Assembly: GCF_900289045.1 (NCBI RefSeq)
Contig: NZ_LT985188.1
Coordinates: forward strand, 1,116,001 to 1,180,000
Direction of reading: 5' to 3'
Length of the DNA stretch: 64,000 bases
From: Micropruina glycogenica
Lineage (GTDB): Bacteria; Actinomycetota; Actinomycetes; Propionibacteriales; Propionibacteriaceae
Part shown: piece after piece, positions 1 through 64,000 of the stretch
How positions within the stretch are numbered: position 1 is the first letter of the stretch
How the letters are laid out: each line of letters opens with the position of its first letter
The notes under the pieces: generated by a model
What the model saw: only the letters and a program-made list of their open reading frames with translations
Told to the model about the DNA's origin: nothing
The model's database searches: none
Program-made: the position numbers and the translations under genes

Positions 1-53
1 CTATGTGCAGGCTTTCCTGCGTTCGTGCCGGCCCAGTTCGGGCCGTCTGACGA

Positions 54-467
54 TCAGGCCGAGTCGGCCTTCTTGGCCGCCGCGAGTTGGGCGACGGCAC
101 GGTCGTGATGCTGACGGGTCGCGTCGCTGTTGTCGCCCTCGTTGCGCAGCTTCTGGGCCTCGCGCAGCTCGTGCTCGGCCTCGTTCAGCGAAATCTCGTG
201 CGCCAGCCGCGCGTACTGGCTGAGCACCGAGACCCGATTGTCCGACACTGCGATGAAGCCGCCGTCGACCGCGATCACCTCACGCTTGCCGTCGCGGGTG
301 AGCACCTCGGCCGCACTGGGAACCAGCACCGCCAGCACCGGCTCGTGATTGGGCAGAATGCCGATGTCGCCCTCCATGGTGCGGACGATCACCGACAGTG
401 CCTCGCCCTCCCACACCCGACGGTCGGCGGCGACCACGTCGACGAACAGCACGTCGCCTTCGGCCAC
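54..467 (-). CDS. atpC: ATP synthase F1 subunit epsilon
   Basis: The 137-residue product is the epsilon subunit of the F1 central stalk, which couples gamma rotation to catalysis and inhibits ATP hydrolysis. An N-terminal beta-sandwich (about residues 1-85, including GDIGILPNHEPVLA and VDGGFIAV) is followed by a helical tail rich in Glu/Ala/Lys (about 90-137, SLNEAEHELREAQKL). It is the last gene of the atp operon and starts two bases after the atpD stop. A short GC hairpin (29-34 with 40-45) lies beyond the stop but has no T-tract on this strand, so I do not call a terminator. Length and position are normal for the family. Confidence 0.95.
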   Translation of the reverse strand: MAEGDVLFVDVVAADRRVWEGEALSVIVRTMEGDIGILPNHEPVLAVLVPSAAEVLTRDGKREVIAVDGGFIAVSDNRVSVLSQYARLAHEISLNEAEHELREAQKLRNEGDNSDATRQHHDRAVAQLAAAKKADSA

Positions 468-469
468 GA

Positions 470-2876
<2,407 letters not shown>

Positions 2877-2879
2877 CGA

Positions 2880-4514
2880 TCAGGCTTTCTGGGTCTGGAT
2901 CGTCTCGACGTCGATGTCTTTGTCTTTGAGCGGCTTCTGGCCCTTCTCTTGCGCCAGTGGCTTGCCCTCGGACGTGGTGAACTGCGGCTTGAAGTCGTCG
3001 ATCGCCTTGCCGACGGCGTTGGCCGTGTCGTCGTCCCAGTTGCCGGTCTCGGCGATGGTCGACAACAGGTCGGTCGACCGGCGCAGGTGGTCGAGCAGCT
3101 CTTTCTCGAACCGCAACACGTCGGCCACCGGCACGTCGTCGAAGTAGCCGTTGGTGCCGGCCCACACGCTGACCACCTGATCCTCGACCGGGAACGGGCT
3201 GTACTGGGGCTGGCGCAGCAGTTCGGTGAGCCGGGCCCCGCGTTCGAGCTGGCGCCGCGAGGTGGCGTCGAGGTCGGAGGCGAACATGGCGAACGCCTGC
3301 ATATCGCGGTACTGGGCCAGGCCGATCTTGAGCGTACCGGCCACCTTTTTCATGGCCTTCACCTGCGCGTCGCCGCCCACGCGCGACACCGAGATGCCCA
3401 CGTCGATGGCCGGCCGCTGGTTGGCGTTGAACAGGTCGGACTGCAAGAAGATCTGGCCGTCGGTGATCGAGATCACGTTGGTGGGAATGTAGGCCGACAC
3501 GTCGTTGGCCTTGGTTTCGATCACCGGCAGGCCGGTCATCGAACCGCCGCCGAGTTCGTCCGACAGCTTGGCGCAACGCTCCAGCAGGCGGCTGTGCAGG
3601 TAGAACACGTCGCCGGGGTACGCCTCGCGACCCGGCGGCCTGCGCAGCAGCAGCGACATGGCCCGGTAGGCCTCGGCCTGCTTGGTCAGGTCGTCGAACA
3701 CGATGAGTACGTGCTTGCCGTTGTACATCCAGTGCTGGCCGATGGCCGAGCCGGTGTAGGGCGCGATGTACTTGAAGCCGGCCGGGTCGGACGCGGGCGC
3801 GTGCACGATCGTGGTGTACTCCATCGCGCCGGCCTCTTCGAGCACGCTCTTCAGCGCGGCGATGGTCGAGCCCTTCTGGCCCACCGCGACGTAGATGCAG
3901 CGCACCTGCTTGGTGGGGTCACCCGTGGCCCAGTTGGCCTTCTGGTTGATGATGGTGTCGACGGCGATGGCGGTCTTGCCGGTCTTGCGGTCGCCGATGA
4001 TCAGCTGGCGCTGGCCACGACCGATCGGAATCATCGCGTCGATGGCCTTGATGCCCGACTGCAGAGGCTCTTTGACGCTTTGGCGGTCCATCACACCGGC
4101 AGCCTGCAGTTCGAGGGCACGCTGGCCGTCGAGGGGCGTGATGTCGCCCAGTCCGTCGATCGGGGTGCCCATGGCGTCCACCACGCGGCCGAGGTAGCCG
4201 TCGCCGACCGGCACCGAGAGAATCTCACCGGTGCGCTTGACGGTCTGGCCCTCTTCGATGCCCTCGGAGTCGCCCAGCACCACGACGCCGATCTCGCGGA
4301 TGTCGAGGTTGAGCGCGATGCCGCGGGTTCCGTTCTCGAACTCGAGCAGTTCGTTGGCCATGGCCGACGGAAGCCCCTCGACCTTGGCGATGCCGTCACC
4401 TGAAACGACCACGGTGCCCAGCTCTTCGCGCGATGCCGCCTCGCTGGCGAAGCTCGACACGAACTTCTCCAGGGCATCCCGGATCTCGTCGGGACGAATT
4501 GTCAGTTCCGCCAT
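2880..4514 (-). CDS. atpA: ATP synthase F1 subunit alpha
   Basis: The 544-residue alpha subunit forms the non-catalytic nucleotide sites of the alpha3beta3 ring. The Walker A motif GDRKTGKT is at about 174-181, and the alpha-subunit signature [17 protein letters not shown] lies near 375. The beta-barrel N-domain ([11 protein letters not shown]) and helical C-domain ([16 protein letters not shown]) are intact. A hydrophilic C-terminal extension ending in ETIQTQKA is common in Actinobacteria. It is separated from atpH by 41 bases. Confidence 0.97.
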
Positions 4515-4555
4515 GTGTTGGGTCCTTGCCTTGTTCTCGTTGGGAAGTTGATCGA

Positions 4556-5350
4556 TCAGCTGAGTTGTCGGCGGGCGTTCTCGAGTCGTCCGGCCACGGT
4601 GCCCTCGAAGTAGTGGTCGCCCACGGTCACCCGCACCCCGCCGATCACGTTCGGGTCGACCACCACCTGCAGGCTCACCTGCCGGCCCATCTGCCCGCTG
4701 AGCGCCTCGGCCAGTCGAGTGGTCTGCTCCGCGGTCATCGGACGGGCCACCACAACGTGCGCCAGCGTGCGGCTGCGCAGGGCGGCGGCCAGGGTGAGGT
4801 AGCCCTCGACGGTGACGCCGAAGCTGCGATTGCGGGCGCCCACCGCACGTTTGGCCAAGAAGTTGGTCACGGAGTCCGCCCGGCCGGCGAGCAGGTCGTC
4901 CACCAACTGGCGGCGCAGTTGCAGAGGGGCGGAGCGATCGCTGACCGCGGCCTGCAGATTGCGATCGCCCTCGACCAGGCGGCTGAACCGGAACAGCTCG
5001 TCTTCAACCTGTTCCAACGTGCCGTCCTGCTGCGCACACGACAGCGTGGCCCTTACCGCCTGTCGGTCGAGCGAGGCCAGCAGAGCCGACGAACTCGGCC
5101 AGCGCTGCACCACGGCCGCGTGCAGCACGGTGTGCGTGGGTTCAGAGATCCGCCCGCCGAACAGTTGGTCGACCAGATGTGCGCGGGTCTGCTGTTCGGC
5201 CCCGGTGTCGGTGAGTGCCCGCCGCAGGGCGGGCTGTGCTTCGAGTAGATCCACGAGGGCGAAGAGTTCCTCGGCAACCCGCGGGCTCACCTGCTGTGAG
5301 TCGAGCAGGGAATCGAGTTCACCGAGTCGCGTCTCGTGGGTGCTGCTCAT
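4556..5350 (-). CDS. atpH: ATP synthase F1 subunit delta
   Basis: The 264-residue delta subunit links F1 to the peripheral b stalk. The C-terminal part has the family signature around [21 protein letters not shown]. At about 264 residues it is longer than the roughly 180-residue proteobacterial delta, as is usual in Actinobacteria. Unlike mycobacteria, where a b-type segment is fused to delta, here atpF and atpH are separate genes overlapping by ATGA (start 5350 inside the atpF stop), so they are translationally coupled. Confidence 0.94.
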
Positions 5351-5889
5351 ACCTTCTCCTGGCTGTTCGCCTCGAGATCTGCGATGAACCGGTCGACCGT
5401 ACGCCGCGCCCGCTCATCGTCGTCGAGCGACTCGCCGACGATCTTGCCGGCCAGGCTGGTGGCCAGGCCACCGACCTCGGTACGCAGTTGCTGAACGGCC
5501 TGCGCGCGTTCGGCATCGATCTGGGCCTTGGCCTGAGCCAGTAGCCGGTCGGCCTCGTCTTGGGCATGGGCCCGCATTTCGGCGATGATCTGGGCCCCCT
5601 GGGCCTTCGCCTCCTCGCGGATCGAGCTGGCCTCCTCGCGGGCACCGGCCAACTGCTCGCGGTACTGCTCGAGTGCCTCGGCGGCCTGGGCCTGGGCCAG
5701 CTCGGCCTTTTCGATGCCGCCCTGGATCTCTGCCGCACGCTCGGCGTAGGTGGCCTCGAACGAAGGCACCACCTTCTTGGCCAGCACGTACCAGATGATG
5801 ATGAACAGCACGATGCCCGCGATGAACTCGGGGAACGCCGGCAGCAGCGGCCCCAGGTCGATCTCCAGAATCGTGGTCACTGGACGCAC
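5347..5889 (-). CDS. atpF: ATP synthase F0 subunit b
   Basis: The 180-residue b subunit forms the peripheral stalk. One N-terminal membrane helix (about residues 17-37, PEFIAGIVLFIIIWYVLAKK) is followed by a long charged Ala/Glu/Arg-rich coiled coil (about 45-175). The start is GTG at 5889, four bases after the atpE stop; an in-frame GTG three codons later is an alternative. The stop overlaps the atpH start. Confidence 0.95.
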   Translation of the reverse strand: MRPVTTILEIDLGPLLPAFPEFIAGIVLFIIIWYVLAKKVVPSFEATYAERAAEIQGGIEKAELAQAQAAEALEQYREQLAGAREEASSIREEAKAQGAQIIAEMRAHAQDEADRLLAQAKAQIDAERAQAVQQLRTEVGGLATSLAGKIVGESLDDDERARRTVDRFIADLEANSQEKV

Positions 5890-5893
5890 CCGA

Positions 5894-6118
5894 TCACTGA
5901 ATAGCGAAGGCGAGGGCGATGCCGATGATGGCGAGCGCCTCGACCACGGCGAAGCCGATCCAGGCGGTGCTCAGCAGGGCACCACGAGCCTCGGGCTGGC
6001 GAGCCGTGCCGTTGATGACGGCCGCGAACACCATGGCCACGCCGATGCCTGGGCCGATGGTGGCCAGGCCGTAGCCGACCATGTTTAGCGAGCCGGAGAT
6101 CTCCATGATGGGGAGCAT
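5894..6118 (-). CDS. atpE: ATP synthase F0 subunit c
   Basis: The 74-residue subunit c is a hairpin of two membrane helices that builds the rotor ring. Helix 1 carries the glycine-rich [16 protein letters not shown] motif, the loop has [11 protein letters not shown], and helix 2 carries the ion-binding carboxylate Glu60 in [10 protein letters not shown]. The ATG at 6118 is preceded by AAAGGAAA. A much longer frame through this region is a shadow of atpB in another frame. Confidence 0.97.
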
Positions 6119-6156
6119 TACGTTTCCTTTCGGATGTTGGTCAAAGGGTTGGTGGG

Positions 6157-6972
6157 TCAGTGGTCTTCGGCGAGAGATGAGGCGACGTACTGAGCGGTCA
6201 GCACGGTGAAGATGTAGGCCTGCAGCACACCCACGAACAACTCGAGGGCGAAGATCGGAAAGGCCATCAGCAGCGAGGCCCCGCCGGCGATCGCGTACAA
6301 GAAGCTGCTCTGCTCCAGCAGCAGGGTGCCGCCGACCACGAACACGATGATCACGAGGTGACCCGCGAACAGGTTGGCGAAAAGACGCAGGGCCAGGGTG
6401 ACCGGCCGCACGATGAAGTTCGAGAGGATCTCGAGCGGAATGATCAGGATCAGCAGCGGCCAGGGCACACCCTTGGGCACTGTCATCAGTTTGAGGTAGC
6501 CACCCAGGCCGTGCTTGGCGATGCCCACGCCGTTGTAGAGCAGCCAGGTCAGCAGTGCCAGACCGTAGGCGTAGCCGACCCGCGAAAAGGTCGGAAACAT
6601 GGTCAGAAAGAACTGGCCGAACAGGTTGTTGACCAGGATGAACGAGAACAATGCGAGCAGGTAGGGGGTGAACCGCTTGTACTCGTAGCCCAGTGCGTCG
6701 CGACCGATGCCGTTGCGCACCATGTTGTAGAGCTGTTCGCCGCACCACTGCTTGAAGCCGGGCACCACCTTCTGGTCTTTGGCCAGCCACAGCCACACCA
6801 CGATGACGATGATGGCGCCCACCACGGCTTGCAGCAGGTAGGTGTTCAGCCAGTCCATACCCGCGTCGGGAAACAGCGGCTTGGGGTCGAAGCTGTGCAC
6901 CCCGGGCGGCCAGTGCGAGTCTTCAGACCCGCCCCCGCCCTCCATTGGGATGATCAGGCCGATCAGGCCCAT
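6157..6972 (-). CDS. atpB: ATP synthase F0 subunit a
   Basis: The 271-residue subunit a is a membrane protein that forms the proton half-channels against the c ring. The essential arginine sits in [15 protein letters not shown], and the C-terminal helices include [21 protein letters not shown]. Five or six hydrophobic helices can be seen. The start at 6972 follows a strong AGGAGGT. The N-terminus has a Gly/Glu loop ([15 protein letters not shown]), as in other actinobacterial subunits a. atpE follows 38 bases downstream. Confidence 0.96.
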
Positions 6973-6991
6973 CGCACCTCCTGGTTCGACA

Positions 6992-7183
6992 TCACGGTCG
7001 TCCGTACCTTCGCACCACCAAGTAGACCCCGGCCGCCATGCCCACCACGATGCCCAGCACCATCCAGAAGGACGTATGCAGCCACTGGTCGATCAGCCAA
7101 CCGAAAAAGCCATAGAAGAGCGGACCCGACAGCAGGTAACTCAGGACCCGTAGACCCTGATCGATGCCGTCGCTGCCCTCCAT
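6992..7183 (-). CDS. AtpZ/AtpI-like small membrane protein
   Basis: This 63-residue protein has two membrane helices (YLLSGPLFYGFFGWLIDQWL and FWMVLGIVVGMAAGVYLVV) ending in RRYGRP. This is the pattern of the small AtpZ/AtpI family encoded just upstream of atpB, thought to assist F0 assembly or cation uptake. I used the ATG at 7183 (MEGSDGIDQGLRVL). A TTG 14 codons upstream (7225) is open but has no ribosome-binding site. The family call rests on size, topology and position. Confidence 0.75.
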   Translation of the reverse strand: MEGSDGIDQGLRVLSYLLSGPLFYGFFGWLIDQWLHTSFWMVLGIVVGMAAGVYLVVRRYGRP

Positions 7184-7237
7184 GACTTTCGGTGACTCTA
7201 GCAGCTTGGCGGTGGCCAGAGCCAACCGCCAAGGGGC

Positions 7238-7690
7238 CTAGCGGGCATCGTCTTGAGGCGGGTCGAAGACCGGAATCCGCAGCCGGGAGAACGTCCAGAT
7301 TTCGGCAGCCAGCCAGCCCAATACCACGACTATCGCCGATACCGCGATCGCCACGCGGTCCATTGCCGCGAGTCGTGACGGATCCCTCGCCAGCAGGATC
7401 AACGCGAGCGCAGGCAGTCCCACTCGGAACACGTACGACCCCAGGCCGGCGAGCAGAACGACCTGAGGGTCGGCGTCGGCCACCCACACCATGACCGCCT
7501 GGCCGAGGCCGAAGAAGGCCAGCACCGCGAGCGCCGCCAGCGCGGCCGACAGTGCCGAGCCGGGGCCGCGGGCGATGAAGAAGACAGCGACCACGATGAT
7601 CGCCGCGGCGTGGCCGCCCAGAGCGCCACCGGCGAGAAGTTGCCGGGCCCGCAGCGTGTTGGCGCTGGGCAGACGTCGCTCACGCGGCAC
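7238..7690 (-). CDS. AtpI-like integral membrane protein
   Basis: This 150-residue protein has four predicted membrane helices (about 20-40, 45-70, 75-100 and 112-133) and a hydrophilic tail rich in Asp/Arg. It lies between the WecA-type transferase and the small AtpZ-like gene, the place of the atpI gene in actinobacterial ATP synthase operons. Its GTG start at 7690 overlaps the end of the transferase gene by 11 bases, suggesting coupled translation. The sequence itself has no diagnostic motif I recognise, so the function is inferred from position. Confidence 0.65.
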   Translation of the reverse strand: MPRERRLPSANTLRARQLLAGGALGGHAAAIIVVAVFFIARGPGSALSAALAALAVLAFFGLGQAVMVWVADADPQVVLLAGLGSYVFRVGLPALALILLARDPSRLAAMDRVAIAVSAIVVVLGWLAAEIWTFSRLRIPVFDPPQDDAR

Positions 7691-8777
7691 GCCGCACCGG
7701 CTTCCAGGTCAGCCAGGCCGCGAGCGCGAGGCCGGCGAGCAGGGCGGCGATCGCCCAGGGGGCGGTGGTCAGGCCGATCAGGATGGCGCCGAAGGCGAGC
7801 ACCGCCGTCCACAGCCAGAGCAGCAGCACGGCCCGGCCGTGGCTGTGGCCCAGGTCGAGCATGCGGTGGTGCAGGTGCTGCTTGTCGGCCTGGAACCACA
7901 GCCGTCCGGCCATCGTGCGGCGCACGTACGCCAGCAGCAGGTCGCCCAGCGGCAGCGCCATCACCGCCAGCGGCAGAAACAGCGGCAGGTAGGCGTTGAC
8001 CGCCAGGCCCGACCCCTGCACGGTGACCTGCGACGGGTCGATCTGCCCGGTCAGGCTGATCATCGACGTGGCCATCAGAAACCCGAGCAGCATCGAGCCC
8101 GAATCACCCATGAACATGCGGGCCGGGTGCACGTTGTAGGGCAGAAAACCCAGGCACATGCCGACCGTCACGACGGTGATCAGGCTGGCCGTGGTGGCTC
8201 GCACCAGCTCTTGTTCGTAGCTGAGCCAGTAGGCGTAGACGAAGAACGAAGACGCCCCGATGGCGACCACGCCGGCCGCCAGCCCGTCGAGACCGTCGAT
8301 CAGGTTGATCGAGTTCACGCACAGAAAGATCAGCGCCATGGTGAGCAGAATCGACATGGCGTCGTCGAGGGTGATGATCGTGTTCGGCAGCGGAATCCAG
8401 TAGACCTTCACGCCGTTCAGCACAACGATGCCGGCCGCCAGCATCTGGCCGGCGATCTTGGCCAGCGCGTTGAGCTCGTACATGTCGTCGAGCACGCCCA
8501 CGGCACAGATCACCAGGCCGGCGATGAACACTGCGCGACTGTCGTGGGCCACCAGGTCGAAACGCCCGAGCCAGGGCAACTGGCCGGCCACCAACAGCGC
8601 GGCGGCCAGGCCGCACAGCATGGCGATGCCCCCGAAGTAGGGGATCGGCCTGGTGTGAACGTCGCGGTCACGCACGATGGCGACCGCGTTGTAGCGAAAG
8701 GCGAGCCGACGGCACAGCCCCGCGAGCAGGTAGGTCAACCCGGCCGCGATCAGCAGGATCAGCAGGTACTCACGCAT
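7680..8777 (-). CDS. WecA/TagO-type undecaprenyl-phosphate sugar-1-phosphate transferase
   Basis: The 365-residue polytopic enzyme moves N-acetylhexosamine-1-phosphate from a UDP-sugar to a polyprenyl phosphate, starting a cell-wall polymer. About eleven helices are visible. Catalytic motifs of the MraY/WecA superfamily are present: HTRPIPYFGG (41-50), GVLDDMYELNALAK with the Asp pair at 97-98, NSINLIDGLDGLA (155-167), MFMGDSGSMLLG, and the cytoplasmic HLHHR motif typical of WecA/Rv1302-like members. It overlaps the sua5 stop by 8 bases. The exact sugar cannot be read from sequence. Confidence 0.88.
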   Translation of the reverse strand: MREYLLILLIAAGLTYLLAGLCRRLAFRYNAVAIVRDRDVHTRPIPYFGGIAMLCGLAAALLVAGQLPWLGRFDLVAHDSRAVFIAGLVICAVGVLDDMYELNALAKIAGQMLAAGIVVLNGVKVYWIPLPNTIITLDDAMSILLTMALIFLCVNSINLIDGLDGLAAGVVAIGASSFFVYAYWLSYEQELVRATTASLITVVTVGMCLGFLPYNVHPARMFMGDSGSMLLGFLMATSMISLTGQIDPSQVTVQGSGLAVNAYLPLFLPLAVMALPLGDLLLAYVRRTMAGRLWFQADKQHLHHRMLDLGHSHGRAVLLLWLWTAVLAFGAILIGLTTAPWAIAALLAGLALAAWLTWKPVRRAA

Positions 8778-9417
8778 CGTCGCCGAACAGTCCGGGTACC
8801 GCCGCGACGAGCTCGTCGGCGCTCAGCCGCCCCTCACGCAGAATGCGGGGCTCACCGGTCAGGTCGACGATGGTGGACGGCACCGCGTCAGACCCCGGGC
8901 CGGCGTCGAGATAGACCGACACCGAATCGCCGAGCTGCTCGATCGCGGCATGAATGGTCGTGGCGGCATCCTGGCCGCTGACGTTGGCGCTGCTCACCGC
9001 GAGGGGGCCGGTGCGACGCAGCAGCGCACGGGTGAAGTCGTGGTCGGGCACCCGCACGGCGATGGTGTCGTCGCGGTCGCCCAGGTCGAGTTGCAGGTCG
9101 GCCTGGGCGGTGACCACCACCGTCAGGGGGCCGGGCCAGAACGCCTTGGCCAGCTTGAGCCCGTCCTTGGTCAGCCCGCTGGCCAGCGAGCGCAGCATGG
9201 TGGGCTCGGCGATCAGCACCGGCGGCGGCATGTCACGGCCGCGTTGCTTGGCGTCGAGCAGCCGCTGCACCGCCTTGGCGTCGAACGCGGCCGCCCCGAT
9301 GCCGTACACGGTGTCGGTGGGCAGCACGATGCACTCCCCCGCCGTGATGGCGGCTTCGGCGGCGGCCAAGGCGTCGTCGGCCTGGGTGGCGCAGTCGAAC
9401 AGTTGGGGATCGGTCAC
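8770..9417 (-). CDS. L-threonylcarbamoyladenylate synthase (Sua5/YciO/YrdC)
   Basis: The 215-residue enzyme makes threonylcarbamoyl-AMP from threonine, bicarbonate and ATP, the first step of the t6A37 tRNA modification. Family motifs are PTDTVYGIGA near residue 33, the KxR motif in DAKQRGRDMPPPVLIA, PGPLTVVV and SSANVSGQDAATT. It is the short YrdC-type form without the extra Sua5 domain. The start is GTG at 9417, overlapping the prmC stop as GTGA, which fixes it; a longer upstream frame is a shadow of prmC. Confidence 0.92.
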   Translation of the reverse strand: MTDPQLFDCATQADDALAAAEAAITAGECIVLPTDTVYGIGAAAFDAKAVQRLLDAKQRGRDMPPPVLIAEPTMLRSLASGLTKDGLKLAKAFWPGPLTVVVTAQADLQLDLGDRDDTIAVRVPDHDFTRALLRRTGPLAVSSANVSGQDAATTIHAAIEQLGDSVSVYLDAGPGSDAVPSTIVDLTGEPRILREGRLSADELVAAVPGLFGDDA

Positions 9418-10259
9418 AGGGGCAATCCTGCCACCGTCGTGCGGCGCCTGGCCGTCACGAACCGCGGACGGTCGTTGTAGTCGCACCGGTCGCGCACCTG
9501 GTCGAAGCCGCCGTCGGCGACGAACAACTCCGGCGCGCTGCGGTGCTGCAGTTCGGCGTGCTCGGCGCACACCCAACCGCCCGGGCGAAGCAGCCGGCGG
9601 GCCGTGCGCGTCAGCACCCGCATCACATCGAGGCCGTCGAGCCCTGAGAACAGCGCCAACTCGGGCTCGTGCTCGCGCACCTCGGCCGGAATGCCGTCGT
9701 ACGACTCCAGCGGCACGTAGGGCGGGTTGGCGATCACCAGGTCGACCGTGCCGTCGAGTTCGGGCAGGGCGTCGGCGAGGTCGCCCTGCAGCAGGATCAC
9801 CCCGGTGCCGGCCAGGTTCACGTCGGCGTACTCGACCGCCGCGGCGCTCAACTCGACCGCGTACTGAACGTGACCGGGCAGTTCGGTGCAGATGGCCAGC
9901 GAGATGGCCCCCGAGCCGGCACACAACTCGACCACGGTCTGTTCGCCGGCGCGGCCGCGGAGCACCTCGATGGCCCAGCCGGTCATCACCTCGGTTTCTG
10001 GCCGGGGAATAAACACCCCGGGGCCGACCGCCACCTCGACGGTACGAAAGGGGGCTCGTCCGGTCAGGTATTGCGCGGGGGTACCGCCCACCCGCGCCCG
10101 CACCAGGTCGTCGAACGCATCGATCTGGTGGCCGTGCAGCGGGCCGGCCGTCAACAGCCGAGCCGGCGTGACGCCGAGCGCGTGGGCGAGCAGCATGCGG
10201 GCGTCTGCCGCCGGAATGACCTTCGACGCCCGACGCAGCGCCCGTTGAACCTCAGTCAC
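9414..10259 (-). CDS. prmC: Peptide chain release factor N5-glutamine methyltransferase
   Basis: This 281-residue SAM-dependent enzyme methylates the Gln of the GGQ motif in release factors, its neighbour prfA encoding the substrate. It has an N-terminal helical domain, then IPRPETE (85-91), the SAM loop [15 protein letters not shown] (109-123) and the catalytic NPPY (178-181). The start is GTG at 10259, overlapping the prfA stop as GTGA. Confidence 0.94.
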
Positions 10260-11323
10260 CCGATCTGGTCCAGTCGCTCGGCCAGATCGGCGGCCTGCAG
10301 CGCCTGGATCACCCCACCCAGGTCGCCGGCCAGCACGGCGTCGAGGTTGTAGGCCTTGTAGCCGATGCGGTGGTCGGCGATGCGGTTCTCACCGAAGTTG
10401 TAGGTGCGAATGCGCTCCGACCGATCGACCGTGCGCACCTGCGACCGGCGCGCCGCGGACGCCTCGGCGGCCGCCTGCTCTTCGGCGGCGGCAACCAGCC
10501 GGGCGCGCAGCATGCGCATCGCCGACTCTTTGTTCTGCAACTGCGAGCGCTCGTTCTGGCAGCTCACCACGATGCCGGTGGGCAGGTGGGTGATGCGCAC
10601 GGCCGAGTCGGTGGTGTTGACGCCCTGACCGCCGGGGCCCGAGCTGCGGTAGACGTCGATGCGCAGGTCGTCGGGATCGATCGCCACCTCGGCCTCTTCA
10701 GCATCGGGCATCACCAGCACCCCGGCCGCCGAGGTGTGCACCCGGCCCTGAGTCTCGGTGACCGGCACCCGCTGCACCCGGTGCACGCCGCCCTCGAACT
10801 TGAGCACGCCGTAGGGAAAGTTGTCGGGATCGTTGCCGCGCGCCTTGATCGCTGCTGTGATCGACTTGTAGCCGCCCAGATCGGTCTCTTGGCTGTCGAG
10901 CACGTCGACGGTCCAGCCACGAGCCTCGGCGTAACGCACGTACATGCGAAACAGGTCGCCGGCGAACAGCGCCGACTCTTCGCCGCCCTCGCCCGACTTG
11001 ATCTCGAGCAGGGCGTCGGAGCTGTCGTGCGGGTCGCGCGGGGCGAGCAGCGCGGTGAGCTTGTGGGTGACCTCGTCGAGCCGTGCGGCCAGCTCGTCGG
11101 CCTCGTCGGCGAAGGACGGGTCGTCGGTGGCCAACTCGCGCGCGGCGTCCAGGTCGTCGGTGAGCTGGTCGTACTCGGCCAGCCCCTTCACGATGGGGGT
11201 GAGTTCGGCGTAGCGCCGTCCGGTGCGGCGGGCCAGGGCCAAGTCGGCGTGGGTGGCGGGGTCGGCCAGGGTGCGTTCGAGGTCGGCGAACTCACTGCGC
11301 AGTGATTCAGCTGCCTCGAACAT
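10256..11323 (-). CDS. prfA: Peptide chain release factor 1
   Basis: This 355-residue class I release factor reads UAA/UAG. The codon-recognition tripeptide is PVT (187-189, in [16 protein letters not shown]), a variant of the common PAT. The peptidyl-hydrolysis motif [17 protein letters not shown] has GGQ at 231-233. The ATG at 11323 follows AAAGGAAA. A hairpin lies between it and rpmE upstream, and prmC follows with an overlap. Confidence 0.96.
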
Positions 11324-11349
11324 CGGCGTTTCCTTTGATTGGACGACGA

Positions 11350-11378
11350 AGCGCCGGAGCCCCGAGGGCCCCGGCGCT
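11350..11378 (-). terminator. Hairpin terminator after rpmE
   Basis: The 8-bp perfect stem AGCGCCGG/CCGGCGCT (11350-11357 with 11371-11378) has a second inner stem GCCC/GGGC. It lies 9 bases past the rpmE stop and is followed on the minus strand by a modest TTCGTCG. It may end or attenuate rpmE transcription before prfA. Confidence 0.55.
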
Positions 11379-11386
11379 CACGCGGG

Positions 11387-11611
11387 TTACTTCTTCTTGC
11401 CGGCCGGCTGCTTGGCGTAGCGGCGCTCGAACCGGGCCACGCGGCCGCCGGTGTCGAGAATCTTCTGCTTGCCGGTGTAGAACGGGTGGCAGGCCGCGCA
11501 GACTTCGGCGTGAATGACGCCGTTCTTGGCGGTGCTGCGAGTGGTGAACGTGTTGCCGCAGGTGCAGGTCACCTCGGTCACGTTGTAGTCGGGATGGATT
11601 CCCTGCTTCAT
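11387..11611 (-). CDS. rpmE: 50S ribosomal protein L31, zinc-binding form
   Basis: The 74-residue protein is bL31. It keeps the CxC...CxxC zinc ligands (CTC near residue 16, CAAC near 38), so it is the C+ form, which can release zinc when replaced by a C- paralogue. [10 protein letters not shown] and HPFYTGKQK are family motifs. The ATG at 11611 is preceded by AAGGAG. A sigma-R-type promoter lies about 110 bases upstream (11724-11751). rpmE is a known sigma-R target in Streptomyces, so stress control here is likely. Confidence 0.96.
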
Positions 11612-11723
11612 GCTGATCTCCTTAACTGTGCCGGGTCGCCCTCGTGCTGCTGCGGGTGGATGAACCGCTGGCGTGAACCGGCATCGACCGTCCATTGTGC
11701 CTGATCGGGCTGGACATGGGCAA

Positions 11724-11751
11724 AACGCCGCAGGGGGTGGGGTTCATTCCC
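11724..11751 (-). promoter_or_regulatory. Sigma-R-type promoter of rpmE
   Basis: On the minus strand GGGAAT (11751-11746) is followed by 19 bases and GTT (11726-11724). This matches the sigma-R/SigH consensus GGAAT-N18/19-GTT. The predicted leader to the rpmE ATG is about 105 bases. The same element precedes sigR and rho. Confidence 0.75.
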
Positions 11752-11774
11752 GACGGTCAATCTGAAACGTGGTT

Positions 11775-11950
11775 GGTGACCGGGTGCGACACGCCGACTG
11801 GAAGGCACGGTGGCCCCGGTGACCAGGACGATCTCAGAAACCCGGCGCACGACCTCCGATGGCAGGGGCACCCGAGATCCCGATTTTCTGAAATCGTCCT
11901 GGTGACTTCAGCCGGCACGCGCTCAGGTCGGCGTGTCGCGACCGGTCACC
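11775..11950. repeat. 176-bp imperfect palindrome between rpmE and the ABC-F gene
   Basis: Two 66-base arms (11775-11840 and 11885-11950) are inverted copies with about 50 of 66 positions matching, around a 44-base centre. Outer ends share GGTGACCGG and CGACACGCCGAC; inner ends share ACCAGGACGAT(C/T)T and CAGAAA. Read from either strand, one frame encodes SEIVLVT-A...RRVA-GH. No transposase gene is nearby. It resembles a MITE or a paired REP element. Confidence 0.75.
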
Positions 11951-11978
11951 CCCTGGTTTTCACAATCCTCCGGGTCGA

Positions 11979-11984
11979 TACGGT
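11979..11984 (+). promoter_or_regulatory. -10 element, leaderless start of ABC-F gene
   Basis: TACGGT is followed by exactly seven bases and the ATG at 11992, the arrangement of leaderless actinobacterial genes. A plausible -35 (TTTTCA, 11957-11962) lies 16 bases upstream, 7 bases beyond the palindrome. Confidence 0.55.
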
Positions 11985-11991
11985 CACGTGC

Positions 11992-13674
11992 ATGGGCCAC
12001 GTGGAGTTGTCTGGGGTCGGCTACGACCTGCCCGACGGGCGCCCTCTGCTGCGCGACGTGTCGTTTCGGGTGGGCGACGGGGCGATCGTGGCGCTGGTGG
12101 GCGCCAACGGGTCGGGCAAGACCACACTGCTGCGCATCATCGCCGGCGACCTCGCCCCCACCGAGGGCACGATCTCTCGGTCGGGCGGTTTGGGCGTGAT
12201 GCGGCAGTTCATCGGCAGCATTCGTGACCACAGCACCGTGCGCGACCTGCTCTTCTCACTCTCACCGCCGCGCATCAGAGAAGCCGCCGCGGCCGTCGAC
12301 GCACTCGAACTGCGGTTGATGGACGACGACACCGAGCCCGTCCAGCTGGCTTACGCGCACGCCCTTGCCGAGTACGCCGACGCCGGCGGCTACGACCAGG
12401 AGGTGGTGTTCGACGCCTGCTGCGACGCAGCCCTGGGCATCGCCTACGACCAGGGCAAGTGGCGCGAGGTGAACACGCTGTCGGGCGGTGAGCAGAAGCG
12501 CCTCGCGCTGGAGTTGCTGGTGCGCGGGCCCGACGAGGTGCTGCTGCTCGACGAACCCGACAACTACCTCGACGTGCCGGGCAAGCGCTGGCTCGAGGAA
12601 CAGTTGCGCGCCACCCAGAAGACCGTGCTGCTGGTCAGCCACGACCGCGAACTGCTGGCGCAGGCGGCCACCCGCATCGCGGCGGTCGAACTGGGCGCGG
12701 CCGGCAACACCCTATGGGTGCATGGCAAGGGGTTTCGCACGTACGCAGCGGCCCGGGCCGAGCGGTTCGCCCGGTTCGAGGAGCTGCGTCGACGCTGGGA
12801 CGAGGAGCACGCCAAGCTGCGCGAACTGATGCTGATGTACAAGAACAAGGCCGCCTACAACTCAGACATGGCGTCGCGCTACCAGGCTGCGGTCACCCGG
12901 CTGGAGCGGTTCGAGCAGGCGGGCCCGCCGCAGGCGGTGCCTTTGCGCCAGCAGGTGTCGATGCGGCTGGCCGGCGGACGTACCGGTCGACGGGCGGTGG
13001 TCGTCGAACGGCTGGAGCTGACCGGGCTGATGAAGCCGTTCGACACCGAGATCTGGTTCGGCGACCGGGTGGCGGTGCTGGGGTCGAACGGGTCGGGCAA
13101 GTCGCATTTTCTGCGGCTGCTGGCCCGCGGGGGCTCGTCGCCCGAGCCCGGCAACACCTCTGTCGACCACGCCTTGATCGAGCCGGTGCGCTTCACCGGG
13201 GTGGCCCGGCTGGGGGCACGGGTGCGTCCGGGGTTGTTCGCCCAGACCCACGCCCACCCCGAATTGGTCGGCCGCACGCTGGTCGAGATCCTGCACCGCG
13301 GCGACGACCATCGTGACGGCATGGGACGTGAGGCGTCCGCTCGCTTCCTCGACCGCTACGAGTTGGCCAAGGCAGCAGAGCAGCGCTACGAGACACTGTC
13401 GGGGGGTCAGCAGGCGCGGCTGCAGATTCTGCTGCTGCAGTTGGCCGGAGCCACCCTGCTGTTGTTGGACGAGCCGACCGACAACCTCGATCTCGAATCG
13501 GCCGAGGCGCTGGAAGCGGGCCTGGACGCCTTCGAGGGCACGGTGATCGCGGTCACCCACGACCGTTGGTTCGCCCGCGGTTTCGACCGATTTCTGGTGT
13601 TCGGCGCGGACGGATCGGTCTACGAAGCGGACGAGCCCGTGTGGGATGAAGGCCGGGTCGAGCGAGCCCGCTGA
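11992..13674 (+). CDS. ABC-F family ATPase
   Basis: The 560-residue protein has two ABC ATPase domains and no membrane helices, the layout of ABC-F translation factors and antibiotic-resistance proteins acting at the ribosome. Domain 1 has Walker A GANGSGKT (37-44), LSGGEQ near 163 and LLLDEPDNYLD. The linker (about 250-330) is charged and helical. Domain 2 has GSNGSGKS (364-371), LSGGQQ near 469 and LLLLDEPTDNLDLES. The start is fixed by the leaderless -10; the frame extends upstream only through the palindrome. A leaderless start leaves no room for ribosome attenuation, the common control of resistance ABC-Fs. Its 3' end overlaps the opposing HelD gene by 55 bases. Housekeeping and resistance roles cannot be separated from sequence. 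Confidence 0.9.
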   Translation: MGHVELSGVGYDLPDGRPLLRDVSFRVGDGAIVALVGANGSGKTTLLRIIAGDLAPTEGTISRSGGLGVMRQFIGSIRDHSTVRDLLFSLSPPRIREAAAAVDALELRLMDDDTEPVQLAYAHALAEYADAGGYDQEVVFDACCDAALGIAYDQGKWREVNTLSGGEQKRLALELLVRGPDEVLLLDEPDNYLDVPGKRWLEEQLRATQKTVLLVSHDRELLAQAATRIAAVELGAAGNTLWVHGKGFRTYAAARAERFARFEELRRRWDEEHAKLRELMLMYKNKAAYNSDMASRYQAAVTRLERFEQAGPPQAVPLRQQVSMRLAGGRTGRRAVVVERLELTGLMKPFDTEIWFGDRVAVLGSNGSGKSHFLRLLARGGSSPEPGNTSVDHALIEPVRFTGVARLGARVRPGLFAQTHAHPELVGRTLVEILHRGDDHRDGMGREASARFLDRYELAKAAEQRYETLSGGQQARLQILLLQLAGATLLLLDEPTDNLDLESAEALEAGLDAFEGTVIAVTHDRWFARGFDRFLVFGADGSVYEADEPVWDEGRVERAR

Positions 13675-15749
13675 GAAGCATCTTCCTCGTCCCCAACTTC
13701 TGCCAACTCCGGCGGAAGGGGTTGTTGGTGGACGACCTGCAGGCCGCTCACCGCCCGGGTGAGGCACACGTACAGGCGACGTAGGCCGGTCACCCGGTCG
13801 GGTTCGGCGGCCACGATCGCAGCAGGTTCGACCAGTACGACCTGGTCGAACTCAAGACCCTTGGCCATCGTGGCCGGCACCACGTCGAGCCGGTGACCGA
13901 AGTCGGCTTCGGGTTCGTCACCCAGCACGCCGAAATCGATGCCGGCGTCGTCCAGCGCGTCGATCGTCGTGGTCACCTGGCCATCGGCGACGATCAGGCC
14001 GACGGTGCCCTCCCGATCGAGGGCCGTGGAGGTCGCCGCCACCAGGGCGTCCACTCCCCCGCGGACGATGCTGAAGTCGCCCGCCGAGCGCCGCACCGAA
14101 TGTGGCGGCGTGAGCGACGGCGCGATGCTGGGCAGCAGCCGAGCCGCGTACTCGATCACCGAGCGGGGCACCCGGAACCCCGCCACCAGTTCTGTGATGG
14201 AGCTCTCGCTCTTGCCGAGATGTTCGAGCGAGTCGGCCCAACTGTTGGTGGCATACGCGGTGGTGGCCTGGGCGAGGTCGCCGAGCACGGTCACCGACCC
14301 GGTGGACGCCCGGCGGCCAACCGCCCGCAAGCCCATCGCCGACAGGTCCTGCGCCTCGTCGATGATCACGTGGCCGAGGCTGGGGGTGCGATTGAGCAGG
14401 TCGGCGACCTCGTCGATCAGCACCAGGTCGGCCAGGCTGGGTTTCCAGGCCTGCACCGAGCGGGGTGGTTTGGCCCGTCCGGTCAGGCCGTGGGCGAGCC
14501 CGAGCACCCGTTGCTCGTCGGCGCTGAGCAGCCCATCGGCGTGCTCGGCCAGAAAGCCGGGGTCGCCCAGCAGCCGAAACACCAGCCGGCCGGCGTTCTG
14601 GGCGGGCCAGTGTGTGTCGACGTACGCCTTGACGGGACGCGACCGTGCCACGGCATTCTGCACCCGGTCGTCAGGGGTTTCGCCGGCGGACTCCATGCGC
14701 AGCAGCACCTGATGGGCCAGCCGCTGGGCGAGCATCTCGCGACCCGCGGCGTACCGGACGCCCCGCCCACGCAGTTCATCGATCACCGCCTGGCAGCGAT
14801 GGGGTGGAATGCGCCACTGGGATGATCCGCGGGGCACCACGAGCGTTTCCGACGCTTCGACAACGGAGTTCCAGACCGCGCGACGCAACACCTCGGCCAG
14901 TCGCGGGTCTCCCTTGAGCACCGCCACCTCGGGCAGGTCCATGCCGAGCACCGGCCGTCCGGCGGTTCGGGTGACCACCGATTCGAGAGTCTCTTGGGCG
15001 GCGTCGATCTCGCCCAGAGCGGGCAGCACGTCGCCGATGTAGCTCAGGAACGACGCGTTGGGCCCCACCACCATCACCCCGCTGCGACTGAGTTGGTCAC
15101 GGTGCGCGTACAGCAGGTAGGCGGCGCGGTGCAGTCCGACGGCGGTCTTGCCGGTACCCGGGGCCCCCTGCACCACGACCGACTGGCTCAACGGTGCCCG
15201 GACGATCAGGTCCTGCTCGGGCTGAATGGTGGCGACGATGTCACGCATCGGCCCGGTGCGCGGCCGCTCGATCTCGGCCTCGAGGATCTCGGAGTGGCCG
15301 AACGCGTCCTCGGCGTCGCTCTCGAGCAGGCTCTCGTCCTCGAAGGCGGTGATGCGGCCGTGCTGAAAACCGAACCTGCGCCGCAGGGCCACCCCCATCG
15401 GCTCGGTGCGGCTGCCCCGGTAGAACGGCAGCGACACGGGCGCTCGCCAGTCGTAGACCATCGGTTCGCTGCCCATTTCGCGGGTGACGTGAAGTCGGCC
15501 GATCCAACAGTCCTCGTTCTCGTCGGCGCCGGCCGCGGTGCGGTAGTCGATCCGGCCGAAGAACAACGGGGTGGTCGGATCGTCCCGCAGCGACATCATC
15601 CGCCGGTACAGGGTCTGCTTGAGGTATTCGCCGCTCAATCGATCGCCGGCCAGCGCCTCGAGGGACGCGGTGTACTCGCGCATCTCGCGCAGCGCCGTGC
15701 GGGCCTCGTCCAGATGTTCGCGCGCCTGCGTCAGCGGGTCTGCGGGCAT
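13620..15749 (-). CDS. HelD-like UvrD-family helicase (RNA polymerase recycling factor)
   Basis: The 709-residue protein belongs to the HelD/helicase-IV branch of SF1. An N-terminal helical arm (about 1-60) precedes the conserved PLFFGRIDYRT and YDWRAPVSLPFY segments. Walker A GAPGTGKT is at about residue 195, helicase motif II is VIIDEAQDLS, and the C-terminal part has MAKGLEFDQVVLVEP and YVCLTRA. HelD proteins of this class pull stalled RNA polymerase from DNA, and some actinobacterial members give rifamycin tolerance. The ATG at 15749 is chosen because GGAGG lies 7 bases upstream; an in-frame GTG at 15758 would sit on that site. It converges on and overlaps the ABC-F gene. Confidence 0.88.
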   Translation of the reverse strand: MPADPLTQAREHLDEARTALREMREYTASLEALAGDRLSGEYLKQTLYRRMMSLRDDPTTPLFFGRIDYRTAAGADENEDCWIGRLHVTREMGSEPMVYDWRAPVSLPFYRGSRTEPMGVALRRRFGFQHGRITAFEDESLLESDAEDAFGHSEILEAEIERPRTGPMRDIVATIQPEQDLIVRAPLSQSVVVQGAPGTGKTAVGLHRAAYLLYAHRDQLSRSGVMVVGPNASFLSYIGDVLPALGEIDAAQETLESVVTRTAGRPVLGMDLPEVAVLKGDPRLAEVLRRAVWNSVVEASETLVVPRGSSQWRIPPHRCQAVIDELRGRGVRYAAGREMLAQRLAHQVLLRMESAGETPDDRVQNAVARSRPVKAYVDTHWPAQNAGRLVFRLLGDPGFLAEHADGLLSADEQRVLGLAHGLTGRAKPPRSVQAWKPSLADLVLIDEVADLLNRTPSLGHVIIDEAQDLSAMGLRAVGRRASTGSVTVLGDLAQATTAYATNSWADSLEHLGKSESSITELVAGFRVPRSVIEYAARLLPSIAPSLTPPHSVRRSAGDFSIVRGGVDALVAATSTALDREGTVGLIVADGQVTTTIDALDDAGIDFGVLGDEPEADFGHRLDVVPATMAKGLEFDQVVLVEPAAIVAAEPDRVTGLRRLYVCLTRAVSGLQVVHQQPLPPELAEVGDEEDASQRARSTRPSSHTGSSAS

Positions 15750-15820
15750 GGCGAACACCTCCGATCGTGGGCGAGCCGATCAGCATATGCCCGCGAGCGT
15801 CAGTTCACCATCGTGGGCCC

Positions 15821-15996
15821 GTGAGGTCCCGGCGCGCGCCGGGATGACGAGGGCGGGAGGACAGAGGGCGTGCGCTGCGCTGCGGGGGGCGTGGGCCGGT
15901 GAGATCCCGGCGTTCGCAGGGATGACTGAGGCGGGGACGGAGGACGTGCGCCGGGATGACAGAGGCCGTTCGTCATTCCGGCGAACGCCGGAACCT
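15821..15996. repeat. Cluster of three REP-like palindromes
   Basis: Three copies of the TGAG(G/A)TCCCGGCG...CGCCGGGATGAC type palindrome lie at about 15821-15850, 15899-15929 and 15971-15996 (the last in opposite orientation, GTCATTCCGGCGAACGCCGG). They fill the 268-base gap between helD and the oxidoreductase. Single copies recur at 31803 and 39238. Confidence 0.75.
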
Positions 15997-16017
15997 CAAT
16001 CCACTGCCAGCGACGGC

Positions 16018-17016
16018 TCAGAACGAGATGCCGTGCTCCGCTCGGTAGTCGGCCAACACCGCGTCGACGACGGACGCCGTGCGTAGGGCCGATTCGCCGG
16101 TGCTGACCGCAGTGTGGGCGCGCCCGGTGAGGACATCGACGATGCCCTGCACCAGGGGTCGCTGCACAACGTCGGGGTACGGGGCGGCGATCTCTTCGGT
16201 GACCCCGCCGCTGGTCAGCATCAGCGGCTCCGGCCCGAAGCTGGACAGCGCAAGCGACCCTTCGGTACCGATGATCTCGATGCGGTCGACACGTTCGGCT
16301 GCGTCGAAGTCCCACAGGCCCACCGCGCTGACCCCACCAGCGAACCTGAACGACGCGCTGACCACGGTCTCAACCGAGCCCGGGCCGGCGAGGGGGTGCG
16401 AGGCGCGTCCGGCCGCCTCGGTGACCGGGCCGAACACGTGGTCGAGCCAGTCGAGGGTGTGCGAACCGAGGTCGACGAACAATCCGCCGCCGGAGACCTG
16501 CGGATCGAGTCGCCACGGCAGCCCGCCGGACAGGTCGGGGCCGGGATGCTGCGTCCGGATGATCACCGACCGCACCTCGCCCAGCCGCCCGCCACTAATC
16601 AGTTCGCGCGCAATCTCGAAGCGCGGCATGGCCCGCCGGTAGTACGCCACGAACAGCGGCACGCCCGCCGTTTCGCAGGCGTCGATCATCGCCCGGCACT
16701 CGGTCGCAGTGCGCGCCATCGGCTTCTCGACGTACACCGGCTTACCGGCCGCAGCCACGCGTTCGACGTAGTCACGGTGCGAATCCGGCGGTGTGGCGAT
16801 GTAGACCGCGTCCACCTCGGGGTCGGCGATCAACGCATCTGCGTCGTCGTACCAGCGCGGCACGGCGTGCCGCGCTGCGAAGTCGGCGGCCTTGGCCGCA
16901 TCGCGGCGCATCACCGCCACGAGTTCTGAGCGGTCGGCCTGTTGGAACGCCGGTCCGCTCTTGCGTTCGGTGACGTCTCCGACGCCGACGATGCCCCAGC
17001 GCACGCGCTGAGGCAT
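16018..17016 (-). CDS. Gfo/Idh/MocA-family oxidoreductase
   Basis: This 332-residue NAD(P)-dependent dehydrogenase of unknown sugar or polyol has an N-terminal Rossmann fold (WGIVGVGDVT, 7-16) and the family motif EKP at 97-99 (YVEKPMARTATEC). The C-terminal domain has GGGLFVDLGSHTLDWLDHVFG, carrying the catalytic-type Asp and His. I used the ATG at 17016; a GTG at 17028 (four codons longer) is also open and neither has a clear ribosome-binding site. It starts 17 bases after the rho stop, so it may be read from the rho transcript. Confidence 0.85.
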   Translation of the reverse strand: MPQRVRWGIVGVGDVTERKSGPAFQQADRSELVAVMRRDAAKAADFAARHAVPRWYDDADALIADPEVDAVYIATPPDSHRDYVERVAAAGKPVYVEKPMARTATECRAMIDACETAGVPLFVAYYRRAMPRFEIARELISGGRLGEVRSVIIRTQHPGPDLSGGLPWRLDPQVSGGGLFVDLGSHTLDWLDHVFGPVTEAAGRASHPLAGPGSVETVVSASFRFAGGVSAVGLWDFDAAERVDRIEIIGTEGSLALSSFGPEPLMLTSGGVTEEIAAPYPDVVQRPLVQGIVDVLTGRAHTAVSTGESALRTASVVDAVLADYRAEHGISF

Positions 17017-17033
17017 CGACAAGATCACGTCGT

Positions 17034-18830
<1,797 letters not shown>

Positions 18831-19028
18831 AAAGGTCCTTTCGGAACGTCCGGACGGGTGCCTACCTGCGGCCGGACAGCATTGGGAGGAGCGTGACTAG
18901 CTCCGGCACAGATCTTGGATACGGTTCATCTCCCCAAAACAGCGGGCTTTGATGAAAGGAGTCCTCGACGAATGGAATCGTCAGCCCCGACCTGTGGGGG
19001 GCGATTGGCTGAACTACAGCGCGTCTTC

Positions 19029-19034
19029 ACTGTA
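19029..19034 (-). promoter_or_regulatory. Extended -10 candidate promoter of rho
   Basis: On the minus strand TGC precedes TACAGT, an extended -10 for the housekeeping sigma factor, without a good -35. It lies about 200 bases before the rho ATG. The remaining leader 18831-19028 has no open frame I can support. Confidence 0.4.
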
Positions 19035-19058
19035 GCACCGCGCCGGTCAATTGCATGA

Positions 19059-19085
19059 AACCACGCCGCACCGGGCGGTATTCCC
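19059..19085 (-). promoter_or_regulatory. Sigma-R-type promoter of rho
   Basis: On the minus strand GGGAAT (19085-19080) is followed by 18 bases and GTT (19061-19059), an exact match to the sigma-R consensus. It lies in the gap just after the GT87 stop, directed towards rho. Confidence 0.72.
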
Positions 19086-19094
19086 GGTAGCCGG

Positions 19095-20309
19095 TCAGGT
19101 TTCGGCGGTGATGGCCTCGCCGTTGCGCAGGTGCAGTTGCGCGCGCCGTCGATCACGACCCCACGGGGTGTAGGCGGCCACGATGCTGCCGATCAGAATC
19201 GCCACCCCGAGATAGACGCCGAAGTTGTCGACCAGCATGTGCAACGGCGCGTAGGTCAGTTCGACGTTGTTGTCGCCCGGCAGCAGTTTGAACGGGGCGA
19301 AGGCCGTCCAGATCGAATAGAACAGGCCCGCGATTCGCAGATACTCGGGCAGCCGCTGGTTGCGCAGCAGCACGATGCCGAACGGCACGATCCACACGTA
19401 ATGGTGCGACCACGAGATCGGCGAGGCGAGCAGGCTGGTCAACCCGGCCAGGCACAGTGCGTAGGCGACCTCGCCGGCGCGATGCATCAGCACCGCCGCC
19501 ACCAGGCCGAGCACGGCCACCAGCACCGACAGCACCAGGCCCCCGCGGCTGGCCTCGCCCATCAGCCGGGTCCACACCCCCAGCACCGACTGGTTGGTCT
19601 TGAACACGATGCCGCTGTTGAGCCCGGAATCACCCGAGAGCAGCATGCCGAAGTAGGTCAGGGACGGACCCCAGAGCACCACGAAGCCGATGGCCGTGCA
19701 GGCCAGAAACGTGATGAAGCTGACGATGCCCGCCTTGCGCTTGCCGGCGAAGAAGTTGTAGGCGGCGATCAGCGCCGGGGTGAGCTTCACAGAGGTGGCC
19801 ACGCCCACCAACCAGCCTTCGGGCAGCAGCCGGCGGTTGAACACCGTCGGCCCGGGCATCGAATCGAGTACCGCGGCCGTGACCAGAAAGATCGCCAACT
19901 GGCCGAACCCCAGGGTTTCGCGTACCGGTTCGACAAGCCACACGATGGCGGTGGCGGCCAGGCTGAGCTGGGCACCCTTGAGGCCCAACCGATGCAGCAT
20001 GGCCATCAGGCACGCCACGTTCAACCCCAGCCACACCCACTGCGCCATGGCCAGCGGCATGATCGCGAACGGCACCGACAGCAGGGCGGCGAAGGCCGGG
20101 TAGATCCACGGCAGCCACGCTTCGACGTGGTAGAAATCCTGGCCGCGCAACACCAGGTCGCCGGTGCGGCGGTAGACGTCGAGGTCGATCATGGCCGGCG
20201 CCCACGGCTCGAAGTTGCCGCCGGGAATGGTCGTGCCGCCCGCGTACAGGGCGGCCAGCAGCGGTGGGATCGCCAATAGCACGACGAAGCCGATGCGGCG
20301 CAAGTTCAC
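19095..20309 (-). CDS. GT87-family membrane mannosyltransferase-like protein (DUF2029)
   Basis: The 404-residue polytopic protein resembles polyprenol-phosphate-mannose-dependent alpha-1,2-mannosyltransferases. About ten helices are visible. The first outside loop carries the acidic pair of the family in AMIDLDVYRRTGDLVLRG (Asp42, Asp44), followed by DFYHVEAWLPWIYPAFAALL. Later motifs are VKLTPALIAAYNFFAGK and SPISWSHHYVWIVPF. The start is GTG at 20309. The likely job is building lipoglycans or glycolipids of the envelope; the acceptor is unknown. Confidence 0.8.
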   Translation of the reverse strand: MNLRRIGFVVLLAIPPLLAALYAGGTTIPGGNFEPWAPAMIDLDVYRRTGDLVLRGQDFYHVEAWLPWIYPAFAALLSVPFAIMPLAMAQWVWLGLNVACLMAMLHRLGLKGAQLSLAATAIVWLVEPVRETLGFGQLAIFLVTAAVLDSMPGPTVFNRRLLPEGWLVGVATSVKLTPALIAAYNFFAGKRKAGIVSFITFLACTAIGFVVLWGPSLTYFGMLLSGDSGLNSGIVFKTNQSVLGVWTRLMGEASRGGLVLSVLVAVLGLVAAVLMHRAGEVAYALCLAGLTSLLASPISWSHHYVWIVPFGIVLLRNQRLPEYLRIAGLFYSIWTAFAPFKLLPGDNNVELTYAPLHMLVDNFGVYLGVAILIGSIVAAYTPWGRDRRRAQLHLRNGEAITAET

Positions 20310-20347
20310 GCGTGCCAGTTAACCAGTTGGGACGGGTCCTGCCGTGG

Positions 20348-20815
20348 TTACTCGCCTGGGTAGGAGTCGATGTTGAAGATGTTGCCTTGGGCGTCGGTCA
20401 CCGCCACGGAGCGTCCACCGTGCGGCGGCTCGTCGACGGGTGAGATCTGCCGGGCGCCGGCGGCCAGCGCCCGCCTGGTCGGCGAACCCGGCCCGATGGG
20501 CCGTCTCGGCCAAGGGCATGCCGGCCTGGGCCAGGGCCTGCGCTCGCTCGAAACGACCGATCCGCGCCAGTTGCCGCGGGCTCAGCCCGAACTCATACTG
20601 CACCGCACTCGACAGGTGTGTCGCCGGCTCCAGTGGACGTCGACTGCGACCTGGGCGACGGACGTCCGGCCGGGTCAGGCGAGCAGTTGCCAGGCGCGGG
20701 CCAGTTCTGCGCGCTGGTCGACCTCGCAGAGCCGGGCAAGAAGCATGGCTTCGAGTAGATCGAAGCGCTCCGCCCAGGACGCCTCTTGCAGGTGCGCATC
20801 CGCCCCCGACGGTAG
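20348..20815 (-). pseudogene. Decayed AraC-family regulator / VOC-domain remnant
   Basis: Pieces of two proteins lie in different frames. Upstream comes an AraC-family segment (SWAERFDLLEAMLLARL...ELARAWQLL). After a frame change comes VAVDVHWSRRH, then in a third frame QYEFGLSPRQLARIGRFERAQ and MPLAETAHRAGFADQA, the HTH region. Next in yet another frame is a VOC-domain tail (ALAAGARQISPVDE...VTDAQGNIFNIDSYPGE) ending at TAA 20348-20350. At least three frame breaks and a fusion of HTH to VOC tail make it non-functional. The annotation rests on the family look of the fragments. Confidence 0.65.
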
Positions 20816-20825
20816 GAACTGAATA

Positions 20826-20870
20826 GAAGGAACCGTCCCTTGAATCGCAGGAACCGTCCCCTGATTCAGA
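20826..20870. repeat. Two GGAACCGTCCC elements upstream of the decayed gene
   Basis: AGGAACCGTCCCT (about 20828) and AGGAACCGTCCCC (about 20849) lie 20 bases apart, bracketed by CTGAAT and ATTCAG inverted ends. The same core occurs near 24880, 34645, 34670, 39285 (degenerate) and 60860. Confidence 0.6.
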
Positions 20871-20882
20871 CGACAGGTCGGT

Positions 20883-21488
20883 TCAGATGGAGGCGTCGGC
20901 CTGCTCGAAGGCGTCGCGCAGGCCGGCGTAGTCGGTGACCACCGGGTACTGCGGAAACTCCGCGATCACCTTGGCCGGCGGACGGAACAGAATGCCCGCG
21001 TCGGCCTCGCCCAGCATGGCGGTGTCGTTGTAGCTGTCACCCGCCGCGATCACAGAGAAGTTGAGCTCGTGAAACCGCTTGACCGCCGCCCGCTTCTGGT
21101 CGGGCAGCCGCAGGGCGTAGTCGACGATGCGGTCGTCGCGCACCACCAACTGGTGGCAGAGCAGCGTCGGGTGGCCCAGCTTGGCCATGAACGGCATACC
21201 GAACTCGTAGAAGGTGTCCGACAGAATCACGACCTGAAACCGCTGCCGCAGCCAGTCGACCATCTCGACGGCCCCCGGCATGGGGGCGAGCGTGCCGATC
21301 ACCTGCTGGATCTTGCTCAGGGTGAGTCCGTTGCGCTCGAGCAGGTCGAGCCGGTAGCGCATCAGTGCGTCATAGTCGGGTTCGTCACGGGTGGTGCGCC
21401 GCAGCCCCTCGATGCCGGTGGCCTCGGCGACGGCGATCCAGATCTCGGGTATCAACACCCCTTCCAGATCGAGGCAGGCCAACCGCAC
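20883..21488 (-). CDS. thrH: ThrH: phosphoserine phosphatase / homoserine phosphotransferase
   Basis: The 201-residue HAD-family protein has the ThrH hallmark DLEGVLIPEIW (7-17), where the usual DxD is DxE. Further HAD motifs are VVILSDTFYEFGMPFM and AAGDSYNDTAML. The characterised Pseudomonas ThrH can move phosphate from phosphoserine to homoserine, making phosphohomoserine. Here it starts (GTG, 21488) three bases after the hom stop, in the place where Actinobacteria normally keep thrC and thrB. It may therefore replace homoserine kinase, but no activity can be proven from sequence. Confidence 0.85.
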   Translation of the reverse strand: MRLACLDLEGVLIPEIWIAVAEATGIEGLRRTTRDEPDYDALMRYRLDLLERNGLTLSKIQQVIGTLAPMPGAVEMVDWLRQRFQVVILSDTFYEFGMPFMAKLGHPTLLCHQLVVRDDRIVDYALRLPDQKRAAVKRFHELNFSVIAAGDSYNDTAMLGEADAGILFRPPAKVIAEFPQYPVVTDYAGLRDAFEQADASI

Positions 21489-21491
21489 GGC

Positions 21492-22793
21492 TCAGCCCTC
21501 GACCCGCATCAGCGTGATGCCGCCGGTGACCTCGGGCATGGCAGCGAGATCTTCGACCGCCGCCTTCATGTCACCCACCCGAGCCGCGTGGGTGAGAATC
21601 GCCAGCCGTGCCCCCTGACCCAGTGGACGCCCCGGTTCGCTCTCTTGCCGCACCGCCTGAATCGAGACCTGGTAGCGGGCGAAGCTCGCCGCGATCTTGG
21701 CCAGTACGCCAGGCTCGTCGTCGACGCTCAGAGCCACGTAGAACCGCGACGGCACCAGGTTGCGGGGGGTGACCGGACGCGCCGAGTACGACGACTCCCC
21801 CGGCCCGGCCACACCCCGCACCCGGTTACGAGCTGCGGTGATCACGTCGCCCAACACGGCGGACGCCGTCGGCGCACCTCCGGCCCCCGGGCCCATGAAC
21901 ATGAGCTGCCCAGCGTGCCGCGACTCGATGAACACGGCGTTGAACGCGCCCGACACGTTCGCCAACGGGTGGTTGGCCGGCACCAGCGTGGGGTGCACGC
22001 CCACCGAGATCGAGTTGTCGGGAGCCAGCGCGCAGCGGGCCAGCAGTTTGATCACGTAACCCAGTTCGGCCGCCGTCGCCACGTCGTCGGCGGTCACTGT
22101 GGTGATGCCTTCGCAGTCGACGTCGTCGAGGTTCACCCGGCTGTGAAAGGCCAGGCTGGCCAGAATCGCGGCCTTGGCGGCGGCGTCCAGCCCCTCGACG
22201 TCGGCGGTCGGGTCGTCTTCGGCGTAACCGAGCCGTTGCGCCTCGGCGAGCACCTCGTCGAACGACGAGCCCTCGGTGGTCATCTTGTCGAGAATGAAGT
22301 TGGTGGTGCCGTTGACGATGCCCTTGACCGCGGTGACCTCGTCGCCCACCAGCGACTCGCGCAGCGGGCGGATGATCGGAATCGCCCCCGCCACCGCAGC
22401 CTCGTAATACAGGTCCACACCGGCCTCGGCCGCAGCCTCGTACAGCGTCGGGCCGTCTTGGGCCAGCAACTGCTTGTTGGCGGTGATCACCGAAGCACCA
22501 CCCGCCATCGCGGCCAGAATCAGGCTGCGCGCAGGTTCGACGCCGCCCATCACCTCGATCACGAGATCGATGCCCTTGCGGGCCACGAGTTCGGCGGCGT
22601 CGTCGGTGAGCAGTGCCGCATCGATGCCGGGACGGTCTTTGGCCAGGTTGCGCACAGAGATGCCGACCAGGTCGAGCCGACGGCCCACCCGGGCCTGAAA
22701 CTCGTCGCCGCCCTCGAGCATCTGTCGGGCCACCTGTGAACCCACCACGCCGCAGCCCAGCAGGGCCACCTTGAGCGGTCTGGCCGGAGTCAT
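21492..22793 (-). CDS. hom: Homoserine dehydrogenase
   Basis: The 433-residue enzyme reduces aspartate semialdehyde to homoserine for threonine and methionine synthesis. It has an N-terminal NAD(P) fold (ALLGCGVVGSQVA, 10-22), then VITANKQLLAQ, the catalytic region with GIVNGTTNFILDKM and DPTADVEGLDAAAKAAILA, and a C-terminal ACT domain (about 350-430, PGVLAKIAASFARYQVSIQAVRQE) for threonine feedback. It follows lysA by 16 bases and precedes thrH by 3, so the three form an operon. Confidence 0.96.
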   Translation of the reverse strand: MTPARPLKVALLGCGVVGSQVARQMLEGGDEFQARVGRRLDLVGISVRNLAKDRPGIDAALLTDDAAELVARKGIDLVIEVMGGVEPARSLILAAMAGGASVITANKQLLAQDGPTLYEAAAEAGVDLYYEAAVAGAIPIIRPLRESLVGDEVTAVKGIVNGTTNFILDKMTTEGSSFDEVLAEAQRLGYAEDDPTADVEGLDAAAKAAILASLAFHSRVNLDDVDCEGITTVTADDVATAAELGYVIKLLARCALAPDNSISVGVHPTLVPANHPLANVSGAFNAVFIESRHAGQLMFMGPGAGGAPTASAVLGDVITAARNRVRGVAGPGESSYSARPVTPRNLVPSRFYVALSVDDEPGVLAKIAASFARYQVSIQAVRQESEPGRPLGQGARLAILTHAARVGDMKAAVEDLAAMPEVTGGITLMRVEG

Positions 22794-22809
22794 TGCGTCC
22801 TCATCTTTC

Positions 22810-24213
22810 TCAGGCCCCGGGGTCGAGCGCCAGCAGATCGTCCATGGTTTCGCGCCGCAGCAGCGTGCTGAGGTGGCCGTCGCGCACGGCGACCACGGGC
22901 GGGCGCGGAACGTGATTGTAGTTGCTCGCCATCGACCGGCTGTACGCGCCGGCCGCGGGCACCGCGATCAGGTCGCCGGGGCCGACGTCGTCGGGCAGAA
23001 ACTCGTCCCTGACCAGAATGTCGCCGCCCTCGCAGTGCTTGCCGACCACGCGCGACAGCACCGGACCGCCCTCGCCGGCCCGATTGGCCAGGGTGGCGGA
23101 ATACTCGGCGGCGTAGAGGGCCGGACGAATGTTGTCGCTCATGCCCCCGTCGACCGCCACGTAGCGCCGGCTCTGGCCCGAACCGATGTCGACCGTCTTC
23201 ACCGTGCCGACGGTGTAGATGGCGGTGCCGGGCGGGCCGCAGATGGCACGTCCGGGTTCGATCGACATGCGCGGCACCGGCAACCCGAAGCCGCGACACT
23301 CGTGCTCGACGATCAAGCGCAGCCCGGCGGCCAGCTCGGCGGGCGTGGCCGGGGTGTCTTCCTTGATGTAGCTGATGCCGAAGCCGCCGCCGAGATCGAG
23401 GTCGGCCAGCGTGACGCCGGTGGCCTCGTGAAACTGCGCCATCAGCTTCAGCGTGCGGCGCGCAGCCACCTCGAACCCGTTGGTGTCGAAGATCTGCGAG
23501 CCGATGTGGCTGTGAATGCCCTTCAGGTCGATGTAGGGGCTGTGATGGCTGCGCACCATGGCCACCAGTGCCGCCCCGCCGTTGATCGAGAAGCCGAACT
23601 TCTGGTCTTCGTGCGCGGTGGCGATGTACTCGTGGGTGTGCGCCTCGACGCCGGTGGTCACCCGGATCATCACCTCGGCCACCGTGCCCAGTTCGGCGCA
23701 GAGCTGCTCCAGCCGGGTGATTTCGTGCGACGAGTCGACGATGATGCGGCCCACCCCGGCGCTGAGGCCGGCGCGCAGTTCGTCCACGCTCTTGTTGTTG
23801 CCGTGCATGCCGATGCGGGCGGGGGTCATGCCGCCGCGCAGGGCGACGGCCAGTTCGCCGCCCGAGCAGACGTCGAGCCCCAGGCCCTCCTCGGCGATCC
23901 AGCGGGCCACCGTGGTGCACAGAAACGACTTGCCGGCGTAGAACACGTCCCAGCCGGCGAAGGCGTCGCGCCACTCGCGGGCCCGGGTGCGAAAGTCGTC
24001 CTCGTCGATCACGTAGACCGGGCTGCCCATCTCGGCGACGATCGAGGCGGCGGTGCGGCCGGCGATCTCGACTTCACCATCGGCGTTACGAAAGGCGTTC
24101 TTGCTCCACACGGCCGCGGTCAGGGCGTTCACGTCGTCGGGACGGGTCAGCCACAGCGGCGCGGGCGAGGTCGCGTCGGCGTGAATCGAGCCGGCGACGT
24201 GCATGTGGGTCAT
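22810..24213 (-). CDS. lysA: Diaminopimelate decarboxylase
   Basis: The 466-residue PLP enzyme converts meso-diaminopimelate to lysine. The PLP lysine is near residue 95 in VFYAGKSFLC. HIGSQIFDTNGF, DLGGGFGISY and EPGRAICGPPGT (phosphate and substrate contacts) are present, and VCSGGELAVAL is typical. The start at 24213 (MTHMHVAG) is the first ATG that keeps the usual N-terminus; an ATG three codons on is possible, and neither has a clear ribosome-binding site. It is first in the lysA-hom-thrH operon. Confidence 0.95.
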   Translation of the reverse strand: MTHMHVAGSIHADATSPAPLWLTRPDDVNALTAAVWSKNAFRNADGEVEIAGRTAASIVAEMGSPVYVIDEDDFRTRAREWRDAFAGWDVFYAGKSFLCTTVARWIAEEGLGLDVCSGGELAVALRGGMTPARIGMHGNNKSVDELRAGLSAGVGRIIVDSSHEITRLEQLCAELGTVAEVMIRVTTGVEAHTHEYIATAHEDQKFGFSINGGAALVAMVRSHHSPYIDLKGIHSHIGSQIFDTNGFEVAARRTLKLMAQFHEATGVTLADLDLGGGFGISYIKEDTPATPAELAAGLRLIVEHECRGFGLPVPRMSIEPGRAICGPPGTAIYTVGTVKTVDIGSGQSRRYVAVDGGMSDNIRPALYAAEYSATLANRAGEGGPVLSRVVGKHCEGGDILVRDEFLPDDVGPGDLIAVPAAGAYSRSMASNYNHVPRPPVVAVRDGHLSTLLRRETMDDLLALDPGA

Positions 24214-24270
24214 GAGGCACCACTGTGCCAGAGCGGCGCCTGTGGCACGGCCCACTCCCGGCGGCTGGGA

Positions 24271-24786
24271 TCACCCGCTGGTGACGTCGAGATGAAGCGT
24301 GTGTGTGACAGTGGCCAGCTTCAGCGCGACGGGGTTGGCGACCTTCGTGCCGTCCGCCTCGACGGCGACGGTTCCGCAGGAGGCACCGAGGCATTTCGCG
24401 TCGAACCGCACCCCCCACAACGTGAAGAACTGGCCGAGGGTGACGGTGTCGGCGCCCCGGCCTTCGAGCCACACCACCCCGGAGTCGTCGTGGGTGTGCG
24501 CCGGCCCCTGAAGCGCGCGGGGGCGGTCCATGCCGATGTAGGGCACCAGTGCCACTGGGGTGCCGTCGATCGCGATGGTGAGGGTGAATCGGCGCTGGCC
24601 GCTGGTGTCGTCGAGCCGGGACGGCTCCAGGCCGGCGGCCTGAATCTGCGCCAGCCCGTCACGTGGCGCCGGCCACGGTGGCGCCGAGTCGCGCAGCACG
24701 GCCGGGCCGGGTGCAGTCGACTGGCTGGTGCACCCGATCAGGGTCACGGTCACGAGCAGCGACGACAGCGCTCGCAGTACCCGCAT
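24271..24786 (-). CDS. Putative lipoprotein of unknown function
   Basis: This 171-residue protein has a signal peptide (MRVLRALSSLLVTVTLIGC) with lipobox LIGC, so it should be exported and lipid-anchored. The mature part is mainly beta with ALVPYIGMDRPRAL and a HTHDDSGVVWLEGRGADTVTLGQFF segment; His and Asp there could bind metal. The pattern recalls small secreted proteins in which an HxH segment is followed by GQFFxLWGV. The start is ATG 24786, supported by a leaderless -10 (TAGGGT, seven bases upstream). Confidence 0.7.
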   Translation of the reverse strand: MRVLRALSSLLVTVTLIGCTSQSTAPGPAVLRDSAPPWPAPRDGLAQIQAAGLEPSRLDDTSGQRRFTLTIAIDGTPVALVPYIGMDRPRALQGPAHTHDDSGVVWLEGRGADTVTLGQFFTLWGVRFDAKCLGASCGTVAVEADGTKVANPVALKLATVTHTLHLDVTSG

Positions 24787-24793
24787 GGCTCGA

Positions 24794-24799
24794 ACCCTA
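24794..24799 (-). promoter_or_regulatory. -10 element, leaderless start of lipoprotein gene
   Basis: On the minus strand TAGGGT is followed by seven bases (TCGAGCC) and the ATG at 24786. Confidence 0.55.
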
Positions 24800-24865
24800 C
24801 TCGCCGGCATGCCGTGCAGATGCGCAAAGCAGGCCGTCCGCGAGACCGACGGTTCGCATGGCGCT

Positions 24866-24900
24866 TGGCGCGAGTTAGGAACCGTCCCCAACTCGCGCCA
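24866..24900. repeat. Hairpin presenting the GGAACCGTCCCC element
   Basis: An 11-bp perfect inverted repeat, TGGCGCGAGTT (24866-24876) with AACTCGCGCCA (24890-24900), encloses the 13-base loop AGGAACCGTCCCC. It lies upstream of the lipoprotein and tRNA genes. Confidence 0.7.
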
Positions 24901-24933
24901 CTTCGCGATTCGATGCGGCCGGAGGCCATGCGG

Positions 24934-24939
24934 TACAGT
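24934..24939 (+). promoter_or_regulatory. Candidate -10 of tRNA-Arg
   Basis: TACAGT lies 23 bases before the tRNA. A weak -35 (TTCGAT, 24909) is 19 bases further up. Confidence 0.4.
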
Positions 24940-24962
24940 CAGTGGCCGGTCCGGTGACCCGG

Positions 24963-25034
24963 GCCCCCGTAGCTCAGGGGATAGAGCGCCGCCCTCCGGA
25001 GGCGGGTGCGCAGGTTCGAATCCTGCCGGGGGCG
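24963..25034 (+). tRNA. tRNA-Arg (CCG)
   Basis: A complete cloverleaf of 72 bases: acceptor GCCCCCG/CGGGGGC, D-arm GCTC...GAGC, anticodon stem CCGCC/GGCGG with loop CTCCGGA (anticodon CCG at 24996-24998, reading CGG), and T-arm GCAGG-TTCGAAT-CCTGC. The discriminator is G and CCA is not encoded. A strong terminator follows at once. Confidence 0.96.
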
Positions 25035-25041
25035 CAGAAGA

Positions 25042-25078
25042 AAAGGCCCAGTCGAACGATGTGTTCGACTGGGCCTTT
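25042..25078 (+). terminator. Terminator after tRNA-Arg
   Basis: A perfect 16-bp stem, AAAGGCCCAGTCGAAC (25042-25057) with GTTCGACTGGGCCTTT (25063-25078), has a 5-base loop. With A and T runs at both feet it can act on both strands, ending the tRNA and the converging VOC gene. Confidence 0.9.
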
Positions 25079-25107
25079 GGCGTCGTGTTGCGGCCCCTGA
25101 TTCCGAC

Positions 25108-25485
25108 TCAACCCCAGTTGGCCGCCTTGGTCAGGCAGAACGGGTGGCCGTCGGGGTCACGCAGCACCACCCAGTCCTCGGACGGCTGCTCGCTGGGCTT
25201 GGTGGCACCCAGCTCGAGCAGCTTCGCTTCAGCCTCGGCCAGATCGTCCACCGCCAGGTCGAAGTGGAACTGCTTGGTGCCGGAGGTGTTCGGCCAGCCG
25301 GGCGCCTTCCAGCCCTCGACGCGGCCGAAGCCGATGCGCCGGTCGCCCTTGGTGACCATGCCGTAGTTCTCGTCGGAGTAGCTGTTCTGCCACCCCAGCG
25401 CAGCGGCCCAGAACGCCGCCTCGGCTGCCGGGTCTGCGCAGTCGATGGTGACCATGGCCAATGTTGCTGGTGCTGACTCGGACAT
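25108..25485 (-). CDS. VOC-superfamily (glyoxalase-like) protein
   Basis: The 125-residue single-fold VOC protein has two beta-alpha-beta repeats (MVTIDCADPAAEAAFWAAALGW and KQFHFDLAVDDLAEAEAKLLELGA) and ends WVVLRDPDGHPFCL. Metal-ligand-like His and Asp positions are partly kept, so it may be an enzyme or a binding protein. No substrate can be named. The ATG at 25485 has GAGGAG upstream. Confidence 0.8.
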   Translation of the reverse strand: MSESAPATLAMVTIDCADPAAEAAFWAAALGWQNSYSDENYGMVTKGDRRIGFGRVEGWKAPGWPNTSGTKQFHFDLAVDDLAEAEAKLLELGATKPSEQPSEDWVVLRDPDGHPFCLTKAANWG

Positions 25486-25717
25486 TGCCGCTCCTCGCTG
25501 TGGTTTGTCGTCTCGTTGTCATGCTGCCTCGGACGGCCCGAGAGGGTCTTGTACAAAGGCGACAGCGTGAAACCCAGTGTGGCTCTACGCCGTCGGCGAA
25601 ACACTGACCAGTCGGCCCAGCCACCGGCATGGCCGGTTTCGCCTCACCGGCTCGCTGAGTAGCATCAAAGCGGCAACAGGCGTCGCGGCCTGTGCAGGTA
25701 ACGGGAAGAAGGCGATC

Positions 25718-28700
25718 GTGGCTCTCGCGCACGAGAATCTGACGACGGACAAGCCATCGACTGATGAATTTGGTGCCAACGACTGGCTCATCGACGAGAT
25801 GTACCAGGCGTACCAGAGCGATCCGAACTCGGTGGACGACCGTTGGCAGCAGTTCTTCGCCGAGCGCGGCGCAGGCTCTTCCGCCGCCGATGGTGGCTCC
25901 GTGTCCGATGACGCGTGGGAGGTCAAGGCCGAGCCCGCGAAGCCGTCCACACCGGCAGCTTCGCAACCGCCGGCCGAGACGGCCCCGGAGCCGACACCTG
26001 AGCCGGTGCAGTCGTCGCCGAAGCCGTCAGCCGAGCCGACCAGCAAGCCCACTGCCGACGAGAAGCCTCAGCAGCAAGAGGGGGCCAAGAATCAACCCGC
26101 CCCCTCCAAGTCCCACGACTCCTACAGCGTGGTCGCCGAGCGTGGTCCGCGGCCCGCCCGTCCTCGCCCTGCGCCGGCCCCTGCGAACGGCTCCGCCGCG
26201 CCGACCGCCACCGTCGAGTCGTCGGCCACCGCCGGTCACGATGCGGCACCCGAGTCGCCGGGCACCGGCATGGGCCTGTCGGCCAACCGGCCCAGTCTGG
26301 TTGTGCGCAAAGAGCAGGCCAGCGAGCCCACCCGGGTGCAGCTCAAGGGCGCGCCCATGCGAACCGCACGCAACATGGACGCCTCGCTGGCCATGCCGAC
26401 GGCCACCTCGGTGCGCAACGTGCCGATGAAGCTCGCCATCGACCAGCGGCTGATGGTGAACGCCCATCTGGCCAGGTCGACCGGCGGCAAGATCTCGTTC
26501 ACGCACCTCATCGGCTACGCGATGATCCAGGCGCTCAAGCAGGTGCCGGCGATGAACAACGCCTACGAAGAGGCCGACGGCAAGCCGTTTCTGGTCGAGC
26601 CCAACACGATCAACCTGGGCCTGGCGATCGACCTTCCCACCAAGGACGGCGGTCGCCAGCTGCTGGTGCCCAACATCAAGGGCTGCGAGCAACTCAACTT
26701 CGGCCAGTTCTGGGCCGCCTACGAGGCAGTCGTGCGCAAGGCCCGCCAGGGCAAGCTCGAGGTGTCGGACTTTCAGGGCACCACCGCCACGCTGACCAAC
26801 CCCGGCGGCATCGGCACCAGCCATTCGGTGCCGCGCCTCATGGCCGGCCAGGGCCTCATTCTGGGCGTCGGCTCGATCGACTACCCGCCCGAGTTTCAGG
26901 GCGCCTCGCTGCGCCGCATCACCGAGGCGGGGGTGTCGAAGGTCACCACGCTGACCTCGACCTACGACCACCGCATCATTCAGGGCGCCCAGTCGGGCGA
27001 GTTCCTCAAGGTCATTCACGAACTGCTGCTGGGCAAGCACGGCTTCTACGACGAGATCTTCGCCTCGCTGCGCATTCCCTACGCGCCGATCCGGTGGGCG
27101 CAAGACGTCAGCGCCGAACGTCCGGGGCAGATTCCCAAGTCGGCCCGGGTGTTCTCGCTGATCGCCGCCTACCGGCAGCACGGGCACCTGATGGCCGACA
27201 TCGACCCGCTCGAATACCGGCAGCGCTCGCACCCCGAGCTCACGCTGGAGTATCACGGGCTCACGCTGTGGGATCTGGACCGCGAGTTTCCGGTGGGCAA
27301 CTTCGGCGGCCACGACGGCGAGGTCATGACGCTGCGCGACATTCTGGCCACCCTGCGCGGCTCGTACTGCCGCAGTGTGGGCATCGAATACATGCACATT
27401 CAAGACAACGAGCAGCGCGCCTGGATTCAACGCCGCGTCGAGGTGCCGCACGCACCCTGGCCGCGCGAAGAACACCTGCGCATTCTCGACCGGCTCAACG
27501 AGGCCGAGATCTTCGAGACCTTTCTGCAGACCAAGTTCGTCGGCCAGAAACGGTTCAGCCTCGAGGGTGGCGAGTCGACCATCGTGTTGTTGGACGAGCT
27601 GTGCGACGCCGCAGCCAACTCCGGCCTCGACGAGGTGTGCATCGGCATGCCGCACCGCGGTCGGCTCAACGTGCTGGCCAACATCGTGGGCAAGAGCTAC
27701 GGCCAGATCTTCAAGGAGTTCGAGGGCAGCGTCGACCCGCGCAACGCCCAGGGCACCGGCGACGTGAAGTACCACCTGGGCGCCGAGGGCCAGTTCACCG
27801 CCCTGTCGGGCAAGACGATCAAGACCTCCGTGGCCGCGAACCCGTCGCATCTCGAAGCGGTCGACCCGGTGCTCGAAGGCATCGCGCGGGCCAAGCTCGA
27901 CCAGTTGGCCGCCGCCGAGGGCTTTCCGGTGCTGCCGATTCTGCTGCACGGCGACGCGTCGTTCGCCGGTCAGGGCGTGGTGTACGAAACGTTGCAGATG
28001 AGCCAACTGCGGCCCTACAAGACCGGCGGCACCGTCCACGTCGTGGTGAACAACCAGGTCGGGTTCACCACCTCGCCGTACGATTCGCGCACCTCGGTGT
28101 ATTGCACCGATGTGGCCAAGGCCATTCAGTCGCCGATCTTTCACATCAACGGCGACGACCCCGAGGCCGTCGCCCGCATCGCGCAACTCGCCTTCCAATA
28201 CCGGCAGCGGTTCAACAAAGACGTCGTGCTCGACGTGGTGTGCTACCGCCGGCGCGGGCACAACGAGGGCGACGACCCCAGCTTCACCCAGCCGCGCATG
28301 TACGACCTGATCGAACAGAAGCGCAGTGTGCGCAAGCTGTACACCGAGGCCCTGATCGGCCGCGGCGACATCAGCACCGAAGACGCCGAAGCCGTGCTGA
28401 CCCGGTTCCGTGACGGTCTGGAGAGTGTGTTCAAGAAGGCGCGCGAAGACGCCGAGGCCGACGACTCGTACCGCCGGGTGCCCTACTACCCGCCGAAGCT
28501 CGGCAAAACCCAGGGCACCACCATCTCGGCCGAGACCATGGCGAAGGTGGCCCGGGCGCACGTCACGTTCCCCGAGGGATTCGCCGTGCACCCCAAGGTG
28601 CTGCCGCAACTCGAGCGGCGCGCCGACGGCATCGTCAACGGCCCGATCGACTGGGCCACCGCTGAGCTACTCGCCTTCGGCTCGCTGCTGATGGAGGGCC

Positions 28701-29692
28701 GTCCAGTGCGACTGGTCGGGCAGGACTCGCGGCGCGGCACGTTCGTGCAGCGGTTCGCCGCCGTGATCGACCGCGAAACCGCCGAGGGCTACGTGCCGCT
28801 CAACCACCTTTCCGACAACCAGGGCATGTTTCACGTGTACGACTCGCTGCTCAGCGAGTACGCGTCGATGGGCTTCGAGTACGGCTACTCGGTGGCCGCG
28901 CCCGACGCTCTGGTGTGCTGGGAGGCGCAGTTCGGCGACTTCGCGAACGGCGCCCAGACCATCGTTGATGAGTTCATCAGCTCGGGCAACGCCAAGTGGA
29001 CCCAGAAGTCGGGCGTGGTGCTGCTGCTTCCCCACGGCTACGAGGGTCAGGGCCCCGACCACAGCTCGATGCGCATCGAGCGGTGGCTGCAGCTGTGCCA
29101 CGAAGGCGCTCTGGCGGTCTGCCAGCCGTCCACCCCGGCCAGCTACTTCCATCTGCTGCGCACCCACGCCTACGTGAACTGGCACAGGCCGGTGGTGATC
29201 GCCACGCCCAAGTCGATGCTGCGCAACAAGCAGGCCGTCTCTCAGCCCAGCGACTTCACCCAGGGACGTTGGCAGCCGGCGATGGGCGACCCCACCATCA
29301 CCGACCCGTCCAAGGTCGACCGCATTCTGATCTGTTCGGGCAAGCTGCGCTGGGACCTGATGACCGCCCGGCACGAAGCGGGGCTCGACGACAAGGTGGC
29401 GATTCTCTCGCTCGAGCGGCTGTACCCGCTGCCGGCCAAAGAGCTCGCGGCGCTGCTGGGCGAACTGCCCAAGACCGCACAGGTGCGCTACGTGCAGGAC
29501 GAGCCCGAGAACCAGGGCGCCTGGTGGTTCATGGCCCAGCATCTGCCCGAGGCCGTGGCAGCGTTCCTGCCCGGCTACGAGTTGCGCATGACGCCGGTGA
29601 CCCGGCCGGCCGCATCGGCCCCGTCGGTGGGGTCGATGAAGGTGCACCGCGCGCAGCAGGACACCCTGTTGGAGTCGGCCCTGGCCGACTGA
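25718..29692 (+). CDS. kgd: Multifunctional 2-oxoglutarate dehydrogenase E1/E2 (Kgd/OdhA type)
   Basis: The 1324-residue protein joins an E2-type succinyltransferase to a ThDP-dependent E1. Residues about 10-45 form the E1 N-terminal docking segment (WLIDEMYQAYQSDPNSVDD). A Pro/Ala/Glu linker (about 60-190) replaces lipoyl domains. The E2 core (about 205-445) ends with the catalytic TYDHRIIQGAQSGEF motif. The E1 part (about 470-1320) has MPHRGRLNVL, HGDASFAGQGVVYE, NNQVGFTTSP and PENQGAWWF. Such fused proteins work with separate E2p and E3 and are controlled by an FHA protein in mycobacteria and corynebacteria. The start is GTG 25718 with GAAGAAGG upstream. A weak promoter (TTTCGC, 17 bases, TAGCAT) lies at 25637-25665. 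Confidence 0.95.
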   Translation: MALAHENLTTDKPSTDEFGANDWLIDEMYQAYQSDPNSVDDRWQQFFAERGAGSSAADGGSVSDDAWEVKAEPAKPSTPAASQPPAETAPEPTPEPVQSSPKPSAEPTSKPTADEKPQQQEGAKNQPAPSKSHDSYSVVAERGPRPARPRPAPAPANGSAAPTATVESSATAGHDAAPESPGTGMGLSANRPSLVVRKEQASEPTRVQLKGAPMRTARNMDASLAMPTATSVRNVPMKLAIDQRLMVNAHLARSTGGKISFTHLIGYAMIQALKQVPAMNNAYEEADGKPFLVEPNTINLGLAIDLPTKDGGRQLLVPNIKGCEQLNFGQFWAAYEAVVRKARQGKLEVSDFQGTTATLTNPGGIGTSHSVPRLMAGQGLILGVGSIDYPPEFQGASLRRITEAGVSKVTTLTSTYDHRIIQGAQSGEFLKVIHELLLGKHGFYDEIFASLRIPYAPIRWAQDVSAERPGQIPKSARVFSLIAAYRQHGHLMADIDPLEYRQRSHPELTLEYHGLTLWDLDREFPVGNFGGHDGEVMTLRDILATLRGSYCRSVGIEYMHIQDNEQRAWIQRRVEVPHAPWPREEHLRILDRLNEAEIFETFLQTKFVGQKRFSLEGGESTIVLLDELCDAAANSGLDEVCIGMPHRGRLNVLANIVGKSYGQIFKEFEGSVDPRNAQGTGDVKYHLGAEGQFTALSGKTIKTSVAANPSHLEAVDPVLEGIARAKLDQLAAAEGFPVLPILLHGDASFAGQGVVYETLQMSQLRPYKTGGTVHVVVNNQVGFTTSPYDSRTSVYCTDVAKAIQSPIFHINGDDPEAVARIAQLAFQYRQRFNKDVVLDVVCYRRRGHNEGDDPSFTQPRMYDLIEQKRSVRKLYTEALIGRGDISTEDAEAVLTRFRDGLESVFKKAREDAEADDSYRRVPYYPPKLGKTQGTTISAETMAKVARAHVTFPEGFAVHPKVLPQLERRADGIVNGPIDWATAELLAFGSLLMEGRPVRLVGQDSRRGTFVQRFAAVIDRETAEGYVPLNHLSDNQGMFHVYDSLLSEYASMGFEYGYSVAAPDALVCWEAQFGDFANGAQTIVDEFISSGNAKWTQKSGVVLLLPHGYEGQGPDHSSMRIERWLQLCHEGALAVCQPSTPASYFHLLRTHAYVNWHRPVVIATPKSMLRNKQAVSQPSDFTQGRWQPAMGDPTITDPSKVDRILICSGKLRWDLMTARHEAGLDDKVAILSLERLYPLPAKELAALLGELPKTAQVRYVQDEPENQGAWWFMAQHLPEAVAAFLPGYELRMTPVTRPAASAPSVGSMKVHRAQQDTLLESALAD

Positions 29693-29804
29693 CGACTCGC
29701 CGTTGACGGGGTCGATTCGGCAGCGTCGGCCCCAGTGAGGGCGGTACTCTACCCGCGTCAACCCCGCTGCAGAACGCGGCCCCGTGCTTTCGATGAGGAG
29801 AACC

Positions 29805-30953
29805 ATGACCCTGGACCTTGCGGTGCTCGACGCGTACCAGACCATGACTGGGGCGGCGCCCGAAGGCATTTGGCGGGCACCCGGACGAATCAACCTGATC
29901 GGTGAGCACACCGACTACAACGACGGCTTCGTGATGCCCTTCGCCCTGCCCCAGGCGGCCTATCTGGCCGCCGGCCGGCGCGACGACGGCGTGATCAGAA
30001 TCGTCTCGGTCGACCTCGGTGAGCAGTTCGAGACCACGCTGGGGGCGCTCGCACCCAACAACGACGGCTGGCACGCCTACCTTGGCGGGGTGTTCTGGGC
30101 GCTGCGCGAAGCCGGCTACCAGGTCGGCGGTGCCGACCTGGCTCTGGCCTCGGACGTGCCGATCGGGGCCGGATTGTCGTCGTCGGCCGCCATCGAATGC
30201 GTGCTGGTCGAAGCGCTGAACGACCTGTACGACCTGGGCATCGCGCCGATGGACCGCGCAAAGCTCGCCCGGCGCACCGAGAACGCCTACGTGGGTGCAC
30301 CGACCGGCCTGATGGACCAGGCGGCGTCCACGCTCTGCACCGAGGGGCACGCGCTGTTTCTCGACTGCCGCTCGCTCGAGGTGGAGCAGGTGCCGCTCGA
30401 CCTGGCCGCGCACGGCCAGGCGATTCTGGTGGTCGACACCCTCACCCGGCACAGCCACGCCGACGGCGAGTACGCGACGCGACGCGCCGATTGTGAACAG
30501 GCGGCGCGTCTGCTCGGCGTGCCCGCCCTGCGTGACGTGGCCGTGGACGGTCTCGCCGAACGGCTGGCGAGCCTCGGTGACGAACGACTGGTGCGCAGGG
30601 CGCGGCACGTGGTGACCGAGGACCAGCGGGTGCTCGACGCCTGCGCGGCTCTGCGGGCCGATGATCTGCCCCGACTGGGCGAACTGATGACGGCGTCGCA
30701 CGTATCGATGCGCGACGACTACGAGATCACTGAGGAGTCGGTCGACCAGGCCGTCGAGGTCGCGTTGGCCAACGGAGCGCTCGGTGCGCGCATGACGGGG
30801 GGCGGCTTCGGCGGCTGCGTGCTGGCGCTCGCGTCGCTCGACGACGTCGACACGATCGCCGAGGCGGTGACTAGGGAGTTCGCTCGGAGCGGCCGAGACG
30901 CCCCAGCCACCTTCGTGGCCCGCCCGGCGGCCGGGGCCGGTCGGCTGAGCTGA
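29805..30953 (+). CDS. galK: Galactokinase
   Basis: The 382-residue GHMP kinase phosphorylates galactose at C1. Signatures are GRINLIGEHTDYNDGFVMP near the N-terminus (galactokinase box), IGAGLSSSAAIECVLVEAL (ATP-binding GLSSSA) and MTGGGFGGCVLAL. The ATG at 29805 has GAGGAG seven bases upstream. No galT, galE or transporter is adjacent, so it stands alone here. Its last 83 bases overlap the opposing membrane-protein gene. Confidence 0.94.
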   Translation: MTLDLAVLDAYQTMTGAAPEGIWRAPGRINLIGEHTDYNDGFVMPFALPQAAYLAAGRRDDGVIRIVSVDLGEQFETTLGALAPNNDGWHAYLGGVFWALREAGYQVGGADLALASDVPIGAGLSSSAAIECVLVEALNDLYDLGIAPMDRAKLARRTENAYVGAPTGLMDQAASTLCTEGHALFLDCRSLEVEQVPLDLAAHGQAILVVDTLTRHSHADGEYATRRADCEQAARLLGVPALRDVAVDGLAERLASLGDERLVRRARHVVTEDQRVLDACAALRADDLPRLGELMTASHVSMRDDYEITEESVDQAVEVALANGALGARMTGGGFGGCVLALASLDDVDTIAEAVTREFARSGRDAPATFVARPAAGAGRLS

Positions 30954-31305
30954 CGCCGGCCTGCAATGCGCGGGTGGTGCTGGGCAGTACGGCACCCACC
31001 ACGCCGGCGAGGCACACCGCGACCAGCGGCCACAGCCACACCTGTTCGGCCAGGTATTCACCGAAGCCGAAGCCCGCCATCAGGGTGAAAGCGACCAGCG
31101 CGCCGCGCGCCCACATGCGCAGGTGCCACACGCCGACCGCCGAGGCGATCAGCAGCAGCCCGTACGCGGCCAGCAACAGACCGATCTGCAGGCTGAACAC
31201 CCCGTGACCGGCCGTGGCGCTGATGCCCGCGAACACCAGAAACACCAGCCCAAGCAGGGTGGTGCTGGCACAGGCCACGACCAGGCCGATGGGACGGTTG
31301 CGCAC
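30871..31305 (-). CDS. Conserved-type membrane protein of unknown function
   Basis: This 144-residue protein has four hydrophobic helices (about 8-30, 38-60, 66-85 and 90-110) and a basic Pro/Arg-rich tail (RPRPPGGPRRWLGRLGRSERTP). I recognise no family. The start is GTG 31305 with TAGGGT six bases upstream, so it is likely leaderless. Its 3' 83 bases lie inside the end of galK on the other strand; the basic tail is encoded there. Confidence 0.65.
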   Translation of the reverse strand: MRNRPIGLVVACASTTLLGLVFLVFAGISATAGHGVFSLQIGLLLAAYGLLLIASAVGVWHLRMWARGALVAFTLMAGFGFGEYLAEQVWLWPLVAVCLAGVVGAVLPSTTRALQAGVSSADRPRPPGGPRRWLGRLGRSERTP

Positions 31306-31311
31306 AGACCC

Positions 31312-31317
31312 ACCCTA
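31312..31317 (-). promoter_or_regulatory. -10 element of membrane-protein gene
   Basis: On the minus strand TAGGGT is followed by six bases and GTG (31305), close to the leaderless spacing seen elsewhere in this window. Confidence 0.45.
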
Positions 31318-31413
31318 GTGCCGCCGCACACCTGTGCCCGGACGGGAATACCGGTGCCGATCCGTTCATTTAGTGATTGGCATCTTGTCGTGGTCGGCAT
31401 TGCCTTGCCACGC

Positions 31414-31419
31414 TATAGT
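31414..31419 (+). promoter_or_regulatory. Candidate -10 of whiB
   Basis: TATAGT lies 82 bases before the WhiB start. No convincing -35 is present at 16-18 bases, so an activator may be needed. The remainder of 31306-31501 shows no gene. Confidence 0.35.
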
Positions 31420-31501
31420 CGTAAAGTTGTGCGCTGCCGGTCAGGCGGCGCTCCCGCCCTGTCGGGCACCTGATCTTCCACGTGAAGGAGTTGGAAACCG
31501 C

Positions 31502-31753
31502 ATGGATTGGCGCCACCGCGCTGCCTGCCTCACCGAGGACCCGGAGCTGTTCTTCCCCGTCGGCAACACCGGTCCGGCCCTGATGCAGATTCAGGAAGCC
31601 AAGAAGGTGTGCAAGCGCTGCGACGTCCGCGAAGCCTGCCTGCAGTGGGCCTTGGACGCCGGGCAGGACCACGGGGTATGGGGCGGCCTGAGCGAAGACG
31701 AACGTCGGGCGCTGAAGCGCCGGGCCGCCCGCTCGCGCGTGCGGGCCAGCTGA
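31502..31753 (+). CDS. WhiB-family iron-sulfur transcription factor (WhiB1-like)
   Basis: The 83-residue protein has the four Fe-S cysteines (Cys9, 37, 40, 46; spacing C-x27-C-x2-C-x5-C), the GVWGG turn (58-62) and a basic C-terminal DNA-binding tail (RRALKRRAARSRVRAS). It acts with the principal sigma factor and senses NO or O2. WhiB1 is suggested by size and by its divergence from a PdtaS-type kinase, the mycobacterial arrangement (Rv3219/Rv3220c). A GAAGGAG lies 13 bases before the ATG. Confidence 0.92.
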   Translation: MDWRHRAACLTEDPELFFPVGNTGPALMQIQEAKKVCKRCDVREACLQWALDAGQDHGVWGGLSEDERRALKRRAARSRVRAS

Positions 31754-31802
31754 ACGCAGCCCTCACCGGGGTCGTCCATCGTGCACCGCCATCCGGCGGC
31801 AC

Positions 31803-31829
31803 TCGTCATCCCGGCGAACGCCGGGATCT
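31803..31829. repeat. REP-like palindrome
   Basis: One copy of the GTCATCCCGGCGAACGCCGG repeat seen at 15821-15996 and 39238 sits in the gap between whiB and the sensor kinase. Confidence 0.7.
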
Positions 31830-31866
31830 CTCCCCCCTCCCCCCGGTCAAGGCGAACGAGCGCCTG

Positions 31867-33324
31867 TCAACCCAGCGGAATCGACACTCTGGCCACCGTG
31901 CCCACCGCCTTGTCGCCTGATCTGAGGCTGAACTCGCCGCCCAGGTCGTCCACCAGGGTGGTGACGATCGACAGGCCCAGGCTGTTGGACGATCCGATCT
32001 CGAAATCGGGCGGCAGCGGCTCGCCGTCGTTGGTCACCTCGACCACGAGCCGTCCGTCGGTCTGCTGGGGACGCACCCACACCACGCCACGCTGCTGGCC
32101 CAGCCCGTGCTCGATCGCGTTCTGGCACAGCTCGGTGAGCACCAGCGACAGGCTGGTCGCGACGTCGGCGGGCACGTAGCCGAACGTGCCTTCGCGTTTG
32201 AGCTGCACCGGCTCGCCGGTGGCCGCCACGTCGACCACCATCCGCAGCAGCCGGTCTGCCACGTCGTCGAACTTCACCGCAGTGTCGAAGGCCTGCGACA
32301 AGATCTCATGCACCACCGCGATGGCGCCCACCCGCTTCATCGCGTCGCTTAGTGCGCCCTTGGCCTCGGGCAGCGAGATGCGCCGCGCCTGCAGCCGCAG
32401 CAGCGCTGCCACGGTCTGCAGGTTGTTCTTGACCCGGTGGTGAATCTCACGAATGGTGGCGTCCTTGGTGACGAGTTGCCGCTCACGGCTGCGCAACTCG
32501 GTGGTGTCGCGGCAGAGCACCAGCTGGCCGACGGGTCCGGAGTCGTCCGCGAGCTTGATGATGCGCAGCCGCAACTGCACGTCGGCGGTCTCGACCTCGA
32601 CCTCTTGCTGGCCCTGGCCCCGCAGCACGTTGGGAAGCGACATCTCGACCGGCGCCCGGTCGCGCAACAGCGCCATGGTGACGTGGGCTAGGTTCTCGCC
32701 CTCGAGATCGGCGGTGAGGCCGAGCCGGCGGTAGGCACTGAGGGCGTTCGGGCTGGCGTAGGCCACGATGCCGTCGGCCTTGACGCGAATCATGCCGTCA
32801 CCGACCCGCGGCGACACCCACGGCACCGACTTGTCGGTGTCGGTCGGGTACTCGCACCGGTGCACCATGCCCGAGAGCACGTCGGCCGCCTCGAGATAGG
32901 CGTCTTCGAGGGCACCGGGCGCGCGCACCCCCATTCGATTGGTGTGTGCCTCGACGATGCCGATCACCCGGCCGTCACGCACCACGGGAATGGTGTGCAC
33001 GTCAACCGGAATGCCGGCGCTGAGCTGGTTGCCGCTGGTCTTCACGATCTCGTGCGAGAGGTAGGCCTCGGTCACCTGATGCTCGGGGTCGTAGTGCACG
33101 TCTTCGCCCACCACGTCGTCCTCGAGGGCGGTGGGGCCCGTGGTCGGACGCACCTGCGCACAGGCCCAGAACACGTTGTCGTCGACGTCGGGAACCCACA
33201 GGATCAGGTCAGAGAACGCCAGGTCGGCCAGCAGGTGCCATTCGGCCACCAGGTGTTCGAGCCACATCACGTCACTGGCTTTGAGTGACGTGTGCGCGTC
33301 GATCACCTCGGCCATCGTCAGCAT
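31867..33324 (-). CDS. PdtaS-like sensor histidine kinase (HisKA_2)
   Basis: The 485-residue soluble kinase has an N-terminal GAF domain (about 10-150), a PAS domain (about 165-280, DGIVAYASPNALSAYRRLGL), an HWE/HisKA_2-type phosphoacceptor box with REIHHRVKNNLQTVAALLRL (His near 290) and a HATPase domain (TELCQNAIEHG, NSLGLSIVTTLVDDLGG). No membrane helix is seen. Mycobacterial PdtaS phosphorylates the ANTAR antiterminator PdtaR; no pdtaR lies nearby. The start at 33324 is supported by a leaderless -10. Upstream in-frame codons are antisense to bL37. Confidence 0.88.
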   Translation of the reverse strand: MLTMAEVIDAHTSLKASDVMWLEHLVAEWHLLADLAFSDLILWVPDVDDNVFWACAQVRPTTGPTALEDDVVGEDVHYDPEHQVTEAYLSHEIVKTSGNQLSAGIPVDVHTIPVVRDGRVIGIVEAHTNRMGVRAPGALEDAYLEAADVLSGMVHRCEYPTDTDKSVPWVSPRVGDGMIRVKADGIVAYASPNALSAYRRLGLTADLEGENLAHVTMALLRDRAPVEMSLPNVLRGQGQQEVEVETADVQLRLRIIKLADDSGPVGQLVLCRDTTELRSRERQLVTKDATIREIHHRVKNNLQTVAALLRLQARRISLPEAKGALSDAMKRVGAIAVVHEILSQAFDTAVKFDDVADRLLRMVVDVAATGEPVQLKREGTFGYVPADVATSLSLVLTELCQNAIEHGLGQQRGVVWVRPQQTDGRLVVEVTNDGEPLPPDFEIGSSNSLGLSIVTTLVDDLGGEFSLRSGDKAVGTVARVSIPLG

Positions 33325-33331
33325 GCGTGTC

Positions 33332-33337
33332 ACCCTA
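33332..33337 (-). promoter_or_regulatory. -10 element, leaderless start of sensor kinase
   Basis: On the minus strand TAGGGT is followed by seven bases (GACACGC) and ATG 33324. Confidence 0.6.
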
Positions 33338-33395
33338 TGGCAGAATGGATGACCGCGCCGACGGCGCCCCACGAGCAGCAACGAAGGAGACCGGC

Positions 33396-33470
33396 ATGGG
33401 CAAGGGTGGACGCAAGCGTCGTTCCCGCAAGAAGAACAAGGCGAATCACGGCAAGCGTCCCAACGCCTGA
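33396..33470 (+). CDS. 50S ribosomal protein bL37
   Basis: A 24-residue, very basic protein (MGKGGRKRRSRKKNKANHGK, then RPNA) matches the tiny actinobacterial large-subunit protein bL37 found in mycobacterial ribosome structures; the ending ANHGKRPN is diagnostic. The ATG at 33396 has GAAGGAGA upstream, and a strong terminator follows 10 bases after the stop, so it is a single-gene unit. It is easily missed because of its size. Confidence 0.9.
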   Translation: MGKGGRKRRSRKKNKANHGKRPNA

Positions 33471-33480
33471 CCGAACAACC

Positions 33481-33516
33481 GATCAGCCCCGGCACCAGAT
33501 GGTGCCGGGGCTGATC
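33481..33516 (+). terminator. Terminator after bL37
   Basis: A perfect 16-bp stem, GATCAGCCCCGGCACC with GGTGCCGGGGCTGATC, with loop AGAT, is followed by CTTTG. It can also serve rsrA from the other side. Confidence 0.88.
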
Positions 33517-33538
33517 CTTTGTGGTGCCGTCGTGCCGC

Positions 33539-33799
33539 TCAGCCGGCGGGAGTCTGGCGCACCACCACGGTCATCGTGGTGACCTGGGTGACCCGCACCC
33601 GCAGCGCGTCCGGGGCCTTCGAGGCCGTGCAGCAGCGCCGCACCAGGGTTCTGATGTGCTCTTCGACGCCGTAGGCGTCCAAGCAGGGCTCGCAGGCGTC
33701 GAGGTGGGCGCGAATGGCGTCGGCGTCGGCGTCGTCCAGCTCGTGGTCGAGAAACTGGTACAGGCGCTCGAGAGCGATGGCGCACTCAGGACTCGTCAT
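33539..33799 (-). CDS. rsrA: RsrA-type zinc anti-sigma factor
   Basis: This 86-residue ZAS anti-sigma factor binds sigma-R when reduced. The Zn/redox motif is Cys6, His32-x3-Cys36-x2-Cys39, with a further Cys56-Cys57 pair, as in Streptomyces RsrA and mycobacterial RshA. Disulfide stress should release zinc and free the sigma factor. The ATG at 33799 lies inside the sigR 3' end (14-base overlap) and has GGTGG upstream, so the two proteins are co-translated. Confidence 0.9.
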
Positions 33800-34448
33800 C
33801 GTCACCACCCCGACGGTTCAGGCCGTTCTCACGCGCGAAGTCAGACAGGGCGGTGCGCAGTTGGTTGCGACCCCGGTTCAGCCGCGACATCACGGTGCCG
33901 ATCGGGGTGCCCATGATCTCGGCGATCTCTTTGTACGAGAAGCCTTCGACGTCGGCCAGGTAGACGGCGAGCCTGAAGTCCGGCGAAAGGTCGTTCATGG
34001 CCTGGGTGACCGCTGAGTCGGGCATGCGGTCGAGGGCGTCCATTTCGGCGCTGCGCAGGCCGTCGGAGGTGTGCGCCTCGGCCCGGGCCAACTGCCAGTC
34101 TTCGATCTGGTCGCCGCCCGAGGTCTGCGGCTGGCGCTGCTTCTTTCGGTAGGTGTTGATGAAGCTGTTGGTCAGAATGCGGTACAGCCAGGCCTTCAGG
34201 TTGGTGCCGGGCGTGAACTGGTGAAACGACGCGAACGCCTTGACGTAGGTGTCTTGCACCAGGTCTTCGGCGTCGGAAGGGTTGCGGGTCATGCGCAACG
34301 CGGCGCCGTAGAGCTGATCGAGGTAGACCAGGGCATCGCGCTCGAAGCGCAGGGCACGCTCGGCGTCGGTCTCGGTGGTGGCATCGACCGCGGCACCGTC
34401 ACTCTGCTCGGCAGCGGTGAGGGCCTCGTCGGCGGCAGGAATGGTCAT
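33786..34448 (-). CDS. sigR: ECF sigma factor SigR/SigH (thiol-oxidative stress)
   Basis: The 220-residue ECF sigma factor has region 2 ([52 protein letters not shown]) and region 4 (LPDF-type [44 protein letters not shown]). Pairing with rsrA and an autoregulatory promoter identifies it as the mycothiol/thioredoxin regulator. The start at 34448 ([10 protein letters not shown]) suits the transcript from that promoter. The frame continues upstream to an ATG at 34565, adding 39 Ala/Pro-rich residues, similar in kind to the unstable long form SigR' in Streptomyces. Confidence 0.93.
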
Positions 34449-34535
34449 CACGTACGAGCCTAGCCGGTCGGCGAGCGCAGGCGCCGGAGCAGGGGTGGCC
34501 GGTGCGCTGGCGAACGTGCTGATCACAGTCGGTGC

Positions 34536-34562
34536 AACGGGACGCGCGGGCGCGGTATTCCC
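34536..34562 (-). promoter_or_regulatory. Autoregulatory sigma-R promoter of sigR
   Basis: On the minus strand GGGAAT (34562-34557), 18 bases and GTT (34538-34536) match the sigma-R consensus exactly. Transcription would start near 34529, leaving a leader of about 80 bases to ATG 34448. The element lies within the coding sequence of the possible longer isoform. Confidence 0.85.
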
Positions 34563-34623
34563 CATGGTGCGTGAGATGACGCTGCCGTCGACCAACCCAC
34601 CGCACGGGGGGGGTGAACCAGAT

Positions 34624-34680
34624 CCCCTGAGACAGAAGTAGAACCGTCCCCTGAGACAGAAGTAGAACCGTCCCCTGTCC
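34624..34680. repeat. Tandem GAACCGTCCCCT elements between sigR and SRAP gene
   Basis: A 24-base unit (GAGACAGAAGTAGAACCGTC then CCCT) occurs twice in tandem; a diverged third part (GAGAAAGAAGTAGAACTGGGG) follows at 34687. It fills most of the 34566-34717 gap. Confidence 0.7.
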
Positions 34681-34717
34681 GGCTCCGAGAAAGAAGTAGA
34701 ACTGGGGCCCTTCTGGC

Positions 34718-35437
34718 TCAGGACTCGTGCAGCGGTTCGATCAACTCGGGGCCGTCGTTGCCGACGGTGCTGACCAGGCGTGACACCGCGTATGCCTCCA
34801 ACGCGGCCCCCGGGGGCTGCAACAGGTCGCAGGCTCCGTCGGTCAGCGTCGGGTCGAGCCAGGCGTCCCAGCGGTCGGGGGGCACGGTCATCGGCATGCG
34901 GTCGTGTATGTGGCCCACCGCGTCGGCCGCGCGGGTGGTGATGATCGTGCAGGTGGCCAGCCACTCCCCCGCCGGGCTCTTCCAGAACTCGTACAGTCCG
35001 GCCATCGCGAGCAACGAGCCGTCGCTGGGGTGAATGAAGAACGGCTGCTTGGGCGGACGACGGCTGGCCGGCAGGTCGGCGTCAGCGGCCGGCGCGTACC
35101 ACTCGTAGTAGCCGTCGGCGGGCAACAGACAGCGCCGGGCTGCCAGCGCCCTGCGAAACGCCGGTTTCTCGGCCACCGTCTCGAACCGGGCGTTGATCAG
35201 GCGCGCCGCACCCTTGGCGTCCTTCGACCACGACGGCACCAGGCCCCAACGCAGCGGCACCAGTTTGCGGGTGACCTCGTCGGGGGCGTCCTTGCGCACC
35301 CGCTCGACCACCGCAACCACGGGGTCGGTCGGGGCGATGTTGTAGCGCGCGGGCGGCAGTGGGCCGTCCACCTCGTCGATGACGAAGATCTCGTCGAGCA
35401 GTTCGGCATCGGCCGAGGCCGCGTAGCGTCCGCACAT
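34718..35437 (-). CDS. SRAP-domain protein (YedK/HMCES)
   Basis: The 239-residue protein protects abasic sites in single-stranded DNA by covalent thiazolidine linkage. It has the catalytic Cys2 (MCGRYAA) exposed after Met removal, Asn82 in INARFET, Glu112 in YYEW and the His in [17 protein letters not shown] and [13 protein letters not shown] are family motifs. The start at 35437 is certain because Cys must be residue 2, and a leaderless -10 lies seven bases upstream. Confidence 0.94.
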
Positions 35438-35444
35438 AGGGGTG

Positions 35445-35450
35445 AGATTA
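35445..35450 (-). promoter_or_regulatory. -10 element, leaderless start of SRAP gene
   Basis: On the minus strand TAATCT is followed by seven bases (CACCCCT) and ATG 35437. The start codon is independently fixed by the catalytic Cys2. Confidence 0.65.
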
Positions 35451-35498
35451 GCCCGCAGCCGCTTGGACAAACGCCCCCCAGGCGCTAGACATAGACCC

Positions 35499-36104
35499 AT
35501 GAGTCTGCTGCGTTTCGCCGCCCGCACCATGCTGGCCAGCTTCTTCGTCGTGAACGGGGTCAAAGCCCTGCGCAACCCCGAATCTCTGGTGCCGGCCACT
35601 GAGCCGATCGCCAAGACGTTTCTGCCGCTGGCCGAGAAGACGTTGCCGCCGCAGGCCGCCGCCTACCTGCCCGAAGACGCCAAGGGCCTGGTCAAGCTGA
35701 CCGGCCTGGCGCAGATCGCCGGCGGCCTCAGCCTCGCCACCGGCCTCGGACGCCGCGTGGGTGCGCTCGTGCTGGCGGTGTCGATGGTGCCCACCCTGGT
35801 CGACAGCGCTCCGGTCGGCCCGTCGGGTGACGGCGAACGCACCGGCGATTTCGTGCGTGACCTCGCCCTCACCGGCGGCGTGCTGCTGGCCGCGGGCGAC
35901 ACCGAGGGCCAGCCCACGCTCGCCTACAAGGCCAAGACCCGCGCCGAGATGCTGGGTCGCGAGGCCGAGCACACCAAGGCTGCGGTGGCTCGCGAGGCCG
36001 AGCGCACCAAGAAGTCGTTGCAGCGCGAAGGCCGCAGGGCCGCCCGCAAGGCCAAGAAGGTCGCGTCGAAGGCCACCAAGACGATTGAAGGTGCGCTGAA
36101 GTGA
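35499..36104 (+). CDS. DoxX-family membrane protein with Lys/Arg-rich tail
   Basis: The 201-residue protein has the DoxX pattern of four helices (FAARTMLASFFVVNGVKAL, then GLAQIAGGLSLATGLGRRVGALVLAV, PTLVDSAPVG and DLALTGGVLLAA). A C-terminal tail (about 145-201) of Lys, Arg, Ala and Glu is histone-H1-like (TKKSLQREGRRAARKAKKVA). The tail is likely cytoplasmic and could bind acidic lipids or nucleic acid. TAGACA seven bases before the ATG at 35499 is a near match to the leaderless -10. The stop overlaps the aroA GTG start. Confidence 0.8.
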   Translation: MSLLRFAARTMLASFFVVNGVKALRNPESLVPATEPIAKTFLPLAEKTLPPQAAAYLPEDAKGLVKLTGLAQIAGGLSLATGLGRRVGALVLAVSMVPTLVDSAPVGPSGDGERTGDFVRDLALTGGVLLAAGDTEGQPTLAYKAKTRAEMLGREAEHTKAAVAREAERTKKSLQREGRRAARKAKKVASKATKTIEGALK

Positions 36105-37363
36105 GTCCGGCGGCGGCTCCTGCTTCGGCCGGGCCGCTGTCGGCGTCTATCGTGGTGCCCGGTTCGAAGTCGGCCACCGCACGTGGGTACGTGCTGGCGG
36201 CCCTCGCCGCAGGCCCCAGCACCCTGACCGGGGTGTTGGAAGCCCGCGACACCCGCTTGATGCGGGCCGCCCTGCAAGGGTTCGGCGTGCGTTTCACCGA
36301 CCTCTCGGACGGCGTCGTCCGGGTCACCCCGCCCGAGCGGTTCACCCCCCACGACGTGCACGTGGGGCTGGCCGGCACCATCATGCGGTTCGTTCCGCCC
36401 CTCGCCGCGCTCGCCCATGGGGCCAGCCGCTTCCACGGCGATGTCGAGGCGCACGATCGTCCGGTCGCACCACTGCTGCTCGGCCTGCAGCGGGCTGGGG
36501 TGAGCATCGACCACCCGGAGTCGCTGCCTTTCACCGTGCAGGGGGCCGGACGGGTACCCGGCGGCGCGGTGACCGTGGACGCCTCGGGGTCGAGCCAGTT
36601 CGTGTCGGGACTGCTACTGGCCGGTGCCCGGTTCGAACGGGGTCTCGATCTGCGGCACCGTGGCGGTGCGCTGCCGTCGCGACCACACATCGGTCTGACC
36701 GTCGCGATGCTGCGCGACCGGGGCGTCGCGGTTGTCGAACCCGAGCCCGACCACTGGGTGGTGGCTCCGGGCGCGATCGCGGCCCGGGACGAGACGATCG
36801 AGCCCGACCTGATCAACGCCGCCACGTTTCTGGCCGCACCGCTGCTCGTCGGCGGCAGCGTGACCACCGCCTGGCCCGACCACACCGTGCAGGCCGCCGA
36901 CGCCATTCTCGACGTGCTGGCGGCGTTGGGTGCCGAGGTGGTGCGCCGTCCAGGAGAGGTGACGGTGAGCGGCGACGGCCGGGTGCGGGGCGTCGACCTC
37001 GACCTGAGCCTCACCAGCGAACTCACCTGCGTGGCGGCGGCCCTGCTCGCGGTGGCCGACGCTCCGGGCACGATCAGCGGCGTGGCGCACGTGCGCGGGC
37101 ACGAGACCGACCGGCTGGCCGCCCTCGAAACCGAGTTGAACGCGCTGGGTGGCCGGGTGCAGCAGACCGCGGACGGCCTGCGCGTCACGCCCGCGCCCTT
37201 GCACGGCGGCGTCTTTCACACCTACGCCGATCACCGCATGGCGCACGCCGGCAGCCTGCTTGCACTGGCCGTGTCTGGTGTCGAACTGGACGATCTGACC
37301 TGCACCACCAAGACGCTGCCCGACTTCGCGGGCCTGTGGCAGCACCTGCTGGGCCAGCGGTGA
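36101..37363 (+). CDS. aroA: 3-phosphoshikimate 1-carboxyvinyltransferase (EPSP synthase)
   Basis: The 420-residue shikimate-pathway enzyme joins PEP to shikimate-3-phosphate. Motifs are PGSKSATARGYVLAALAAG (Lys23 contacts substrate), HVGLAGTIMRFVPPLAAL, the DASGSSQFVSGLLLA loop and TYADHRMAHAGSLLALAV near the C-terminus. The start is GTG 36101, overlapping the DoxX stop; rsgA overlaps its end in the same way. The usual NAGT reads LAGTIMRF here, as in other Actinobacteria. Confidence 0.95.
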   Translation: MSPAAAPASAGPLSASIVVPGSKSATARGYVLAALAAGPSTLTGVLEARDTRLMRAALQGFGVRFTDLSDGVVRVTPPERFTPHDVHVGLAGTIMRFVPPLAALAHGASRFHGDVEAHDRPVAPLLLGLQRAGVSIDHPESLPFTVQGAGRVPGGAVTVDASGSSQFVSGLLLAGARFERGLDLRHRGGALPSRPHIGLTVAMLRDRGVAVVEPEPDHWVVAPGAIAARDETIEPDLINAATFLAAPLLVGGSVTTAWPDHTVQAADAILDVLAALGAEVVRRPGEVTVSGDGRVRGVDLDLSLTSELTCVAAALLAVADAPGTISGVAHVRGHETDRLAALETELNALGGRVQQTADGLRVTPAPLHGGVFHTYADHRMAHAGSLLALAVSGVELDDLTCTTKTLPDFAGLWQHLLGQR

Positions 37364-38367
37364 GCCGGCGGTTGCGGGGGGGCGTCACCGACGACGACCA
37401 CGAAGGCTTCGGACGCCCCGGTCGCGGCTCGCGGCCCCGCACCAAAGACCGTCCGGACTACTCCGACGCCGCTGAGGCGATCGTGGTGACCATCGACCGG
37501 GGACGGTATCGCTGCCTGCATGAGGGCGTGCCGCTCACCGCCACCAAGGCGCGGGCACTCGGGCGCAAGGGCGTGATCGTGGGAGACCGGGTGCGGGTGG
37601 TCGGCGACCTGAGCGGTGACGAGGGCACGCTGGCGCGGGTGGTCGAGGTGCTGCCGCGCACCACCGTGCTGCGCCGCACCGCCGACGACACCGATCCGTT
37701 CGAGCGGCCGATCGTGGCCAACGCCGATCAGCTCGTGATCGTCACCGCGCTGGCCGACCCACCGCCGCGCATGGGCATGATCGACCGCATTCTGGTGGCC
37801 GCCTACGACGCAGGCCTCGACCCGGTGTTGTGCCTGACCAAAGAGGATCTCGCTCCGGCCGACGAACTGATCGCCGCCTATGCTCCGCTCGAGATTCCGA
37901 TCGTGGCGGTGCAGCCGGGGGCAGATCTCGAAGCAGTGCGGGGGTTGTTGCGCGGCCGCACCAGTGTGCTGGTCGGCCACTCGGGTGTCGGCAAGTCCAC
38001 ACTGGTCAACGCGCTGATTCCCGGCGTCGACAGAGCGACCGGCGAAGTCAACGAAGTCACCGGACGGGGGCGACACACGTCCACCTCGGCTGTGGCGCTG
38101 GAGCTGCCCGACGATGCGGGTTGGGTGATCGACACCCCGGGCGTCCGCTCGTTCGGGCTGAGCCACGTCACCCCGGCCTCGATCGTGGCGGCCTTTCCCG
38201 ACCTGGAGGCGCTGACCGCTGATTGCCCGCGCGGGTGCACGCACGCGACGGGAGCGCCGGAGTGCGCCCTGGACGTCGCGGTGGCCGACGGCAGACTGGC
38301 CCCTGAGCGGCTGGAGTCGTTTCGCCGCATGGAGGGCGCCTGGCTCGACCGGCCGTCCGGTGGCTGA
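37360..38367 (+). CDS. rsgA: Ribosome small-subunit-dependent GTPase RsgA
   Basis: This 335-residue circularly permuted GTPase helps late 30S assembly. The OB-fold (about 45-110) is followed by G4 (CLTKEDL), G1 (GHSGVGKST), G3 (DTPGVRSF) and a C-terminal zinc knuckle (CPRGCTHATGAPECAL). The basic N-terminus is RRLRGGV...RPGRGSRPRTKDRP. The start is GTG 37360, overlapping the aroA stop as GTGA; a frame extending upstream has no support. Confidence 0.94.
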   Translation: MSRRLRGGVTDDDHEGFGRPGRGSRPRTKDRPDYSDAAEAIVVTIDRGRYRCLHEGVPLTATKARALGRKGVIVGDRVRVVGDLSGDEGTLARVVEVLPRTTVLRRTADDTDPFERPIVANADQLVIVTALADPPPRMGMIDRILVAAYDAGLDPVLCLTKEDLAPADELIAAYAPLEIPIVAVQPGADLEAVRGLLRGRTSVLVGHSGVGKSTLVNALIPGVDRATGEVNEVTGRGRHTSTSAVALELPDDAGWVIDTPGVRSFGLSHVTPASIVAAFPDLEALTADCPRGCTHATGAPECALDVAVADGRLAPERLESFRRMEGAWLDRPSGG

Positions 38368-38393
38368 TGCCCGGTTGGTGCGCCGGTTGCGGA

Positions 38394-38399
38394 TAGGTT
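38394..38399 (+). promoter_or_regulatory. -10 element, leaderless start of hisN
   Basis: TAGGTT is followed by seven bases (GAGCAGC) and ATG 38407, which decides the start over a TTG nine bases upstream. Confidence 0.55.
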
Positions 38400-38406
38400 G
38401 AGCAGC

Positions 38407-39195
38407 ATGCCCGATCAGAACTATCTGGACGATCTTCGGCTGGCGCACATGATGGCCGACAACGCCGACTCGCTGACCATGAGCCGGTTCAAGGCACTCG
38501 ACCTGCAGGTCACGGCCAAGCCCGATCTGACTCCGGTGAGCGACGCCGACGTGGCGGTCGAAGACGCGATCAGGCGCACCCTCAAGACGGCGCGGCCCCG
38601 CGATGCGGTGCACGGCGAGGAGCGTGAAGACACCGGCTGGGGCCCCAGGCGCTGGGTGATCGACCCGATCGACGGCACCAAGAACTACGTGCGCGGGGTG
38701 CCCGTGTGGGCCACGCTGATCGCGCTGATGGTCGAGGGTGAGGTGGTGGTCGGCGTGGTCTCGGCGCCCGCGTTGGGCCGTCGCTGGTGGGCCAGCGCCG
38801 GGGGCGGAGCGTTCACCGGCAAGACGCTGCTGCAGGGCACGCCGTGCCGGGTGTCGGGCGTGTCGGACGTGGCGGACGCCTCGCTGTCGTACAGCTCAGT
38901 GCACGGCTGGGTCGACAGCGGGCGCGGGCAGCAGTTCGTCGACCTGATGCGTGCGTGCTGGCGCACCCGGGCCTATGGCGACTTCTGGAGCTACATGCTG
39001 CTCGCCGAGGGGGCGGTCGACATCGCGTCCGAACCCGAGTTGGCGCTGCACGACATGGCCGCCCTCGACGTGATCGTGCGCGAGGCCGGCGGGCGCTTCA
39101 CCAACCTGGACGGCGCGGACGGGGTTGCCGGGCCCGGTGCCGTCGCCACGAACGGGGTGCTGCACGACGCGGTGGTCGAGCAACTGGCCGAGTGA
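38407..39195 (+). CDS. hisN: Histidinol-phosphatase, inositol-monophosphatase type
   Basis: The 262-residue enzyme of the IMPase fold is most likely HisN, which dephosphorylates histidinol phosphate. Metal-binding motifs are GEEREDTG, DPIDGTKNYVRGVPVWATLIAL and, near the C-terminus, HDMAALDVIVREAGGRFTN. HisN is the usual annotation for the IMPase gene after aroA-rsgA in Actinobacteria, though myo-inositol phosphatase activity cannot be excluded. Confidence 0.86.
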   Translation: MPDQNYLDDLRLAHMMADNADSLTMSRFKALDLQVTAKPDLTPVSDADVAVEDAIRRTLKTARPRDAVHGEEREDTGWGPRRWVIDPIDGTKNYVRGVPVWATLIALMVEGEVVVGVVSAPALGRRWWASAGGGAFTGKTLLQGTPCRVSGVSDVADASLSYSSVHGWVDSGRGQQFVDLMRACWRTRAYGDFWSYMLLAEGAVDIASEPELALHDMAALDVIVREAGGRFTNLDGADGVAGPGAVATNGVLHDAVVEQLAE

Positions 39196-39237
39196 ACGGT
39201 GAGCCGTGTGACGTCCGTAGGGCTCGTGGGTGCGTGG

Positions 39238-39267
39238 TGAGATTCCGGCGTTCGCCGGAATGACGAA
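39238..39267. repeat. REP-like palindrome
   Basis: TGAGATTCCGGCGTTCGCCG and GAATGACGA form the same repeat as at 15821 and 31803, placed between the converging ends of hisN and the ABC transporter operon. Confidence 0.72.
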
Positions 39268-39280
39268 GGGCGGCAGGAGC

Positions 39281-40084
39281 TTAAGAACCGTCGCCAACGT
39301 CCGCGACCCTGATTCGCGGGATCGCGGCCAGCAATGACGTGGTGTAGTCGGCCCGCGGGTGGTTGAACACCTGCTCGGTGCTGCCCTGCTCTTCGATACG
39401 GCCGGCCCGCATCACCACCACCGAGTCGCACAGGTGCCGCACCACAGCCAGATCGTGGCTGACGAAGATCAGGGTGAGGCCACGGGCTTCGACGAGGTCG
39501 GCCAGCAGGTTCAGCACCTGGGCCCGTACGCTCACGTCGAGGGCCGAGACCGGTTCGTCGGCGATCAACACCTCGGGGTCGGGGGCCAGCGCTCGGGCGA
39601 TCGCGATGCGTTGTCGCTGGCCGCCGGAGAACTCGTGCGGGTAGCGGCCCGCCGCGTCGGGCGGCAGGTCGACCGCATCGAGCACCTCGCGCAGCCGCTG
39701 CCCCCGGTCGACGTCGTCGAGCGATCTGCGCACCCGGCGTGAACGCAACGGCTCGGTGACGATCGAACCCACCGTCATGCGCGGGTTGAGCGACGAGCGT
39801 GGATCTTGAAAGACGAGCTGCACCGACGCCCGCAGAAAGCCCAGGTCACGCTCGTGCAGCCCGGCGATCTCACGGCCCTCGAACCGCACGCTGCCCGAGC
39901 TCGGACGATCCAGGGCCGCCATCAACCTGATCAGCGTCGACTTGCCCGAACCCGACTCGCCCACGATGCCGAGCCGTTGCCCGCGTTCGACCTGCAGGCT
40001 CACCCCGTCGAGGGCTCGCACGTGCCCACCCCGACCGAACGTGCGCAACAGGTCGGTCACCTCATACACCGCGTCGCCGCTCAT
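39281..40084 (-). CDS. Peptide/nickel ABC transporter ATPase (OppF/DppF-like)
   Basis: The 267-residue ATPase has Walker A GESGSGKST (about 43-51), Q-loop VQLVFQDPRSSLNPRMTV, signature EFSGGQRQRIAIARAL, Walker B VLIADEPVSALDVSVRAQ and the switch His in FVSHDLAVVRHL. The C-terminal oligopeptide-type extension is short. Its ATG (40084) overlaps the stop of the partner ATPase. The last codons (VADVGDGS, stop) come from a GGAACCGTCCCC-like element fused to the gene end. Confidence 0.9.
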   Translation of the reverse strand: MSGDAVYEVTDLLRTFGRGGHVRALDGVSLQVERGQRLGIVGESGSGKSTLIRLMAALDRPSSGSVRFEGREIAGLHERDLGFLRASVQLVFQDPRSSLNPRMTVGSIVTEPLRSRRVRRSLDDVDRGQRLREVLDAVDLPPDAAGRYPHEFSGGQRQRIAIARALAPDPEVLIADEPVSALDVSVRAQVLNLLADLVEARGLTLIFVSHDLAVVRHLCDSVVVMRAGRIEEQGSTEQVFNHPRADYTTSLLAAIPRIRVADVGDGS

Positions 40085-40917
40085 CGGGCCCCCTCGCGCG
40101 GATAGAAGTCTTCGACGGTGGGCAGCCGCTCCCCCGGCGGCACCTCGTCGATGCGAGCCGTGGCAACCAGCCCGCGGGTGTAGGGGTGCTCGGGTGCACT
40201 GAACAGCCTGGCCACCGGGCCGGCTTCGACGATGCGGCCCTCGAGCATGACCAGCACGTCGGTGCACACTTGCGACACCACTGCCAGGTCGTGGCTGATG
40301 AACAGGCACGCGGCGCCCTCGGCGGTCAGCACCTCGTCGAGCAGCCTCAGCACCCGGGCCTGCACGGTCACGTCGAGCGCGGTGGTCGGTTCGTCGCAGA
40401 TCACCAGGTCGGGCGAGTTGATCAGCGCCATGGCGAGCAGGCACCGCTGCCGCTGACCGCCCGACAACTGGTGCGGAAAGCTGTCGGCCACGCGTTCAGC
40501 GTCGGCCAGACCCACCCGTCCGAGCATGTCGATCACGCGGGCTCGGGCCGATCCGCCCCGGTCGGCGGTGTGCAGCAGCAGCACCTCGGCCACCTGCCGT
40601 CCCACCCGCATGGTGGGGTCGAGCGCGGTCATCGGCTCCTGAAACACCATCGACAGCACATCGCCGCGGAGCCCGGCGAGGCTCGCTTCGGGAAGGCCGA
40701 CCAGTTCACGCCCGGCCAGCCGAATCGACCCGGTGACGTGCGCCGTCTCGGGCAGCAGGCCCATCAGCGCCAGTGCCGTCACGGTCTTGCCTGAGCCCGA
40801 CTCGCCGATGATGCCGAGCCGTTGGCCCTGCCCGAGCTCGAACGACACAGAATCGACCGCGACGGCCCGGCGGCGTCCAAAGCTCACCGTGAGATCGGTC
40901 ACCTGCAACAGGCTCAT
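40081..40917 (-). CDS. Peptide/nickel ABC transporter ATPase (OppD/DppD-like)
   Basis: The 278-residue ATPase has Walker A GESGSGKTV (38-46), SMVFQEPMTALDPTMRVGRQV, signature QLSGGQRQRCLLAMAL, Walker B LVICDEPTTALDVTVQA and LFISHDLAVVSQV. The C-terminal OppD extension PVARLFSAPEHPYTRGLVA contacts the permease. It overlaps both neighbours by ATGA junctions. Transport is driven together with the OppF-like subunit. Confidence 0.9.
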   Translation of the reverse strand: MSLLQVTDLTVSFGRRRAVAVDSVSFELGQGQRLGIIGESGSGKTVTALALMGLLPETAHVTGSIRLAGRELVGLPEASLAGLRGDVLSMVFQEPMTALDPTMRVGRQVAEVLLLHTADRGGSARARVIDMLGRVGLADAERVADSFPHQLSGGQRQRCLLAMALINSPDLVICDEPTTALDVTVQARVLRLLDEVLTAEGAACLFISHDLAVVSQVCTDVLVMLEGRIVEAGPVARLFSAPEHPYTRGLVATARIDEVPPGERLPTVEDFYPREGAR

Positions 40918-41726
40918 GACACCTCCCGCAGCCGCGGGTCGAGCAGATCACGCAGCCCGTCGCCCAGCAGGTTGAACCCCAGCACGGCCAGGGCGATCGC
41001 CAACCCCGGCCAGAGCGCTTGCAACGGGGCGTTGAACATCACCGACTGCGCGTCGCGCAGCATCTTGCCCCACGTGGGCACGATCGCCGCTGTCGAGAGC
41101 CCCAGGTAACTGAGCGCCGCCTCGGCCAGGATCGCCAGCGCGAAGGTGACGGACGCCTGCACCCCGATCAGCGGTGCGATGTTGGGCAGCACGTGCCGCA
41201 GCGAGACCCCCGGCCACCGGGTACCTGACGCACGGGCCGCCAGCACGAAGTCGCTGCTCATCACCTGTTTGGTGCCGGCCCGGGTGACCCGGGCGAAGCT
41301 GGGAATCGTGGCCAGCCCGATGGCGGTCATCGCGGTCACCGGCGAGGCGCCGAACCGCGCTGCCAGCAGGATCGCCAGCAGCAGCGCCGGAAACGCGTAG
41401 GCGATGTCGGTGACCCGCATCACCACCTCGTCCACCCAGCCGCCCGCCTGGCCGGCCAACATACCCAGCGGAACGCCCAGCAGTGCGGCGATCGACACCG
41501 ACACCACACCGACCACGATGGTGGTCTGCGCGCCGACCAGAATGCGACTGAACACGTCGATGCCCATGGCGTCGGTGCCCAGCCAGTGCTCGGCACTCGG
41601 GCCCTGCAGCCGCTGCCCGGCCACCACCAGGGTGGGGTCGTACGGCGTCCACACCAGCGACAGCAGGGCCATCGCCAGCAGCAGCGCCACCAGGGCGGCG
41701 CCCAGCCACAGCGCGAGCCGCCTCAC
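40914..41726 (-). CDS. Peptide/nickel ABC transporter permease (DppC-like)
   Basis: The 270-residue inner-membrane subunit has about six helices and the EAA loop (ASGTRWPGVSLRHVLPNIAPLIGVQ). The N-terminal DPP region contains LGTDAMGIDVFSRILVGAQTTIVVG, typical of DppC. The GTG at 41726 overlaps the dppB-like stop. A longer upstream frame is a shadow. Confidence 0.9.
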   Translation of the reverse strand: MRRLALWLGAALVALLLAMALLSLVWTPYDPTLVVAGQRLQGPSAEHWLGTDAMGIDVFSRILVGAQTTIVVGVVSVSIAALLGVPLGMLAGQAGGWVDEVVMRVTDIAYAFPALLLAILLAARFGASPVTAMTAIGLATIPSFARVTRAGTKQVMSSDFVLAARASGTRWPGVSLRHVLPNIAPLIGVQASVTFALAILAEAALSYLGLSTAAIVPTWGKMLRDAQSVMFNAPLQALWPGLAIALAVLGFNLLGDGLRDLLDPRLREVS

Positions 41727-42682
41727 GGTTCGACCTCGGTGCGCAGCCGCGGGTCGATCCACGCGTACGACAGGTCGACGACGAAGTTGATCAGCAGCAC
41801 CGTGGCCGCCAGAAACATAACCACGCTCTGCACGATCATCAGGTCGCGCTGCGACACGGCGTCGAGCAGGGCCGAGCCCAGTCCGGGCAGGGCGAACACC
41901 GACTCGATCACGATGGCGCCCACCAGTACCGAAGCCAACTGCAGGCCGATGACCGTCACCAGCGACAGGGCCGCGTTGCGCAGCCCGTGCCGCAGCAACG
42001 CCGGGAAGGGACGCCACCCGACGGCCCGCGCGGTGCGGTAGTAGTCCTCACTGAGCACCTCGATGAAGGCCGAGCGGACGTAGCGCACCAGCACCGCCGC
42101 CTGCACGATCGCCAGCGACACCACCGGAAGCACCAGGTGCGCGGCCCAACTGCTCACACTGGTGGTGAAGGGCACGTAGCCGTTGGCGGGCAACCAGCGC
42201 AGGCCGACTGCGAACACCAGCACCAGCGCGATCGCCGCCCAGAAGGCGGGAATCGCCATGCCGAGTTGGGCGGCCGCCGAGGCCACGAAGCCCGGCCAGG
42301 ACCGGCGCTTCATCGCCGCCAGCATGCCCACCGGCACGGCGATCAGCACCGACAACAACAGGGCGAACAGCACCAGCCACAAGGTGACGGCGATGCGTGG
42401 CGACATCAGTTGCACCACGCTCTGCCCGGTGAAGTACGACGTGCCGAAGTCGCCGCGCAGCATGCCGCCCACCCACTCCGCGTAGCGCACCACGGCCGGA
42501 CGGTCGAGCCCCAACTGGGCGCTCAGGGCGTCGATCTGCGCCTGCGTCGCCCCCTGCCCCAGAATTATCGCGGCCACCTCACCGGGCAACGCCGCGCACA
42601 CGGCGAAGACCAGCACCGACGCGCCCAGCAGACTGACCGCGAAGATGGCCAGCCGCCGGGCTACGAAGGCGAGAATGCGCAC
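41723..42682 (-). CDS. Peptide/nickel ABC transporter permease (DppB-like)
   Basis: The 319-residue permease starts RILAFVARRLAIFAVSLLG and has the DppB motifs LGLDRPAVVRYAEWVGGMLRGDFGTSY and the EAA loop ARAVGWRPFPALLRHGLRNAALSLV. Six helices are seen. The start is GTG at 42682, 10 bases after the binding-protein stop. Substrate choice (peptide, nickel or other) cannot be read from the permease. Confidence 0.9.
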   Translation of the reverse strand: MRILAFVARRLAIFAVSLLGASVLVFAVCAALPGEVAAIILGQGATQAQIDALSAQLGLDRPAVVRYAEWVGGMLRGDFGTSYFTGQSVVQLMSPRIAVTLWLVLFALLLSVLIAVPVGMLAAMKRRSWPGFVASAAAQLGMAIPAFWAAIALVLVFAVGLRWLPANGYVPFTTSVSSWAAHLVLPVVSLAIVQAAVLVRYVRSAFIEVLSEDYYRTARAVGWRPFPALLRHGLRNAALSLVTVIGLQLASVLVGAIVIESVFALPGLGSALLDAVSQRDLMIVQSVVMFLAATVLLINFVVDLSYAWIDPRLRTEVEP

Positions 42683-42692
42683 GGTGCGCTGG

Positions 42693-44219
42693 TCAGCGAA
42701 TGGCGATCGGAGCGAGGTCGAAGCTGAGTGTGGCCGAGTTCTGCGGCACCCCGGTGACCGTCGCCTTGGTGATCACCAGGTTGGGCAGCCCGAAGAGCCA
42801 GACGGCCGCTGCATCGTCGGCGAGCGTTCGCACCGCCTTGCGCATCAGCGGCACGAGTTCTTCGGCGGGCGCCTCGTCGGCGGCCTCGAACTGCTTGTTG
42901 TACTCGGCGTTGTCGTAGTGGAAGTAGTAGGTCGGGTCGGTGAACCGGCGCAGGTCACGGGCTTCGACGTGAGCCACGATCGACATGTCGTAGTTGCCGC
43001 CGTTGTGCACGTCCTTGAGCCAGGTGGCGAAGTCGAGTTCCTCCACGGTCACCTTGATGCCCACCTGACGCAGGGCGCTCTCGACGAACTGGGCGCTCTT
43101 GGTGGCGTACGCGGTGGTGGGCACCCGCAGCTTGAGGTTCAGGTTGGTGGCCTTGGCCTCGGCGAGCAGCTTCTTGGCCCCGTCGGGGTCGTAGGCGTCG
43201 ATCGAAGTCAGATCTTCGTACCACGGGTCGGTCGGCACGGCCATCGAGCCGATCAGGGTGCCCTTGCCGTTCCACACCGTGTCGAGCAGCGCCTTCTTGT
43301 CGATCGCCATCGAGATGGCCCGGCGCACCTTGACGCTCTTCAGGCTGTCGCGGGCGTTGTTCAGCGCCATCACCACCTCACCGGTGGTGGTGCCCTGAAT
43401 GACGGTGTACCGGCTGGTGTCGTTGAACTGGTCGATGGCGTCCGGTGCCTGCAGGTTCGAGATCACGTCGAGATCGCCCGACAGCATCGCGGCGTTCATG
43501 GCGTTGGCGTCGGCGAAGTAGCGAAAGGTGACGGCATCAAGCCGAGGCTGCGTGCCCCAGTAGCTGCCGCTGGCCGCCAGCACCACACTCTGGCCCTTGT
43601 TCCAGCGCTGCAGCACGAACGGGCCCGAACCGGCGGGGGTGGTGTCGAGGGCGGCCAGACCGTCGGGATCGTAGATGATGCCGGCGGTCGAACTGATGTC
43701 GTACAGCCACAGGTTGGACGGGTGATTGAGCGTCACCTTGACGGTGTGCTCGTCCACGGCCTCGGTCGACTTGACCACCTTCATCTGCTCGACGAGCGGT
43801 GCCGAGATGGCCGCTTCGGTCTTGATGCGGTTGAAGCTGGTCGCCACGGCCTGCGCGGTCACTGGCTTACCGCTGGCGAATTTCGCCGCCGGGTTCAGGT
43901 TGAACGTGTAGACGGTGCGGTCGGAACTGACGTCCCACGTCTGGGCTAGCAGCGGGTTCAGCTTGCCCTCGGCGTCCATCCTCACCAGCGTCTCGTACAC
44001 GTTGTAGAGCAGCACCTGCGGAATGGACGCGGCGGGCGACGCGCTCGGGTTCATCGTGGGCGGTTCGAGCGTCGCCCCCACCACCAGGGCGCGAGCCGCC
44101 TGGGTGGGCGCCGTTGGTGACTGGCCCACGCAGCCGACGAGCAGGGACACGGCGAAGATCAATGCCGCCCAATGCCACCTCCGACGTGACGCAACGGACG
44201 CGGACGTGCTGGAGACCAT
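42693..44219 (-). CDS. Extracytoplasmic solute-binding lipoprotein, SBP family 5
   Basis: The 508-residue binding protein has a signal peptide with lipobox LLVGC (about 26-30). The mature part has VGATLEPPTMNPSASPAASI, LLYNVYETLVRMDAEGKLNPLLAQTWDVS, LKSVKVRRAISMAIDKKALLDTVW and WLKDVHNGGNYDMSIVAH, the cluster-C (DppA/OppA/NikA) pattern. A strong AGGAGG precedes ATG 44219. It is first of the five-gene operon and supplies its substrate; the ligand is unknown. Confidence 0.92.
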   Translation of the reverse strand: MVSSTSASVASRRRWHWAALIFAVSLLVGCVGQSPTAPTQAARALVVGATLEPPTMNPSASPAASIPQVLLYNVYETLVRMDAEGKLNPLLAQTWDVSSDRTVYTFNLNPAAKFASGKPVTAQAVATSFNRIKTEAAISAPLVEQMKVVKSTEAVDEHTVKVTLNHPSNLWLYDISSTAGIIYDPDGLAALDTTPAGSGPFVLQRWNKGQSVVLAASGSYWGTQPRLDAVTFRYFADANAMNAAMLSGDLDVISNLQAPDAIDQFNDTSRYTVIQGTTTGEVVMALNNARDSLKSVKVRRAISMAIDKKALLDTVWNGKGTLIGSMAVPTDPWYEDLTSIDAYDPDGAKKLLAEAKATNLNLKLRVPTTAYATKSAQFVESALRQVGIKVTVEELDFATWLKDVHNGGNYDMSIVAHVEARDLRRFTDPTYYFHYDNAEYNKQFEAADEAPAEELVPLMRKAVRTLADDAAAVWLFGLPNLVITKATVTGVPQNSATLSFDLAPIAIR

Positions 44220-44401
44220 CTGTCCTCCTGATCGGGCCCGGTGGGCACAGCGGATCGCGCGACGAGTTTAGCCGAGCCCCGGAAGCATGCCACGGACCTA
44301 CCGCCCTACGGCGATCCGACGTCTGATGGGCACCGTGCCTGCGCGAGGTTCGATGGTGTGCGCCGCGAGCCGCCGCTGCTTACGGTCCGATGATGCTCGA
44401 T

Positions 44402-44430
44402 TTGGGTCACCTGCACCGGTCCCCTATAGT
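44402..44430 (+). promoter_or_regulatory. Promoter of initiator tRNA
   Basis: TTGGGT, 17 bases, TATAGT: a good housekeeping promoter ending 11 bases before the tRNA. The rest of the 44220-44401 gap shows no gene or repeat. Confidence 0.7.
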
Positions 44431-44441
44431 TGATCGAGCGA

Positions 44442-44515
44442 CGCGGGGTGGAGCAGCTCGGTAGCTCGCTGGGCTCATAACCCAGAGGTCACAGGTTCAA
44501 ATCCTGTCCCCGCTA
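44442..44515 (+). tRNA. Initiator tRNA-fMet (CAT)
   Basis: A complete cloverleaf begins CGCGGGG and ends CCCCGCT-A. Initiator features are the unpaired C1 x T72 end, three consecutive G:C pairs in the anticodon stem (CTGGG/CCCAG) and loop CTCATAA with anticodon CAT. The T-arm is ACAGG-TTCAAAT-CCTGT. CCA is not encoded. Confidence 0.95.
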
Positions 44516-44523
44516 CGAATGGG

Positions 44524-44570
44524 AACCCGTTCCGAATCGGTGTGAAACCGATCCCAGGAACGGGTTTCTC
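44524..44570 (+). terminator. Terminator after tRNA-fMet
   Basis: The outer stem AACCCGTTCC/GGAACGGGTT (44524-44533 with 44557-44566) encloses an inner stem ATCGGT/ACCGAT and is followed by TCTC. It lies nine bases after the tRNA. Confidence 0.75.
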
Positions 44571-44785
44571 TGCTTCCCGCAACCTTCGGCGAATGATCGC
44601 TGGGCAGGCCCAGCAACTCGCTCTTCGTCCCCCCACACCTCCAAAAGCGCGGGCGGGCTGACCGTCGGTGATTGACGCGTCAACGGTGCCCGAACTCTCA
44701 ACGCAGAGTCGCAGTGAGGGCGACCTGGCAAGACAAGCCCCTATGGCGATCTGTACGCTGGCTCGTGGTGTGCACTGGGGGGTGG

Positions 44786-46303
44786 ATGAAGGGTCAACTG
44801 TGCCTGCGGCTGCGCGTCACCACTTCTGGTGCCGCAGCCCTACTGGTCGCCATCCTTTTGGCGGTCGGCCCGGCCTTTGCGCACCCCAATACCGGGTCGT
44901 GCGGGCAGAAGCAGAACCGTTGCACGAGCCCCTCGTCGACCGCGACTCCTTCGGCCCAACAGCGTTCCGAGCCGGACCACAACCACCCGCCGACCGCACG
45001 CCCCACCCGCTCGCACACGCCCCGCCCGACACCGACGGCCACGCGCACCAGCCCTCGGCCCAGTGAGTCGCCCAAGCCGACCCGCTCGCCGCGTCCGACC
45101 AGCACGCCGACCACCGCGAGCCCCACACCGAGGCCGCATTCGACGCACACTGACCGGCCCACACCGAGGCCGACACCCAGCGACAAGCCCAGCCCAACCC
45201 CGACATTGACCGAGAAGCCCAGTCCGACGCCGACGGTGACGGATCAGCCGACCCCCACGCCGACGCCGACCGTGACGGACGAGCCGACCCCAACCCCGAC
45301 GTTGACCGAGAAGCCCACTCCGACGCCGACGGTGACGGATCAGCCCACTCCGAGCGTCACGCCAACCGTGACGGACGAGCCGACTCCGACTCCTACGCTG
45401 ACCGGTGAGCCGACGCCGAGCGTCACTCCCACGTCCACGGACGAACCCACGCCGACGGTGACGGGAGAGCCGACCCCTACCCTGACCGGCGAGCCCACGC
45501 CGAGCGTCACGCCCACGTCCACGGACGAACCCACGCCGACGGTGACTCCGACCGTGACGGGGGAGCCGACCCCTACCCTGACCGGCGAGCCCACGCCCAG
45601 CGTCACGCCCACGTCCACGGACGAACCCACGCCGACGGTGACTCCGACCGTGACGGGGGAGCCGACCCCTACCCTGACCGGTGAGCCCACGCCCAGCGTC
45701 ACGCCCACGTCCACGGACGAACCCACGCCGACACCCACACCGAGCCGTCCGTCTTTCACGTTTCGGCCACCGATCATCTGGTGGCCGACACTTCCGCCGC
45801 CCGTGACGCCCACAGCGACCCCGACGGTGACGCTGACACCCACTCCGACGCCCACGCGTACCGTGCGGCCGACGCCGACCCCCACGCCCACGCGTACCGT
45901 GCGGCCGACGCCGACCCCCACACCCACGCGCACGGTGCGACCGCCGACGACACCGACGCCCACCCCGACCCGCACCACCGCCCGACCTGCGTCGCCCACG
46001 AAGTCGCCGAGTGATCGCGACAACACGCCCACGCCCAGTCTGCCGTCCACCGGCAGCGCGACCGCTTCACCTTCGCCGTCGCAGCCTCAGTCGACGTACC
46101 TGCCGCAGGGCACGCCCAGCGATCCGCCCCTGCCGGGCCCACAAGAGCCAGGCGGCAGCGGGCCGGGGTCGTGGCCCTCGACGATCACCGACCCGCTCTC
46201 GCTCCAACGCGGACTGTCGGCGATGCTGCCGATTCTGGCCGGCGCAGTCGTGATCATGGGGCTGACCCTGCTGTTGCGCCCGCCACGCCGCAGTATCGGC
46301 TGA
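44786..46303 (+). CDS. Thr/Pro-repeat cell-surface protein with C-terminal membrane anchor
   Basis: The 505-residue protein has a signal peptide (about 1-33, ending VGPAFAHP), a very long Thr/Pro/Glu/Ser stalk (about 45-420) and a C-terminal helix (about 476-497, LSAMLPILAGAVVIMGLTLLL) followed by RPPRRSIG. An LPSTG sits at 419-423, but about 52 residues separate it from the helix, too far for a normal sortase signal. Two repeat families occur: a 32-residue unit (see 45401) and a 12-residue PTPTPTRTVRPT unit repeated three times. No globular domain is visible apart from a short FRPPIIWWPTLPPP island. It is likely an O-mannosylated wall-spanning stalk. GGGGGG-TGG precedes ATG 44786. The gap 44571-44785 holds only a TTGACGCGTCAA palindrome at 44672. 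Confidence 0.75.
   Translation: MKGQLCLRLRVTTSGAAALLVAILLAVGPAFAHPNTGSCGQKQNRCTSPSSTATPSAQQRSEPDHNHPPTARPTRSHTPRPTPTATRTSPRPSESPKPTRSPRPTSTPTTASPTPRPHSTHTDRPTPRPTPSDKPSPTPTLTEKPSPTPTVTDQPTPTPTPTVTDEPTPTPTLTEKPTPTPTVTDQPTPSVTPTVTDEPTPTPTLTGEPTPSVTPTSTDEPTPTVTGEPTPTLTGEPTPSVTPTSTDEPTPTVTPTVTGEPTPTLTGEPTPSVTPTSTDEPTPTVTPTVTGEPTPTLTGEPTPSVTPTSTDEPTPTPTPSRPSFTFRPPIIWWPTLPPPVTPTATPTVTLTPTPTPTRTVRPTPTPTPTRTVRPTPTPTPTRTVRPPTTPTPTPTRTTARPASPTKSPSDRDNTPTPSLPSTGSATASPSPSQPQSTYLPQGTPSDPPLPGPQEPGGSGPGSWPSTITDPLSLQRGLSAMLPILAGAVVIMGLTLLLRPPRRSIG
45401..45738 (+). repeat. 96-bp in-frame tandem repeats in the surface-protein gene
   Basis: Units begin at 45401 (84 bp, four codons short), 45485 and 45581 (96 bp each, differing at one base in my reading) and 45677 (partial, about 62 bp). 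Each encodes TGEPTPSVTPTSTDEPTPTV plus TPTVTGEPTPTL. The near identity suggests recent duplication or slippage. Confidence 0.92.
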
Positions 46304-46337
46304 AAGGGTTCGAGACCACCTCACCAGATGTGGTTCG

Positions 46338-47618
46338 ATGGCCCTCATGGCTCCGGTCGTTCACTACCCCCTGCATCAGGCCACCCTCGACAACGGACTT
46401 CGGGTGATCGTCAACCCCGACCCCAGCGTGCCCGTGGTGGCGGTGAACCTGTGGTACGACGTCGGCTCGCGTGACGAGCGTCCCGGACGCACCGGCCTGG
46501 CTCACCTGTTCGAGCACCTGATGTTCGAAGGGTCGGCGAACGTGACGTCCGGCGAGCACCTCGCCACCGTTCAATCGGTCGGCGGGTCGGCCAACGCCAC
46601 CACCTGGTTCGACCGCACCAACTACTTCGAGACCGTGCCGACCTGTGCCCTCGATCTGGCCCTGTGGCTCGAGGCCGATCGGCTCGCCAGCCTGCAGGTC
46701 ACCCAGCACAATCTCGACAACCAGCGCGACGTGGTGATGGAAGAGAAGCGGCAGCGCTACGACAACGTTCCCTACGGAGACGTCATGCTGCACCTGGTGC
46801 AGTTGACCTTTCCGGCCGACCACCCCTACGGCCACCCCACGATCGGTTCGATGGACGACCTGGCGGCCGCCACCCTCGACGACGCCAAGGCGTTCTTCGC
46901 AACCCACTACGCACCCAGCAACGCCGTGCTCACACTGGTCGGTGACATCGACCCGACCGACGGCATTGCGCGCGCCAACTCGTTCTTCGGTGGCCTGGCC
47001 GCCTCGACTCGACCCGTACGCGAGGTGACGGCGCCACTGCCGCCCCTGACCGGCGTACCCAGGCGAGAAGTGACGGCCACGGTGCCCGCCGATGCGGCGT
47101 ATCTGAGCTGGCGGCTGCCCGCGAGCGACACACCGGCCTTCGACGCTCTTGAACTGGCGCTCGCGGCGCTGGGCGACGGGCAGACCTCACGGCTGCACCG
47201 AAGGCTGGTGCGCAACGATCAGATCGCCGAGGGCGCCGGCGCCTCGACCACCGGCCTGATCGGCGGCACGAGCCTGGGGTTCGCCAGTGCCAGAGCGCTG
47301 CCCGGCGTCGCCGGAGCGCAACTCGAAGACGCCATCGTCGACGAGTTCGAACGCTTCATCGCCGACGGGCCGACGACGGCAGAGGTCGACCGGGTGAAGG
47401 CCCAGTACGAGCGCGAATGGCTGGGCGAACTGGCCCGCTTCGACAACCGGGCCGACCTGTTCAGCAGCTACGCGACGCTGCAGGGCGACCCTGAGGCCGT
47501 CAATCGCCGGCTCGACGAGATTCGCGCCGTCACCATCGACGACGTGGCTGCTGCCGCTTCAGACTGGCTCGCCACCGACCAACGAGCCGTCGTCACCTAC
47601 CACCGGGAGCGCGCATGA
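46338..47618 (+). CDS. M16-family zinc metallopeptidase, catalytic subunit
   Basis: The 426-residue protein has the inverted zinc motif HLFEH (His56, Glu59, His60 in GLAHLFEHLMFEGS) and the downstream Glu region NLDNQRDVVMEEKRQRYDN typical of M16 peptidases. A second M16 half follows (about 200-420). There is no signal peptide, so it acts in the cytoplasm. It overlaps the next gene by ATGA; the two should form a heterodimer like the PqqL/YmxG or MPP-type pairs. The ATG at 46347 is an alternative start. Confidence 0.88.
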   Translation: MALMAPVVHYPLHQATLDNGLRVIVNPDPSVPVVAVNLWYDVGSRDERPGRTGLAHLFEHLMFEGSANVTSGEHLATVQSVGGSANATTWFDRTNYFETVPTCALDLALWLEADRLASLQVTQHNLDNQRDVVMEEKRQRYDNVPYGDVMLHLVQLTFPADHPYGHPTIGSMDDLAAATLDDAKAFFATHYAPSNAVLTLVGDIDPTDGIARANSFFGGLAASTRPVREVTAPLPPLTGVPRREVTATVPADAAYLSWRLPASDTPAFDALELALAALGDGQTSRLHRRLVRNDQIAEGAGASTTGLIGGTSLGFASARALPGVAGAQLEDAIVDEFERFIADGPTTAEVDRVKAQYEREWLGELARFDNRADLFSSYATLQGDPEAVNRRLDEIRAVTIDDVAAAASDWLATDQRAVVTYHRERA

Positions 47619-48952
47619 ATCGGCCGGCGATCACTCCCCCGCAACCGTGGACGTTTCCCACGCCGACCACCACGCACTTCGACAACGGTATGACCGTGCT
47701 GAAGTTCGACCGCCCCGGCCAGCATCTGATCGACGCCACCCTGGTGCTCGACCTGCCGCTGCACACCGAGCGGGCGAGCATCGAGGGCGTCTCGGCCATT
47801 CTGCAGCGCTGCCTCGACGAGGGCACCCGATCGCACCCGCGCACGGACTTCGCCGAGCAGCTCGAGAACCGCGGCGCGGTGTTGAACGGGGGTGTCAGCC
47901 ACTCGGCCACCCACGTCAGCCTCGAAGTGCCCACCACCCGGTTCGCTGAGGCGCTGCCGCTGTTCGCCGAGGCAGTGCTCGAACCCACTCTGGAGGCCGC
48001 CGACGTGCGGAGGCACGTCGAGCTGAGGCTGGCCGAGATCGGGCAGCACCGGGCGCACCCCACCCACCGCGGCGCAGAGGCCTTTCGTGCCGCGGTGATC
48101 GACGACGACTTCAGGGCCGCCCGCTCGAGTGGCGGCACGGCCGCCAGCGTCCGCCGCATCTCGACCGACGACGTCCACGCCCACTACGCGGCCCACTACG
48201 GGCCCGAGCGCGCCACCCTGGTGCTCGCCGGTGACTTCACCGACGATCCGCTGCCGGTGGTGCGCGATGCGTTCGAGGGGTGGAGCCGCACGGTGACGAC
48301 GCTGAGCAGTGAGCGACCGCTGGCCGCGCCGCCGCAGGTGTTGCTCATCGACCGGCCCGCGGCGGTGCAGGCCGACGTGCGACTGGGCGGCTTCGGCATC
48401 GACCGCACCGACCCTCGGTGGCCCGCCCTGCGGCTCGGAGCGTTCGTGCTGGGCGGCGGCTTTCTGAGCCGGCTCAACCGGGTGCTGCGTGAAGAACGCG
48501 GCTACACCTACGGCGTGCAGCTTTCGAACACGCCGGCCCGGCACGGCGGGCTGCTCGCCATGCATGCCTCGTTTCGCACCGAGGTGGCCGCCGCTGCCAT
48601 CGCTGAGGCCCGCGAGCTCATCCGGGTGGACGGCGACGGCGCGTTGACTGAGGCCGAACTGACCGATGCGCGCAACTTTCTGGTCGGCATCATGCCCCTG
48701 CGGTGCGCCACTGCCGCCGGCGTCGCCGACCAGGCCGCCGCGCTGATCGACGTGGGGCTCGACACCGGCTTCGTCAACCGGCACGCCGCCGCCCTCGAAC
48801 TGGTCACTCCCGAACAGGCCACCGCGGCCATCGCCGAGTTGCTGCAACCCGACCGGCTCAGCCTGGTGGTGGTCGGCGACGCGGCGGTGCTCGCCGACCA
48901 GCTAGCGGCTCAGGGCCTGGACGCCACGGTGATCAGCGACCCATCAGTTTGA
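47615..48952 (+). CDS. M16-family peptidase-like protein, non-catalytic partner
   Basis: The 445-residue M16 homologue has no HxxEH: the equivalent place reads IEGVSAILQRCLDEGTRSHPR. It keeps the fold (FDNGMTVLKFDRPG, LVLAGDFTDDPL, VLREERGYTYGVQLSNTP, the last with the R/Y substrate-binding pair). It probably supports the catalytic partner encoded just upstream. Its final 20 bases overlap the end of the UPF0182 gene on the other strand. Confidence 0.86.
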   Translation: MNRPAITPPQPWTFPTPTTTHFDNGMTVLKFDRPGQHLIDATLVLDLPLHTERASIEGVSAILQRCLDEGTRSHPRTDFAEQLENRGAVLNGGVSHSATHVSLEVPTTRFAEALPLFAEAVLEPTLEAADVRRHVELRLAEIGQHRAHPTHRGAEAFRAAVIDDDFRAARSSGGTAASVRRISTDDVHAHYAAHYGPERATLVLAGDFTDDPLPVVRDAFEGWSRTVTTLSSERPLAAPPQVLLIDRPAAVQADVRLGGFGIDRTDPRWPALRLGAFVLGGGFLSRLNRVLREERGYTYGVQLSNTPARHGGLLAMHASFRTEVAAAAIAEARELIRVDGDGALTEAELTDARNFLVGIMPLRCATAAGVADQAAALIDVGLDTGFVNRHAAALELVTPEQATAAIAELLQPDRLSLVVVGDAAVLADQLAAQGLDATVISDPSV

Positions 48953-51797
48953 GCGCCTCGGCCAGCGCCGTCCTGGCCTCGTCGTTCTTGGCCTGGTAGG
49001 TGGCCAGGTCACCCTTGCGCAGCGCGGCGTCCGCCGCCTCGAAGGCGGTCTGCGCCTTCTCGAGTAGCGCCACCGCAGCGGGATTGGCCGTGGCCGAACC
49101 CGTGGGCGTGGTGGTGGGCGACGTGCTGGTCGACGTGGACGGGTTGGGCGAGGGCGACGTCGTACTGGTGCCGCTGGGCTGCTCGCCGGTGTTGGCGCCC
49201 GCGTCGCCGGCGAACACCGCGTCCAAGGCCTCTTGCAAGGTGCTGCCGATGCCCACGTACGCGCCGAACCTCACCACGACGTAGGCCAGCGCCGGATACG
49301 AACCGGTGTTGCCCTGACGCATGGTGTACACCGGGGCCACGTACAGCAGCCCGGCGCCCATCGGCAGCGTCAGCAGGTTGCCGTAGGTGGCCGACGCGGC
49401 CCCCTGGTTCAGGAAAGGACGCAGCGTTTCGGCGACCTTGGGGTCGTTGTTGATCGCGTTGAAGGTCTGGCCCGGGCCGTCGATCTGATGGGTGTCCGAC
49501 ATGCGCAGCACCCGCAGCTTGCCGTAGTCGGGGCTGGTCGCCTCGGCCACCACAGCCAGGTAACTGGCCAGGTTCGAACGCCCGCGCGGCACGAACACGG
49601 TCGTTTGGCTGAAGATCGGGTTCTCGTCGCCGGGCCACTTGATACTCAGATAGTAGGGCGGTTCCTTGGCGTCGGTGTTGGCCTTGACCGGATCGTTCGG
49701 CACCTGCCAGAGGTCTGATTGCGCGTACCAGGTGTAGGGGTTGGTCATGTGGTAGCGGCCCAGAATCTCGCGCTGCACCTTGAACATGTCTTCGGGGTAG
49801 CGCAAGTGGCTGAGCAGGTCGTCGCTGATCGCGCTCTTGGGCTGCACGGTGCCGGGGAAGGCGCGCTCGTAGGCCTGCAGAATCGGGTCGGTGTCGTCCC
49901 AGGCGTACAGCGTGACCGTGCCGTCATAGGCGTCGACCACAGCCTTGACCGAGTTGCGAATGTAGTTGATGTTCTCGTCGACCTGCGCGCCCACCATGCG
50001 CGACTGGGTGTCGGCTGAGGAGTTGCGCAGGTTCACCAGTTCACTGTTCGGAAAGGTGCTGGCGGTGGTGTAGGCGTCCACGATCCAGACCGCCCGGCCG
50101 TCGACCAGCGCCGGGTAGATGTTCGAGTCGACGGTCAGCCAGGGCGCCACCTCTTGCACCCGCTCTTTGGGGGTGCGGTTGTACAGAATGCGCGACTGGC
50201 TGTTCACCCGGTCGGACAGCAGCAGGTTGAAGTCCATGAACCGGGCCGCGTACAGGGTGCGGGTTAACGCGTCGCCGATGCCCACCCCGCCCTTGCCGGC
50301 GTACACGTTCGACTTGCCGTTGGGCGTGTCGAGCTCGATCGGGTCCTGGCCCTCTTCACGACCAACGATCGCGTACTGGGTGGACTGCTCACCGAAGTAG
50401 ATGCGCGATTCGTGATCGGGCAGCTTGCCGATCGGTGGAATCTGGCTGACGATCCACTCCGGCTCGCCCATGGTCTGGCGGCGGTTGCCGTAGGCGATCA
50501 CCAAGCCGTAGCCGTGGGTGTAGACGGTGTGGATGTTGTTCCAGTTCTGGTCGGGCAGGCCGGCCAGGTTCATCTCGCGGGCCGCCACCACCACGTCGGT
50601 CTCTTTGCCGTCGATGGTGTAGCGATCGACGTCCAGAACGTCGGGAAAGGTGTAGTAGCCCCGCACCTGCTGCAACTGCTCGTAGGTGGGGCCGATCACC
50701 GCTGGGTCCATCAGGCGAATGCCCGGCAGCGCCTCGGCGTCTGACTTGAGCTGGCCGGCCTTCACCTGCGTGACGGCCTCGTACTCGGTGACTTCAGTGT
50801 CGGCGATGCCGAACGCGTCGCGCGTCATGTTGATGTGCGACTGCATGTAGGGGTTCTCTTTGTCGGGCTGGTTCGGCGCCACCACGAACGACTGCACCAC
50901 CGCCGGGTAGATCAGCGTGAGGATCAGCCCTGAGATCACCATCAGCACCAGCGCCGCGGCCGGGTAGATGGTGCGCTTGATGATCGGGTTGGCGAAGAAC
51001 AGCGCCGCCACCAGGAACGAGATCACCGCCATCACCAGTTTGGCGCCGATGCGCGCGTGGTCGTCGGTGTAGTGCACGCCGGTGAACAGCGTGCCCTGGC
51101 CCACCAGCAGGGCGTAGCGGTCGAGCAGGCACTGCAGGCCGTAGAGCACCAGCAGCACGCCGGTGAGCACCGACAGGTGCACCCGCGCGGCCGGCGTCAC
51201 CTGAGGACGACCCAGGTTGCGCACAGCGCGCAGCCCGCCGGTGGCGAAGTGCACGATCAGTGCCGCGATCAGGCTGAACGAGACGGCGGTGAGCAGAAAC
51301 GACAGAAAGCTCTGCCAGATCGGAAACTCGAAGACGTAGAACTTGTAGTCGAGGTTGAAGACCGGATCGGTCTTGCCGAACGGCACGGCGTTGATCCAGG
51401 CCAGCACCGGCAGCACCTCTGAGGTGGCCGACATGCCCGCCAGCACGCCCAGCGCGATCGACGGGGTCAGCACAGCCAGCCAGGTGTTGCTTTCGAGCAT
51501 GCGGCGGTAGGCGTCGAGCACCGCGCTGTCGCCGTTGCGGCGGCCACGCGGACGCAACCGGATGGCCAGCCACATGTTGCCGCCGACCAGCAGCGCCATC
51601 AGCCCGCCGACGCCGAAGAACAGCGCGAGCCGGGTGATCAGCTCGATGCTGAACACGGTGCCGAACCCGATGGAGTCGAACCAGAGCTTGTCGGTCCACA
51701 CCTGGGTGAAGATGGCGAAGCCGATCAGCACGACCGCGGCGATCGCGAGAGTCAGCAACAACGGTGATCGACGGTGAACGCTTGTCGACAGGCTCAC
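48933..51797 (-). CDS. UPF0182 large membrane protein
   Basis: The 954-residue protein starts with seven membrane helices (about 15-320), followed by a very large outside domain (about 330-840) with FPDVLDVDRYTIDG, RQTMGEPEWIVSQIPP, AWLTVDSNIYPALVDGRAVWIVDAYT and LPMGAGLLYVAPVY. A Ser/Thr/Pro linker (about 870-905) and a helical tail complete it. The family (mycobacterial Rv3193c) has no firm function. The start is GTG 51797 with GAGGAG upstream. It stands next to the PDZ-Lon and DUF2342 genes, the mycobacterial order. Confidence 0.9.
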   Translation of the reverse strand: MSLSTSVHRRSPLLLTLAIAAVVLIGFAIFTQVWTDKLWFDSIGFGTVFSIELITRLALFFGVGGLMALLVGGNMWLAIRLRPRGRRNGDSAVLDAYRRMLESNTWLAVLTPSIALGVLAGMSATSEVLPVLAWINAVPFGKTDPVFNLDYKFYVFEFPIWQSFLSFLLTAVSFSLIAALIVHFATGGLRAVRNLGRPQVTPAARVHLSVLTGVLLVLYGLQCLLDRYALLVGQGTLFTGVHYTDDHARIGAKLVMAVISFLVAALFFANPIIKRTIYPAAALVLMVISGLILTLIYPAVVQSFVVAPNQPDKENPYMQSHINMTRDAFGIADTEVTEYEAVTQVKAGQLKSDAEALPGIRLMDPAVIGPTYEQLQQVRGYYTFPDVLDVDRYTIDGKETDVVVAAREMNLAGLPDQNWNNIHTVYTHGYGLVIAYGNRRQTMGEPEWIVSQIPPIGKLPDHESRIYFGEQSTQYAIVGREEGQDPIELDTPNGKSNVYAGKGGVGIGDALTRTLYAARFMDFNLLLSDRVNSQSRILYNRTPKERVQEVAPWLTVDSNIYPALVDGRAVWIVDAYTTASTFPNSELVNLRNSSADTQSRMVGAQVDENINYIRNSVKAVVDAYDGTVTLYAWDDTDPILQAYERAFPGTVQPKSAISDDLLSHLRYPEDMFKVQREILGRYHMTNPYTWYAQSDLWQVPNDPVKANTDAKEPPYYLSIKWPGDENPIFSQTTVFVPRGRSNLASYLAVVAEATSPDYGKLRVLRMSDTHQIDGPGQTFNAINNDPKVAETLRPFLNQGAASATYGNLLTLPMGAGLLYVAPVYTMRQGNTGSYPALAYVVVRFGAYVGIGSTLQEALDAVFAGDAGANTGEQPSGTSTTSPSPNPSTSTSTSPTTTPTGSATANPAAVALLEKAQTAFEAADAALRKGDLATYQAKNDEARTALAEALKLMGR

Positions 51798-51822
51798 AGG
51801 GGAAGTCTCCTCGCTCGGTGCG

Positions 51823-52335
51823 TCACTCCAATGTACGTGACAGTGCAGCGGTCAGGCCGGGTACTAGATCACGGCCCGACAACAGTTCGTCGGGGTGCGT
51901 GCGCAACCGGGCCACGCCATAGCCCGCACCGTCGCGCAGCACCCCCGCAACAACGCGGATCTCTTGCCGAGCCGGGTGCCGCCGGGCCTGCTCGTCGCCG
52001 GCGGGGCCGGACGGCAGGTCGGCGTCTGCGGTGCCGGGCAGAAAGAACCGCTCCAGGCTGATCGCGACGCCGTGCACCGTCTGCGGCCAGGTGATGCGGG
52101 CCAGTGCCTCGCCGAGCTCGGTGCCGCCGGCGAAGCCTTCCTGCTCGATGGCCGACAGCTGCCCCGGCTGCGGGTCGGCGCCGCCGGTCAAGTGCTCGGC
52201 CAGTTGAGGCTCGGCCTCGATCAACTCGACCGTCGGCACCAGCGCGAACAGCCGGGCGGGCTGATCCCAGCCCAGCCCCGCAACATGCCGTTCGATCTCC
52301 ATCAGGCTCGCGACCAGGGCGTCCGGGGCGCTCAC
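51823..52335 (-). CDS. Conserved-type actinobacterial protein of unknown function
   Basis: The 170-residue soluble protein begins VSAPDALVASLMEIERHVAGLGWDQPARLFALVPT and has a regular alpha/beta pattern (VHGVAISLERFFLP, EIRVVAGVLRDGAGYGVARLR, DLVPGLTAALSRTL). Proteins of this kind are encoded after the PDZ-Lon gene in many Actinobacteria. The GTG at 52335 overlaps the PDZ-Lon stop as GTGA, so the two are coupled. No catalytic motif is seen. Confidence 0.72.
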   Translation of the reverse strand: MSAPDALVASLMEIERHVAGLGWDQPARLFALVPTVELIEAEPQLAEHLTGGADPQPGQLSAIEQEGFAGGTELGEALARITWPQTVHGVAISLERFFLPGTADADLPSGPAGDEQARRHPARQEIRVVAGVLRDGAGYGVARLRTHPDELLSGRDLVPGLTAALSRTLE

Positions 52336-53381
52336 GTGCACCCTGCAACCGACCCGGCCTTCGCCGGGTCCTTGAGGTCTTGCAACGCGGTGATGGCCTG
52401 CGCCAGCGTCGCAACCTTCACGAGGCGAACGGGGGTCGACAGATGGGCGACATCGGGGCAGTTCGTGGCGGGTACCAGAAAGATGGTCGCCCCGGCCGCT
52501 TCGGCCCCGGCGACCTTCTCTTGAATGCCGCCGATCGCGCCCACCGAACCGTCACCGGTGATGGTGCCGGTGCCGGCCACCGAGCGGCCGGCGATCAGGT
52601 CGTCGTGGGTCACTTCGTCGTACACGGCGAGGGCGAAGATCAGGCCCGCGCTGGGGCCACCGATGCCGGAGTCGATACGAAAGGTGACGGTGGGGGCGTA
52701 GGAGTAGCCGACGTCGAGATTGATGCCCACGACCGGGCTGTTGGGGTTGGTGTTGGACGCCACCCCGGTGACGCTTTCGCTCACTTGCTCACCGTCGCGC
52801 AGCACGGTGAACAGAATGACGTCGCCGACCGCGTGGGCCTGGATCGATCGCCGGACGCCCTCGATGGTCGAAACGGTCTTGTTGTCGATGCGCAGAATGA
52901 AGTCACCGGGCTTGAGCCGGCCGTCGGCGGGGCTGCCGTTCGACACCGCCTGCACCATGGGGTACTCGGTCACCTTCTGGCCCGCCGCCCTCAGCCCCGC
53001 GGCCACCGCGGCCGACTGCGAGTTGTCCATGCTCTGCACCTCACGGGCCCGAATCTCGTCGACGCTCACGCCCGCCGGGTACACCGAATCGCGCGGCAGC
53101 ACCTCTCGCGCCGACAACCAGTACGACAGCAGGGCCTCGGGCAGCGTCAACTGGCTGTCAGCACGGGTGACCGACACCGTCGTGAGCCGCAACTGGCCGG
53201 TTGTGGGAAAGGTCTCGACGCCGGTGATGTCGACCCTCGGCTGGTCGTCGACCGGTTCGAACAGGTTGACCGTGGCGCCGGCCGACCAACTGACGAACGG
53301 CACCGGCACCAGCGACACCACGGCGGCCAGCGCCACGAACAGCACCGCCGCGACGGCCGCCGTCCAGGTCTGCTTGGTCAC
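52332..53381 (-). CDS. PDZ-Lon (S16) membrane-anchored protease
   Basis: The 349-residue protein has one N-terminal membrane helix (about 5-27), a PDZ domain (about 130-215, SPADGRLKPGDFILRIDNKTV) and a Lon-type protease domain (about 235-345). The catalytic serine is in IGGPSAGLIFALAVYDEV and the lysine in GGIQEKVAGAEAAGA. It lacks an AAA module, so it acts outside the membrane without ATP. Rv3194c is the mycobacterial counterpart. The start is GTG 53381 with a leaderless -10. Confidence 0.91.
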   Translation of the reverse strand: MTKQTWTAAVAAVLFVALAAVVSLVPVPFVSWSAGATVNLFEPVDDQPRVDITGVETFPTTGQLRLTTVSVTRADSQLTLPEALLSYWLSAREVLPRDSVYPAGVSVDEIRAREVQSMDNSQSAAVAAGLRAAGQKVTEYPMVQAVSNGSPADGRLKPGDFILRIDNKTVSTIEGVRRSIQAHAVGDVILFTVLRDGEQVSESVTGVASNTNPNSPVVGINLDVGYSYAPTVTFRIDSGIGGPSAGLIFALAVYDEVTHDDLIAGRSVAGTGTITGDGSVGAIGGIQEKVAGAEAAGATIFLVPATNCPDVAHLSTPVRLVKVATLAQAITALQDLKDPAKAGSVAGCT

Positions 53382-53388
53382 TTGGCCG

Positions 53389-53394
53389 AGACTA
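53389..53394 (-). promoter_or_regulatory. -10 element, leaderless start of PDZ-Lon gene
   Basis: On the minus strand TAGTCT is followed by seven bases (CGGCCAA) and GTG 53381. Confidence 0.55.
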
Positions 53395-53517
53395 CCGGAC
53401 GACAACTGCCGCTTCGGACGCAGCGACGCCTTGCGACATGCGCGAGAATGGACGAGAAAGTGCCGGAGCCCCGCCCCGGCTTCGCAAACCGTCGACAACG
53501 ACCTTCAGGAGTCATTC

Positions 53518-54870
53518 ATGGCCACCGAACCGGACCTCCCCGACCAGGGCGACGACCGTCCCGAGGAGAACCCGCTGGCCCAGTTTCTCGCCCAGTTCGG
53601 CATCACGCCGGGCCCTGACGGCGAGTTCGATCTGGCGGCGCTCACCGGCCGGCTGCAGTCGGTGATGTCGCAGTTCCAGACCCAGATGGCCGGCTTCGGG
53701 CCCACCGACCCCGACAGCGGCATGAACTGGACGTTCACCCGCGACATCGCGCGCAGGGTGACGGCGGCGAACGGACCCGACACCACCCCGTCGGCAGCCG
53801 AGGTCGCCCGGGTACGTGATGCGGTCGGCCTGGCCGACCTGTGGCTCGACGAGGAGTTGACCTTTGCCCGGTTGAGCACGCCGGCGGCGGCATGGAGCAG
53901 GGCCGAGTGGGTGGAGAACACCTTCACCACCTGGCAGCAGCTCAGCAATCCGATCGTGACCAGCCTGGCGGCGGCCCTCGGTTCGCTGATGGCGCGCGAA
54001 ACCGGCCCCGGTGAAGAGTTCATGAAGCCGATGGTGCGTGCGGCGGCGTCCGGCATGTTCGCGGCACAGGTCGGCCAGTCGCTGGGCAGCCTGGCCACCG
54101 AGGTGTTGAGCGTCAGCGACATCGGGTTGCCGCTGGGCGAACGCCCGCAGGTGGCGTTGCTGCCCACCAACATCGAAGCGTTCGGCGCCGAGCTCGAGAA
54201 CGTCACCGAGGCCGACGTGCTGCTGTTCCTGGCCCTGCGCGAGACCGCGCGTCAGCGCCTGTTCGCTGCGGTCGGGTGGCTGGGTCCCCAGCTGCACGCG
54301 CTGGTCGAGCACTACGCCCGCGACATCACCATCGACACCGGAGCGCTCGAACAGGCGATCGAGTCGCAGCTCAGCGCCGCGATGAGCGCCGATGAACTCG
54401 AGCAGGCCGGGCAGGCGCTGGCCGGCAAGCTGTTCGAGCCCGCGGTGACCGCCGAGCAGACCGAGGTGCTCGAGCGGCTCGAAACCCTGCTCGCCCTGGT
54501 CGAGGGCTGGGTGGACGAGGTGGTCGGGCACACGATGAGCCGGTGGATGCCGAACGGTGCGGCCCTCACCGAGGTGGTTCGGCGGCGCCGGGCCGCTGGT
54601 GGCCCCGCCGAGGCCGCCCTGAAGGCCCTGGTGGGATTGGAACTGCGGCCCCGTCGCACCCGCGACGCCGCTAACCTGTGGGCCGCCACGCGCGCCACCC
54701 GCGGTGTGCAGGCTCGCGACTCGGCGTGGAACCACCCCGACCTGATTCCGACCTCGGCCGATTTGGACGACCCGCTCGGCTACGCCGAACACGGGCATCA
54801 GGCGGCAGCACCGGACGACCTGGACGCCGAGCTGGCCAAGTTGCTCGACGAAGAGACCGGGGATCGGTAG
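53518..54870 (+). CDS. DUF2342/zincin-like protein with altered metal motif
   Basis: The 450-residue protein belongs to the actinobacterial zinc-dependent metalloprotease-like (DUF2342) family, Rv3195 in mycobacteria. The core has QVGQSLGSLATEVLSVSDIGLPLG, VALLPTNIEAFGAELENV and DVLLFLALRETARQRLFAAVGWL. Family members I recall read RExxH there; this protein has RETAR, so the His ligand is lost and activity is doubtful. The C-terminal part is a helical bundle with a WMPNGAALTEVVRRRRAAGGP segment. AGGAG precedes ATG 53518. It is transcribed divergently from PDZ-Lon. Confidence 0.85.
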   Translation: MATEPDLPDQGDDRPEENPLAQFLAQFGITPGPDGEFDLAALTGRLQSVMSQFQTQMAGFGPTDPDSGMNWTFTRDIARRVTAANGPDTTPSAAEVARVRDAVGLADLWLDEELTFARLSTPAAAWSRAEWVENTFTTWQQLSNPIVTSLAAALGSLMARETGPGEEFMKPMVRAAASGMFAAQVGQSLGSLATEVLSVSDIGLPLGERPQVALLPTNIEAFGAELENVTEADVLLFLALRETARQRLFAAVGWLGPQLHALVEHYARDITIDTGALEQAIESQLSAAMSADELEQAGQALAGKLFEPAVTAEQTEVLERLETLLALVEGWVDEVVGHTMSRWMPNGAALTEVVRRRRAAGGPAEAALKALVGLELRPRRTRDAANLWAATRATRGVQARDSAWNHPDLIPTSADLDDPLGYAEHGHQAAAPDDLDAELAKLLDEETGDR

Positions 54871-55010
54871 CGGGTCCGGTTTCCCGCCCGCTGCCAATTG
54901 CCTGCCCGGGTCGCGGGGTGCGTACGGCAACCTGTGAGCGATCGCGAGTGCTTCGGGGTCGCAGTGGGCACGCCCCTGCGTTAGCGCCGGATCGTGAGTG
55001 CTCTTGGTCG

Positions 55011-55112
55011 CGGAGTGGGCTCGCCCCTGTCCCGCCCTTGCGGGACTGCTCGGCTAGCGCCTGGCAGTGCGCAAACGCCCGACCACGCCCTGACAGGGGC
55101 GAGCCCACTCCG
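55011..55112. repeat. Perfect 21-bp inverted repeat in a gene-free stretch
   Basis: CGGAGTGGGCTCGCCCCTGT+C (55011-55031) is repeated inverted at 55092-55112, 60 bases apart. A diverged direct copy of the left arm (GCAGTGGGCACGCCCCTG, 54961-54978) precedes it, together with GATCG(C/T)GAGTGCT. Confidence 0.85.
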
Positions 55113-55134
55113 CTTCACTGTGGTCGATGGGGGC

Positions 55135-55300
55135 GTTGCCGGCGTTGGTCGAGCCTGTCGGGTCCCGTCCCCGCGCTGGTCGAGAGCGTGTCGAGACCCG
55201 TCCCCGGCGTAGCTCGAGCCTGTCGAGATCCGTCCTCCGCTGATCGAGCCGTGTGTGCAGGGGTCCCCCGCTGGTTGAGCGTGTCGAGACCCAGTACGGC
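55135..55300. repeat. Array of GGTCGAGCCTGTCGAG-type repeats
   Basis: At least five imperfect copies of (G)GTCGAG-C-TGTCGAG-ACCCG occur, separated by GTCCCCG-like spacers. Together with the inverted repeat they fill the 462-base gap 54871-55332, in which I see no gene. Similar repeats are common between genes of high-GC Actinobacteria. Confidence 0.7.
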
Positions 55301-55332
55301 CAGGTTCTATGAATGACGCGACGACGAGTCGC

Positions 55333-55863
55333 TCAGAGTTCGGCCGGCGGCAGGTTCTGGCCGGCCTGCCAGCCTTCGAGAAACCCCTTGGCCCGCTCGC
55401 TGTGGGGGTAGCGGGCCACCAGGTCGTGAAACCGCGGTGAATGGGTGCGTTCGAGCAGATGGGTGAGTTCGTGCATCAGCACGTAGTCAGCCACCCAGTC
55501 GGGCATGGCCTGCAGACGGTCGGACAGCCTGATCTCACCCGTGGCCGTGGTGCATGAGCCCCAGCGCTGCTGTTGCCGGGCCGACCACGCCACACTCACC
55601 CGCGGCGTGCCCGAACCCGGCTCGGCCAGGTAGCGCTCGAAGAGCGCGAGCGCTCGCTCGGTGAGGTCGTGATCGGCGGCCGGTGGACGACGGCGTGACT
55701 CATGCTGCAGGTAGCGCGAGACGAACGCGGGCACGAGTTCGCGCTCTTGCTGCCGGGTCATGCGGGCGGGCACGACGACCACCAGGGTGCCGCCCTCGCG
55801 CATGATTCCCATGGTGGTGCGGCGGCGGGCACTTCGCCGCACCTGATACTGCTCCGAACTCAT
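55333..55863 (-). CDS. YgjP-like (M48-related) metallopeptidase
   Basis: The 176-residue protein has the zinc motif HELTH (131-135) followed by LLERTHSPRFHDLV with the third ligand region, and the WGSC motif (RWGSCTTATGEIRLS, 100-114), the hallmark of the YgjP/WLM group. It is soluble with a basic N-terminus. The ATG at 55863 has a leaderless -10; the open frame 41 codons further up has no support. The substrate is unknown. Confidence 0.86.
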   Translation of the reverse strand: MSSEQYQVRRSARRRTTMGIMREGGTLVVVVPARMTRQQERELVPAFVSRYLQHESRRRPPAADHDLTERALALFERYLAEPGSGTPRVSVAWSARQQQRWGSCTTATGEIRLSDRLQAMPDWVADYVLMHELTHLLERTHSPRFHDLVARYPHSERAKGFLEGWQAGQNLPPAEL

Positions 55864-55870
55864 GCCCAGC

Positions 55871-55876
55871 ACCCTA
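55871..55876 (-). promoter_or_regulatory. -10 element, leaderless start of YgjP-like gene
   Basis: On the minus strand TAGGGT is followed by seven bases (GCTGGGC) and ATG 55863. Confidence 0.6.
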
Positions 55877-55910
55877 TTGCGGTGCACCGACAAACTTTGG
55901 CGCACCCGTG

Positions 55911-55940
55911 TTGACCTGCCCGGCTGAGCGCCACTACCGT
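55911..55940 (+). promoter_or_regulatory. Promoter upstream of DUF5679 gene or small RNA
   Basis: TTGACC, 18 bases, TACCGT. The start would be near 55947, about 200 bases before the next gene. A weaker second candidate (TTGATG, 19 bases, TACCGT) lies at 56051-56081. Confidence 0.55.
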
Positions 55941-55945
55941 CTGAG

Positions 55946-56020
55946 CGACGGGACTCTCGGGTCGCTCCACTCGCAGGGGAAGGCAAGTGGAAACAAACCC
56001 GAGGGCCCCGTTTTCTCCGC
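55946..56020 (+). ncRNA. Possible structured leader or small RNA
   Basis: Right after the promoter come GCGAC/GTCGC (55946/55961) and CCACT/AGTGG (55967/55986) stems, an A-rich segment and GGGCCCCGTTTT ending near 56015. The segment has no open frame and matches no riboswitch consensus I can recall. The call is an inference from promoter, stems and T-run. Confidence 0.3.
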
Positions 56021-56144
56021 TTGGCGAAGCCTCAGTGGCAAGTCGGACGTTTGATGCCCGAGCCACGCCTGCGCGTACCGTATGCTGAACCGGCAAGCGC
56101 GCTGTGGTTGATCCAGCGCACCCCATCCAATAGGAGGAAATGAC

Positions 56145-56306
56145 GTGGCCGACGACACCTACAGCGGTTCGTTCTACTGCGTGAAGTGCAAGGACCATCG
56201 CGACGCCACCGGCGACGTGACGGTGAACGCGAAGGGCACCCGCATCGCCAAGGCCAAGTGCCCGGAGTGCGGTACGAACCTGACCCGCTTCCTGCCCAAG
56301 GCCTGA
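56145..56306 (+). CDS. DUF5679 small zinc-ribbon protein
   Basis: A 53-residue protein (VADDTYSGSFYCVKCKDHRD...) has two CxxC knuckles (YCVKCK at 11-16, KCPECG at 38-43), giving a four-Cys zinc ribbon, and basic residues between (VNAKGTRIAKAK). DUF5679 proteins are short, conserved in Actinobacteria and of unknown role, perhaps nucleic-acid binding. The GTG start at 56145 has AGGAGG upstream. An out-of-frame ATG at 56140 is not used. Confidence 0.85.
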   Translation: MADDTYSGSFYCVKCKDHRDATGDVTVNAKGTRIAKAKCPECGTNLTRFLPKA

Positions 56307-56315
56307 ACTTCTTAC

Positions 56316-56352
56316 GCGAGCGCCGCGCCCAACGTACGGGTGCGGCGCTCGC
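56316..56352 (+). terminator. Hairpin after DUF5679 gene
   Basis: An 11-bp stem, GCGAGCGCCGC with GCGGCGCTCGC, and an inner GCCC/GGGT pair lie 9 bases after the stop. No T-run follows, so it may be only a weak terminator. Confidence 0.5.
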
Positions 56353-56456
56353 GGCATGCTCGGCGGGCGTGCCCAGATGTTGTCAATGCGCTCGTCGGTG
56401 TTGCCAGGGCGGCGGCCCTCGGCGTGTCGCGTCCATCACGTGGTCACCATGACGAT

Positions 56457-57338
56457 GTGGGCAGTGATGACGGCAGGGCGTGGCGGCTGGCGATGCCCGT
56501 GGTCGCGCTGTGGCGAACCGATGGCACACTGCAGGTCGGGCTCGAGCCACCGGGCGGGCTGTTGATCGACGACCCCCGGCCGGCCATGGAGCGTGTGCTA
56601 GTCGCGCTGCGCACCCCGCGCACCCGCGCCGACCTGCTGCGCATCGGCGGTCATGGTGCTGACGAATGGCTCGACCGGCTGGTGGAAGCGTTGGGCGGCT
56701 GCGGTCTGCTGCGCCCCCACTGCCCGAGAACCGGCCCGATCACGGTGATCGGCCGCGGCCGATTGGCCAGCCAGATCAGCGACGAGTTGCTGCAGCAGGT
56801 GGCCCAGCCGGTGCGGTTGGTGTGGCCCGGCGCCACCGGCACCCCCCGCTCGGTGCTGGAACTGCGGTGGCGGTATGCCGATCGGCTCCAGTTCAGCAAT
56901 CACTGGGGCTACCGCGCTGAGGGATGCGGCCTGACCGTGGTGACTGCGCAGGCGGCTGAGGCCGACCGTGGCGTGCTCGCCCAGTTGGTCGCCGACGCCC
57001 AGCCCTATCTCGTGGTGCGGGCCAGTGACCTCGGTGCGATCGTGGGGCCGTTGGTGGCGCCTGGCAGAACGCCTTGCCACCGGTGCGAGGACCTCTACCG
57101 CACCACGGTCGACCCGGTGTGGCCGCGGTTGCTCGCGCAGCTCTGCCGCGGCCGTCCACCGCCTGAGCGACTCACGCTGGCCTGGGCCGCCAGCACCGCG
57201 GCGCTGCATGCGCTGAGCTGGATCGAGGGCTCGTTGCCCGACTCGATCGGGGCCGGGGTTGAGCTGGCGGCCGACCGCCAGGTGCGCCTGCGACCCATAC
57301 GCGCGCACCCGGCCTGCGGCTGTCTCGCCTACGGCTGA
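56457..57338 (+). CDS. E1/ThiF-like protein, cyclodehydratase-related (Rv3196-like)
   Basis: The protein of about 293 residues resembles the E1-like proteins linked to TOMM/cyclodehydratase systems and stands where mycobacteria have Rv3196. An N-terminal winged-helix-like part (LWRTDGTLQVGLEPPGGLLIDDP...RTRADLLRIG) is followed by a Rossmann-like segment (ITVIGRGRLASQISDEL) with a poor nucleotide loop, then VVRASDLGAIVGPLVAPGRTPCHRCEDLYR and HPACGCL; the two Cys pairs (CHRC, CGC) could bind zinc as in E1 enzymes. The adenylation Asp/Arg set is not obvious. The start is uncertain (GTG 56457 or ATG 56493). Confidence 0.65.
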   Translation: MGSDDGRAWRLAMPVVALWRTDGTLQVGLEPPGGLLIDDPRPAMERVLVALRTPRTRADLLRIGGHGADEWLDRLVEALGGCGLLRPHCPRTGPITVIGRGRLASQISDELLQQVAQPVRLVWPGATGTPRSVLELRWRYADRLQFSNHWGYRAEGCGLTVVTAQAAEADRGVLAQLVADAQPYLVVRASDLGAIVGPLVAPGRTPCHRCEDLYRTTVDPVWPRLLAQLCRGRPPPERLTLAWAASTAALHALSWIEGSLPDSIGAGVELAADRQVRLRPIRAHPACGCLAYG

Positions 57339-57369
57339 ACCGCCGCCGGGGCGGGCTGGTCGCGGTTGG

Positions 57370-57375
57370 CATAAT
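57370..57375 (+). promoter_or_regulatory. -10 element, leaderless start of ABC1 kinase gene
   Basis: CATAAT is followed by seven bases (GGGGCGC) and ATG 57383. This favours MSGTDDP over the start three codons earlier. Confidence 0.5.
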
Positions 57376-57382
57376 GGGGCGC

Positions 57383-58711
57383 ATGTCAGGCACCGACGAT
57401 CCAGACCGGCAGGGCGGGGGGCCGCCCACGTCATCGTTGGCCCGGGCGTCCCGCATGTTGCAGTTGCCGCTGGGGGCCGCTCAGCGGCAGGCGGTCGGGT
57501 TCGGGCGCAAGCTGTTGGGTGCCGACGCCGATCAGGTCGAACTCGAACTGCGCACCGCCGCCGCCGAGCAACTGTTCGCCGTTCTGGGCGAACTCAAGGG
57601 CGGCGCCATGAAGTTCGGGCAGGCGCTGAGCATGTTCGAGGCGGTGCTACCCGAAGAGATCGCCGGGCCTTACCGACAACACCTGGCGAAGCTGCAGGAC
57701 GCCGCTCCCCCGTTGCCGTCGTCTCGGGTGCAGGCGGTGCTACGGGCCGAGTTGGGGTCGCACTGGCGCGACCGCTTCGAGTCCATCGACCTGCGCCCCG
57801 CCGCGGCGGCCTCGATCGGTCAGGTGCACCGCGGCGTGTTGACCGGCGGACGTCCGGTGGCCATCAAGGTGCAGTACCCCGGCGCCGACCTGGCGCTGCG
57901 GTCCGACCTGCGGCAGATCGAACGCCTGGCCAACGTGGTGGCGCCGCTCGCCGGTGGGGTCGACGTGGTGACGATCAGCCGTGAACTGGCGGCTCGCATC
58001 GCCGAAGAGGTCGACTACACGCTCGAGGCCCAGCACCAGGCGCAGGCCGCCGAGGCGTTCGCCGGTGACGCCGAGTTCGTGGTGCCCCGGGTGCACGAAG
58101 CCACCCCGCGGGTGCTGATCAGCGACTGGCTCGACGGCCGCAAACTGACCACCGCCGCCGAATCACCGACCGAGGTGCGCAACCGGGTCGGCCTGTCGTA
58201 CGTGCGCTTCCTGTTCGCCGGCCCCGCCCGGGCGGGCCTGCTGCACGCCGACCCGCACCCGGGCAACTATCTGGTGCTGCCCGACGGACGGCTCGGCGTG
58301 GTCGATTTCGGCCTGGTCGCGCGACTGCCCGAGGGCTTGCCGCCGGCGATGGGACGGCTGATCCAACTCGCGATCACCAGCGACGCCGCGGCGGTGACCG
58401 CGGGTCTGGCCGCCGAGGGCTTCATCGCCAAGGACGTCGACGCGGGGGAATTGCTGGGTTACCTCGAACCGTTCGTCGAACCGGCGCGAGAAGACGAGTT
58501 CCACTTCGACCGCGAATGGATGCGCGAACAGTTTCGGCACGTGCAGGGCAGTTCGAACCGAGGCGGGGTGGGCATGAAGCTCACCATTCCCCCGGTGTAC
58601 GCATTGATCCACCGCGTGTGGATGGGGGGCATCGCGGTGCTGGCCCAGCTAGACGTCACCGCCCGATTTCGCGACGTGCTGGCCGAGTTTCTGCCCGGCT
58701 GGCACGACTGA
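57383..58711 (+). CDS. ABC1/UbiB-family atypical kinase
   Basis: The 442-residue protein has the UbiB-fold signatures: the KxGQ motif (GGAMKFGQALSMFE), the Ala-rich loop AAAASIGQVHRGVL in place of a Gly loop, VAIKVQYPGADL with the catalytic Lys, EEVDYTLEAQHQ, LLHADPHPGNYLVL (catalytic loop) and VVDFGL (DFG-like). Such proteins help coenzyme Q and lipid metabolism and may be ATPases rather than protein kinases. Rv3197 is the mycobacterial counterpart. Its 3' 63 bases overlap uvrD2 on the other strand. Confidence 0.91.
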   Translation: MSGTDDPDRQGGGPPTSSLARASRMLQLPLGAAQRQAVGFGRKLLGADADQVELELRTAAAEQLFAVLGELKGGAMKFGQALSMFEAVLPEEIAGPYRQHLAKLQDAAPPLPSSRVQAVLRAELGSHWRDRFESIDLRPAAAASIGQVHRGVLTGGRPVAIKVQYPGADLALRSDLRQIERLANVVAPLAGGVDVVTISRELAARIAEEVDYTLEAQHQAQAAEAFAGDAEFVVPRVHEATPRVLISDWLDGRKLTTAAESPTEVRNRVGLSYVRFLFAGPARAGLLHADPHPGNYLVLPDGRLGVVDFGLVARLPEGLPPAMGRLIQLAITSDAAAVTAGLAAEGFIAKDVDAGELLGYLEPFVEPAREDEFHFDREWMREQFRHVQGSSNRGGVGMKLTIPPVYALIHRVWMGGIAVLAQLDVTARFRDVLAEFLPGWHD

Positions 58712-60757
58712 ACCCAGAATCGCGAACACCGCCTCGCTGTACTTGTCGGCCTTGCTGCGGCCAACCCCGGCGATGGCCAACAACTCGCGATCGTCGCTGG
58801 GCCGAGCCTCGGCGATGGCCATCAGGGTGGCGTCGGTGAACACACAGAACGCCGGCAGGTTCGCCTCGGCGGCCTCTTGCCGACGCCACTCACGCAACAG
58901 CTCCCACGTGTGTTCGTCGTAGCTCGACGGGCAGTCGGCGTGCCGACCGAGCTTCAGCTCGGCACCCGGCGCGAGCGGCTTGCCGCACACCCGGCAGGTG
59001 ACGGCGTGCCGGCTCTTGGCCCTCTTGCCGCTGCGCACGGCCCGATGCGCAGGTTCGGTTTCGGGCCTGATGCCGTCCAGAAACCGCGACGGCTTGCGGC
59101 GCTGGCCGCCGCCGGTGCGTGACGGTGCCCACGACAGCCACAGGTGCTTGCGGGCACGGGTGACGCCCACGTAGAGCAGCCGCTGCTCTTCGGCGAGTTG
59201 GTCGGGCGACTGCGCCAGCGCGAACGGCAGGGTGCCCTCTTGCAGCCCCACCAGCGCCACGCCCGTCCATTCCAGGCCCTTCGCAGCGTGCAGCGTCGAC
59301 AGCGTCACCCCTGCCCCGGACGGCGCGTGCTCGGCCCGCGCACGTTCGTCCAGTTCGGCGAGCAGGTGCGGCAGGTCGGCGTCGGGGTGCCGGCCCACGT
59401 GATCGACCGCGAGGGTGAACAGGGCCGCCAGCGACTCCCAGCGTTCACGCGCCTGGCCCTGGCCCGATGGTGGTTCGACGGTCCAGCCTGCGCCGGCCAG
59501 CACCCCGCGCACCACATTGACCAGGTCGTCGTCGGGGGCGGCCCCGGCCTGACCGCGCAGCGCGTGCAGCGCCGTGCGCACCTCTTGACGCTGGAAGAAG
59601 CCCTCGGAACTGCGCAGCGTGAACGGCACCTTGGCCGAACTCAACGCGGCCTCATAGGCGGGCGACTGGGCGTGAATGCGGTAGAGCACGGCCAGGTCTG
59701 CCGGCGGCACCCCGTCGCGAATGAGTTGAGCCAGCCAGGCTGCGACCCGGGCCGCCTCATCGCTCTCGGAATCGGCCTGGGTGAAGATGGGCGCCGGCCC
59801 TTCGCCGCCCTGAGCCACCAGTTTGACGCCCTCGGCCGGCCCCCGAGCGCGCAGCACCTGATTGGCCACGTCGACCACCTGTGTGGTCGAACGGTAGTCA
59901 CGCACCAGGCGGATCACCTCGGCGTTCGGGTGCCGAACGGCGAATCGCGTCAGGTAGGTCGACCGTGCGCCCGCGAACGAGTGAATGGTCTGCGCCGGAT
60001 CGCCCACCACGCACAGGTCGGGCTGGTCACCCAGCCACAACTCCAGCAGCTTCTGCTGCAGCGGGCTGACGTCCTGGTATTCGTCGACCACCAGGTGCCG
60101 ATAGGTGCGCCGCACCTGCGCGCGCACGTCGTCGTGATCGCTCAACAGTGCAACCGCGCACAGCAGCACGTCGTCGAAGTCGATCACCCCGCGGTCGACC
60201 TTGAGCCGCTCATAGCGGTCGTAGATGCGACCGACGCCGGTGGGGTCGATGGCGGCCACCTCGCGGCCGCCGGCGATGGCCAGTTCGGCGTAGTCGGCGG
60301 GGGGAACGTTGCTGACCTTGGCCCAGCTGATCTCGGTGAGCAGGTCGCGCAGGGTGCCGGATTCGACCCGCTGGTTCAACTGCCGCCCTGCGGCTTCGGC
60401 CATCAGGCCGGCGCGCTGGTCGCTGACCCGCGGCAATTCGCCACCCATGGCCGCCGGCCAGAAGTACTGGGCCTGACGCAAAGCGGCCGAATGAAAGGTT
60501 CGGGCCTGAACCCGCGGCTGGCCCAGGCCGCGCAGCCGGCCGCGCAGTTCACCGGCCGCCCGCGTGGTGAAGGTGACGGCCAGCACCGCCAGCGGGTCGT
60601 AGGCGCCGATGGCGCAGCCGTGGGCGATGCGATGGGTGATCGCGCGCGTCTTGCCCGTGCCGGCGCCCGCGATCACGCAGACGGGCACGCCGAACGTGGT
60701 CGCCACGGCCCGTTGTTCAGGGTCGAGCGCAGCCAGCAGGTCGTCGGTTTCGGGCAC
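58649..60757 (-). CDS. uvrD2: ATP-dependent DNA helicase UvrD2
   Basis: The 702-residue SF1A helicase has Walker A GAGTGKT (31-37), motif II LVVDEYQDVSPLQQKLLEL, QTIHSFAGA, and motifs V/VI STLHAAKGLEWTGVALVGL and EEQRLLYVGVTRARKHL. The C-terminal part has a four-Cys segment (CRVCGKPLAPG...RHADCP) and an HRDC domain (FCVFTDATLMAIAEARP...LLAIAGVGRSKADKYSEAVFAI). This is the UvrD2 layout, essential in mycobacteria. GTG 60757 is chosen from its leaderless -10 (TACAGT); a GTG three codons upstream falls within the -10. Confidence 0.93.
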   Translation of the reverse strand: MPETDDLLAALDPEQRAVATTFGVPVCVIAGAGTGKTRAITHRIAHGCAIGAYDPLAVLAVTFTTRAAGELRGRLRGLGQPRVQARTFHSAALRQAQYFWPAAMGGELPRVSDQRAGLMAEAAGRQLNQRVESGTLRDLLTEISWAKVSNVPPADYAELAIAGGREVAAIDPTGVGRIYDRYERLKVDRGVIDFDDVLLCAVALLSDHDDVRAQVRRTYRHLVVDEYQDVSPLQQKLLELWLGDQPDLCVVGDPAQTIHSFAGARSTYLTRFAVRHPNAEVIRLVRDYRSTTQVVDVANQVLRARGPAEGVKLVAQGGEGPAPIFTQADSESDEAARVAAWLAQLIRDGVPPADLAVLYRIHAQSPAYEAALSSAKVPFTLRSSEGFFQRQEVRTALHALRGQAGAAPDDDLVNVVRGVLAGAGWTVEPPSGQGQARERWESLAALFTLAVDHVGRHPDADLPHLLAELDERARAEHAPSGAGVTLSTLHAAKGLEWTGVALVGLQEGTLPFALAQSPDQLAEEQRLLYVGVTRARKHLWLSWAPSRTGGGQRRKPSRFLDGIRPETEPAHRAVRSGKRAKSRHAVTCRVCGKPLAPGAELKLGRHADCPSSYDEHTWELLREWRRQEAAEANLPAFCVFTDATLMAIAEARPSDDRELLAIAGVGRSKADKYSEAVFAILGSVVPAGQKLGQHVAKSGGDV

Positions 60758-60764
60758 GGCTCTC

Positions 60765-60770
60765 ACTGTA
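60765..60770 (-). promoter_or_regulatory. -10 element, leaderless start of uvrD2
   Basis: On the minus strand TACAGT is followed by seven bases (GAGAGCC) and GTG 60757. Confidence 0.6.
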
Positions 60771-60853
60771 AGGCGTGCCTACGACAGGTTCGCGACGCCG
60801 TCGTCGCTCGAGCAGGGGGACGAAACCCCGGGTGAGGTTCTACGTCACCATCC

Positions 60854-60882
60854 GAACGAACCGTCCCCCGAACCAGGAACCA
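60854..60882. repeat. GAACCGTCCCCC element
   Basis: One diverged copy (CGAACCGTCCCCCGAACCAG, then GAACC) of the dispersed element lies between the divergent uvrD2 and recC genes. Confidence 0.5.
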
Positions 60883-60952
60883 TCCACTCCATCGGTGCCA
60901 CTTTTGGAGCGCACGAAAACTGTCAGCGGCCGACCATAGGGTGGTGAGCACG

Positions 60953-63900
60953 ATGACCGAACTGCTTGTGCACCGCGCCCCCGACGCCGCCGCCCTGGCC
61001 GCCGAGTTGGCTGGGCGGCTGGGTGGCACCCGGCCCGATCCGTTCGGTATCGACGTGGTGGTCACCCCCCACCCGCACCTGCGCCGCTGGCTGACCAACG
61101 AACTCGCCCAGCGCCTCGGCCGCCCCGGCGAGGGCATCTGCGCGGGCGTCTCGTTCGTCACCCCGGGCCGGCTGCTGCACGACCTGGGCGACCCGGTGCG
61201 GTTCTGGCAGCCCCGTCAGTTGGCCTGGCGGCTGCTGACGGTGAGCGCCGACCACCCCGACGAAGCGCGGCTCGACCAACTGCGCCGGCACCTGGCCGGG
61301 TCGCGCAATCCCTATCGCGTGGCGCACCGGCTCGCGGCCAACTTTCACCGCTACCTGCACTGGCGACCCGAACTCGTCGCCGGCTGGCTGGCCGGCCGCG
61401 ACACCGACGAACACGGTGCCGACCTGAGCTTCGACGCCTGGCAGCCCGTGCTGTGGCGGCTCGCGGCCGCCGATGCCGACCCGCTGGCGGCCACCGCCGG
61501 GTTCCTGCAACGACTGCGTGACGAACCCGCCGCCCTGCCGCTGCCACCGGAGCTGTCATTCGTGCAACCCGACCCGCTGTCGCCCTGGTGGCTCGACCTG
61601 CTCGAGGCGATCGCCGCTCATCGCCAGGTGCACGTCTCGTTGGTCGACGATCTGACCCACGGGGCCCCCGCTCCGGGGCCGGCCGCCCGGCTGACCGCGT
61701 TCGGGCGGCAAGCACAGTCGGGCCTGTTGGCCCGAGCCACCGTCGCGCCGGTGACGTCGTCCAGACAACCGGCCACGACCACCCTGAGCTGGTTGCAGCG
61801 GGCGCTGGCCGGCGGGGTGCCCCCGTCCGCTCCCCCGCCCGACGGCTCGGTGCAGGTGCACGGTGGGCATGGTTTGGAGCGCCAGGTTGAGATTCTGCGC
61901 GACACGCTCACCGCACTGCTGGCCGCCGACCCCACGCTCGAACCCCGACACATCATCGTGGGCTGCCCCAATCTCGCCGCCGCGGCACCGCTGATTCAAG
62001 CCGCGTTCCGGCTGCCGCCCGGGGTTCCCGGACGCCACCCGGCCAACGATTTTCGGGTACAGATCGCCGACCGCAGTTCGGCCGACGTCAACCCGTTGGT
62101 GGGTGCCCTGGTGCATGCCCTGCAGTTGGTCACCTCCCGAGCCGAAGCGGCCGAGGTCATCGACTTCTGCGCCCGCCCCGTGGTTGCGGCACGCTTCGGG
62201 TTCGACGGCGACTCTCTCGAACGGCTCGCGCACCTGGCCGGGGCGGCGGGCGTCCGCTGGGGCCTGTCGCCGCGGCACCGTGAACGGTTCGACCTGGGTG
62301 CCGTGGCGCAGAACACGTGGTGGAGCGGGCTGCAACGCATGCTGCTCGGCACCGCGCTCAGCGAAAACGACTTGCCCATGGTGGGCACCGTGCTGCCGCT
62401 CGACGACGTCGACGACGGTGACCTGACCCTGCTGGGCGGTGTGGCCGAACTGCTCAGCCGGCTGCTCAAGCTCGCCACCGAGTACGCCGAACCCGCCACG
62501 CTGGCCGACTGGGTGGTGCGGCTGCAATGGGCCGTCGACGCGTTCACCCAAGTCAGCGGCAACGACGTCTGGCAGCGTACCGACGCGCTGGGCAGCATCG
62601 CCCAACTCGGCGAGCGCGGCGCAGGTTCGACCACCGTGACGCTGGCCGAGATCACCGATCTGGTGTCGGACGAGTTCGAGCGGGGTCAGGCCCGCTCCAC
62701 CTACGGCAACGGTTCACTGACGGTGTGCTCGTTGCGGTCGCTGCGCGGCGTGCCGTATCGGGTGGTGTGTCTGCTGGGCCTCGACGACGGCGTTTTCCCG
62801 CACGGCCCGGGCCGCGACGGCGACGATCTGATGCAACGCGAGCTGCGCGCGGGCGAGCCCGATCCCCCGGCCGAAGATCGGCAGGCACTCAGCGACGCGA
62901 TCATGGCGGCACAGCAGTCACTCGTGATGGTGCACCAGGCCCGCTCGGCCCAGTCGAACGAGCTGATTCCGCCACCCACTGCCTTGGCCGACCTGCTCGA
63001 TCTGCTCGGCCAAGCCGGGGTTCAGCAACGACAGCACCCGCTGCAGCCGTTCAGCCCCACCCTGTTCGGTACCGACGGGCCACCACGCAGCTACGATCCG
63101 GCCGGCCTGCGCGGCGCCTTCGCGGTCAGCGGAACACGGCGCTTGCCTACGCTCGACACCCCGGTGCCGCCGGCGGCACCGCTGGTCGAGGTGAGCCTCG
63201 ACGACCTGCTGCGCTTCGTGCGCGATCCCGCCAGGCACTTTCTGCGCGTACGCTGCGGCCTGGCGTACTGGCAGGCCGACGAGGTCGCGGCCGACATTCC
63301 GATCGAACCGGACGGCCTGCAGCGCTGGGGCGTCGGCGAACGCATGCTGGGTCTGCTGCGGGCCGGGCACAGCCCTGACGAGGTGCAACGGGCCGAGTGG
63401 CTCCGTGGCACCGTGCCTCCGGGCCTTTTGGGCACCCGCCTGCTGAAGGGTCTCGGCGCCCAACTCGAGCCGATCATGGCCGCGCTGCCCGCCGAAGCCG
63501 CCGCCCCGTTGCAGCATCACGACATCGCCGTCGACTGCGGCCCCGTCCGGGTCGTCGGACGAGTGGCGACCCAGCAGCAGCTGGTGCTGCAGGCGACGTT
63601 CGCCAAACCGTCCGAATCACGACGCATCGAGGCGTGGCTGCGGCTCCTGGCCCTGTGCGCCGCCGACGATCGCGACTGGACGGCGATGCTGGTTGCGCAC
63701 GGCGGTGACGCCCTGCGGTTGCAGGGGCTCGATCAACCGACGGCTCAGGCCTTGCTCGATCGCTGGGTGCGGCTCTACCGCATCGGTCTCGAACTGCCGG
63801 TGCCCCTGCCGCTGCGGTTCGGTGCCCGTGTGGCGCGGCTGCTCGATTCCGGCGGTGACCCTCTGCGTGACGGTGATCTGCAGTGGGCCTACCGCGATCA

Positions 63901-64000
63901 CGCCTCGCGCCAGATGCGGCAGTTCTACCCCGAGTTGACCGACGTGTTGGGGGTGCCGCTCGGTGTCGACGACCTCGACCAGCCCGGCGAAACGGTTCTC
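60953..64000 (+). CDS. recC: Exodeoxyribonuclease V subunit gamma (RecC), 3' end outside window
   Basis: An open frame of 1016 codons runs to the last base of the window. It begins MTELLVHRAPDAAALAAELA, then VVTPHPHLRRWLTNELAQRLG and GICAGVSFVTPGRLL, the N-terminal pattern of RecC. Downstream are VQVHGGHGLERQVEILRDTL, RADDFRVQIADR-like FRVQIADRSS and VCSLRSLRGVPYRVVCLLGLDDGVFP, the inactive helicase motifs, then LDDLLRFVRDPARHFLRVR. RecC recognises Chi-like sites and, with RecB and RecD, repairs double-strand breaks. Known actinobacterial RecC is about 1100 residues, so only a short end is missing. A TAGGGT (60937-60942) ten bases before the ATG may be its -10. Confidence 0.9.
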   Translation, partial: MTELLVHRAPDAAALAAELAGRLGGTRPDPFGIDVVVTPHPHLRRWLTNELAQRLGRPGEGICAGVSFVTPGRLLHDLGDPVRFWQPRQLAWRLLTVSADHPDEARLDQLRRHLAGSRNPYRVAHRLAANFHRYLHWRPELVAGWLAGRDTDEHGADLSFDAWQPVLWRLAAADADPLAATAGFLQRLRDEPAALPLPPELSFVQPDPLSPWWLDLLEAIAAHRQVHVSLVDDLTHGAPAPGPAARLTAFGRQAQSGLLARATVAPVTSSRQPATTTLSWLQRALAGGVPPSAPPPDGSVQVHGGHGLERQVEILRDTLTALLAADPTLEPRHIIVGCPNLAAAAPLIQAAFRLPPGVPGRHPANDFRVQIADRSSADVNPLVGALVHALQLVTSRAEAAEVIDFCARPVVAARFGFDGDSLERLAHLAGAAGVRWGLSPRHRERFDLGAVAQNTWWSGLQRMLLGTALSENDLPMVGTVLPLDDVDDGDLTLLGGVAELLSRLLKLATEYAEPATLADWVVRLQWAVDAFTQVSGNDVWQRTDALGSIAQLGERGAGSTTVTLAEITDLVSDEFERGQARSTYGNGSLTVCSLRSLRGVPYRVVCLLGLDDGVFPHGPGRDGDDLMQRELRAGEPDPPAEDRQALSDAIMAAQQSLVMVHQARSAQSNELIPPPTALADLLDLLGQAGVQQRQHPLQPFSPTLFGTDGPPRSYDPAGLRGAFAVSGTRRLPTLDTPVPPAAPLVEVSLDDLLRFVRDPARHFLRVRCGLAYWQADEVAADIPIEPDGLQRWGVGERMLGLLRAGHSPDEVQRAEWLRGTVPPGLLGTRLLKGLGAQLEPIMAALPAEAAAPLQHHDIAVDCGPVRVVGRVATQQQLVLQATFAKPSESRRIEAWLRLLALCAADDRDWTAMLVAHGGDALRLQGLDQPTAQALLDRWVRLYRIGLELPVPLPLRFGARVARLLDSGGDPLRDGDLQWAYRDHASRQMRQFYPELTDVLGVPLGVDDLDQPGETVL

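Follow-up and report, generated by a model that had tools for sequence, protein, structure and literature searches.

The window analyzed here, a 64,000-nucleotide stretch corresponding to bases 1116001 to 1180000 of a source genome that consists of one contig of 3,844,677 bases, carries a rho gene, a mannosyltransferase-like gene upstream of it (for which the name GT87 is a label taken over from the preliminary description), and, between the two, a candidate sigma-R-type promoter (Table 1). The preliminary description had placed a GGGAAT box, an 18-nt spacer, and a GTT box just after the GT87 stop and pointing at rho, and we could confirm this arrangement as an exact match on the minus strand, from 19085 to 19059, which starts 9 nt past the GT87 stop codon and ends 228 nt ahead of the GTG start of rho. 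The best 80 named loci for the Rho protein of the window were actinobacterial throughout, with Jiangella, Tessaracoccus, Arachnia, and Nocardioides among the nearest.

TABLE 1 Features of the rho region and of related loci in the window (positions are those of the 64,000-nt stretch)
Feature	Position	Strand	Basis or remark
GGGAATACCGCCCGGTGCGGCGTGGTT	19059-19085	minus	exact GGGAAT-18-GTT match, between GT87 stop and rho
-35 box GGGAAT, sigma-R-type	19080..19085	minus	pattern match; GGGAAT (3) or GGGAAC (1) in 4/6 genus genomes
-10 box GTT	19059..19061	minus	spacer from -35 box, 18 nt
Predicted sigma-R transcript start	19048..19054	minus	inferred from usual -10-to-start distance
TGCTACAGT, extended -10 of presumed housekeeping promoter	19029..19037	minus	same in 5/6 genus genomes, TGCTATGGT in the sixth
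rho leader, ~200 nt	18831..19024	minus	conserved blocks in genus; possible stems
rho, 598 aa, GTG start at 18830	17034..18830	minus	TIGR00767, 637 bits
GT87-like mannosyltransferase gene upstream of rho	19095..20309	minus	NF009915, 143.6 bits, under cutoff of 413
Sigma-R-type promoter motif of rpmE (ribosomal protein L31)	11724..11751	minus	strict match; gene ~11387-11611
sigR orthologue (start approximate)	33786..34379	minus	TIGR02947, 339.8-339.9 bits, cutoff 251.55
rsrA-like zinc anti-sigma gene	33539..33808	minus	overlaps sigR end; HLDACEPC; zf-HC2, 39.6 bits
Sigma-R-type promoter motif of sigR itself (autoregulation)	34536..34562	minus	strict match

Closer to rho lies an ordinary -10 element, TGCTACAGT, which had been proposed to provide basal expression. 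The element is real as a sequence; it is identical in five of the six genus genomes and lends support to the presumed basal promoter; likewise, GTGCTACAGT is unchanged in five genus genomes and reads GTGCTATGGT in the sixth. A sigma-70 scan of the region upstream of rho returned no full promoter, so TGCTACAGT would act as an extended -10 promoter. The conserved blocks of the leader that follows point to a possible leader RNA, for which the support for structure is weak. Possible stems are a GACGA/TCGTC hairpin and CAGGTCGG paired with a later GATCTG, and across the genus the pairing takes the form CAG(G/A)TCGG...GATC(T/C)G. In the consensus fold of the six sequences, two-sided changes occur in 7 of 44 pairs and the covariation energy term is positive. 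A strongly folded leader was rejected on the grounds that the single-sequence fold does not surpass that of shuffled sequences (z = 0.09), and an Rfam scan of the window returned two tRNAs and nothing else. Read by eye, the leader also holds a short reading frame (18897 to 18929, minus strand; MNRIQDLCRS), and an ATG occurs near its position in the other five genus genomes, with different lengths and later codons. The rho gene of Escherichia coli is autoregulated and has a long leader. Both leaders are long, with room for attenuation; unlike in E. coli, control of the gene described here would also be exerted at initiation, through an alternative sigma factor.

A candidate for that factor is encoded in the same window, about 15 kb from the rho site. 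The sigR orthologue is followed by, and overlaps, a gene whose product has a zf-HC2 match and an HLDACEPC motif, as would be expected for RsrA; this rsrA-like assignment is a match to a general zinc-finger family (Pfam zf-HC2). There are seven further, weaker TIGR02947 matches in the source genome, presumably to other sigma factors. Among 46 genomes checked, sigR scored above the cutoff in 44, which places the patchiness described below in the rho promoter and not in the regulator; no match above the cutoff was found in G005, a genus member listed as 84% complete. The promoter motif of sigR also precedes sigR in G001 to G004, was not found in the stretch that precedes sigR in G008 and G201, which represent two further genera of the same family, and is found ahead of sigR in G019 of family f4. 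In the window, this motif (34524 to 34562 region) ends 9 nt ahead of an in-frame GTG, which would allow a longer, possibly leaderless SigR isoform, recalling the unstable SigR' of Streptomyces described in part of one report (PMC5472188).

Four matches to the strict pattern GGGAAT-N18/19-GTT were found in the window, where 0.23 would be expected, and none of 100 shuffles reached this number. Three of them lie upstream of rho, rpmE, and sigR, and the fourth (58446) is within an ORF. The looser GGAAY form was not enriched in the window (6 versus 3.3 expected; 11 of 100 shuffles reach 6), and the case for the rho site is the strict motif together with its gene context and conservation. Genome-wide, the strict pattern is found 31 times and its mirror image 5 times, and the corresponding sums over the six genus genomes are 120 and 12. 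Thirty of the 31 matches were examined with their loci. They include sites upstream of rbpA (PF13397), of an ErpA-like Fe-S gene (TIGR00049 above cutoff; ErpA model 107.9 bits, below its cutoff of 117), and of a PIG3-like quinone oxidoreductase gene (model score below cutoff). A mechanical rule scores 19 of the 30 as overlapping ORFs of >400 bp, although 5 of these 19 also front named genes (quinone oxidoreductase, rbpA, rpmE, DUF4193, and ErpA-like). Judged by their predicted identities, the companions of the rho site in the source genome are a recognizable SigR regulon. Among the other matches, the DUF4193 gene (L021, C1 1548638-1548665), of a family of unknown function, is a candidate SigR target, and strict sites also lie 8 and 27 nt ahead of the starts picked for two luciferase-like flavin monooxygenase genes (L030 and L035).

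In the portions of the literature available to us, the SigR promoter is given as GGAAT-N18-19-GTT, with hrdB and rbpA among its targets (PMC9205884), and infB and infC are likewise targets, the latter with a basal and a stress promoter (PMC5472188). Among known systems, one of the closest is the SigR-RsrA regulon, known from Streptomyces coelicolor and, as SigH-RshA, from mycobacteria and corynebacteria; the features of the window resemble it in the form of the promoter, in the presumed autoregulation of sigR, in having rpmE and rbpA as regulon mates, and in pairing a basal with a stress promoter as on infC. As is proposed for rho, hrdB, rbpA, infB, infC, and rpmE are essential information-processing genes with an extra SigR promoter; these genes work at initiation or in the ribosome, whereas rho would affect termination. 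The main-text passages found do not name rho as a target of SigR, SigH, or SigE. We therefore regard rho as a new candidate member of the SigR regulon, with the reservation that the 2012 list of SigR targets may include it.

The sigma-R-type reading of the rho site made in the preliminary description is supported by the conservation reported below, by the presence of sigR and an anti-sigma-like gene, and by the regulon mates that share the motif. In our judgment, the element is very probably a promoter for the ECF sigma factor SigR/SigH, producing a stress-inducible rho transcript alongside the housekeeping one. The site might instead serve a different ECF factor, such as one that resembles SigE and governs envelope stress, in which case rho would answer a different stress. 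Other ECF factors with similar boxes exist, the weaker TIGR02947 matches would provide candidates in the source genome, some of the site-bearing regions across the class have GGAAC in place of GGAAT (see below), and hrdD is a target common to SigE and SigR according to one report (PMC9205884; the SigE consensus is shown in a figure of PMC6767563). We nevertheless consider such a factor unlikely, as GGGAAT with 18 nt agrees with the published SigR form quoted above and the same strict motif stands ahead of sigR, rpmE, and rbpA in the source genome.

Conservation of the motif upstream of rho in close relatives had been named beforehand as a condition without which the SigR reading would fail, and the motif is present in four of the six genus genomes. 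Three of them (G000, G003, and G004) have GGGAAT and one (G005) has GGGAAC; in each of the four, GTT follows after 18 nt, and the GGAAY box lies at nearly the same position relative to the rho start (-254, -251, -254, and -253 in G000, G003, G004, and G005, respectively). The spacers differ among the four, so the boxes have been retained while the DNA between them drifted. The two remaining genus genomes, G001 and G002, have no rho site, though both retain the sigR promoter motif, and none of 11 rows from the same family outside the genus has a site within 500 bp of the rho start.

For a broader view, we used 197 genomes of the class and a set of 29 relatives. From the 197 genomes, 120 upstream regions were chosen by hand to span families with listed coordinates, with family f11 outside this upstream sample; three loci without a usable Rho match (L064, L240, and L262) and two second pieces of genomes already counted (L146 and L148) were excluded. 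With both sets taken together, GGAAY-18/19-GTT was found within 500 bp upstream of rho in 52 of 146 usable regions, a count in which one locus that has the site (L134) is scored as a miss. In comparison, the mean for shuffled regions was 2.32 with a maximum of 7, and there were 3 matches on the opposite strand and none to the mirror motif. The spacing between GGAAT and GTT was 18 nt in 17 regions and 19 nt in 27, with every other spacing from 10 to 30 nt occurring in at most 2 regions, and GGAAC replaced GGAAT in 8 of the 52 site-bearing regions.

The site is unevenly distributed among families. It was found in all 12 Streptomyces-like (f19), all 14 Streptosporangiaceae-like (f17), and all 4 f4 regions, as well as in 3 of 3 in f16, 2 of 2 in f33, and 4 of 17 in f1; family f2 has it in 3 of 4 by script and in the fourth (L134) by hand, where the site precedes a start that escaped the script. 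No site was found in f20 (0 of 14), f18 (0 of 10), f3 (0 of 9), or f32 (0 of 5). Overall, 16 of the 37 families sampled have at least one site and 21 have none, and this tally is the fairer number, since genomes that are related do not count as independent observations. A rule was used to choose start codons; it erred in several loci, as seen in L134, L182, L195, L214, and L217, where distances are approximate, and the start of L121 was set by hand. The two matches in f7, at -481 and -496, may be due to chance. Relaxed boxes (GGAAA/G, GTC, or a spacing of 17 or 20 nt) offered no consistent replacement in f20 and f3; GGAA[AG] is present in 5 of 10 f18 and 3 of 5 f25 regions. The f19 and f17 sites are nearly identical to those of named loci from Streptomyces (L044) and from Streptosporangium and Nonomuraea (L055 and L046), respectively. 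In the named set, which is rich in Micrococcales and Bifidobacterium and in which 1 of 79 regions is shorter than 400 bp, the site was found in 6 of 78 regions, compared with a mean of 1.0 in shuffles, 1 for the mirror motif, and 0 on the opposite strand, and no site-bearing region among these 6 belongs to Micrococcales or Bifidobacterium.

These counts bear on whether the rho site could be a functionless chance match. Such a match would be in keeping with the lack of enrichment of the looser motif in the window, with the large share of strict genome matches that overlap ORFs, with the lack of the site in two genus genomes, and with the behavior of a strict site upstream of the rpoB start in the source genome (L011, C1 413451-413478). 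When the 700 bp upstream of rpoB were searched as a control in the same relatives (one locus having just 170 bp and another 664 bp), the motif appeared in 1 of 27 loci, that of the source genome, ruling out rpoB as a further conserved target; its site there reflects chance or a recent gain. For rho, in contrast, position and spacing are kept in most of the genus despite diverged spacers, and 52 of the 146 class regions have a site versus 2.3 expected. Promoter clutter arising by chance was accordingly rejected on the motif counts of window, genome, and class, and we hold a chance origin of the rho site to be very unlikely. As far as can be read from genomes, the sigma-R-type rho promoter is real, wide but patchy in its conservation, and located beside a conserved ordinary -10.

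It is very improbable that genes beyond rho are the main ones served by the promoter and that Rho is a bystander. In favor of this reading, rpmE is a known target nearby and is reported as a SigH target in Mycobacterium tuberculosis (PMC4803200), and rho is followed by an L31-like start in two f2 loci (L135 and L139) and two f4 loci (L130 and L141, read by eye, where it comes after a second site), but rpmE in the window has its own sigma-R-type site 5.4 kb beyond rho with ORFs of other genes standing in between, and the second site lies directly behind rho in all four f4 loci, so the site ahead of rho is not simply the rpmE promoter.

With the rho site taken as a SigR promoter, a course of events may be proposed by analogy with the known SigR-RsrA system. 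Rho determines which untranslated RNAs may go on. Oxidants would oxidize the zinc-thiol center of RsrA and free SigR, SigR-directed RNA polymerase would initiate near 19051 (in Streptomyces, the new 5' end is predicted just after the conserved GTAGTGTT), and rho mRNA would climb above the basal level supplied by TGCTACAGT, presumably leading to more Rho and more termination. Actinobacteria with the rho site thus probably raise Rho production when oxidants attack their proteins, and the promoter could be a weak one.

The Rho protein of the window contains no cysteine, and among 99 Rho sequences that could be read over 480 residues, some of them truncated at the C terminus, 75 have none past the first 30 residues, which makes the replacement of thiol-damaged Rho an unlikely purpose. 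More likely, the extra Rho would clear transcription that is stripped of ribosomes as translation falters in the same stress. Antibiotics that block translation also induce SigR, as described in part of one report (PMC4921905), and a demand for extra Rho when transcripts lose their ribosomes would fit both the thiol and the antibiotic triggers. We tentatively put forward, as a possibility that we rate below even, a conserved circuit from SigR to Rho in which genome-wide termination is raised upon thiol oxidation or an antibiotic block of translation, cutting stalled, ribosome-free transcription as ribosomes (rpmE) and polymerase (rbpA) are being rebuilt under SigR. If this is true, lineages without the site would respond lacking this brake. 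If rho answers thiol stress, the actinobacterial oxidative response would tune termination in addition to protein repair and initiation. Related genera that differ in whether they have the site offer a natural comparison, and its occurrence in all 12 Streptomyces-like genomes makes the proposal testable in a standard laboratory strain.

Two repeated elements were encountered along the way. One strict site is present in four identical copies in the source genome (L012, L024, L025, and L031), three of which sit 25 nt before ORFs sharing their first 50 residues; the one ORF that was scanned is an IS630 transposase, and this insertion sequence may carry a stress promoter. In the window, GGGGACGGTTC forms a dispersed repeat of five copies, all on the minus strand (20851, 24879, 34641, 34665, and 60858), against 0.08 expected.
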